NCBI GenBank assembly: GCA_020055645.1
Contig: CM034547.1
Coordinates: 65,383,884-65,447,883 of the forward strand
Reading direction: 5' to 3'
From: Tomocerus qinae
Taxonomy: Eukaryota > Arthropoda > Collembola > Entomobryomorpha > Tomoceridae
Length of the DNA: 64,000 bases
Position 1 is the stretch's first letter; each line of letters opens with the position of its first letter. Positions 1 through 64,000 of the stretch are shown here, one piece after another. The translations under genes and the position numbers were made by a program. The notes beneath the pieces are model-generated. The model did no database searches. It was not told the DNA's origin and was given only the letters and a program-made list of their open reading frames with translations.

Positions 1-3000
1 TTACTTAAATCTCTGTATCACAACCAATAGATCTGCTATGTGCCTCTTTATTGTAACAAATAGTAGCTTTGTGGTAATATGGACAATATAAACTTCCTTC
101 CTTACTTTATCTATGTCAAAACCTTGTCCACTATCACTCTTACCATCCCTATCTTATCAATTTCATTTTACTCAGATTGCAGTTAACTCGACTAGGAGGT
201 TGTCGCCGAGAAAATGAAACTCTACTCACTCACTCCTCTTTCAAACTAACTTACAATCGAATGAAATCGAAATCAGACAATCTTGACCGATACTAAAAAG
301 AAAACTAGTAAAACTTACAGATACGTAATTCACTCAAGGACCTAGAACTACATTGCGCCTTTGCGACATCCTTCTAAATATTGTTGTTTTTTACTATATG
401 CTCCTCCCTCTTTGGATCCGAGACCGGGTGCATTAAGATAAAATAGTGTCTCTCAGCTGTCTAGCTCCAACTAAATAATGAACCTCTTAAGGAGGTCAAG
501 ACAGCAAAAAACAAAATAGAGTTATTTGCTCCCTTATGGGAATTTTCAATGTTTTGCTTTCCACGTTTCAACATGCAATCAATTTTTATTAAGCAATGTA
601 CACGTGTTATGTTTTCGTAATAGAAAAATTGAATAAAGGAAAGCATAAAATTATATAACTATGTAACAGCAATGACTACTGAGTAAAAACTTTGAGGCAA
701 TTACGTAAGAATTAAAAATAAAGTATGTACTTGGTTAATTTACAGAAAAATGTACATACATCTCACCATCATCATGAATGAATCATTTGTGCAGGCAATA
801 AAGTAAAGGATTGCATAATAAGTAGTAGTTATATATAATATATTATGTGTTTATCCTGGTCCGGATGTGTGTTTATGTTTGACATTTGGAGGAGATAATG
901 ACAAAAGTAATAGATCAGGAGCTAAATGAGGAATTGACAGATGTAATTCAAGACGAAAGGATCTCTGTCAGCATGTAGGTCATAGTTTCGAAAGTGCTGA
1001 TTAGCTGCTGGGTATACATGAATGTATTAATATACAGTGGTGATAATATGCAAGTATTTTCCTACGCATTGAAAGCCCTACTTATGTTACACGTCAATTG
1101 CCTGAGTTGGCATGATTCAACTGTTGAAATTGACTGATAGATTAGCATGGACGAATAAACATGCCAAATAGGTTTAGTGATAGAAGGCGAGCCGATAGAA
1201 ATCATAAGATGATCTATTTGCTGGTGTTGAATTGGGTTTTGCTATCTGAATGTACTGACGTATACATGACCGTAGAAGCAAATTCACTTTTATATGGGTT
1301 CTTACAACTACTACAGATGTACTCACAGGATTAGGGTTCTTGTAATATTTTATGTTAAGTGAGTCAGTAACGAGTTTCTATTTACACAGAGTCTGATTTC
1401 TATGTTGATAGATCTGTATGGAGAAGCATAGCAAAGATTTGCTTGAAATTGAATGATGAGATGACAATAATATTGTGTAGGATTTTATTACATTCCGGCT
1501 CTAAAGAATACACTTTCCTTTGCGTATTCAACACTCAGAAATAGTATTTGTTCCGGCGTAGGATGCTAAGGCATTCAATCTCCAAACTGCGCTGATAGGA
1601 CTTCTGCACTTGTAGTCCTGACTTGAATGGAATTGAATTTTCTATCTGTCCTCTGCATAAACTTAACTTAAACTGACGAACACAAGTTAAGCTCCTGATG
1701 CTGTTGTTGATCTGATTCGGATGCAATTTGCTGTGTTGTTTGTAAGACTACAAATATGTTCTTTATACTACTTATACAAGAGACATGCCATGGATTACAT
1801 GTTTACATTTCCATTTGTATTTTGTTCGCATTTGATCTGATGCAGGATTGATTTGTTGTTGAAGAAAGGTTATGCTATAGGGAAACTAGTACCAATCTGA
1901 ATATAGGACAGCATTAACTTTATTTTTATATTTATTTTACTTTCACTGCTCTCCTTGTACGAATCGAATAATTTTCTGCGTATATACATTCAATTAGTGC
2001 TGACTTGTTTTCATAGAGCCAAAGATAATTTTCGATCCAAGGTTAGCCTATCATAAAAACCGGTATTAGGTGCTTACAACTGCATTCCAATTCAATTTCA
2101 AGTGACACAAAAAGCTCTTTGGTAATCTTAAGACATATAATACTAGTATACAGCGAAAATTTCGCTTTTTTGGTAAGAAGTAGTCAGTATAATCGCAGAG
2201 TGGAAATTAGTTTCGGGATTTAGCAACACTGGTTTGCGGTGTGAGATATCTAGAGGCTAGAAACATAAGTAAGATGGAAAGGGCAAAGCAAATAAGCAAA
2301 ATAATGTCTGTGAGGAATAAATGTATTTATTTGTATATGGTATTAGATTTGCATGCTTGTTTGTTAAGTCGGTTTGGTCGAATTGGAGTAGTGGTACAAT
2401 GTTTGTCATGATCAGAGAACGAGGAAGGAGCATACTACACATATAGAAAAGGGACATTAGTAGACACATTGCATGGAATGGATGGTATGCTTATGAGATA
2501 AGCCCAAGAGAAATATTACGACATGCCCATAAATCTGCCGACACTTGCTTCTACTTTGTAATTTTCTCATAAAACAAGGAAAGAGCCTCTTGCTTTTCCA
2601 TTACTTCACGAAACAAAATAGATGAGACTATACAGCTTGGGAGAGCCATTCTACAAGAATGCAGGCTGACAAAAAAGATCGACATGGCACTACTTATTAC
2701 TCTAAGTGGACATGTTACAGAGTACAATGTAAATTCTGTAGTTGATAGCAAGAGAGCTTCTGCATTTGTATGTAGAGCAGAGTACTAACGACTAATACAT
2801 AATCCACGAGAGCAGAGGGATAATATACTCTTCTGGAAGACTAAAACAATGCGTCCTAATATTATGTTACATTCGAAAGGTTAATTTTTACAGAGCAATA
2901 ATACCCAAATGGGAATAGCCTATCATTTACTACTACTTGTTTGTAGTATACGGTAGAGATGTGCTGAGTATGCGAAACCCGAATTTTGGCTCTATTTCCC

Positions 3001-6000
3001 CTTGTCTCTACTTCCTATTGAGAAGCAGAGGAGCTTTTACTTATTGTCAGTGTTATGAAGCTAATTGCAAATTATAAGCTCTTCCTCCAACTAGTATAAT
3101 TATTTTCATTCCCTAGCATTCCAGATGTGAGTTCAGCTCACTCACTAAGACAGCACATCATACTAGCATATCATCATGCCTGTGTTTTATTTATTATACT
3201 GTAGAATTCCCAACATTACTCTGTTGGCTAATAGCAGTTGCCATTTCAATACTTTACTACCAAGTAAATTCAGCTTAATAGCCAACAATAATGAAGGTTA
3301 TTACAGCTGAGTGGGATTTCAGTTGATTTCTACTACATTCACTACTGTTTCCTAGACTAGAATTGAGTAATGCACTATAGTCATCCCGTATAGGTAATAC
3401 CTCTGTTTCACACACAGTTAGACACTTTTAATGAAGACTCCTGAATGTAAATGTAATCTATCTATCCCCCTGAAGGCTTCAAAAGATGAGTAACTTTACT
3501 ACACACACTTAATAATATATTTACTACGTATAGATCCTAAAGTAATACTATTATGTACATTATTATTCAAGCAAATGGGCTCCACAGAGGATATTACTTT
3601 ACACTGTTACAGTTGACTACTATAATTGTAAGGTCAGTTAACAAATTAGCAACTCAATAAATGCATTTCTTAACAAGAAACGAATTTCAAATGAAAATCC
3701 TATCGCTGAAAAATCTTAAATTTATATAGCCATATTATCCTTTAATACCTTTGAAATACCTAACTGAAAATTAATATTACAGGATATGTAGGTAAATAAA
3801 CGTGGATTGCTTTATATCTGTCATTAAGGAAGATTTACCAGTCATTAATTGTTAATGTGTTGAGAATTCCAAGGTCCCTTTCCAGTCATATCTTCCGTGG
3901 GATCCACTTTTAATCCTTTGATATAATGTTAGTGTTAATGTCAATAAAAACATATACACTGTAGGATCTATTTCAACATGCACCTCAGCAAAGCCACCGG
4001 GGAAGCTTAAGAAATAAACCCAAAATGATACAAAAACAATTCTTTCCCTGAGTACCTACTCAGTTATTATGTATAACAATTGTAATGAGCACAGCAGTAG
4101 ATCTAAATCCCTCATTTACACTTTTCTATAAACAATACACAATTACATGGTGCGCATGTTTTTGAAGAAACAAAGAACTGACTATGCCCACAATATTAAT
4201 GATTTAATTATCAACCCCAGACAAAGAGACCGAACCCTAAAAGGAGTTCGTATGACATCTGCAGTTTATTGTATACAGAAATAATCATTCAACACAATAC
4301 TAATACATGTTGTAAGACTAGTTAAGCCTGCTTACATTTTGAAGCCTGAAGCACAAGAGTAGAGAGCTGCGACTATTTAGCCACGGATATTAATTCTACT
4401 GTAAAGTCACAATCAGGGAATTGTTGCCAATAATCGGCTTTGACTTACATTTGCAGTTGCAACTTCAGCACTGCAGCGGAAGCATTCGCAGAAGTAGAAA
4501 TGTGGTTAAATTACATGGAATTATACAAAGAGAGTTCACAACTAAGAGGAAACTCATGCCAAACGTTTCTCCGGGCAGTCAGGCACATTGTGCACACAAA
4601 TTTCCGTATCAGTAGACTAATCTTAATGTAAAATAGTGGAGGCATAAAATATTATTGGAATGTACTTACTTAGTTTCTTGGTGTGTAGGTAATTTTGTCT
4701 ATAAGTAGGCACTCGGACACTGTCGCAAAGCTAACGATGGTGGCACATATTTAAGTTAAAACTTGCAATGGCAGATGAAACAGAAATCACTCGGTAAATC
4801 AATTTGTTTAGTGCATGAAAGTGAAGCAAATCGTGTAAATCACATTTCATGAACATCTAATGGTGATAAAAAGGATTGTGGACCATTTTGACCCAGTGTA
4901 ATTTAACGATTATACAAAAGTCACGATTACGGATGTTAGAAAATTTATTGCGTTATCCATACGCATATAGGTAGTAGTAGTTAAGCTTTCAAGAATGCGT
5001 TAACGTTATACACTGTCTGAGCCCAAACTATTCATGTAGTTAAATTCGTTGTGCTACATTAAATAGAAGTAGACATTTATCAAAGATGGAACATTGTTCT
5101 TCTGGATTTGTCTAATAATGAGTTTCAGCTGCCCTGTCTCGTGTCTTTGAATTAGTTGCACATGCATGAAAGCCAATAGGTCTAGTTTATTCCAGGAGTG
5201 TGTCTAGATCCAAACTAAATAGTTCAACTAGGAAATAGTGCAAATACCAACGTGTCTCTTGCTCAGCTGGCTCGTTAATGTATTGTGCAAAATTTCCTTT
5301 AGATACGATACTCCACGATATAGGGAGCGAGGACACGACGACAGTTCCTTTTCTGAGAAAGTCGAATGCACAGTACAACGCAGTTGAACTACCTACTACT
5401 CCTTGTACGTTTATTTGATGTAATTAGAAATTACACAGACCTAATAATAATAATATCCGAGTGCACTCTACAATCCCATAGGATGTTACACTTCGTAGCT
5501 TGTTTATAATATTAAAGTGCATGTGGGTCTGAGTGAACACAAGCACTACTTAATGTACTTAATAATGAGTCGGTGTCTTTCTGATCAACAGCCTCTGCTC
5601 AACTGACTACTATCTGTCGTCTTTCCTCACCAACTTGAAAATAGTAAATACTGGTCTTACTTAAGCCATGTATACATGCATTTTGTGTGTATTGTTTGGG
5701 ATGCTTTGCTTTGGTAGGAGGTACAAAGTGCGACACTCTTTTCGCTGTGTTATGCATGTATATACGTAATACGTTGTAATTGCACTCTTACTTACGTCTT
5801 ACATTAACTGCTATTAAATATACCATATGCAGTGGAATGAAATGCAATGTAACCTCTACCATAACTTTAAATTCTCTTAGATGTGTTTAGGCATTTACAC
5901 AGCTTTGCTTCCTAGTCTCCTTAGCCTTGTTTGCCTTATTATTAAAATTAACAACCATGATTATGGACGTTATCTTGTGGTTTTTGCACAGACCGTGTTC

Positions 6001-9000
6001 TTCTATTTATGCAAAAGACATTGTTTTACCGCACGGCTCAATTCTTCATTTCTAAGTACAAATTCATCAAAAACAGTAGTTTTACTTGGTTCTACCAAAA
6101 TCATATTAATATGTATTGTAGTCTGCTTATGTATACTTCATATAAATATTCTAAATAAAGCTTACACTAAAAATGTATATACCTGTCAGTTTAGATTTTA
6201 GATTGATATTGTACTACAATACCGAGTTCGCATATCACAATGCAATTAATTGAATAGAATAATTTATGCCGGTGAATTCTTTGAAAAGTACTAGTTAGGT
6301 TTGTTATATAAATTCGTAAGTTTATTCGTCGGTACGAAAATTCACGAACGTATTGACAGATTTTTACCAATATGATATGACCAATGTACAAAGTTTGTTG
6401 AAATTGAAATTCCGGAATCTAAATTGAGACGAATTAACATTAACATGGCAAATATATTAAAACAAATCATATTAGAAATAAATTTATTACAAACACTTGG
6501 TGTTGGCCATAATAAGCTAGACCTAGTATAAATGATTCATGTACGCATGTATTTCGTACCTACTCCATGTATTTAACAAAAAGGTTAGGAACTGCATACT
6601 GAATTTATATGTTATATATTTTCGAGTATTATACTGATGCTATAAAAAGACCAAGCAAAAATGCGGATACCTAATACTCTACATGGTACAGATAGAATAT
6701 GGTATGTTATATTGTTCATGTTCTATCTGGCTGTCTGTCTGCAATCTGTTCTATGTCATGTAACAGAGTTTAACTATGGGATTCATCTGCAAGTTTCCGT
6801 GCGTATTTCTCAGCTATCACTTCTCAACGTGCTGGCTAACTGAAGAAGAGATAATGACACAAATCTAAATCCAGCAAGACTATTTTTCGTATCGTCAGCT
6901 ACACAAATATCATATATCAAAATAAAGTCCTTTAGAAAAATTTGTTAAGTAATTCCAGCATTGAGTTTTACATCCTTTTTAGCCAAGAATCTTCTGAATG
7001 ATTTTGCTTACTGCTTTTTCTCCCCTCCCTCGTCTTCTTACTTATTCTATGTAGGTCTTTTCGTGTCTCATACTCAGTTTAGTGGCTTTGCTATGCTCAT
7101 CCTTCCTTTCGCTATAGGATAAGACAACGCATAGGACGGGATTGCAAATTACAATGCGTTGTTTTGATTTACATACCATGCCCACATTTTCATTCCCTAT
7201 CTATCTACATACTGGATGTACTGTGTACAATTCTGTATATTAAATCACCAATGCTTTTCAACCAAGTCTGCAATCTTAGTTAACAATAATACGTTGAACT
7301 GTTCTCAACACTCCTTCCTTTTCATCATATAATAACTATTACATCACACACTAGGCATCCATAATCGTAAACATCTTTAATTTCACTTACACGAGTTCTT
7401 ATGTACTGGGATTGGTGTATACCCACGAATATACGTCTAATTATTATCTATCTCCAATATGCGTATTAGTACTAGAAATTTTTAATTAATTTGAGCCTCT
7501 GGCTCAGAAATATGATTAAAATTTTCTATACATAGCTGCTGGTCATACTCTCATATTACCAAAAATAAAGACAAGACAAATATCGAGGAAAAATGATGCG
7601 TTCTTCAAAGCAAGAATTATTATCTTCTGTAACGAAGATGACTCGGATTATCTTACTTAACCTCTATACTATAGTATATAAATAAATTGTTGTCTTTTGG
7701 TTAAACGCTTACTTGACTGCACTGCGGTGTGTCATTTATTTGTTCATTTTGGCTGCTAGAGATTTGGTGTAGCTGAGATATATCTGTGTTCAGTCAGACA
7801 AAATACTCACTTTATCCTGTAGTAGACTGCTGTAATAAGTAGAGGTATTAGCATTAGCACGGGAACCATGTGTCTTTGTTATGCTATCTAATCTAACGTA
7901 ACGAAACAAAACAAAAAGTCAGCTAACTATACGTGTATAGGTAGGTTTCGTAACCTAAATCAGCGTCTAAACCTCTATATAATATTTGCCACTCTATTAT
8001 GTGGAGTAGGTAGTTGAGTCGAATTTGACTTGTCTGTGATGTGATTGTACGAGTATCGGAGTGTTGGAAGGAAAAGTGAGAAAAACTACAGTAGGAATCT
8101 CTAAAGACGTGCATTTGTTTTTATAGCAAACAGAACTTTTTTGTCAGGGTTTGTAAGAACGGATTTGTATGTAAGTAAGTACCTAACTATGTAAGTACGA
8201 ATGAACGAGTCCGTACAGCGGGAATAGTGATGTGATGTGATGTAAGGAAGATGCAGAAAATCTCTACCGAGCATTTGCAAAAAGGCCAGGCACACTACAG
8301 GCACATGCCTTCTTATCTTTTATAAATATAGACAGCTTTATGTAAGCTCCCCTAATCTATAGAGTTAGCCTGTGCATGTGTAGTTCAGTCAAGTAAAGTA
8401 TATACAGAAAGAAGAAGTTCAAGCCAAAGTCAAGTCAAGCAAGATTCTTTAGCTATTTCAATGCTCCGAAGCGAGACACTAAAAGAACACAATCTGCAAT
8501 CACTAAAACAACTGACAGAATGCAGAATGAGACCGCACCAAATGAACTAGCATTGAAAAAGTCTTAATAATTATTTCTTCAATGAGTTGTCGTTTTCATG
8601 GTGGAGGTTCTTTATGGAGTAATAACAACTTCACATCACAGTTAGAGCTCTCTTTTCGGTAACTCTATTTTCCAGTCCTTCAATGTACACAAACAGAAGT
8701 CAGAATTCTAAGCATAATTTAAGTATCCATTAAGTATATCTAATGTACAAACTTCTCATATGCCTAAGATTGTTTAATTGACATTGGGATATTATAAACA
8801 TGAGTTGCTAATGCTAACATGCTAAACCAATCCATCTGGGAAGAAGCAATAAAGAAAACCACAAAAACAACTCTGAGGAATGATGGGTAAGCGTTTGCAA
8901 CTCTAATACTTATATAGCCAGGATCTAATATTACGTTATATGTATCTGCCTTCGTGTTCACACTTCAACTCATACTAAGTATTATACACACTTATCAGAT

Positions 9001-9639
9001 CACTTATGCTGGAACTGTTTCTTAATGCATTTACAAGATTTAAATCCTCTGCAAACAACTTTTCACATCTATTTGCACAACATTGTTTTCCTAAGACTTT
9101 TATTATAAACAAAGAACAAAAATAGATTGGACGCATCCTTTATGAAGCGTAGACGGACCGATTCTAAGCTTACATTTCATTCTTCTCCTCACAATTTAGG
9201 GAATTAGCACATAAATTAAAAAATATATTGTGTCAAAAGCCAATTCTGACTTTGACTACCTACATGTAAAAACATTAGCAAGAATAAATGGCACACTTTG
9301 CGGAGAGGGTCTCACTACTTACTTTTTAACAGCATCTCATCTCACTAGAGCAAATATGCATAATGAATTCAAATCACATTACTAGATGCTAGATTGCTAC
9401 CTAAACCTAGAGGGATGAGCTAAAATGAGCTTTATCAAATAAATACGATTCTGTTCCTGCATAAATACTTCAATTCTAAGGTCTTTCTTTTTGTAGTTTA
9501 TATATCTACCGCATCAAATGTATATTTGATGAATGCATTTAATTCCAAATACGTATAATATATTTTACGCAGGGACATTGACATGATTTATAAGTATACT
9601 TACAAATACAGACGGATTCTATTCGTCGTGCTAAAATAA
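1..9639. other. Gene-poor AT-rich region
   Basis: I see no gene here. The open frames are all short (about 60-106 codons), lack family resemblance and lie in AT-rich sequence rich in GTAGTA and ATATGT runs. No tRNA, rRNA or repeat array was recognised. It could be intergenic DNA or intron of a gene whose exons lie to the left of the window; the sequence does not decide between these. Confidence 0.5.
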
Positions 9640-9648
9640 ATACCAATT

Positions 9649-10143
9649 ACCGTATTAATCGAATTAATTCTCCGGGTTTTTATTGTTTCATTGGTATTTT
9701 TTAGCTCTTGAAAACGAAGATAATCGAAATAGTTAACCAGCATAGACTAAGTATTCATAGCAGAAAAAAGCTTTTTCTGCTATAAGACACACAAAGTCCA
9801 TTTACCAATCTGAAGGCTTAATCTTAGTATATGGTTAATCAGGTGGTGAATTATTTCGATACGGAGAATTATTTTACAAACCGTCAATTTTTATTGAAAT
9901 CCGGGTACATAGAAAAGTAAATTGTTCCTCGACTATCATATTCTCCATTATGGGGACTGGGGTTAAGTAAATTTGCACTAAAATACCCACAACCTGACCT
10001 GACCTACTGAAACTTAGATTGGGATGGTGAATTATCTCGATACGGAGAATTATTATTATTTTGCCCCTGAAAACGATATAAATCAAAATAGTTACCCGGG
10101 GGAGCACTATTTCAATACGGAGAATTAATTCGATTAATACGGT
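9649..10143. mobile_element. 495-bp non-autonomous inverted-repeat element (MITE) with 9-bp target duplication
   Basis: The left end begins ACCGTATTAATCGAATTAAT and continues to about 26 bp; the right end is its exact reverse complement, ending at 10143. The element is flanked on both sides by ATACCAATT (9640-9648 and 10144-10152), a perfect 9-bp duplication that fixes the boundaries. Inside are three diverged copies of a unit around ATACGGAGAATTA (near 9858, 10038 and 10115) and a direct repeat of a TGAAAACGA...AATAGTTA block (about 9709 and 10069). No transposase is encoded. A 9-bp duplication is typical of Mutator-like elements among others; the superfamily assignment is inference. Confidence 0.8.
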
Positions 10144-11049
10144 ATACCAATTTGATAGCTGATTTAAACTATTTAATGGTAATCTAAGTAGTTACCAATT
10201 TACATATCTATGTACTTGCGGAATTTCAAAGCGCCCATGCTAAATAATATAATATATTATTATAGTTGGTAATAATTATTAATATTAGTATAGGAAAATA
10301 ATATTTTAATAACTACATTCTGAGTCATTCTGAGATATTTGTAGCAAATTTTCTTTCAGGAATAAAATTCTTGTTCCATGTTTCAACAGTCAGGAAATGG
10401 AACTCTTCTTTTCCACAGTACGGTATGGTATGACACATGACATCAGCCTCCCGATTTTCCCTTCTCAGATTATAAAGACCAATATTACAATTTGAAATAA
10501 TATCTTTCTTAGTTCTCATTCACCCAAATTAAAAAATGTTACTCGTGATAAGTCAGGGGTAACCAGAGTTGCTAGTAACGAAAGCTAACAACACGAATAA
10601 TTTGACCCTAGGTCAAACCAAGGAAAATAGAAGGGTCAAACTAGGGTCAAATTATTTAACTAGTAAACAAGTTTTAGTATATTTTTTGACTCTGGGTTTT
10701 GAGTAAGTAACTCATTGTGTACACATTATACCATTATAAAGTTGTAGTTGGAGAAAGCTACTTTCTCCAAATGAAATAAAATATATTTCTTTATTTCCAT
10801 CCAACAGCACAAAAAAGTTTACATGTATACAAAAGAAGTTTCATGTGCTGCGCTGTAGCTACAATTTACAACTCCCAAAATTATATGATAAGGCCATATA
10901 CGGCTGTTCTCATCAATTACTTATTATTGTAATTTTATCCTAATTGCCTAATATTAAACTTGTTATTGTAATTCGTTGTGTTGCCAGTAAAATTATGAAC
11001 TTATCACCTAAAATTAGAAAATAAAATGTTTTTTGCAGTCCCGGGATTA
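10144..11049. other. Intergenic, with two small hairpins
   Basis: No gene is seen. Two small inverted repeats stand out: 10596-10656, whose arms begin AATAATTTGACCCTAG and end with the near-perfect complement, and a 10-bp arm hairpin at 10748-10770 (TTGGAGAAAG, CTA loop, CTTTCTCCAA). Either could be a degenerate element end or a chance hairpin. Confidence 0.4.
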
Positions 11050-11350
11050 CTGATAGTTTCAGTAGTCCGTGAAACCGCTATTTGGGAGTTGCACCTGGAT
11101 ACGCATTCTGATTGGTCGAAATTTTTTGAATCCAGCGATCTGATTGGTTAGTGCAGTAATGAATATTCTATAGATTCCCCAGATGGGGGAATTTTAACAA
11201 CATTTTGCAATTACTACAAAATACAATACATCCATGAATATTATACACAATGTATACAAAGTTTAAACGTTGCAATATACAACAACGAAGTCGAATCATT
11301 ATGAATCATTTGCCCATAGTAATATAAACATTCGTTTTGCAAAACACCAG

Positions 11351-11891
11351 GCCCCTATTTCACAATAATTACAAGTCTACAACTACAAACTTGTAGAATT
11401 GTAGTTTGTAAACAACAAATACTTGTCATATGCGTTTCATGAAATTTTTAGGAATTTCGTTGACAAGTCACAAATACTTGTAAATTGTAGCAACACTTGT
11501 AACTGTTCACTATGGTTACATTGCAATTGTTGATCATCTAGTATTCACCTCGGGTAATTTATCTCCTATTAACTTACTAGTCACCTAGGTGACAGTTGAC
11601 TGCTCAATACATTTTCAATCAAATGTGTGCCTCAGTATGGAGTTACAATGAGGCGATGGAGGTCTAGGGCACTGTAGAATTTGTAGCTACAAGTCCTACA
11701 ATTTACACAAACTTGTGAAAACAAAAGATGGTAATGAAAACAATCTTTGACAATTCAATCATTACAATTGTAATTACAAGTGAATTTAATTGTAAATGTG
11801 ACAAATTGTAAGTTTCTTTGTGAAACAAAAATGACACATGTTTGTCGACAACTACTTGTACTTGTAGACTTGTAATCATTGTGAAATAGGG
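11351..11891. mobile_element. Nested inverted-repeat element in the left arm of the palindrome
   Basis: The left end reads GCCCCTATTTCACAATAATT and the right end is its close reverse complement (…ATTGTGAAATAGGGC), with about 30-bp terminal repeats rich in ACAAGT/ACTTGT motifs. CCAG occurs on both sides. The undisturbed right arm of the host palindrome (around 12302) carries this site once, as AACACCAGCTATAAACAG in reverse complement, so it serves as an empty-site control and supports a 4-bp CCAG duplication. No coding capacity is seen. Confidence 0.75.
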
Positions 11892-12051
11892 CCCAGCTAT
11901 AAACAGAAGTACAAATCGATGTTATATGAACATAGTAATTTAAAACCTTGTTGTTGAAATGCGAATTCAATATTATAATAATTTTACTACATTACTAAAT
12001 TGATAACATAGCAATCCCAAGAACATCAGACAGAACTCTGTAGAACTCTTC

Positions 12052-12145
12052 GGCTGAATTTAGGCAGCGGTACTTCGTTTCCGCTGTTGCCACTAACCCC
12101 CGATACCTCCCGGCGGCAACGAAGTACTGCTGCTTAATTTCAGCC
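12052..12145. mobile_element. 94-bp foldback element, short copy of family also found at 20496
   Basis: It begins GGCTGAATTTAGGCAGCGGT and ends with the near-complement (…CTTAATTTCAGCC). It is flanked by a perfect direct repeat GAACTCTTC at 12043-12051 and 12146-12154. The terminal repeat and the CGTTGCCG motif match the ends of the larger copy at 20496-20970, so both belong to one family. It sits near the centre of the 11050-12603 palindrome and is too short to encode anything. Confidence 0.75.
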
Positions 12146-12603
12146 GAACTCTTCCTCTGTTCTGGTTATTGCTATTTTGCTATTATAATTTTAGTAAATG
12201 TATGTGATCAGTTGTAACCAAATGAAGAAAAGTATTATTGAATTCGCCGTTCAACATCAACGTTTTTTAGCCCATTACATCGATTTGTGCTTCTGTTTAT
12301 AGCTGGTGTTTTGCAAAACGAATGTTTATATTACTATGGGCAAATGATTCATAATGATTCGACTTCGTTGTTGTATATTGCAACGTTTAAACTTTGTAAA
12401 CATTGTGTATAATATTCATGGATGTATTGTATTTTGTAGTAATTGCAAAATGTTGTTAAAATTCCCCCATCTGGGGAATCTATAGAATATTCATTACTGC
12501 AATAACCAATCAGATCGCTGGATTCAAAAAATTTCGACCAATCAGAATGCGTATCCAGGTGCAACTCCCAAATAGCGGTTTCACGGACTACTGAAACTAT
12601 CAG

Positions 12604-13129
12604 TACAGTTCATTCGTTCATTGTGATTATTTATCCCGATTTCTCTGCCGTATCAACAGCAAGCGTTGCATTGCAAGTTGCAATTTTACAACACAAAAGT
12701 TCAATGCAACTACAATCTAACTTTCGCGAAAAATTTGCACTCACCTTGATTTAGTGGCGGAACTTTACAGGTATTCAAACATCAGGAGCAGCCTATGATG
12801 TTTGATATTGCCATTTCCAGAAATCATCGAAAATAGAATTTCTCCTCATTCATTTCTCCAAAGGTCCAGGCTTCAATCAAGCTCTATTACATTTTATTCA
12901 TTCAACTACACCAAGAATATCCACTGCAATCCAACCAGGTTCAGCAAGTAAGTTTTTAAAATATACGTAAAAATAGTTACATTGCTAAATATTCATTTTT
13001 ATTAATCTTATTGATAGGCGGCTGCAGAAAGTGTTTCTCAAACCATACCATTGAAAATAATCGCGATTTTGGTATGTTTTATAGGGTTGGGAACTATTTT
13101 GATCCAGTAACAGCTGTTTTACTACAGTC
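12604..13129 (+). promoter_or_regulatory. Presumed PDHB promoter and 5' UTR region
   Basis: This segment separates the palindromic element from the PDHB start codon. A good donor (AGCAA|GTAAGT, exon end 12947) pairs with an acceptor at TACTACAG (12127+1000, exon start 13128), which would splice a 5' UTR exon to the exon carrying the ATG. The transcription start was not identified. This is inference from splice signals only. Confidence 0.4.
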
Positions 13130-17772
<4,643 letters not shown>

Positions 17773-17971
17773 AGTTTTCTGTGAAGTCGTTCGTAAATTC
17801 ATTACCAGGAAGGCGATGATCCAAAGATGGTTTCTGAGTAACCGAATCAATTTAGATAGATGCATAGGACATTATGACGTATATGGACATATCCATATTA
17901 ATCTGACCTCTCAAACAAATCTTTCAATGCTAGATTTTCATAATTTAATGTGAACAGTAACGATTGGTCTC

Positions 17972-17977
17972 AATAAA
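17972..17977 (+). terminator. Poly(A) signal AATAAA, PDHB
   Basis: A canonical hexamer lies 200 bp after the PDHB stop codon and before the convergent TMEM192 stop. It is the only AATAAA on this strand between the two genes that I noticed. Confidence 0.55.
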
Positions 17978-18151
17978 AGAGTATAGAAATATGAGCTATA
18001 CTTAATTGGTGTGAAAACATTCAGTCTCACAGTAGTTAACCTATAGTATTACATTGATAAAACGTTAAAAATTGCTAAACTCTAAAGTTACATCTAGAAA
18101 CCGTTAAACTGATGTAAATTGTATGTCTAATCTCTAAAATTATAAATGACT

Positions 18152-20274
18152 TTATGAAGTATTTGGCGTTCGTCCGGATAATTGATAATTCAGCTCGTAA
18201 ACTTTTCGTTGCAGCATGGCATTGTGATCTTTATAGTATCGAATCATATCTGCTTGTCGTTCAAAAATCTCTTCCACATTTCCCAGGCTATAAAATAAAT
18301 CAGTTATTACGTTAAATCATGAAAAAAATGAATGCATTATATCTCTAAAAGTGAACAGATTTTATATCACCTTTTAGGGCCAATTTCTGAGATACTGCTC
18401 ATCAGATCTTCTCGTAACACATCAGGAGGGGCTTTGGTCACATTAAATTTTCTAATTCTATCTAAAATTACAGATTACAGAGCACAGCTTAAGTCAGTTG
18501 GATAGAAATACAAATATATGAATATAAGTTGAATAGTTACTTACATCCGTAGTAAAACAAAATAATCACTAGCACGATTGTTTCCGCTCCAAAGCAAATT
18601 GTAACATATTCTGCTTTAGTTAGCAGAATATTTTTCCCACATGAATTATCAGATCGACAGTGATCGTGGAGTACGATTGATACTACAAGCAGCAAGGTAC
18701 TCCCTAAAAATGATTTAGACCAATTTATTAGTATATAACAACTATGAGTCGCAAAATTGAAATCGCCACTTTTTTAATCTAACGCCTTTGGACATTTGTA
18801 CTAAAGAGAAAAAGCACTTCTGAAATGGGGAAAGTACTGGTGAATACAAAAGAGTAGCATTCTTTCTTTTACTACACATTAAGGTCAAAGTTTCGAGAGT
18901 AAGCGTAGGGAAAGGGAAAGCCTATATAACAATGATAAACAGTATTTTATTATTATTTGGGATGCTTCTTAGTAAAGTGGAGGGTGGAAGGTAGGGTCGT
19001 AGGCCAGCCGTGATTATATAGGTCTTGGTTCCACGAAAAGTTGTGTATATTAAATATTTGGACTTACACGTTGACACAATTCTAAAGGGTAGTTGACTTA
19101 AGTCTCTCATCTGTAAATAAAACTCCAAATAGCCTCTATGCCTTATTCGCATGTGTTGGTATTGTATATGCTGATCACAGATCTGAAAAAGAATAGTATT
19201 AATTTATGTTATGTTAAAAGTTTGCCATAAAAATAACCATGTATTTCAAATTGTAACATAATTTCAAGGTTCAACTAGGTAGTTGTGTATAAGCATACCA
19301 AAAATATACCCCATGTTAATGCATGCAAGTACAAGAGCACAGAAAGTGGTTTCAGTGAACATTCATTGTCCGGACATTTGAGTGGAACCACAATGGAAAC
19401 AATAAATTTGCCAATCTAGAATAGACAAATAATATAAACATTTAGACGATTAAAACTTATTAATCATAATCGTACACCGGAGATTATGGAAAATGGAAAT
19501 GTTTGTTGCTTTATAGTCATTACAGTTACAATGAGAATGTTTGTTAATTTACAATTACTACTTCCTACAGGCAGAAATGATTAATTTAAGCATTTTGAAT
19601 GTCTATGACCGAGGAATTGTAACGTTGCTGAGACTTGAGCAACTTAAAATTTCCGTTTGGCTTCTTGAGAAGAGAGTAAATAGGTAACGAATAACGAAAT
19701 TAATGAAATTGAAGACTACTAAGATTTACATAATATTATATTAATAATTAAGAATGCTGAAGTATTATAAAACTATACATACTCGTGACATTTATTGCAC
19801 TTACTGCTATTAAGATCATCAAAGTACACGTCGAAAGTGTTTCGACGGGTTTAAAAACGAGTTTGTTTTCACTGCTTGAATCCGATTTAATTAGAACGTC
19901 CAAGTCATCATCTGGCCCACGATTTTGGCTTAAACCTTGCCTTTCAATAACGTCCCTTTCATCATCTTGACCTATTTCATCTTCGTCGATAGAGAACGAT
20001 CTAGACTTCTAGAAATCATATTAAAATTTAAAAACTCGTTCGTTTAAGAAATATTACTACATTATATTATTATATGTACTTATTATACTGCGTATAATGT
20101 TTATTTATGGATATGTGTAGCTGCTGTACACTATAACACAATTCACATATTATTCTTTCCGAATGACATGGGTTCAGGTTCTAAATGGATACCACAAAAT
20201 CAATCTACACATCTACAGTGGGACTATAGGACTGACATTGACAATATGGAACTTACATTTGCTAGACTAACCAT
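18152..20274 (-). CDS. TMEM192: Transmembrane protein 192 (lysosomal/late endosomal membrane protein)
   Basis: TMEM192 is a four-pass protein of lysosomal membranes that forms homodimers; its biochemical role is not settled. Seven coding exons join in phase (given in transcript order): 20257-20274, 19805-20008, 19299-19415, 19068-19182, 18545-18703, 18371-18461 and 18152-18287, giving 279 aa against 271 in human. The acidic N-terminal cytosolic segment is followed by four hydrophobic stretches (…TCTLMILIAIGKFIVSIVV, PLSVLLYLHALTWGIFL, TLLLVVSIVL, ETIVLVIILFYYG). Between the second and third lies the family motif HIQYQHMRIRHRGY. The C-terminal coiled-coil-like tail LGNVEEIFERQADMIRYYKD resembles the human SLEEIVEKQGDTIEYLKR. 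The start exon codes for only six residues (MVSLAN). The gene is convergent with PDHB, 380 bp apart at the stop codons. Confidence 0.9.
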
Positions 20275-20495
20275 TTTTCATAAAAGTGAGAGACAAATGG
20301 AAAAATCATTCATATAGACATCAATCTTGACAGGACAAGAAGGAAAGACTTTTGAGTGTTGAGTGTCATATAAAAGCTTATAACATTTAGCAGATGTCAG
20401 AAAGTCCACTTCCATCAACTCTCAACTTCTGAACTTCTAACTCGATTCACTACAATAAAAACAAAAAAAAACAGAATTTTACAACAACAATAAAA

Positions 20496-20970
20496 GGGCT
20501 GAATTTAGGCAGCGGTACCTCGTTGCCGGTGTTGCCGTTGTTGCCGGTACACATGGTTGCCAAATAACTTTTTACCGGCAACACCGGCAACACCGGCAAC
20601 ACATTCCACATACCCATCTGATTGCCTTTATCACCTATATGTAATATAATATATAATAAATTAATATAGATCTAGCCGTCCATATAATGCGGATATAATA
20701 AACCTAACCTAAATGAATTAAACAAATAAGGAGAGGATTTGGGGAAAATTGACATTCTACCAGATTTGAATATAACGAACATAACCTAATAATTTTTTAT
20801 TGATTAAATGATAACTGTCGATTTTGTTTATCTCATTTGTATGTTTCATGTCTGTTATATCCGCATTATATGGACGGCTAGATCTATATTAATTTATAAT
20901 ATTTGGCAACAATGTGTACCGGCAACACCGGCAACAACGGCAACGAGGTACCGCTGCCTAAATTCAGCCC
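20496..20970. mobile_element. 475-bp foldback element, long copy of family also at 12052
   Basis: The ends are GGGCTGAATTTAGGCAGCGG and its reverse complement, followed inward by imperfect short repeats of TTGCCGGTG / CACCGGCAA and then by a second pair of inverted arms around TAGATCTAGCCGTCCATATA (about 20665-20700 and 20865-20895). Direct repeats AATAAAA flank it (20489-20495 and 20971-20977). No open frame of interest is present. It lies about 220 bp upstream of the TMEM192 start codon, in that gene's promoter side. Confidence 0.8.
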
Positions 20971-20977
20971 AATAAAA

Positions 20978-21964
20978 AATGTACAAGCTTTAAATCTAAT
21001 AACAATTAAGTTTGTTTCGTAAAATAGCGTATTGATATTTTCTTTCTTCTTACCTTTTATGGTCTTACTGTCTTACACTTACATTACAGCCCTTGCAGAT
21101 TGCAGGTTATACACTGAGATTTTCTTGTCTCATTTACTCAATATAATTTTATTTCCTCTTTGTTCTGGTTCTGGTCTGGGACGGTAAAAATAAAAATTAT
21201 GAATGAGATTCTTACATTCAACATTCAGTATTAGATTTCTTGGACATTGGAACTTGTCTACTTCTAAAAATTCTGAAATTTCTAAAACTATGTCAAAATC
21301 AGTTGTCAGTAGTTCAGCAGTAGTATGTCAGTCACTAAAAATATTATTATGAACGAGAACGAGTCACCGAGTGAGATGGGATGGGAGGTTGGATTATCTG
21401 TTTGTAAATAAATATTATAACTCCGTATTCCGTATCATCTCCGTATAGTAGAGATTAGTAGAAGAGATAATGTTGTAAACATCATGTGATTGGGCTGTGT
21501 GTTTGATTACAGTGTGCGAAAACAGATGTTGACGAATCAGTCCCGCTTTAGACTCAAATTTTGATTGCTCTAAATCATTGAAGGGATAGGAGAGAGTGCA
21601 GACATGACGCTTTTACTACTGCTATTGTAATGTCAGTTGATCTCTCTCTATTGTCTCTATTCACTATTCAGGTTGAATGAATCAAAAATTCAAAAGTGTT
21701 TGCATATTTTAATAAAATCTTGCAGTTGCAACCGATTACCTAAATTCTTCGTTCAATAAATTATTATAAAGCAAGTAATTGCTCACGGTTTTGTTAAATT
21801 ATATTATTTTACATTTTTTTCACGATACGATACTATCAACTATCTAGATACATTTAATGGTGATATGAAAATAATGTTTATATTGCATTGGTTAATTTTT
21901 GCAGGTGTGAAGGGAGAAGGAATACAAAATTTTTGTCGTCAGAAAATTATTTTTCCAGAAGAAA
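20978..21964 (+). promoter_or_regulatory. TMEM192-MEMO1 divergent intergenic region and MEMO1 5' UTR exon
   Basis: No further gene is seen. The acceptor TTTTTGCAG ending at 21904 precedes 60 bases of 5' UTR and the MEMO1 ATG, so MEMO1 has at least one upstream noncoding exon whose donor I could not fix. TMEM192 and MEMO1 are divergent, so both promoters should lie between 20275 and 21900, with the foldback element on the TMEM192 side. Confidence 0.4.
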
Positions 21965-23970
21965 ATGTCCAAAATTCGGAAAGCATCGCATGCTGGTAGT
22001 TGGTATTGCGAATCAGGTGGCGTATTTTTGTTGTCTTTATTTTGTATATATTTCACTATCATCTATGAGATATTTTAGAAATTGAGAGTACAGTAGTTAA
22101 AGTTAAATTGGTATGCTGATCCGCAAGCATTTGTATTTACAGGGTAAGAAATTAATTTTTGTAGCCTATATTTACCCTCTTTAATTTAAGCCAAATATTT
22201 TTTTAGCCAAAGAGCTAAATAGGCAGCTAGAAGGTTGGCTAAGCAAAGCTGAATTGAATCATGGTCCAGCTCGTGCCATCATTGTTCCGTAAGCTTTACC
22301 TAAATGTATTTTTAATTAGTTCTAAAGTTTTAATTTAATTTTGGATTGCAATCTTCCAATTTACTCATTCTATCATTTAATTCACTTTAGGCATGCGGGA
22401 TACGTTTACTGCGGTGAGTGTGCGGCTTTTGCATATCGCCAAGTAAGTCCATTTTAATGAAACGGATTTTTTAATCCTTTAGCTTATATGTATAGTGATT
22501 TATTATTATTTATTCCAGTTTACTGTTGTTTCCTTCTTTATTAAGCCATGAATACAATGCAAAGGAACCCAGGAACTTGTAATATAAGACTTATTTATTG
22601 TAGGTAAGCCCTAATGTTGTTCAGCGTGTGTTCATATTGGGGCCGTCTCACCATGTTCGACTCTCTGGTTGTGCAATTTCGTCTGCTGCGAAATACCAAA
22701 CACCCTTCTATGATTTGACACTTGATCAGAAGATTTATTCCGAGCTGGAGAAAACTGGTTCTTTTGAGAGAATGAATCTAAGTGTTGATGAAGATGAACA
22801 CTCTTTAGAAATGACCCTGCCTTATGTAGCTAAAGTTATGGAAGAGTAAGTGCCTTTATAAATAATAATGTATTCTTAATACTCCAGTACATATATACTT
22901 ATTTTATAATTTCTATATTAAACTTTAAATTAACATTCAACATAAAGATATGTGGTACATTTCCCAATATCTGTGTTTAAGAGGTGATTCTCCGAATAAA
23001 ATTTCTCAGCTTTTAGACGCTAAAAAACCTTACGAAATCTCTCATTTTATAAATTTTTACAGTCGGAAGGACAACTTTACTATTGTGCCGATAATGGTTG
23101 GGTCGTTGTCTCCAGAAAAAGAAGCTTTATATGGATCCATTTTATCACCTTACCTTGCTGATCCTAGCAATCTGTAAGATCGTTAAATCGTAAATAGTAA
23201 CTCATATTGTATGTCATTTCAGAGCGATGAAAATAAGCAATATAATGGAGTGCTAAATTAACAGGTTTGTAATTTCGTCGGATTTTTGTCATTGGGGAAG
23301 TCGTTTTCGATACACGTATGTGGATGAATCAAAGGGGGCTATTCACCAGTCAATTCAGCATTTAGATAAACAAGTATGTTTTAAGTTTAATAATTGTTTT
23401 TTCCAATCTGTCTAAAAAGAAAAATTCTGATTTAATCAAAATTCCGCAAATTATATATTTAATTACTTTTTTTACTTTGTAATTGAATTTACTTTTTAAA
23501 TAATAGTTGTTATTGCTTTGTACGTTAATGTCTATGTGGAGCATTTTTAATGGGTTTCTTGTAACATTTTCTTAAAGATGAATTTTCGAACGATTTTATT
23601 TGTTCAATTAATTATTGTAATGAAAATTAATGTTTCTTCAAATATATTTTTAGGGAATGGACATCATTGAAGGTTTAGTTCCAAAAGCTTTTACCGATTA
23701 TTTGCGTAAGTACGGCAATACCATTTGTGGTCGCCATCCTATAGGAGTATTACTCAATGTAAGTTAGGTCTTTTACTACTAGATACATACTCGCGCATAC
23801 AACATGTTTACTAACTCTTGAAATGGTATGTACAGGCTGCTAATAGTCTTCCGGAAAATGAAAGGAAAAAGCTCCATCTTCGGTTCCTCAAGTACGCCCA
23901 ATCCAATCAATGCTTTACTCTTAACGATTCATCCGTCAGTTATGCTGCAGCTTCATTGATTTCTCAATAG
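21965..23970 (+). CDS. MEMO1: Protein MEMO1 homolog (mediator of ErbB2-driven cell motility)
   Basis: MEMO proteins are conserved from archaea to animals. The human protein binds copper/iron and is implicated in cell migration and redox control. Eight coding exons join in phase: 21965-22016, 22207-22288, 22391-22442, 22604-22845, 23063-23173, 23265-23373, 23654-23758 and 23836-23970, giving 295 aa against 297 in human. The metal-site histidines and cysteine are present in their family motifs: [22 protein letters not shown] and [15 protein letters not shown]. Other family blocks are [34 protein letters not shown] and DSSVSYAAA near the C-terminus. The start ATG gives [14 protein letters not shown], matching the family N-terminus. 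AATAAA at 24053-24058 is the likely poly(A) signal. Confidence 0.95.
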
Positions 23971-25059
23971 GCAATAAATGACTTATCTTGTCACTTTAAA
24001 TGCGCCTTGATGTGCAGTGCAGCATGCATATTGTTTATACGATGGAATAATCAATAAATTGTAAATAACATTTGCAATAAGAAGACATGCCTAAGTGCCT
24101 AAAGGCAAGATCTTCCTTCGAAATAAGACTTTTAAAAAAAATCTCTGTGAAAACTGATTTTCTACATGCTAAAGCTGTTTATACAAAGAATGAGTGAAAG
24201 TATTTAAGCAATGAAATTTTTTTACAATTGGTTTATATACAAATAGATGAGCGAGTGTGAACTTATGAACTAGGGTGATCTATAATGAGTCATTATATCG
24301 TAGTATTAGGTCTCTCAAGGCTCAATGACACTGCAATTGGTAAAAAATAAGTGTACCCGTTCATGGATTTATGTTTAAAGTGATTCACAAAAATTAATCA
24401 GAAAAGAATGTAAATTTCAACGCTTCTACTTATCTTGGCTCAACTCAATTATTATGATTGCTGTTTCCTAATACGTAGCAATTAAACCTCAATCTAATCT
24501 CGTCCCAGTGCGGTTCAGAGTTCAGATCACTCGAAAGTAAATGTTTTTAGCTGTTTTCGACAAAATTGAAACATTGTTATTACAGGTATTAATTAGCATG
24601 TATCATGTATTGTATTTAATTGTACTTTTTAAAGGATTTTTGATCATTTCGCGTTAAGTCAAGTCCTAATTTTTATAACCAGGGTGTATTGTATTGTACT
24701 CAATTTTGCACGAAATTAGTATTTAAAATGAATACAAACGGGTTGTTGCATGCAACTAAATAATATGGCATATTATTATTATGAAATTTTATGTATGCTT
24801 TATTATGTCAATAAACAAAAAGTAAAGTTTATTGTTTACAGATTATTTCTTATCATCACAGTCAAGAGTCATTGCTAATGTTAACATAGCTTTCAATAAT
24901 TTAATATTTATTAATTGGACATGATTAAGGTATAGTTATAATTAAGACGGTAGTTATAACACGTATTACATATTGATCAGTTTTAAGGTTTTAATCAACT
25001 AGTTTAGAGTTAGGGTACATCGAGTTAGGATTAATTCCGCCTGCCTCTATCATTTGTAT
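23971..25059. other. MEMO1-SAYSD1 convergent 3' intergenic region
   Basis: This holds the MEMO1 3' UTR with AATAAA at 24053-24058 and AT-rich sequence. TTTATT (AATAAA on the minus strand) near 24828 is a candidate signal for SAYSD1. I see no gene. Confidence 0.45.
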
Positions 25060-25518
25060 CTAACCTTTATTTTGATACAGCAACTGATTTTCCAAATGTT
25101 CAGCTTTTAAAGTTCCAACTAGAGATTCACAATTTTCGTTAAAGACGGAATAGGCACTAATCTCCCCTTTCCGTTTTCCACTTGTTCGTGTGTTATAATA
25201 AATCATAAACAAAGAAGACACAATGAAATACACAGCCCCAAACCCTATTTTGACACAGCCGATGTATAGCAGAAGCCAAATTAAAATCTTAGATCCCAGT
25301 AAGATATACTTCAATTTTTTGACAGAAGGATCCTCAACTTCAATTACATTTTCTTCCTCTTCTGGGCTGGGCTCAGCATGGGGTTCCGGAAGTGGCAGTA
25401 CAGCTCTGGAAAGTATATTACAGATCCATGACCACCACTCTTGCAGCTTAGCCTCCCTTGCTAATTTATCTTGTTCATTCTTCTTTTTACGACGAAATTT
25501 TTCCAGTTCAGCTTCCAT
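25060..25518 (-). CDS. SAYSD1: SAYSvFN domain-containing protein 1 (last coding exon carries the whole predicted protein)
   Basis: The C-terminus contains the diagnostic SAYSVFNENCESLVGTL followed by KAEHLENQLL, matching the human SAYSVFNPGCEAIQGTL-TAEQLERELQ pattern. A hydrophobic segment (KILIWLLLYIGCVKIGFGAV) fits the membrane segment of this ER membrane protein, which in mammals binds UFM1-modified ribosomes and helps clear stalled translocons. I start at the Met giving MEAELEKFRRKKK, which resembles the vertebrate start MEQRLAEFRAARK, for 152 aa. The frame stays open upstream to 25602, but an acceptor (TTTTGTATAG, exon from 25544) suggests that part is intron, so either the ATG at 25518 is the start or a short upstream exon contributes a few residues. 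Confidence 0.85.
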   Translation of the reverse strand: MEAELEKFRRKKKNEQDKLAREAKLQEWWSWICNILSRAVLPLPEPHAEPSPEEEENVIEVEDPSVKKLKYILLGSKILIWLLLYIGCVKIGFGAVYFIVSSLFMIYYNTRTSGKRKGEISAYSVFNENCESLVGTLKAEHLENQLLYQNKG

Positions 25519-25544
25519 TTCTGATATGGAATCGGCTGTGCTAC

Positions 25545-26228
25545 CTATACAAAAATGAATATCATTGTTACATAACACTAAAAGTTGAACCTTTATACGC
25601 ATAAAAACGAATTTTTTATTTCATGAACACATTACACGAACACCGCTGCATAAGAGTAGGATCTTTCATCTCTTAAACAGTACAAATTGATATAATGTTG
25701 CATACAGACTTTTTCCTTCAAAGGAGAAAGTCGTAAATTATTACGATTGTTTAATCAGTATAGCTTTCTCCAATTACTCCTAAATTCGCAATTATCGTGT
25801 AATGTTTAAAAACTCTTTGGTAAAGCGAAAGATCGCTTTATTTTTTGTAATACATGCATTGATGGTTTAAAACTAAAGCTAATCTACTGATTTTGAAGTG
25901 GATAATATTGCTGATGAAATGAAATGTAATGCAATTTAAGTCAATGTTTTAACAACCTTAAAATGGTAGTCTGAACTGAAGTTTAGCCAAGTTGACATTG
26001 TTTGTCGAGAGCGTAAAAAAATAATCCATTCTATCGAAATGCCCTACTAAATCTAAATGATTCTTCTACAAGTTCGGTAGTAGCATAAAACCAAATTCTT
26101 TACCTTACCTAAGAAACCTTACCGATTTTGCCAAATATTAAGGCAAAATATTTGATTGATTTTCTACCTAGGTGTACAGTAAATGTTGCTATCAGTTCTT
26201 GGCATAATAATATATTGCTTGCTTAACA
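25545..26228 (-). other. SAYSD1 5' side and EXT1 3' UTR
   Basis: No additional gene is seen. The region must hold the SAYSD1 promoter and 5' UTR and the EXT1 3' end. TTTATT near 25835 (AATAAA on the minus strand) is a candidate EXT1 poly(A) signal. No long T tract follows the EXT1 stop, so there is no visible genomic poly(A) tail of the kind a recent retrocopy would leave. Confidence 0.35.
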
Positions 26229-28502
26229 CTAGAGTTCAATCTGTCGGTACTTTTTTCGCATATTACTAACAGGATCACGAAACAAGACAGGATCTAAACG
26301 AAGATTAGATCTGGTAAGAGATATTGAGCCGTATATATCAGATAACTCGTTCAGACAATTATGGCGTTGTTTAAAATGTTCAGGATCGTTCCACGATGAT
26401 CGACTAGTCGAATCTTTTGCACTTCTTTTTGAAGTTAGCTTAATTGGAGGTTTTCTCGTAATTCGTGTTGCTAAAAGATTCAGTAAAATATCTTCACAGT
26501 TCTGGAGCGACTCAACAAGAACTTGTGCAGCCGGCGGAACTTTCTCCCAATACAGATGGTTATAGTAAACATGATAGACAGCTCCCCCGGCGAGAACTAG
26601 ACTGTAGTCGTTCGTCCACTTTGAACTGTACCTCCAAAGTTCTTTAGGGTCATCCCAATAATGAGATCTAGTTTGGTATCCAACAATTCGGTCCGGAAAT
26701 GATCTCCAAGTAGTGTATGCGAAATCTAACTCATCCGTACTGAGAACAACATCTTCATCTAATGAGAAAACGGCTTCCGTCTCGATTTCATCGTCAGTGA
26801 TAAATCTTTGAGAAATTGATTTAAAAGAACTGCGTTTTATTGTTAAAGGGACAGGAACCTCTGGCCATATTTTAGGAATCGCTCTCCCACTGTCCCAGAC
26901 AATTAATATTTTTGATATGAAACGACTTTTCCCAGCATTCCTTACTAATCTGAAGAGAGGAGAATTAGAGTAGCTGCTTAAGCTCGATGATTTCAAACCA
27001 TTCATTCCGGGCTGAACGTAGATGACAGCAGTAAAGTTTTCGCGTAAATATTTTCCTTTCCCGTCATGGTGAAAGGGGAAACGGTTTATATCATCTGCAT
27101 AATCTATCTGAAAACTAAGAGCTCCTGGGGCTGTATTCCAAGTTGTTCCATCACGCCAAGTATAGCGCTTAATTCTGTCTCTGACGACTTCGAAAGTAGT
27201 TTCTATAATTTTCTCCACTGACGAAAGATATTGATTGTATATAATTTGTGTCTGCTGCTTAAGAGCGAATATTTGGGCCACACTGACTGATCTTACAGTC
27301 TCCAGAATTTGTAATAGATTTCTCTCATCGCCCATTATGGTTGCAGCTTTCCAATCTATTACCTCTGAGAACGGAAGTATCCAGCTGTTAGATAATAACA
27401 CTGGTATACATCCCGCTTTGAGTGACTCCAGAAATCGAAAAGATCCTAAACGCCTCCCACGTGGCACTAAGCAAAACGTTGAATTCAGCAGAAGAGTCTC
27501 ATAATCATAGCGATCGTAGATATTGTTGTCTTCATCGCACCTTTCATCTTTCATGTCTTTCCAGTTTTTACCATGCTTACAAGTCGTGACCATAATTATA
27601 TCGTTGCCATTATGTAAGTGGTATACAGAATTTCTTGTTTCGGATCCAATCCCATATACGTAACGCTTCCCTTTGAAAGCAATTAAATGTCGCTTATGAG
27701 CAGGGAATTCATTCGAAAGACCAGTGCCAAGATCATCTCCTTTGCCAGGATGAGATGGATGGAATAATGGAATTGATATGTCAAAATTAGGACGGTAGTT
27801 TTCCACAGACATTGAAGCTTTAGCCAATATTGCTTTTCCGACATTGAATCCCAAATCTGTTTCGCTGTAATTAGGCCACGTTCCAGCATATAAGTTGAAT
27901 ATTATGTGGTTTTCCCCGTTGTTCCAGTACTGTAATTTCTGCAACCGGCTTGGAATGTTTCTCACAAAGTTGTGTGACAGTTCGTCTCTTTCTAACGTGT
28001 CAATACTTAAAACAAACAAACAAGCTTGGGAAGCTTCGCTAGTATAGTAATTAGACAATTTTAGCCGTTCTATTATTTTCTCGTATGTACTGCTCGTTGG
28101 GACAAACTTGTCCATAGGATATACATAAACCTTAAAACTTTGCTTCTGACATTTTTTAAAATTAAAACATGTCTCCATTTGACAATTTTTTGAATATTCA
28201 AAGTTTAAATTCGGTGACTGTGAATGGGGAACAGGATCAAACAATTCTTCAGCATTTTGAAATTTATTTATCTTACTGCCGAATGCATCATGTTGCAGAA
28301 AATAATTTGTAGTCAAATCTTCAACTGTGAGATATGACGGTGCTGATGAGAGCAGATTTTCAAACGTTAACGAACTGTTAATATCGGAATTCGAAGACAA
28401 TTTTGGGGGTCTTGTATTCAACTGCCATACATATACCGCTACTACTAGAATGGATAATATGAAACAGTATTTCACAGACTTAAAAGTTCGAATGCCGTAC
28501 AT
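26229..28502 (-). CDS. EXT1: Exostosin-1 / tout-velu, heparan-sulfate co-polymerase, intronless
   Basis: EXT1 with EXT2 forms the Golgi heterodimer that polymerises heparan sulfate by alternating GlcA and GlcNAc addition; Drosophila tout-velu is needed for Hedgehog spread. The single open frame codes for 757 aa (human 746). It has a short cytosolic tail, a signal anchor at about residues 12-28 (FILSILVVAVYVW), an exostosin GT47 domain (CFNFKKCQ, SQACLFVLSIDTLERD, NHIIFNLYAGTWP, STFCLVPRGRRLGSFRFLES) and a C-terminal GT64 domain with the DxD-type motif in VFSLDEDVVLS, then SKWTNDYSLVL and NCEDILLNLL. The end …RLDPVLFRDPVSNMRKKYR matches EXT1 (RLDPVLFKDQVSILRKKYR) better than EXT2 or EXTL proteins. 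The whole coding region lacks introns, unlike all neighbours and unlike vertebrate EXT1. It is in tandem with SAYSD1. Confidence 0.95.
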   Translation of the reverse strand: MYGIRTFKSVKYCFILSILVVAVYVWQLNTRPPKLSSNSDINSSLTFENLLSSAPSYLTVEDLTTNYFLQHDAFGSKINKFQNAEELFDPVPHSQSPNLNFEYSKNCQMETCFNFKKCQKQSFKVYVYPMDKFVPTSSTYEKIIERLKLSNYYTSEASQACLFVLSIDTLERDELSHNFVRNIPSRLQKLQYWNNGENHIIFNLYAGTWPNYSETDLGFNVGKAILAKASMSVENYRPNFDISIPLFHPSHPGKGDDLGTGLSNEFPAHKRHLIAFKGKRYVYGIGSETRNSVYHLHNGNDIIMVTTCKHGKNWKDMKDERCDEDNNIYDRYDYETLLLNSTFCLVPRGRRLGSFRFLESLKAGCIPVLLSNSWILPFSEVIDWKAATIMGDERNLLQILETVRSVSVAQIFALKQQTQIIYNQYLSSVEKIIETTFEVVRDRIKRYTWRDGTTWNTAPGALSFQIDYADDINRFPFHHDGKGKYLRENFTAVIYVQPGMNGLKSSSLSSYSNSPLFRLVRNAGKSRFISKILIVWDSGRAIPKIWPEVPVPLTIKRSSFKSISQRFITDDEIETEAVFSLDEDVVLSTDELDFAYTTWRSFPDRIVGYQTRSHYWDDPKELWRYSSKWTNDYSLVLAGGAVYHVYYNHLYWEKVPPAAQVLVESLQNCEDILLNLLATRITRKPPIKLTSKRSAKDSTSRSSWNDPEHFKQRHNCLNELSDIYGSISLTRSNLRLDPVLFRDPVSNMRKKYRQIEL

Positions 28503-31500
28503 TTTTGCTTCTGGTTGCAGATTTGCACCTCCTTCTCCTACCTAAGTACTAGATAAGTACTAGTCCTTAAAAGCCCTCAGTATGTAAAGTATATTTATCA
28601 ACGAACTAACAAATTCCGTACTTAGCCAAAGACAATAAAAATCTATTAGATTTACATACTAATCATTAACGAAACTGAACTTGACTTTATATTATATAAC
28701 TTACAGTCTAGGCTTGGACACAACCAAAGGTAATCACAAAGCACGCAATAGTCAGCGAACAAATAAACCTCGCTAAATGTCACAACCACTATAGATGTTT
28801 GTAACTTGTATTTTAAATTTTTTACTAAAATTATAATCTACTTATTAGGAAGAGAATTTAGGTTGCACTATTAATGGATTATCTCGACAATTTGAATCGA
28901 CAAATATGTAGCTCTTAGCAGTAGTCTCAGTTTATAAAATGTAGAATTACACCTGCTGTCTGCACTGATGGACCTGGAAAAATAGAATAAATGAATCACA
29001 AAAACTGTACAAAGCATTCCTACCATAATAGTTGTACTTGCAGGAAAATTAAAAGAAAGTTGTTTTTCCTTATGTAATGTTATTACTGTATTACTACTTT
29101 CACTAAAAAGAAAGTCTTTTTAGATTATTTAATACGAACATGGAATAATTCAGAATGTTTGAAAATATGTAGCTGTAAATAGCTGTTTTCCCTGCTATAT
29201 TTCATTTCCTTTGTAGGATTTACAGTCCCTAAACATTGATACTTTCAATAGGAATTTATAAATATTCATTTTGTACAGTTTAAAAAAATCAATTCGCGAC
29301 CGTCGCTTCTTATAAGAAACGAGAAATTCTTCTGTTTCTTTTGATACATTAAACTCTTTACAGTGACCACTAATCAAAGAAAAGACTTTCTTTTTGTTCT
29401 TTTATTACTTCAGTATGATTCCAATAATACATTGACTTTCTCCACAAATTGCTTATTTGTTTAGCTTGGTTTATATTTACACACCTCTTTAAAGGAAGGA
29501 TTTTAGAAGTTCCAAACAACAGAATATATTATTCACTCACCAAAATTGTTTTTACTATATTATTGAAAGTTTTTAATTTTATAATGTAAACACATATAAT
29601 GTTAAATGTGGGCTGTATGTGTACTTAAAGTGGATATAGCTATCGTCATAAAACTGTCTTAGCTATATACCTCAGACACCAAAAGGTTTAAAATGAGTGC
29701 GCGTTGAGCTTATACTCTAGCGTTCACCCGTTTACCCTTTTGAGTTAGCCGATACTGTACGTATCTTTAGGAATAGAAAAACTTTTGAAAATTATACAAA
29801 TACCGTATTTACAAGAACTATTTTTATCTCCGTTCAACCATTTTGAAATAAGATCCATATTTAACAGTTTATTGCATTACTAAAAATTCTGAATTATAAA
29901 GACTAAACAGTGGAATGGTCTTAATTTATGGCTCAAGTTTGCTTTATGTTTAGATTTAAGCTGCGACATCTTGATAATGGCTACGCTTCATCTTCGCCAT
30001 CGGCTTCAATTAGCGTTGTGCTTTTGTTTCTCATTAGACTAAGGTTACGCAATAGACATTTTCTTCATCGTAGTAATGAAATAGAGCTGAGATCGTTGAA
30101 AAAGACAACAGATTTTCGACCTGATTGTGATTGTAACTATATTTATTCCGGCAACTTTGTTTGACTAATAAATGGGCTTTTGATTGACACTGAGTTCACT
30201 GTTTTACTTTTATGTAAACATATAGATAAGTCACCTCATATCATATGATAGTTCATAAATAATCATATATGAAACTTTCATCACATGACGAATTTAAATC
30301 ATTATTGCTTTCGGACCCGAAGGTCATCATAAATATTTAAAACTTAGGATGACTCTTCACATAATACTTTACATACAGTACAGTTAGTTAGATATGTGAT
30401 TTAATCAATGGAAAATGAAATTAATTTTGGTCATATACTCTAGAATATATGAAGCTCCGCGTATCTTTCAATGTAAACGAGAGAAAACTTTTCTGTTTAC
30501 GCACCTAATGAAATTGAATGACATTTCTAGCATTCCTTTGCGTCTCATGTGGTTTTAATTATTGTCAGTTTTCTTGAAAAAAACTCATATTTTTATAGTA
30601 GTAAAGTAGTTAAAGTGGTTTCAACTCATTATCCACATTCTTTCTCATTATCACCATATTTAGCAATGTTAGCAACTTTCGGAAGTACGATAGTAAATCC
30701 GTATGGGGTCTAAAACGCTACCTAATTAGTTTATTGATAATAATTTGCTTCACTAATAAGTATTTCTTGTTTATTGCTCTAATTTCCTAACTCGCTCGGC
30801 TTTCTCTCTAAAGGTTGTGAAAATATGCTAAAATCTCACGTTGGTTTCCCTTCAGTTGCGTTTCGCGTAGAAATTCTTTCCTCATTCACAATCACAAGTA
30901 AACTATCTCAGTAGTGCTGTACAAGATTGTATGTATGAGTATGGACTCCAGCCAGACAAACATCATACTACATTTACATTACTACTACCCTACTATTACA
31001 CTACTGCATACCATCCGCGATGCGTACGACCACGACATGCGCCAGTCACTGGTGTATACAATGTTCGTATAAAGTAACGTTTCATTTGCTTTTCTACAAG
31101 GAAATGATAATTTAATTTTTATAACTCCATTAAATACTTTCTCATGTAAAGTATGACGTGGTGAAAGTCATATGGCTTTCACATGGGAAAGTTTTATGAA
31201 GTGTTTAGGCTTACACGGTAAAGGTCATATGAAGCGTTACTTTGTATGTATCATGTAATATGTAACCAAACCCAGCCAGAAAGCCAGACATATGTATAGA
31301 TAATAGTTAAATACTATGCACTATACATATTACATTGCATAATACATATTATATGTTTGGTAACCTTCACTATTCCATACTAACAATGAGAGGTTACCAC
31401 TCCAAACTCCAAACCACGCGGGCAGTTAGCCACTAAAGGGCTCGAATAGGCATTGCCCCCATGAAAAACAAATTTGATGCATGCTTTCCAATAAATTCGG

Positions 31501-33356
31501 CTACTTTTTCACATTTAAAATACTCCGTGCAATAATCACAATTATAATACAAGTAATAGTTTATCCGGTTAAGTGAACTGTATGAATAGGTGTTGTAAAA
31601 GACAAACAGGCAGGCATGTATTGTATACAGATAGTCATCCAGCATGCTGCATATAGCATAGCACGACATGACATACCACACCATGTACCACTATCAGCAG
31701 CCCATAGCATAGCACAAGCCTTGTTAGAGGATCATAATCAGCATGTATTATGATATCGTCTAGTAGTAGTAGTCTGTAGTGCATGCAGCCAGACTTCAGC
31801 ATACTCAGACTCAGACAGACTTTGTAGTATTATTGTATTACAGTGTGCCACAGCACTAGCAGAGACAGAGGGTAGTAGTAAAATCGAGTTTGTGTGTGGT
31901 AGTATAGTATAGCATGGGTTAATAGTGTTTGGCGATGTGGCTTATCTTCCTGCCTCTAAAAACTGCTCCACACTATACTACACTCACTCGAGTCGCAGAC
32001 TAAATACCACATAAATACACTTACCAAGTTGCCACTACCACGAACGGCAAGCAAACAACAACAACAACTACGCAGAAAACTAAATCCAATATCTGAGACT
32101 ACACAGACGGCTTTTAGCTGAAAACATCAAAATTCCAAAGGTGAAAGGCTCGACCTCGCAGGTGGCACGAAACAAGTCGATTTATCTATTGGTAATTCAT
32201 AAAAGTAGTGGTCATTTTTTTCATGTAAACTTAAATTGTAGACTAAAATTCAACTGCAGTTAATAATACACAAATTAACAAAAACTTAAGCATGATGAAC
32301 GAAAATAAAAATTGCCTGTTAATTAAGACATCTAATTTTGATTGAACTTTGATGTAGGAATAGTAAGGAAGAACCGAAGAACAAAAAAAGCATTCGGGAC
32401 ATTTTATGAGTCAGTGGACGTAGACCCTGTATGTAATTAATAAATAAAGCAGTCTGTCCTGTACTACTGAGTGTGCTGGCTAAGGGGCGTAAAATTATAC
32501 CATATTAATTGCTGGAGACTCAATACATTGTTAAAAGTAAGACCTTAAAATTCAAATTGTTTTTGATATTATCATAATATATTTTTTAGAGTAGGACAAA
32601 GTGAGGACTTTCTAGTTTTTAATGACAAGTTTTTTCTTAAGGTATATATTGCGATCGCGAAAAGACATTATGTAAACATTTCATACTACGAAATCCTAGA
32701 TGCAATTTGTAGATATTTCTGTTTTTGATGTCTTTAGTAATAATTTTTACCGTCTCAAATTAAGATAGCCAAAATACAGCAAAATAATTCAATGATACGA
32801 CAAAATAGGTTTGAAATTAAAGTAATAAATGTAGGAGAAAGTTGCATGAATTTTAAATGCCGTTTTGCTACTTGTTCAAATAAATCAGATGGCATGTTAA
32901 ATCTATTACAAAATCCTTCAAGAAAGGTAGTTGTGTAATACTATAACCCGTCAATTTTTAATTTCTTAATTTCTTTTAACCGATAATTTCCCTTACCACG
33001 GTGTCTCAAACTTCAATGTGTACTGTGTACAAATGTAGCTCATCACTATATATAATTGTAGAATTTTGTTACGTGGTTGTATATTTCTATGTTTGCTTAA
33101 ACGTATCGCCTAATTTGCATATTTCAAAAAATGAACTTCACTGTTACTCAATATAAATAATAAAAAAAACTGAAGTATGACTCTCGAGTTAAATCTTTTT
33201 CATCAGTGAAAGAAATATGTTCGTTTTCTTTAACCTCATTAGGTATTCCGTTCAATCCTCTTGATTGAAAATCAGAAAATTAACTGCTAACTAACTTTTA
33301 ATACAGTTACACCAGGAACTATTGATTAATTTTGTATTTTCTTTTATTGATTTAGT
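28503..33356. promoter_or_regulatory. EXT1-AKT divergent intergenic region
   Basis: No coding gene is supported. Just upstream of the EXT1 ATG an acceptor-like ACTTAG suggests a spliced 5' UTR. The AKT start codon lies two bases after an acceptor (TTGATTTAG, exon from 33356), so AKT has an upstream noncoding exon. The somewhat more GC-rich stretch at about 31400-32200 is a candidate location for it, but I could not fix its donor. The small open frames here show no family resemblance. Confidence 0.4.
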
Positions 33357-35666
<2,310 letters not shown>

Positions 35667-37325
35667 TCTAAATCACCAATTATTCACTATATCTATATAG
35701 CTAACCCACTTGTTTTCGACTACTGTTTTCGTCTGTGTTGTGTTGTGAGTGCGTAACCGTATTACTTTTGAGCCTTTATCGTTGTAATCAGATCTACTAT
35801 AAGTCATTATTGTAGTTGGTCGGATTACAAAGTTCAAAGTAAACGATTGTGATAGTAATTCTGCCATCCCATAATCAGAAAGAGTAAACCAAGTGACGAT
35901 GAAGGAATTGGATCTTCCATGTGATGAACAGTATGCAAAAATGCCTTGTTCTTTTGTTCCTCAAATTGTAGCTACTACAGAAACGAATTTACTTAAAGTG
36001 GACAAAGTGGAGTGAGATGCCTATGTTTGTGTTGTAAGAAAATCTGAAAATGTAAATCGATTTACGTTTTCTTTTTCTCAAGTCTTCATGTTTGTAACAC
36101 CATATACCATACAGTAGTAGTAGTGTTAATTTGTTTAAAGTAGTGTACAGTTTGTTGTGAATTCGCCTAAAAATTCGTAAACTTAATAAAAACTTTGGAT
36201 CACCATTCACAAAATATAAATACTAAAAATGTAAACTTCTTATCCAAAACGTACTGATTGTGAATATGGTTAGAAAGAACTTCATAAACGTTATGAAACG
36301 AAATTATAAACTCAGCTTACCGTAAAGCTTAGCTGTAGGCTGTGTAAATCTGCATTCTGTATAGATACGAATCTTTGTATTGTAATTTTCTCCGTAGTGT
36401 AAGACCTGCCATTTTTCAGTTTTTGCGAAGTTGGCGAAATTGTTTTAGCGAATTCACCCGTACCTAATGCATTTAGGTAGAATATATTATTAGATTTAGT
36501 TTATGCGAGCTTACCGTACTGTTTTCTTGGGCTAAATACCAATAAATGTTTCGCTTTGAATTGAATACAGTATATGACTTTGGAATTCGGACTTCGAGAT
36601 TGTCTAAGTCTAAGCAATCAAAACCAATAAGTCGGGAAACTATATGGTTTGAATGCTACTGGGAATTCATGAAGTAGTTTCATAACATATTTTCTGTCTT
36701 GTAAAATAGGTATCCTTTATGTTCAGTTAGACCCTTAAAAATATTTTTAGCGCACAAATTTTGTCTCAATATTGTTAATTAAGACTTACGTATATAATGT
36801 CTGTCCAAAACTAATCAAATGATAATTATTAGCAATTCAATAACTGAGTAATACGTGATCGTGTAGTATTTAAACGGAGTAACGATTAAGAACCAAGTTA
36901 ATCCAAATGGTAAATAATTCATCTAAATTAATTTCTGAATTCCCTTCAAAACGAATCTTTTCTCAGTCCGAATTTCCATCAGTCCCAAGCATCGGGTTTT
37001 AAGTCTAAGTTGAAATGTCTACCGACCTCTTCCCAATGTAGCCAATGCCAGGGATTGTAACCCAACTGTTATTAACTACATAGATGAGAAACTGTTAAAC
37101 TAAGTTTGTTGTGTTTGTAAGCCAAGACAGTAGCAGCGTATGTATGTATGTTATGTTTGTATGGTTCAAGTGGTACATAATCTTGTAAAAAATTACAATC
37201 TCCTCATGCAATGTTATTCAGATTACTGTAGATGTTAGTAAAGCTATTAACTGTAGTTAATTACATACTATCTTACGGTATAACGTGTGTCTGTCTCATA
37301 ATGTCAATAAAATAAGCGATTTACA
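35667..37325 (+). other. Probable long AKT 3' UTR
   Basis: No coding sequence follows the AKT stop. A near-canonical 3' end is suggested by AATAAA at 37306-37311 (in TCAATAAAATAAGCG); another AATAAA lies near 36540. Which is used cannot be told from sequence, so the 3' UTR is about 0.9 or 1.65 kb. Confidence 0.45.
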
Positions 37326-40300
37326 GGAGAAAGAAACATTAAAATGTGGTATCGGACAACCAAATTTTATTGTTATCCGTGACACAAAGCCTTAGTTTTT
37401 TCCTGAATAAAGTTTCGAGATTTGTTGTAAACTCTTGTATTTGTCATGCTTATTACAATCATCCGTTAGCTGACAAAATTCAGTTATAATATAATCTTTA
37501 TCGTAATGTGCTATTGGTTTGTTAACCTATCTTTGAAAAATGACTTTTTGTCACTAGCACTCATGCTTATGGAGAAAGTAATTCAGATATCAATAAGGAA
37601 GGACAGCGTATTTGGAACACCATGGAATATGGAATAGAGGATTTGCTCCCAACAACCATATCCTTAGTATTGTATGTACGATATAGGAGATTTCAGGAAG
37701 GAGGCGATCAACCCCTAAAATGGAAAACTGGAAGTTGTAACTTTGTAACCGTCAACCTGAATCCATACCATAAAACACTGATTATGGTTATTGTACACAC
37801 TTAGGTACTTAATATAACAATAAGTGCATGACTGGACGGGGTATAAGTACATTGTGCACGTCACGTCGGTATACAGGCACATTAATGCTGTGGCTGGCGG
37901 TAGGTACGTTAATGTTAAGTCTATATATGAGTACGTATGCTATAGCATGTGCACGTAATATTTACCTACACATAGATTAATGGAACAGAAAAGCAGTTCG
38001 CATTTTCGGTGTTATTTGGCGTATGCCTCCATATTATAGTATACTACTAGACTAGTCAATAGAGTAGTATTGCTGAAATAGGAGCTTTTTTACGTTTGCT
38101 TATTCTGTAACTTTTGATGGAGAAAGCATTCTCTTTGCAACAGAGAATACTATCATTGTGTTACAAGTACTTCTGGTGGAGGAAAGTATGGATTCGTTGT
38201 ATTACATTGCACTGTCAACTTTAAGTAGCATAAGCATAAGTATACTGCAAGTAATCCATGATGAAGATTAGCCCTAATAAATAGTACTCTACTCTACCAT
38301 GCTAAAAACGAAGACGGAGTATACACAGATATATTGACATCTATTACAAAAACACTATTATATACAAATTATATTCCACATTTTCCATGATACAAGGTAA
38401 CGCATAATGAAACGTACCATCAAACGCAGTAACATGGTAAAAGCTTTTGCATTAGTACATACTTTCCTCCTAAACTAGATATTTTAGTGCCATTATGTTA
38501 AATTAGTTGGTACAATTATTAGGAGCATTAAAGTATTATCTAAAGTCAATAAAAAGTGATTTGGACAGCTAAAGGAATAAGAGAAAAGGTTATCTATGAA
38601 TACTACTTACACATTCCTAATATTTTTATCCCTATTTGAGGAGTCCAAAAAGTTGGATTGAGAAGAAAAGCATTCATCACGTTCCGTTAGCGTTACTATT
38701 TATAGGCATCAAGGCGAGGACTTAGTCAATCGTACGGAGTCCAACAAAATGGAACGAAGGTTTTTATCAGTTTTTATAAGTCAGTGAAAGTGATTTATAA
38801 TGTTCATTGATACTCTATGTAAAGGTTCTAATATAATATTATACAGATAGATCCTCTCAAGTAAAAGTGTATTCGTAAAGTTTTTGTCATTGAGATTATA
38901 AAAACGCAGACTTCTACTTAACTTTGGGTAAGAGTTGTTTTTGGTTCCAAATCTACCATGATTTTTAAGGCTAAGTGTGATGGTCAGTTCCAAAAAACCT
39001 TTCCTCAAAGTATCAAAAATCCAATTTGGAAAGTTTGATCAGATACAAAGGCACGTGTAAGAAATGTTGAGATTATCTGATTGCAACTGAAAGTGGCGTC
39101 TCATAGAAGATTCATTGACATAGTGAAATTAAAACGAGACAAAGTCAAGTAAGTATGCTAATTAGATCCCCAAAGACGTTTTCACCTACTGATGGTAATT
39201 TCGGTATTTTAATAATGTATGGTCGTTGTCCCTGTTTAAAGGAGTGCTATTACGAAAAGGACTTAATGCATTATGCAAATGGTAATTATGGAGGACCGTG
39301 TAGTAGTAAGTTGAGATGGTAGCTAGCTCTGTTGTTTCTTGTCAACTATAGCATTATACAAACAATTGGTTATATGCATAGATGGGAAGTAGATAGCATG
39401 TATGCATGGTGTATTCTTGTGCTGTATTGTATTAACAGTGATATATACATAATATATTGATATAGTTGTGGAGAATATAGATACGCAATGTGAGCAGTAG
39501 GCTATTCACAAGGTTATAATATTATTATAAAATGAAAGAGTGAAGGAGGAACGGGTGGCTGAAAATACTACCCGGTCGGTCGGTTTGTTGAGCTAGCCTG
39601 GGTGAGTTAGTGTAGAGACGAGTCGATATGGTCGTCGAATCTGCACCGACTCCGTGTTCGCTCCTCTCTCTCCAAAATACTCTCTGGCTAGATATCACAT
39701 CAGAAGGAACATTCTCCGACTCCATGCATACTTATTTGGTCTTTGAGGCTCGTTTCCTATTCTTTCTCTGGTAGTAGTGACTTGACTTGACTGGAGTTGA
39801 CTTGACTGGAGAGTGAGTTGAATTGACTGGATTCGAGTGAAACAAGTGTACAGATAAGTTGACATAATAGGACTCAACTCCCAGTTGCCGCTTTCAACAG
39901 TATAGCATTAGGTCATGCAGAGGACCTATTTATTTGGGCTTGTTCGTCCCATCCAATTCCATCGACTTCTCTTGCACGGAGGAGACTATCTGCTCGTTTG
40001 ATTTCACCATTGTTATCTCTCTACCTCTCCTTCGTAGTTAGTTTAGTTAGTGCTTCCTCTTCAAGTGAAAACTGGATTCGACATTATCAAGCACTAAATT
40101 GGTTTTTGTCTCCACTTCCTGCAGTCCCGACTTTTACATCGGAGAATTACTAATAGAATTTCCTGCTAGCAGGGCATGGACTTTACATGCATACAGCACT
40201 ACAGATACGTCGTCAATAAATACAGACTCAATCTTTCAATCTAATTTCAATTCAACTGGGAAATGATATCTGTACATGCTCACTCAAGTCAAGTCACTAT

Positions 40301-43300
40301 ACTTTTGCCCCGTATCTAAATACCACACGAATGTAAATAGTATAGAACCCGTTTCTAATCATTTAAGATTACTGTGACATTATTTATTTCCTATGTAAAG
40401 TGTCACTGCTCCATTCATGTATAAAATGTTACAAATCAAATAGTCTACTTAGTACATAATACTTACAGATAGTGTGCGTGGTACATTCCATTCCGTGCTA
40501 AGGCTCTTTAAACATGTAGTTCATTGTGTGAATACGGATTCCTACATTTAGTGCTACATTTGCACTGAATTTAAACTTTCAAATCACACTATACTACCAA
40601 TTATACCTATTAAAGTATATTAGTAGGACCTGGTTGAGTGGGTTCATAAGTACAAGGCATTTAACACGAACTGACTCTGGAGACGGCAACCCGACTTTAA
40701 TTGGGTCTTGTCAGCCAGGCTTCGGCTAGACTAGACTATGTAGACTCTTATTTATTGACAACATCTCCTCTGGTTTCAAGTTTCAAGCTTCTATGCACTA
40801 AAACAAACAATTTCTAGCTAACCTACTTTTATTGGATAAACAACTGGCCTGACTGCATTAGCAAGATATTAAGCATGTGCTTCTGTACTTGCACTACCAC
40901 ACCTCCAATACATTTTCTCTGCTAAGGTAATCCTAAGTCTATTTTATTATGTCTGGATTATGTAAGTACTCTAAATAATAGACTCTCTCTCTCCGCTACA
41001 AAGTCAGACATTTGTCTACTTACATAGACTGTACTGTACTTAATAGAAATGTATCTCAATCTTGGTATCATTACACTTAAGGTTACTGATATTAATCACA
41101 AAACACAAGTGAAAGTACTTGTAGTAACGCACAGCAAACGTTATCTACACTTTCTCTACTTTCAGTTAGGGACGAAACATAAATTGGAAGATTTCTGAGT
41201 TTTGTGCGTTTAGTTTTGCATTTCCAAAAATCATAAATGAAACAGGAAATTTGGTGGTTAAGATTCTTTTGATGTCGATTTTAGCTTGTATGAATATGAA
41301 ACACTTCTTTCATTTCAGTACTTAGTTGTGTATAATAGCTATAATAAAATATAAGTATGCCTATATAATATTTGACAGCACTTTCTATTATGCATCGAAG
41401 GAATTAGCAAATGAACATATTAATAGATAATCGGTAGAGAAAGTTTTACATAAAGTTTGCCAATTTGATAATTTTAGAAATCACATTATAAATTGTGGAT
41501 AAATGTAAGCAAAAGGGTAGATTGATCTATCGAGTAGGTGGAAAGTTGTAATTAAGTAATTGCCCAAGTTTTCGAATATTTCCTTTCTCACGGAGAAAGT
41601 TGGAGTTTCTCGATTTGTCAGTTGCAGGCAGTGGTGGTAGTGTAATATATCACTGTAGTTAGTAAGTATATCTGTAGCCTGGAGATATGAATAAGCAGGA
41701 ACGGCGGCATGAGAAGCGGATACAGGAGCGAACAAGTGAAGGAAGGAAAAAGTCAGCCAGTCGCAGTTTGTCTTTTGTGTGGTGTGGTGTTTAAAAACAG
41801 ACAAGACAACTCAGCTCCCAGAAATTATACAGCGAGTGTTTAATGTGTCGTATAATCAATGTGACAGTTGTAGTAGTAATAGTGCACAGTAGATAGTTAC
41901 TATAGGCTATATGTGTTATCTCATTTCCTTTCCCTCTCTCTCCGTTTTGTTCCTGTTACCTTTCGTCAAGAGAAAAGAAAGTCGGGCGGAGACAGTAGTG
42001 GAGAGATAATCGGAAAGCCACTAGTTCTTTGCACAAACTTAGGTGATATTATGGTATAGTAGTGGCATGTTTGTGTACAGCAAAACATATTAACTATCTA
42101 TCAACCGAATTTTGTGCCTACATTTGGTTCATTCTAAAGTAGACATGTAAGAAGGAGAGTGCACTCGAAATACGGGTAAGACTTTTCTTATCACTGGTCT
42201 TAAATGTCCTTATGAAGCAAATGCCAGTGTACTACTACTAAGTAGAACTGACCATATCTAAACAAAAGCTGTCTATATGCCCATATTATATTACTATCAA
42301 TAAATAACTAATCCCAGCTTGTGTGGCAGATCCGAAGCTAGTACTTTCGTGATAAGCATACACGTATTTACATAGGCTGCGTTTGATATTACCTGTAAGT
42401 AAAGTACAGATAAGACAACATCGGAGTATTACCAATATTATAATGTAGGATATGTAATGCACTAGTAAAGACTACTTAAAGTAAAAACCCCAAGAACACA
42501 AAACTCAAACCACTATTAGTATATCATATGAAAGAAGTCTATGTAATGGATAAGACGGAACTAAGGAAGTATATGCTAGTGCATTATCTATAGATATATT
42601 GATAATTTCCGAGCACTAGTGTTTATATGAACTTCATCACGTCCGTGCAGTATAGCTTCTTAACACACCGCACGGCGAACGAACGATATTCGGCTAACCT
42701 TTCCTTTCAATAAGTTCAAGCAATGGTAAACCAAGTCGAACGAGAAGAGTCCATGTGCAAAAACAAGCAATGAAGATGGATAGCAATATAGAGTGCTAAT
42801 ATTGACTAAGAAACTGACTGAGCGAGTACATAAGTACTGCTGTACATACCTACTACATACATACATACATATTTACCTTAACTATACTTGAGTGAATTCA
42901 GTTAAGGGAGTCTATTGATTTTGTTCGGCTAATCTTGCAAAGTGAAAAAATGTGCGGTGTTATCGGATATAGATTTGTGTTGAGTCTTCACAAGGATTGG
43001 ACTCAAATCTATGTACTCATTGTACCGTGCATAACTGCCTTACCACTCATTTCTTGACATAGGTACCTACCTTGCATAACAACCTACTGACTTACTCTGT
43101 CCACAATGCTTTCCTTCATACCAACTCAATTCACCTCGACTCAGATGAAACCTAAAGACCTCATTCACTCCTTTGTTTACCTATTCTTTTATTTATTTCT
43201 TTTTCATCCTACATGACATTTAGACGTAAATATTATTATGTGGGCTAGACTCTAGGTAGATCCGTCCTTTAAATATGCATGCAGTCACTTTGCTCTCATT

Positions 43301-43553
43301 ATTCACTCCCGCTATGTACACATGTACAAAATTGTAAGTACGAAATCCGTTTGAGAGTGAAATGATCAGAAAACACAAATAAATGCACCAACTAAATATT
43401 TTTGTCCAAATTTTCTCCCGTTTATGAATCAGGGCGATACAGCACTAGTAAAAGTATAATTTTTAGTCCAAAACATTTGAAATTCATTACTTGAGTAATA
43501 AGTTGGAATCTCTTGTGTTTTTCAGAAAAGGGGTGAAAAGCAATCTTCAAAAG
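37326..43553. other. Gene-poor region upstream of the 804-aa gene
   Basis: No protein gene is supported. A less AT-rich patch at about 39540-40000 with repeated GACTTGACT/GAGTTGACT units (39778-39835) and another at 41600-42000 could be promoter or 5' UTR of the next gene, whose coding exon follows an acceptor (TTTTTCAG, exon from 43526). A short CATA microsatellite lies near 42855. Open frames up to 107 codons show no family resemblance. Confidence 0.4.
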
Positions 43554-46500
43554 ATGGCAACGGTTGTTAGAAAAGGAGCTCCTTCCCGGAGTTACCCCTC
43601 CCGACAGAGAAAATTGGGTCCTGCTCCTTTTGCATCTTTTGAGGATCTGAGTGATGAAATACCAGATTCTGAAAATGGAGCAGGTGGAAGTGAACATGGT
43701 AAGAATCTTTAATCCTAACAGACGTAGAAAGTTGCAAGAGATTTTAATCAACTGATGATGTCTTTAGAAAAAGTGAAGCCAATGCCAGAAATTAAAGAAG
43801 ATGGTGCTCGGAGTCCAGACGAAGATATGAAAAGACTCCCAGACGGTTCTCCAATGGTGGGATCGTCTGGGAACCCTATTTTTAGTGTCCCTAGTTCAAT
43901 GCCTACATCAGGACCTACATCGGGTCTTCAAACTCCATCAACTCCTCGGATAGACATTTCCTGCGCGAGTAGTAGCACCCCGGCGAGTGACGACAGCAAT
44001 TCCGAAAGGGAGTTGTTCAAAGGAGGACTTGGGTTTGCATTTCATGAGGAAGGGACCGAAGAGCTGAGATCCAGCACTGAAGAGCTTGACTTGGGAGACG
44101 ATGACCTGGAGGATGAGAGTAGCAAGAAGACGAAGGAAAAGAAAGACGCCCACGAAGAACTTCTTCGTCGCGCATCGCATCCTGCCAACATATTTGCCAG
44201 GAAAGCATCGACAACTACAATGGCACTTGAAGAGGACCAAGTCAACAGGAAGCCTTCCGCCCACAGTTTATATTTAGATGGCTATCTTTCCAGACCTACA
44301 AGACATTCTTCTTTTGGCTCTGGAGACTATACTCGTCCTGGAGCCTTTTCTTCTCTTTCTAATGGTAAACGAATGCCACATGCTCCCTCACGAAACAAAC
44401 CATTTTCACACTATTTTCAAATAGACAATTACGCACACAACTTTCACCATTCTCTAACCACGATCATTCTACAAAGTTATCTTGTCTTCTCCCTCTTTAT
44501 TTTCTACTCCAACACAATAGCACTTTCTGTTTATCGCCTCAAATGTAGTTTACTACTTTTACTCCTCTTCTTCGTTCCTCATCCTGGCACTTCTTAATTA
44601 AAATTTATGGTTGCTGTTTTCAGAAACAGTACTAAGGAGCCCAACACACAAACTAGAACTAGACACTCATCTTCAGTTAAGTATACTCGTACCTATTACA
44701 CATCCTTAGGTTTTCTATTTCATCTATCCAAACACAAAACCCATTACACAATCTACGTACTTATAATACAAAAGTGTCTATACTAGAAAGTACTTGAAGG
44801 TAGTTATTACTGTTACAGCATATCCTTGTAAACAATGGATACAATGGAAACAATGAAACGCCATCGCTAATTGGATATTTTGTATTGTGTAGCTAATTGG
44901 TTTTAATTGCCTTTCCTCGACGCTCGGCGAAGCGAATGCAGTATAGTGAATGTGTTGTAGAGAGCTGCTGCATGCCGGGGACAACCAAACTGGCGAAGTT
45001 CTATCTTCAATATACCGAACGCAACTTATAATACACAATCTCACACAAAAGTATCAATATATTAATAACATATTAAAAAGGCTCACTACTCACGCCTGCA
45101 TAGCAACCCCAACCAAATGGACCTTTCTAAATGCATGTTAAATAATGTTTACATCTGGCTTTATTCCTCCCGAAAGATAAGTCGCATTTTTATGGGACTT
45201 AAATATTTGGAATCCTGGACTATCGATTGTTGCTGGATTTTTGAGCTGGGTTGCTGCATTTTTGATATCGTTGCTTTAAATGGTGCAAAAATGAACATTT
45301 AATAAAACCGAAAACTGTTCCACCTTTTTTTGGAATTTGATTTTTTTAAAAACATTAATTAAATTAAGGCCCCACGAAAATCCCATTTCTTCAAATTAAG
45401 GCGTTTTGATTTCAATCAAAAATTAAATATACCTATACAATCAAATGATATGTAATAGTCTATAATACCTATAACTTCAAAATAAATTTGTTTCCACAAA
45501 TGATGTAGATTACAACTTACTAATTTGCCAAATTTCATGTGCGCACCTCATTGCAGCATGTAAAAAATTTTAATTAATGGTGAATTTAGATCAATTTTAA
45601 AAACTCGGGACAAAACTATTATAATAATTGGCCGCGAGCTAGCCCGAGCTGATGCTGCCCGTACGGGCCTAAACAAGGCCGCAATTTAAACTTTAATTTA
45701 ATTAATGATTTTCGTGGGGCCTTAATTTAATTAATGTTTTTAAAAAAATCAAATTCCAAAAAAAGGTGGAACAGTTTTCGGTTTTATTAAATGTTCATTT
45801 TTGCACCATTTAAAGCAACGATATCAAAAATGCAGCAACCCAGCTCAAAAATCCAGCAACAATCGATAGTCCAGGATTCCAAATATTTAAGTCCCATAAA
45901 AATGCGACTTATCTTTCGGGAGGAATAAAGCCAGATGTAAACATTATTTAACATGCATTTAGAAAGGTCCATTTGGTTGGGGTTGCTATGCAGGCGTGAG
46001 TAGTGAGCCTTCTTAATATGTTATTAATATATTGATACTTTTGTGTGAGATTGTGTATTATAAGTTGCGTTCGGTATATTGAAGATAGAACTTCGCCAGT
46101 TTGGTTGTCCCCGGCATGCAGCAGCTCTCTACAACACATTCACTATACTGCATTCGCTTCGCCGAGCGTCGAGGAAAGGCAATTAAAACCAATTAGCTAC
46201 ACAATACAAAATATCCAATTAGCGATGGCGTTTCATTGTTTCCATTGTATCCATTGTTTACAAGGATATGCTGTAACAGTAATAACCATGATAATATAAG
46301 TAGATACAGGAAAAGCCATAAAGCACACAATGGAAATCAAGCAAGTGTAAAATTCTCCTTTTCTTTACTTTATTTGCATAGCGTCTGGACGAAGATCAGC
46401 CTCGCCACATAAAATGCTGCTAGAAACATCATTTTGTGGTAATAAACCTATTCCTACAAAAAGTGTGGACTTAGACTCGCCACCAAAGGAAACTCTAGAT

Positions 46501-48199
46501 AGTTCTGTGAATAAATCTGGAAAAATCAGCTCTGACTCTTCGTTCGAAGGACAAAAGCCACAAACTGCCACTACGATGACTACAGTTCAAGTTCACCACC
46601 ACGGTACTCCAATCACAACCGTAGCTCATCCGAAACAAATCAACTTGAGTAGTGGTGGTAGCCAACATCTCCCCTCACCCGGTTCCCCCAAGTCTTCTGA
46701 TCATTGGAGACCAATTAGTCCTAGAAGTCCGAAAACACCTCGCTCAGACAATATTACTTCTACCCCTACTACTACTACACAATTTTCTTACCCCTCAGCC
46801 ACGCCTGCTCCGGCTCCTCCGGTTCCAGCTCCCGTTCCGGCTCCCGCGCCTGCCCCTGGGCCGAGTACTGCAGCGTTTAGTATTAGTGGTGCGGCGGGTT
46901 GCGTTCCCGTCAAAGAAGCCAAGTGGGAGCGGGGCAATAAAAATTTAGTTAAAGAATCTTTTTATGCCGAATTCCAGCAGGAAAAGCCTTCATCAAGCAA
47001 TAATACTTTTTCTTCGCAACCAAAACTGAGTGAGCAGGAGCGCTTAGGTAAATTAGCAAAAGTAGAGCCGCCAATCAGACCCACTCAAATGGCAACCTCT
47101 TCGTTTAAGCCTAAAATCGTCAAGGAGGAAAGGAAGAAATCTTTTCCGGCAGACGACGCTCCGGTAATTGTAGCAGCAACAGTCAAGACCCAAAACAAGT
47201 GTGTTCAAATTGTAGACAAGGAGATTCCCACCCCAAGAGTTCTGGATAAGGAAATATCCGACAATGACGAAATAACGACCGAACTGACAATTTCGGAAGA
47301 TCCTGTTGTGACTGTTGAAGATGTTCCGATTGAAACAAAGGGCTTTTTCATGCAAGAGTCTCCAGAGGAAGATGGCGACTTGCCTTACGTGCCAACGACA
47401 CTTCCACTTGAAAAATCCATCGTGGTTCCTATTATCCCTATCAAAGAGCGAAGAAAACTTGGCTCAATGGTTACGACGACACCGCTTCAGAGACCCAGGT
47501 GTGTTCGCCCGCCGAATCCAGCCTCACTTAATGACTACATTTCTACACTACCTAGCAAAGTTAGCGATTCGAAATCTGCTGAAGCCAAAATGAAAATAAA
47601 TCTACCTCGGGAAGATTCCATTCCTGATTCTGTTCCAAGTCGACCGAAAAGCCCTAAGAAAAAGTTTTCTACAAGTTGGACTGATTTTGCTGAACTAGGA
47701 CTAAGAAGTCCACGGGAGATACGACGGAGAATGAGGGAAGAAAATGGTGCTATTGATGATCTCAGTTCATATCACAGGTAATTTTAGGTACTTATTTGTC
47801 ACTCCAACTATATATTTATATACATTTCTTCCAATACAAAGTAATCTGCTTTCCTCAATACGCGAGAACTCATTTCTTGTTTCCTATATAAGCGATTCTT
47901 CGCAAGACACTGCCGGACCTGTTAATGGAAGCGATGAGGAAACGGAATCCTTACTTAAACTTCCCAAAGTTCCTTTCGCAATGGATTTGGATGTACACAG
48001 CAATAGAAGTAGCGTTGTTCCATCCCCTCACGTACGCAATTTTACTTTGTTATGTCGATAATTATTTCCCAAACTCTTAAAATGTGGAATTCAAAAAATT
48101 CAATCTCTTTCCTTACAGGACGATGTTCCCACCTCCCCACATTCTACCGGGTCGCCAGATATGCCTCGTGACAATGCACAATTTAAAAAACAAGATTAG
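43554..48199 (+). CDS. Unrecognised 804-aa, largely disordered protein, six coding exons
   Basis: I do not recognise this protein. Exons 43554-43698, 43768-44364, 44624-44680, 46382-47777, 47893-48031 and 48119-48199 join in phase to 804 codons plus stop. The N-terminus is basic (MATVVRKGAPSRSYPSRQRK) followed by PAPFASFEDLSDEIPDSENG. Then come Ser/Pro/acidic tracts (STEELDLGDDDLEDESSKK), a basic patch (ELLRRASHPANIFARKAST), the segment SASPHKMLLETSFCG, a Pro/Ala low-complexity run around 46800-46865, and a C-terminal charged block FSTSWTDFAELGLRSPREIR. There is no membrane segment, signal peptide or globular domain I can name. Many SP, TP and RxxS sites suggest a phosphorylated cytoskeletal or scaffold protein, but this is inference. 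The 57-nt exon 44624-44680 is phase 1-1 and could be skipped without a frameshift. AATAAA lies at 48207 and 48523. Confidence 0.8.
44803..46286. repeat. Long inverted repeat: two 580-bp arms, 324-bp spacer, inside an intron
   Basis: The left arm 44803-45382 recurs as the reverse complement at 45707-46286 with equal length and almost no differences; I noticed one substitution, at the AAAAAGG / CCTTCTT position near 45075. The outer ends read GTTATTACTGTTACAGCATA. The arms carry mirrored 61-, 63- and 84-88-codon open frames that are by-products of the duplication. The 324-bp centre has no gene. No clear target duplication is seen. It lies wholly in the intron between the exons ending at 44680 and starting at 46382, so the transcript would contain a long hairpin. 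It is probably a young non-autonomous foldback transposon. Confidence 0.9.
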
Positions 48200-50826
48200 C
48201 TAATCAAATAAATTATCATATACAAACATATAACTACCTAGAAGCTAAAATAGAAAATATGGAACTACTAATCAGCAGGCTGAATTCAATTGATATTGAT
48301 AAATACAGATACTACAATTAATAAAAGATAATTTGATCAATTCATTGTTGTCAGTTTGCCAGTGACATAAAACCAGTCGTCATTACTTATATAATTACAA
48401 TCCTCCTATAAAAATTATGTAATTTACTTAAGATTCAAGTTCAAATAGAAAGACATCAACGAGGATAAGCCTACATGAAATTCTCATACATAAAAGTAAC
48501 AAAATGTAATTCAATGTAATGTAATAAATATCAAAGAAATCTTCCTAAGAATGGGTTCACAAAATAGGAGAAAGCAAACGAAGGGCAAATGGAGAAAGGA
48601 ACTGATTTTTATTGATTAACTACTGAAAGGCAGTTTGAGTTAGTAATGTTGGTAGGTTGAGGTAACAATAATAAACTAACAAATCATTATGGATGTGCTC
48701 TCTACGTACTTATTTGTAGTCTATATAAGTACATGATGTACTTTAAAGAAAACAGCAGATATATATGTACTTCATTTCCTATACCTATATATATTACAAA
48801 ATGATATCAAAATAAGTAGTTTTACCTATTTGTAATAGGAAAGCAAATAATTGATGTAATTTACTATTACGGTATTACAATACGTTTTAAGCCACAGAAG
48901 TGCCCTGCAGGAAATGGTCAGAGCCAGAAAAGGAAACCTATTTCATAATTTTATTTGAATTATCTAGGCAAAGTATTGTAACCACCAACTAAACAAACCA
49001 TTCAAAATGGGTGTGGCCCTAAACTCAAAGTTTCTCATCGGTTATCTTAGAAAGCAATAATTTGACAAGATTCGTAGACTGTAATGTATTTATGTCGAAT
49101 TGTATTAGGCACAGACAGGAAATACTACCTACCTTAAAATGTGGTTCTCGAGAATCTCTGTGGGAAATGATGAGCGAGCTAATAAATAGTAAAATGTTAC
49201 TATTTACGATGTACTTAAAGAAAGTATCAATTTTATTAAGAATTTACTAAGACAATTTACTAATTTATGAGAATGTGCACATAATAATTGTACATAATCA
49301 TCATGTAAACATTTCAAAACGAATTACAACAAAGTGGATTTTTATTTTATAAATGTTACCAAAGTTAAAATGTGACTTTTTTAGAAAATGGTAAGCCTAG
49401 AATTTAAGACAAAATCGTCAAGAGATCCTGTATGCATCCCAATTGTGTGGTGCTCCTTTATTAGTACCTTTAAAAGGACAATGTGTGGGCATATTTGAAA
49501 TACAATACAAATGCTAATTACATTGGTTTTAGAAATACTAATTGTGACTGTAATTGAGTGAAAGCCTGTCAGAATTTTTGCTACACATGTCTTTTCCTGT
49601 TAACCCATAAGTTAAAATTGTGAAAATCACAGCCAATCTACCTTTGTTATGAACTACTACTAACCAAAAACCAAACCAATGAAATAAAATGTTACCTTCG
49701 ATAAAAATATAACAAGAAACTTGTCAATTTCTACTTCAGTCATGGCATATACTACTTAAAAGTAAATAGTGCATTGCGTGTACAAGTTTTATATTGTGTC
49801 TCGAGAAACTAAATTATTTACTCCGTTTGCACTTTATTCCCTTGCTACTTAAACTTATGAGCAATTTTGTTGTGCTTTCCCCAATGCAAATAAATTTCCC
49901 ATGTCTCTTTGGTAGAATCCATTGAAATCGTAATAATGTGTTTAACTTTGTTGCTCTATTTACATTACAGGATTTGTTCCATGCCCTGGCTACAATTCCG
50001 TCTACCTTGTCGACTCACAAATGCGAAAGTTTATTCTCATTGCTCGCATTACATTTTCATTGTAGTTTTATTAGGCTGTATAAACAAGACATTTTGTGGA
50101 AGAGAGGATCTGTAACCCGATTCCAGACTGTCTATTCACAATTTCTTTTCGTCAGACTACCACCGACGGCATTATGCGTTCTCTGCCAAATCATTTATAA
50201 TATTATCAGAATGATGAAACGAAGCTACTCAGACAGCATAGTAAGCAAGAAAGGAGTTGTAAAAGGCAAAAGCCCATAACGGGCAAAGGGACGTCCCTAC
50301 GGGTAATTAATTCAATCTCATCTCTTAGGCACGACACAGATGCTTCCCCAACTATAATGAAATCCATTATTCTCGTTCTATTTATTTAGCTTTTCTCTTA
50401 GCGTACATTCTCTTAAATATGTATCTATTGGTAAAAGCTCCCTTCCCTCTTACATAAACAGTTTTCTGTTACTCCAAATTATATCTCTTTTTCAGTACCG
50501 TAGTACCAGCAGATACCATGCAGCAGCAGGAAATGAAATCATAGCGTAAACATCTATATAGTCAGCGTAATAAAGCTTCCACATTCATGTAATAATTTAA
50601 TGAGATGCATGCATGAGCAACTTGAACTTTGAATAGCCTTACCAGACTTTCAAACGGGGATCCTGACTGAATCTGATATTTAACACGCGCCCTAATGTAT
50701 CTCATAAAGAGTTGTCCAGATATTATATGCAATACAACAAGTATAAACACACCTAATAAATGCGCACTCAATAGCGTGTTTATTAATGTGTTGCTTCCAT
50801 TAAGGTATAATTCCTCAACATGTGTA
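48200..50826. other. Intergenic, 3' side of the 804-aa gene
   Basis: AT-rich sequence with AATAAA at 48207 and 48523, either of which could end the upstream gene. An open frame of 113 codons at 49938-50279 follows an AG, but it has no start context or family resemblance that I can see. I call no gene. Confidence 0.4.
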
Positions 50827-51937
50827 CAGAGTGTCCCAGAATGAATGATCCACACTTTGACCCTAAATAACTTCCGAACGGCTTAACATATTCTAACGAG
50901 ATATGTACCAACGGAAAGACCAAGCGAAAACTTAGAAATGAGCTAAATATCAATACTAACAAAAAATTACAACTTGGTCAAAAGCTGCATGCACAAAAAA
51001 AGGTGAATTCGTACTCCCGTAAATGACGAAATGCAACTTTGATTTTTAATAACGTTTGAATTATTAGGTTTAGGTCAATGAGGTCAACGGCAGTGAAAAG
51101 AGCATGCGATTTTAAGTAAAATCCAAATATTTTTTAATGTAAAAGTAAAAACATATCGTTCTGGAAAGTGACTCGCAAAGAAGAGTAACTTTCAATGAGG
51201 AATTTTTTCAAAAACAGATTAGGGTCCCGATTTTGTAAGGAAGGTAATTTTGACAGTTAGGAGTCGTTTTCGGACTGTTTTTCCAACTCATAGATCTTAA
51301 TACACGTAATTAAATGTCAATCTAAATTACGAATAATTGTGGAACTTTAAATTAACCTATCTGTGTGGTGCTGGATTTGGTTATGACTTTGGGATACTGT
51401 CTCAGGATTGTTAGACTATCCTCTTTAGAGGGACATTAAAACGTTATAACATTGCAGCGGTGACCGACCTGGAGTTGAAACCAAATCAGTCCGAAAACAA
51501 CTCCTAACTGTCAAAATTACCTTCCTTACAAAATCGGGACCCTAATCTGTTTTTGCAAAAATTCCTCATTGAAAGTTACTCTTCTTTGCGAGTCACTTTC
51601 CAGAACAATGTGTTTTTACTTTTACATTAAAAAATATTTAGATTTTACTTAAAATCGCATGATCTTTTCACTGCCGTTGACTTCATTGACCTAAACCTAA
51701 TAATTCAAACGTTATTAAAAATCAAAGTTGCATTTCGTCATTTACGGGAGTACGAATTCACCTTTTTTTGTGCATGCAGCTTTTGACCAAGTTATAATTT
51801 TTTGTTAGTATTGATATTTAGCTCATTTCTAAGTTTTCGCTTGGTCTTTTCGTTGGTGCATATCTCGTTAGAATATGTTAAGCCGTTCGGAAGTTATTTA
51901 GGGTCAAAGTGTGGATCATTCATTCTGGGACACACTG
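50827..51937. mobile_element. 1.1-kb mariner-like palindromic element (MITE)
   Basis: Both ends carry CAGAGTGTCCCAGAATGAAT / CAGTGTGTCCCAGAATGAAT (the right in reverse complement) with TA directly outside on each side (50825-50826 and 51938-51939). The arms are about 451 bp each (50827-51277 and 51487-51937), differ at only a handful of positions, and enclose a 209-bp centre. The terminal CAGTGTGTCCC and TA target are typical of Tc1/mariner relatives. No transposase is encoded, so it must have been moved by an enzyme from elsewhere. Confidence 0.85.
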
Positions 51938-54900
51938 TATATATAATCACAATGAAAAATGAAAAACATATTAGCTCTACAAATAGTTTCTGCCAACATA
52001 CTACAACACTACTATTTTATAGTAATGGAGTAAGTTGTAAAAGTTGCAGCGGCTACATAAATTATTGAGTTGTCATGTATAAAAGAGTAGCCTTAAAATA
52101 GTGGTAGTAGTATGCTTGCATAGTACAACTTCTCCGTACAATCTGCAGCATATGGCAGAGATCTGGGGATAGACACATGGGAAAAAGACCTATATAAAAT
52201 AGTGTGCAGATACAAATACAATGACACCTGGCCAAGAATAAACTCCTAAGTAGTGTTGTTACTACCTTTGCAGTGTTAAAGAGGTATCTACGCTCTCATT
52301 CACATGCATCACAACAAGTCTACAAAGTTTTTCCTGAGGTATATATCTGATGTAGTGCAGTTGTATTTGTATTGTAGTACTTAACGTCATTCTGCTGAAT
52401 CTGCTGGTTTAGACACATACTCTAGTAAATTACATTTACATGCCATCGGTCAATAGTGGAAAATGCAACCTGGTTGCTTGGCTTCTTTTTCTCATTCCTT
52501 TTCTGGACTTTTGGGAAATGAGGGCAAAGAAAAAGGTGAGGTGTGATGCGAATACATACAAGTAAATATTCGCTCTGCTATATTGGGTATTTGCAGTAAG
52601 TACCTAATTTCACATAATATAATTCTGAAATACGTCGGATATCCTATATCTGAAAGAGAAAGCAGTGAAAATTCTACCAGGTCAATATTATTACCATAAT
52701 ATAGGCATTGCAGCCTAAATGCTTGGCAAAGTGTGTTTCACACATCGAATATTTCTCTAAGCATATATCTACAGAGAGAGAGATTCAAGTCTCCCGAGGT
52801 GACGTATAGACGTTTTCTGCAAAAAAGAAAAATGTAGGAACAGAGTAGAGCTACTCAAAGAACTATAAACTCTTCCCACAGTGAAAGTCAAAATGCAGCT
52901 TAAAGCTAAGGGAATTATTAAAGAGGAAAAGTTAGTATGTATGTATAGATGTATAAGGGATAGTAAACAGTTGAAGTTGAAGAGCCAAGATATTTTCTCT
53001 TTTTCTGTATTATTCTGCACCTATAGAGAATTGAGTCAAGTTAACTTATCGTCAGAAAGAAGGCAAGGCTACCAACTCCATAGAATGACGAACAGAGCAG
53101 TTAAAAGAGACTAAAAGGAAATACCAAAATGATGTTGCAATCGTGGTTTGCTTTCCAGTCATGTAGCTTGTAGTAAGTTCTGGAACTTAAAACTTTTAGA
53201 ATAGCTATTACAAATAGTAGTAGGTATATATTTATAGCATCCTATTACTACGTAATAGGTCTACCCCTTTCTAGTGCACGTAGTAGAGAGTTGGCAGAAC
53301 TGGAAAGTACACACGTTACATGCTTAAGTAAAAGCATAGTATTGAACTACCTACTCCAAACGCATTGTATTTAATTCATATGGAAAGGAGATATAAATCC
53401 AGTAGGGTGAGTGACAAGGTATAGTAGTAAGTACATTAGCTATTCTTGTCATTACGGAGTATCGTGTTCTTGTTAAGGGAAAGTCTCCCATTCAGTTTTC
53501 ACCGAGCGAGTGACTGTTCCAGATCGATGAGAAACAAATACATAGTAAGAAAGGAGAGGAAGGCATGTTGTAGACTCTGGAGTTCCAGACAGAGTAGAAT
53601 CGCGTCCGTATCGTGTTTATTACAACAGCCACATCAGAGCTGGAGTACAACTACTACCCTCCCGGTGAAAGAAATGCTGGGTGAATTGAAAGAATGTATC
53701 TATATTATGTGTATAGGGGTAGGGTAGTCATGCTGGAAGACTGCTGGAAACGTGAGAGACAGAATTCGGGAGTTGCGCTACTGAAATGCCACAGCTTATA
53801 CTTCATGGTTATGCGCCGTGCCCTTATTTCGGTTGCATCGATTTCGGGCATTTCTCTACTTACTACAATGAAATGGAACAGGAGAGCAGGAGAGTCAAGG
53901 CAAAGGCAAGGGAAGTCAAGACAGGGGAGAGAAGAACCGACAGACTCGGAGGATAAGCTCAACTACATATACATATTACTTTTACAAGGAGACAGACCCA
54001 GGACGGGATCTCTGTGAATCGCTTTCGGATTTGTCTTCGTCTCTATCTTATTTTCTCTTGACTGTCACTCGAGGAAAGACAATAATTCTATAAACTTTCC
54101 TGTTTTATTGTAAACATTACTACAACTGACATAAACACTACATAAAATAAACCTTTCTATTTTCGTGTCGTGGGTGTAACTATCAATAGTGGAGAAGTGG
54201 AGTTCATTTACGCAATAGAGAAATTCGGGTCGACAGCGATACAAGATGTAATTTCTCTGCGACGTCGGAACGAGAAACACAATGAAACAGTCATTGAGTA
54301 GAAAGCAAGGAGAGTGAGTCGCGACTCCAGAGCCTGAACAACTACAACCTCCCGTATTTTATTAGACGTAAAGTCTCGTACTATATGTGCATATCTGACT
54401 AATCGTGGAGTCTCCTCCTGTAAGTTGTGAGTGAGCTAGAGCCACACCACAAGAAAAGGAAGCACCTCACCTACTTACTTTTGTCTGTTGTGTCGACGTC
54501 AACGAAACGGAACCGAAGTGCAGAGCAGAGAGAGACCAGGGCAAACACACCTCAAATCTAGTAATCCTCAAACTGCATCAGCATCACAGTTCTTGCCAGA
54601 TTCGCAGTCGGGTTTGCATGATACTTTCTCCTATCAATGCTGGGTTGTAAGATAACTGATGGAAATCTGGACATGCAACTATGTCTAATAGGGTAAGCCA
54701 GACTTCTTTGACTTTCTTTTCAACTTTTACTCACCTCAGATGTACATACATATTAATGTCCAACATACATGCAGTTTTTTTGCATACACATACATTGCAA
54801 TACACACAAATGCCCGTCCCCTAAACATATTCATAAATATTGGCGTTATTTTATTAGGAAGCTATAAGCACTTCTAAGTAATGGGTATTTACTTTCTTGA

Positions 54901-55816
54901 GTTCACAAAACACTCGGGGAAAGTACCAATAAAGAAGTATAGGTAGAAAAGTATCTATATAGTGACATAGCACTCCTAGTACTTCCCAATTGCTCTCTTT
55001 CTACCTCCATTTCTTTATCTGCAACTGCAGAATACTTTTGATAGAATATTTAGTACATCCTCCTGACAGACTGGATCTAGATGACGTTCATTCCGTGCTA
55101 AATTCTTAATTTTAATACCCAATTTAACTTACTAGGGAAATACGGAATTGTAGATTGTTCAGCAGTAATTTGTAATTTATATATGAAATGTGTTCAGTCA
55201 TTCAGTACATGATTCATGACCACTCTCCTTAAAGCGTTGTATTGCATGTAACATTTAATTACCATGCTATTCACTCTAACTCCTGCATATTGGATAAACT
55301 CGGCAGAATTATTTATTTCGCACGAATGTAAGTGCATAAGGAAAGGTGGCAATTATCATTAGGTACTTGAACAAGTACATAAAAACTTTTTTCAGGAGCA
55401 CTTTTTTGATTGTTCTAATTTAGTTTTACGTCTAGGTTCTTTGGTTTTACGTGTGGCGTATTTTTGTTATACATTGCACAGTCGTACGGGAAACCACCGC
55501 TCACATTCTGGGTGGAGCTCTAAGTGAACTTTGTCCTTTTGCTGAGATTTTTAAGATTGTGTGTAGAGTAGCTTTGTATTAGTTTCATTATTCATCTCAG
55601 TGTAGCTCGGTGTTTGTCTCCGAAAACTTGAGGAATGAAAGTCATAATTTGAGTTTGTTCAGGGAAGTTTCCAATTAGTTTCATTTAGAATCTGCTGATT
55701 GTTTGTTTGTTTCATTAAACAAAGTATTCAGTAATAAACAAAATCTTTGAAGTCAATATCAGCAAGAATTATTAAATTCCCTTTGTTTAGGAAGAGTTAT
55801 AGTAGCTGGTTAGAAT
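51938..55816 (+). promoter_or_regulatory. Presumed stoned upstream region and 5' UTR
   Basis: No independent gene is supported. The stoned coding exon follows an acceptor (CCTTTGTTTAG ending 55790), so an upstream noncoding exon exists. A good candidate donor is TAATAGG|GTAAGC near 54693, at the end of a less AT-rich block (about 53450-54690). If used, the 5' leader carries short upstream ORFs, including one starting at ATGTCTAATAGG that would stop soon after the splice. Overlapping small frames at 53446-54017 have no recognisable product. Confidence 0.4.
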
Positions 55817-58767
55817 ATGCTCAAAATCAAGAAAGGGATCAAGAAGAAAATCAAAGGGAAGAAGGACAAAGGGAAAGAGGATCTCTTTGATCCAGAGCAG
55901 TTGGCAAAATTTAAGAAAGAGCTCGAAGAAGGGAGAAAGTCGGCAGTTCAAGGAGACACAGACGACCCGGACCACACCCACCCCACATCCGAAGCGCACG
56001 CTGATCACGAACAAGACGAAGAGTGGTTAAAGTTTCAACAACTTACCTCTGGTGTAGATGATATCCTTAAGAAAACCACTGGGGATCTCGATCGAATAAA
56101 ATCCAGCAGTTATTTTCAAAGGACTTCTAAGGCAAACGAACAATTTGCAAGTGAGCGTCCTAGCTCTTCGACCCATTCAAATGTTCACGAGGAAGCTGCA
56201 CCGTCGTCTTCCAAGAAAGATTCTCAATGGATAGGATTTGAAAAGAAACACCGAGAAGAGCACGAAAGTGAATCAGAACCTGAAGCCTCTCATCAAGTAA
56301 GTTAACAAAGAGAATATTTATAATCATTTTAGTGCTTTTTAAACTAAGAGCGGGAATGTGACATGAAATTCTTTTTTTACAGGAGGAAGTTGAAAACGCA
56401 ACCGAAGCAGAACCTGAGTCTACACTAAAGGAATTTGAAATCCCTGAAGAGGACCCCGTTTTAGACGACTCTTTATTTGACACGACATTTGTGGATGCTG
56501 TTGCTTCTGGTGAAATTAAATTAGCTTACATTCCTGAGAGTCCCACTGCTGAACCAGACGAAGAGGACCCATTTGACACATCCGCTGTTGCCGATGTAGT
56601 GAAAAAGATCGAAGAAGACGAAAAGAAAAGAAAGAAGCAAGTCAATCTTGGCACAGCAGTTGATTTTCTTACAAATAAGACAGATAGAGTTGAAAAGTCC
56701 CCAGTTGGGTTCGATGGAATAAAGAAGCCACGACCGCGTCCACATAATATAAATCTTATAGGAAGTTTTGACGACGATACACTCCCCGTGGTAGCTCCTA
56801 CTGATGCACCAGTAGAACGAGCAAAAGACTTATTTGATGAAATTCTCGATTCTCCTCCTAAAGACACATCAACATCTCTTTTAGATGAGGCAGGAAATAT
56901 TTGTTTGACCACATCACCACTCCCACCACAAAACAAGACCGGTGAGAAAGACGATCGTTCTCAACTCAAAGATTTGTTAAGTGAATTTGATGTTATTAGT
57001 GATGTGACTGTTGATGAGGGACTCTTTTCATTAAAACTTGGCACTGCACCGGAAGAAGAAGAGGAAGAAGATGAGTTCGCATTGTTAGCTGCAGAATCTC
57101 TACACAAAGAAGTTACACCAGTAAATCCCGGGAAAGCAGCCCCACCCAAACCACCACCACCATCTCGACCACCTACTGCGGTAGTACCATTAGAAACCGA
57201 GGGTGAGGAGGAGCCTATTGAAGACGAGGAAGATCCCTTTGATACAACTTTCGTAGAGAAAATACAACCAGGAAAAGGAGAGTTGAAGATAATTGAAAGT
57301 GAACTCTTAGGGGGTGCTAAAGACAGTAATACTGGTGTTGATGAAAATGACGATGATGATTTCGATTTCAATCCTCGTTTGGGAGAACCAGTTAATATTC
57401 CAGTAACACAAATAAGCCCTGTTCCTGTTACACAAACAGATCTGCTAGATACCACTGACGGAGAACATTCTAAAGGTGCAGTTATCCAACCAGTGAGTGA
57501 GTTAGTGCCAATAGAGTCTGATCACGATCCGTTTGATACTTCCATTGTAGAAACAGTCCTTCCTGGGAAGGCTGAACTCAAGCTTCTCGAGGAAGAATTA
57601 TCTAATATCGAAGGGCAGGCTCCTGGAATTGTTTTATCTGCTGCTGCCACTGCAATTATAAATACTCCTGCGGTCACAGATCCGTTTGATGATGATTTTG
57701 CAGACTTTGATCCTAGAGCTGATGAAGTGAAACCAGAGCCTTTACATCCGTTGGATTTACTGCACGAAGATTCTACCTGTACTAAAGTATTGACTCCTGT
57801 TACTGGCAGTCCTGAGGAGGAGATTGATCCTTTCGATACTTCTATTGTAACTGATAATATTCTTCCAGGAAAAGTTGAGTTAAGATTGCTAGAGAGTGAG
57901 TTAATAAGTGCAGCACCGATTATTCCATTCTCTAGTGCACCTGTAACCCTAAATTCGAATCAAGTAATTGATATTGCACCGCCGACTCTACACAGACAAA
58001 TTTCTGATCCAGAATTCGACCCCCGGGATGGAGAGGAGGCTCCCGTTTTAATAGAAACAGACAACACACCTCGCGATGTATTTGAATCTCACGAAGTACT
58101 TACTTGTGAAAAACCTTTGACTCCTTCAATAGGAGAGAAACAAATAGTCCAGCCAGAAGTAACGGATTTTGTTGACCCATTTGATACGTCTGCTATTGAA
58201 ATCGACAATATAAATAAGGTGGACTTAAAACTGTTGGAAGGGGAATTACTTAACTCAACAGTGGACGTAGCTCCGGCTAGACCTTTACCACAGTTTGTTG
58301 TTGCGGTAGAACCCAAAAAGCCAATTTCTCCACCGGCAGTATCTCCCGTTCCTGTTCCGCATCTTCTAGAAACAGATCATTTGAGTGAAGAAGGAGTTGA
58401 TCTTGCTAAACCTTTAACACCCTCCGAGGTAGACGAACTGGGAAGGCCTTCTGTGTTTGAAGATCCTTTTGATACATCAATAGTCGAATCAAAAGCTGTC
58501 CCTGGGAAAACTGAACTGAAAATATTAGAGGAGGAATTAGACGTTGAACCTGGTCTTAAAAGGAGTGTGACTGATCCTGATTTCAATCCTAGAGAATCAA
58601 TACACCCATCTGCTGAACTCTCTTGCCAACCTTTGATTCCACAAGTACAAGGTGGGAGCACCGCTTCAGCTGAAATTTACGAAGACGATCCATTTGATAC
58701 TTCTCACGCAGAGGCACTAATACCAAGCAAGGCAGAATTAAAAATTCTTGAAGCCGAATTGCTATAA
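55817..58767 (+). CDS. stnA: Stoned A, first cistron of the stoned locus
   Basis: Stoned A is a presynaptic protein needed for synaptic-vesicle recycling; in Drosophila it is made from the same dicistronic mRNA as Stoned B. Two exons, 55817-56296 and 56383-58767, give 954 aa. The basic N-terminus MLKIKKGIKKKIKGKKDKGK resembles my memory of fly StnA (MLKLPKGLKKK…). The body is acidic and dominated by a repeated cassette DPFDTS-x(5-8)-PGKxELKxLExEL (clear copies near 57230, 57525, 57827, 58176, 58464 and 58686, plus degenerate ones near 56470 and 56570). Between these sit FNPR/FDPR blocks. DPF motifs bind the AP-2 alpha ear. Apart from the start, no methionine occurs in the protein. The stop TAA is 51 bp from the Stoned B ATG and in the same frame. 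Confidence 0.92.
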
Positions 58768-58818
58768 TTGCTATATATTTTCTCACATATAAATAAACAT
58801 TCAATAAATTCGAAAACT
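58768..58818 (+). promoter_or_regulatory. stnA-stnB intercistronic spacer
   Basis: These 51 bases are about 20% GC, against clearly higher GC in both flanking coding regions. They contain no ATG and no AG, so no splice acceptor can lie here. They hold two AATAAA hexamers (58792-58797 and 58803-58808). The frame shared by StnA and StnB stays open through all 17 codons. The StnB ATG has A at -3 and G at +4, a strong context; the StnA ATG has A at -3 but C at +4. Confidence 0.8.
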
Positions 58819-61800
58819 ATGGCAGATTTCACGATTGGAGCTGCAAAGGGATTTAATCCTTTTCTCTCTGAAACGGACTATGCTCCTCCCCCAGTAGAGC
58901 CAACTTATTCCACGGAAGCGCAAATGTCTAATCCTTTCCTACAAAGCTTTGCACCCGAACCTGTCGAGGTACAGCCGAGTGGCGGGGGAGAAAATCCATT
59001 TCTCAGTTACTCAGCGTCTTCTTATGACTATGGACAGGAATCTGTTCTCCCTGCACCTGCTGCTGCCCCCTCAAATGCCAACAATCCGTTTGCAGACTTT
59101 GCAATCGGAGAAAGCACCAGTAATGCTTTCTCGGCTTTCCAGGATACAGCGCCCAGTACCTCAGCAAATAATGGACCATTTGCGATGGACTGGTCTACGA
59201 ACGCTCCCGTCAGTGCTCCCTTTCCTCCTCAACATGAAATGCCAGATTTGATGAGTAGCAGCTTTATGGACAGCATGCCTCCGGATATGTTAGATATGGC
59301 TGGAGAAAGCCCGATGCGACCTCCTCCACCATCCGTGCCACAATCCACTCAAGACCTTCTGGATACAGTCACAGGAGCATTGGAGGCTACATCAGATAGC
59401 CTATTGGACAGACTGAGGGTGACACAACCTAGTCCCATTCCTCTGGCACCATCGCCAAGTCCTTCACCGCGCTCTCCATCTCCAGATCTACTGCTAGGAG
59501 ACGACCATCCCCCGCCCCCACCTCCTTCAGCAAATCCACTCAACCCATCACCTCACCAACTTGACTCCATTATTGATCTGTTTGATTCCTCACCGCAGCA
59601 GTCTTCAACAGGTCATAAATCATCTTTGGAAATTCTTGGTTTGTACAACAATGTCTCACAAGCTGCACCACAACCACAACGCCCATCTGCACCAGTAATT
59701 ATTCCAACTCAAGCCGAGCCAACAGAAACACAGCCGACAATTGAAGATATTCCGGAGCCAAAACTTATCGAGCCAGTGAAGGAGACAGCGCAGAGTTATT
59801 TGGAATCAGTAACAAGTCCTCCGCAGCCTGCTTCTCCATCTTTAGTATTAAGTCCCGAGGCAATGGTGATTACCGAATCGATAATAGAAGTAAACAAGGA
59901 AGAGCCGGTTCAAAAAGTAATTCCGGAAGTACCCAAAGATTTACCTCTTGCGAAAGAGCCGGAGATGCCGAAACCGAAGGCAACACCTCCAGGAAGACCA
60001 AAGCCGCCTCCAGCTCCACAGAGATCGCCAGTGGTTGAAGCAAAGCATCCTTTGCCTAGTCGACCACCACCACCTGTTCCACCTGCTCCCAGAATTCCAG
60101 CTCAACCACATCATCCACCACCGCCGGTCCCACCTGCACCAGTTGTGCAAACAAAACCAACACCTTCACCTGTATTTGCTGCTCCTGAGCCACCTCGATC
60201 ATCATCCGCATCTCCTTATGATCCATTCAGCAATTCTGCTGCATTTGCTCCACCAGTTCCTCCGCAGCCAACTCAGACAAGTGAACCAAAACCAAGTCAG
60301 TTATTTAATGACATTTTTGCTCCTGCAGCTCCAGCGCCAACTCCTGTTCCTGTTGTAAACACAGCTCCTGCCGCTGCTGATGCATTTGATGAATTCGAAG
60401 CAAAATTCAACAGTGTGACTGAAGGGGAAGCGGTCAAGGATTCAGATCCTTTTGGTATGCCCGCAGTTAAAGTTACAGGCAACGATTCGGGTAAGTTCTT
60501 GCAAATTGTACGATAATAAACAAGCTAATTCATTACAAACCCTCCATAGATGACTCAAAAACGAATATTGCAGCTTGGGGAAGTGGCGATGCTGGAGCTG
60601 GTAGTGGATTTGAAGACTCGTCCCTGGGATTTGGAAACGAACAAGGATTTGACCCATTCTTGTCCATGACGGAACCTCCACCTGTTCCACAGAGCACACC
60701 GGCCAAAAGTCGGACATCGGAATCCAATGATGAATATGACAGAGAAGAGGCTGATTTGTCCATTTTCATTAGGTATTAATTCAACTTTCGATTCTATCTT
60801 TTATGTTGTGTTTAAATTAAAATTCAAAGTCTAAAAATATTATATTACATGGCAATATTAGACCGAAAAGTAGCAACGACAATGAATTGGGATTTGGACT
60901 AGCACCAGCATTAGCCCCACCTCCCAAAAGTCCAGCAATTTCTACGGGATCGGCTTTCAGCGAAGAAACAAATGCATTCGTTCCATTCTTAAGTTCAGCC
61001 CATGATACAACTTACGCCGAAGCTGCCCAGAAAACTCAAATGAATCGGACCGATTCCCAAGAAACTCCTCAGACACCGTTGTTCGAAGAGGACACATCTC
61101 AGCCTTTAGAAGACTTCCCCAGAACTACATACACTGGAGATGGGTGGGAGATGCATATGAGACATCCGAATAAAAAGAAAATCACAGGTCAGCGATTCTG
61201 GAAAAAGATATATGTACGACTTGCTGTTCAGAATGAAGTTCCTGTTGTTCAGTTATATAATAACAAAACGGACAAGGATCCTTTCCAAGAGATTCCATTG
61301 CAGCCCTGCTACTCCGTGTCTGATATCGGTAATTGCTCTGGGATTTCACTTTACTGTTTATGGAATGTTGCTTTCTTTTTCTCATTGTCTCAATTTTTCT
61401 ATTTACTCAGGTGCTCAGCAATTCGACAATTATGGGAAGATTTTTACAGTGAAATTGCAATACGTGTTCTACAAAGAGAGGCCTGGAGTGCGTCCCGGAC
61501 AAATTACAAAAGCTGAAAGAATTACTAACAAATTATCCCAATTTGCTGCTTATGCCATCCAAGGAGATTATCAACATGTTAAAGAGTTTGGTAGCGACTT
61601 GAAAAAATTGGGTCTTCCCGTTGAACACGCTCCACAGGTGCTTAAACCAAGTCCTAAAGCTAAATTATGAAGTTGCAATAAATGTCATGTTTTTGCTTGA
61701 CCATTTCTAAACCTAAATACAATCTACGAAGTTGTAATAAATATGTCATGTTTTGCTTGTTGCTAGATTTCTCAACTAGTAAAATTGGGTACTCAAACAT

Positions 61801-63256
61801 TTGAAGAGCTAAAGCAGTTCAGTTGTGCAATCGAGGAGTGTCTCTTCAAAATGGTGGTACATCGAGATAGAGCCATACAGTATAAGACAGAAGAGGTTCA
61901 AGTGACACTCGTTGATGAGTATTATGTGGAGCAAGATATTTATGGAGTAGTCACAAAGCAAATCGCTCGTGTTCGGCTATACTTCCTGTCATTTTTGTCG
62001 GGCATTGCCGAAGTGGAAATGGGAATCAATGATCTCCGAAGACAAGGAAAGGAAGTGGTGGGGCGTCATGATATCATCCCGATTGCAACGGAAGAGTGGA
62101 TTCGTATTGAGGATATTGAATTCAGCAATTGTGTTCAACTGGATGAATTCGAAAATACAAAGACGATAAAGTAGGTCTAGTATTTAGACAAAATATTATT
62201 GCATATTACTATAGAACTGATTTATGAAAGACGCTATAAAATTCTAGGGTTGCCCATTAGAATCTAACAACTATTTTGCTTTCAGATTTAAGCCTCCGGA
62301 TGCTTGCTATATTGAATTGATTAGATTCAGAGTTCGTCCTCCGAAACACAGAGAGTTGCCTCTTCAAATCAAAACTGTTTTTACGACTACAGGGAATAGA
62401 GTTGAGATCCGGTGTGATGTGCTGGTACCCGGATTCACGAGTCGTAAACTAGGACAAATACCCTGTGAGGATGTTATGATTCGCTTTCCCATCCCTGAGT
62501 GCTGGATTTATATGTTTCGAGTGGAGAAACATTTTCGTTATGGCTCTGTAAAGTCTGCACATCGGAGGTATGCCTTTTACGCAAATTGAGGATATAATAT
62601 TAGTACCTACTCCAGAATCGTTTACTCCAGTTTCATTGCCTTGCTAACAAACTCCTTTTCTTGATTGAATCACATAGGAGTGGCAAAGTAAAAGGGATCG
62701 AAAGATTCCTCGGCGCTGTAGAAACAGTTGAACAAAGTCTGATGGAAGTTACTTCTGGTCAAGCCAAATATGAACATCAGCACAAAGCTATAGTGTGGCG
62801 GATTGCTCGTCTACCCAAAGATGGGCAAGGTAAGTACTGCAATATTTACTCTATTACTCTATTTGTTAAGTTTATTGAATATTTAACCCAAAAAATGTTA
62901 CAGGGGCTTACACACAGCATTCATTCTTCTGCCACATAACCCTACAAGCACATGAAGAAGTACCAGATAACTTGTCCAAATATTGCTATGTCGAATTTAC
63001 GATGCCTCACACGACCATTTCACACACGGTTTGCAGATCAATTTCTGTGCCCACAAGCGAAGAACCTCCTGAAAAATGTGTACGCTATTTGTCAAGACAC
63101 GAGTATATCGTTGAAATCGAGCACACACAAGGTATAACTCCAGCAACGTATAGTTTGGCTGCTGCTGTTCCTGTGAAAGAAGAGCCTGAGCCCGAGCCTC
63201 CAGCTCCTGAAAAGCCGGCGGAGACCAAAGATTCTGATTCAGACTTTTCAGATTAG
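58819..63256 (+). CDS. stnB: Stoned B / stonin, endocytic adaptor with mu-homology domain
   Basis: StnB is the fly-type stonin: it binds synaptotagmin through its C-terminal mu-homology domain and Eps15/intersectin EH domains through NPF motifs, sorting synaptotagmin into clathrin vesicles. Eight exons join in phase: 58819-60490, 60550-60772, 60862-61328, 61411-61637, 61767-62170, 62286-62567, 62678-62829 and 62904-63256, giving 1259 aa. Four NPF motifs lie at about residues 13, 38, 59 and 89. A long Pro-rich region follows (to about 540), with PPPPVPPAP-type SH3 ligands. The stonin-homology part starts near YTGDGWEMHMRHPNKKK, and the mu-homology domain runs from about residue 860 (CAIEECLFKM, VTLVDEYYVEQD, GRHDIIPIATEEWIRIEDIE) to about 1210. 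The tail is acidic (DSDSDFSD). A possible poly(A) signal is AATAAA at 63743. Confidence 0.95.
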
Positions 63257-64000
63257 GAGCTTCATATCAGTTACTCTTTTTGTTGAATACATATTTCACG
63301 TGTTATGACTGGCCTTTGGATTATGTTTGAAGAAATTATCTATCAAAAAAATAATTTACCAGACAAAAAGCATTTCGAATGATGCAATCGATAGTTTGGG
63401 AACAATCATTTATCGCTACCCTTGTAAGGAACAATTATTAATTTACACACTAGTTCAACTTTCTCCTGTTACAAATAAGTAGTAGAAATATAAAGGGAAG
63501 AAATATATTCGCTCACTCTTAATTTTACCTATAGAGTGTTATAATATATATAGCAATTATATAGTTCATGGGTAAATTGCAACAAAAACTACTAAACCTG
63601 ATCCCTATCTATTAGCCTATTCGTATTCACTCTATAGTATTCACTATATGAAAGTGTTTCAATGTATTCTTAGCTTCCATTCCATGTCGGTATTTCTTGA
63701 ATGTTTTCAATAGTGAATATGAGTTCACACAGGGACAGGGTAAATAAATGTAGTAAAAATCAATCTTGCTTCGTGTAAACCCAAAGATTCTATTGCATGG
63801 GCATGTGTATGAGATTCTATGGAATATTTATTGAAAATGATGTTCATAATTCAGTATTGTAGGGGACTAGTCCAAGATATGCGAATATAATGTCGGAAAC
63901 CGTCTTAAAGTGACTTGCAGTCTAGCGTCTAAAGAGACTATAAGTTTTTAACACCAGCAAAGACACAGAATTACTAATATTATAACGGGTCCATGATGCC
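63257..64000 (+). other. stoned 3' UTR and downstream sequence
   Basis: No gene is seen after the StnB stop. AATAAA at 63743-63748 is the first canonical poly(A) signal I found, so the 3' UTR may be about 0.5 kb. Confidence 0.4.

Follow-up and report, generated by a model that had tools for sequence, protein, structure and literature searches.

Absence of in-frame AUG codons and signs of out-of-frame AUG depletion in the first cistron of the stoned locus of Tomocerus qinae

Introduction

The absence of in-frame AUG codons from the first cistron of stoned, a gene of the nerve terminal that encodes two proteins, has been known in Drosophila since 2005. As cited in three later papers (PMC11892635, PMC3372440, PMC4528330), the original work on the fly locus reported a first cistron without any in-frame AUG (Wall, Phillips and Kelly 2005, J Biol Chem 280:27670), and for both fly stoned and snapin, reporter work is described in which translation of the second ORF is attenuated by in-frame AUGs (PMC3372440). 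The first ORFs of these two loci are also reported to be deficient in internal AUGs and to have start contexts that deviate from the consensus, which has been read as leaky scanning (PMC11892635), and the work on fly stoned has been cited as a case of resumption of scanning (PMC4528330). The latter paper also states that most fly dicistronic pairs fail the requirements of a scanning mechanism, which counts against scanning at the locus described here. A negative relation between the length of an ORF and reinitiation is documented (PMC11892635). For StnA of the fly, descriptions give a Lys-rich N terminus, a coiled coil, and a set of four DPF-containing C-terminal repeats (PMC3373503).

Here, we describe a further copy of such a first cistron from the collembolan Tomocerus qinae. 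The whole stretch of DNA analysed (the window) comprises 64,000 nucleotides.

Results

Judged by its predicted proteins, the region 55817-63256 is the stoned locus, with stnA followed by stnB on one strand. It consists of the following features:

55817..56296, plus strand: stnA exon 1, with the initiator ATG and a Lys-rich N terminus; open translation, donor GTAAGT, layout as published for fly StnA
56297..56382, plus strand: stnA intron, 86 nt, GT-AG
56383..58767 (stop included), plus strand: stnA exon 2, with eight DPFD motifs and zero in-frame ATG
58079..58818, plus strand: stretch without ATG in any frame, 740 nt, comprising the 3'-terminal 689 nt of stnA plus the 51-nt spacer
58768..58818, plus strand: intercistronic spacer, 51 nt, AT-rich, in frame with both ORFs, without stop, with two AATAAA
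58819..63256, plus strand: stnB, 8 exons, 1259 aa, 23 Met, mu-homology domain

The stnA coding sequence spans 2865 nt over the two exons, with the frame intact and one terminal stop, and encodes 954 aa. Six of the eight DPFD motifs head a DPFDT...K-x-E/D-L-K/R...E-x-E-L unit. StnA has a Lys-rich N terminus followed by C-terminal DPF-bearing repeats, as compared with the description of fly StnA and not by alignment; a Pfam search returned nothing above the cut-off for this protein. The eight-exon model of stnB holds the frame across all joins up to a single terminal stop, and its exon 5 matches the adaptor medium-subunit family (Pfam Adap_comp_sub, E 9.8e-12). An stnB-type ORF with a mu-homology domain is thus present 3' of stnA, as is characteristic of the stoned locus. 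No relatives of StnA exon 2 were found in virus contigs, and none of StnB exon 5 in virus or prokaryote contigs.

The two cistrons lie on one strand, only 51 nt apart, and stnA and stnB very probably share one mRNA. Readthrough of the StnA TAA (58765-58821) would yield a StnA-StnB fusion; the in-frame, stop-free spacer may be due to chance. The two AATAAA motifs (58792-58797 and 58803-58808) are located just 5' of the StnB start and could permit a polyadenylated mRNA for StnA only, or merely reflect AT richness.

Four frames from the window served as controls: StnB, an exostosin-like protein, and two open frames (476 and 289 codons) delimited by stop codons, with neither splice models nor a Pfam match. 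The location of the exostosin-like gene is as follows:

26229-28541, minus strand: exostosin-like gene, single open frame with GT47 and GT64 domains, used as control

The exostosin-like gene is adjoined by a gene for a SAYSvFN-domain protein (25060-25620, minus strand). An exon with a PH domain is found at 33530-34066 (plus strand), which by eye we take to resemble an Akt-type kinase.

Joining both stnA exons confirmed the initial annotation in that StnA, with its 954 residues, contains no Met other than the initiator. ATG occurs at 0 of 953 internal codons, and stnA thus shows the lack of in-frame AUG that marks the first cistron of stoned. From the position-specific base frequencies of stnA, 9.2 internal ATGs are expected (P0 9.8e-5). 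A second estimate, based on 52 AT* codons and the G-ending share of the other NT* codons (30/186), gives 8.4 (P0 1.1e-4). Removing the DPFD stretches (eight stretches of 27 residues, each counted from a DPFD motif and the last one clipped by the protein end) leaves 738 codons, for which 6.2 or 5.6 ATGs are expected (P0 0.0020 or 0.0024). The four pooled control frames, with 45 Met per 502 Ile, Leu, and Val, predict 18.1 Met in StnA; because these controls differ in composition and two of them are uncertain gene models, the first two estimates are preferred. The 15-20 Met initially expected are therefore too high a figure: the composition of stnA brings the expectation down to about 8-9, yet leaves the zero unexplained.

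It is very improbable that StnA is free of Met from composition alone, i.e. merely as a disordered, acidic, and repeat-rich protein. While 309 of the 953 residues are Glu, Asp, or Pro, there is also little Cys (4), Tyr (3), or Trp (2), and the exostosin-like control has just 1.06% Met, the residues Ile, Leu, and Val are plentiful in StnA (202), and StnB exon 1, which is Pro-rich by eye, carries 12 internal Met in 556 codons. Moreover, a depletion of out-of-frame ATGs at fixed protein sequence, as described below, is beyond the reach of this explanation. Composition alone, named at the outset as a null model that could refute the proposal, was rejected for the in-frame count (P0 about 1e-4, or 0.002 without the repeat stretches). 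The proposal that in-frame AUGs are selected against in this cistron of stoned is supported, in line with the fly report as rendered by the papers citing it (Wall et al. 2005).

The initial annotation regarded out-of-frame ATGs as common and the constraint as acting on in-frame codons only, and suggested a codon-shuffled null for both. A synonymous shuffle with the protein fixed preserves in-frame ATGs and is hence unable to test their number, but it does test the other frames, and there a deficit was found in stnA. Out of frame, stnA contains 22 ATGs, 21 at offset +1 and one at +2, compared to means of 28.2 and 2.8 in 5000 synonymous shuffles (P<= 0.0048 and 0.11; the +2 count is not significant by itself). 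The total of 22 stands against 31.0 expected (P<= 0.0005, 2000 shuffles). Essentially the same was seen with a plain shuffle (mean 31.0, P<= 0.0020, 3000 shuffles), with shuffling within six blocks (mean 29.9, P<= 0.0017, 3000 shuffles), and with codon-junction dinucleotides held nearly fixed (mean 31.0), where 22 was reached by 0 of 1500 shuffles. The NAY codons of StnA end in T in 21 of 47 cases before G, versus 67 of 95 where another base follows (Fisher p 0.0035); an opposite, non-significant tendency is seen for NTY, NCN, and four-fold NGN codons. AUGs are thus fewer than expected in every frame before ORF 2 (0 in frame; 22 versus about 31 out of frame), as would be predicted for leaky scanning. 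The description of out-of-frame ATGs as common holds literally, with 22 remaining, but they are fewer than predicted by protein and codon usage. Besides the in-frame zero, there are signs that out-of-frame ATGs are depleted in stnA, i.e. partly purged, and a constraint on in-frame codons only finds no support in these tests.

The total out-of-frame deficit was not significant in any of the four control frames, with 41 observed versus 39 expected for StnB, 34 versus 33 for the exostosin-like control, and 7 versus 9 (P<= 0.17) and 8 versus 6.5 for the two open frames. With junctions preserved, StnB gave 41 versus 44.8 (P<= 0.12). Its NAY codons lean in the reverse direction to those of StnA (T in 40 of 49 cases when G follows, in 70 of 114 otherwise; p 0.011), and the corresponding odds ratios for the remaining controls come to 1.44, 0.93, and 1.2. 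Single-frame deviations were observed in StnB too, where ATG(+1) is in excess (40 versus 33.4, P>= 0.0098) and ATG(+2) is low (1 versus 5.7, P<= 0.0036). The shuffle null is therefore inexact and all P values are approximate, especially those near 0.005. The same inexactness shows in +2-frame stops, which fall short of the expected number in StnA and StnB as well as in the exostosin-like control. A further point against the depletion reading is that, among 128 trinucleotide-by-frame counts of StnA, ATG(+1) ranks only third lowest (z -2.86), after GTA(+1) and TAA(+2).

All 22 out-of-frame ATGs open frames that stop at 21 codons or fewer. The longest such ORF (21 codons) compares with a shuffle average of 62-70 (P<= 0.0006 in one run; 0.0007, 0/3000, and 0.0007 in three others), and the mean length of 9.5 codons with 15-17 under the null (P<= 0.0048, 0.0033, 0.0007, and 0.0020 in four runs). 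The final ATG of stnA is located at 58076-58078, at a distance of 692 nt to the end of the coding sequence (P>= 0.0014, 0.0010, 0.0003, and 0.0027 over four shuffle runs); these ORF and ATG-run statistics were picked after the positions had been seen, are not independent of each other, and come from one gene. StnB and the exostosin-like control agree with their nulls for both the longest and the mean out-of-frame ORF. The latter control has an ATG-free end of 344 nt (P 0.03-0.10), so one such run can be due to chance. The first 241 nt after the StnA start codon are also without ATG (P>= 0.021). Stops in the +1 frame of stnA number 67 versus 59, 58, and 63.5 expected (P>= 0.028, 0.010, and 0.14), a weak surplus that is not relied upon. 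A pyrimidine at -3 precedes 14 of the 22 out-of-frame ATGs, compared to about 12 expected from the composition of codon position 2, and weak contexts were therefore set aside as evidence.

The ATG-free stretch adjoins StnB and could be the 5' leader of a separate StnB mRNA, arising from a promoter or splice acceptor within the 3' portion of the stnA sequence. Seven acceptor-like sites (at least 12 of 20 pyrimidines) are present in 58060-58818, the best of which ends at 58369 with 16 of 20 pyrimidines; the spacer 58768..58818 contains zero AG. Acceptor-like sequences are common in coding DNA. We consider a separate mRNA unlikely, since it leaves unexplained both the lack of in-frame ATGs and the short out-of-frame ORFs over the first three quarters of stnA. 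As an observation in its own right, the pyrimidine-rich tract at 58347-58369 is followed by TAG and resembles a splice acceptor; if it were used, the StnB leader would be AUG-free from there.

Alternatively, StnB could be translated via an IRES or by termination-reinitiation across the 51-nt spacer, with the lack of AUGs in stnA being incidental. The spacer is indeed short and AUG-free, and post-termination 40S subunits are described as being able to travel short distances and reinitiate (PMC11892635). But neither route requires a 2.9-kb ORF free of AUGs, and the output of the second cistron in the fly is reportedly lowered by an in-frame AUG (PMC11892635, PMC3372440), which makes this explanation quite unlikely. 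Folding gave no sign of a structured IRES near the StnB start, as the surrounding 301 nt do no better than their shuffles (z -0.27).

Discussion

The explanation that we favor, and regard as probable, is that stnA and stnB are dicistronic, that 40S subunits scan through stnA to reach StnB, and that AUGs were removed from stnA by the cost of trapping them. StnB would be translated by subunits crossing the 2.9-kb stnA ORF through leaky scanning and some reinitiation. An in-frame AUG would be the worst case, capturing a subunit into a long ORF with poor reinitiation at StnB afterward; because such an AUG would trap ribosomes before StnB, Met codons would have been removed from StnA even at the protein level. 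Out-of-frame AUGs would be cheaper, as they open ORFs of no more than 21 codons after which the subunit may resume scanning, and they would have been thinned by synonymous choice, not abolished. Close to StnB, where the least distance is left to recover, AUGs would be absent from every frame.

If StnB is reached by scanning, selection would be expected to favor just such features: fewer out-of-frame ATGs, shorter out-of-frame ORFs, and a longer ATG-free 3' end. The pattern had initially been held against simple leaky scanning, a conclusion that is not supported. It had also been proposed that ribosomes reach the StnB start in the frame of StnA, but 40S subunits do not scan in any particular frame, which leaves this proposal without a mechanism.

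Two points run counter to simple leaky scanning. The bases around the StnA start codon are A at -3, T at -1, and C at +4; measured against the insect consensus, a start with A at -3 would not plainly be weak or skippable. In addition, if scanning were purely linear, many ribosomes would be lost at the 22 remaining AUGs, 8 of which have a purine at -3.

We tentatively suggest that stnA might be a graded scanning corridor of 2.9 kb, with in-frame AUGs removed from the protein, out-of-frame AUGs thinned by synonymous choice and the survivors limited to ORFs no longer than 21 codons, and the last 740 nt before StnB AUG-free; in this specific form, the idea is possible and somewhat doubtful. If true, the gradation would be a record of what a trapped scanning ribosome costs in a long ORF relative to a short one, and stoned would represent an unusually long route of leaky scanning and reinitiation for an animal cellular gene. 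Besides contributing another copy of the fly result, the locus allows a yes/no observation on in-frame AUGs to become a quantitative pattern over three frames. Genomes of many insects would allow this pattern to be tested, which could tell scanning apart from an IRES or a separate mRNA ahead of any experiment. A depletion of AUGs in all frames of stnA was not noticed among the matches listed in our literature search, which left most subscription papers outside its reach; the 2005 paper may treat it.

The closest described systems are the dicistronic stoned (stnA-stnB) and Snapin transcripts of D. melanogaster, which, as cited by later papers, share with the present locus a first cistron without in-frame AUG. 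Fly stoned encodes the same two proteins, including a StnA with a Lys-rich N terminus and DPF repeats, four in the descriptions of the fly protein compared to eight DPFD motifs here. In addition, stnA of T. qinae shows the out-of-frame deficit and the short out-of-frame ORFs, features that the 2005 fly paper may also cover. A second parallel is provided by green algal bicistronic loci, for which leaky scanning is described (PMC11892635). These loci belong to another lineage and encode other proteins, stnA being 2865 nt long, and their ORF 1 starts favor weak contexts, in contrast to the A at -3 of the stnA start. As in stnA, initiation codons are underrepresented before ORF 2 of the algal loci, and there the reintroduction of an in-frame AUG cuts the output of ORF 2 (PMC11892635).
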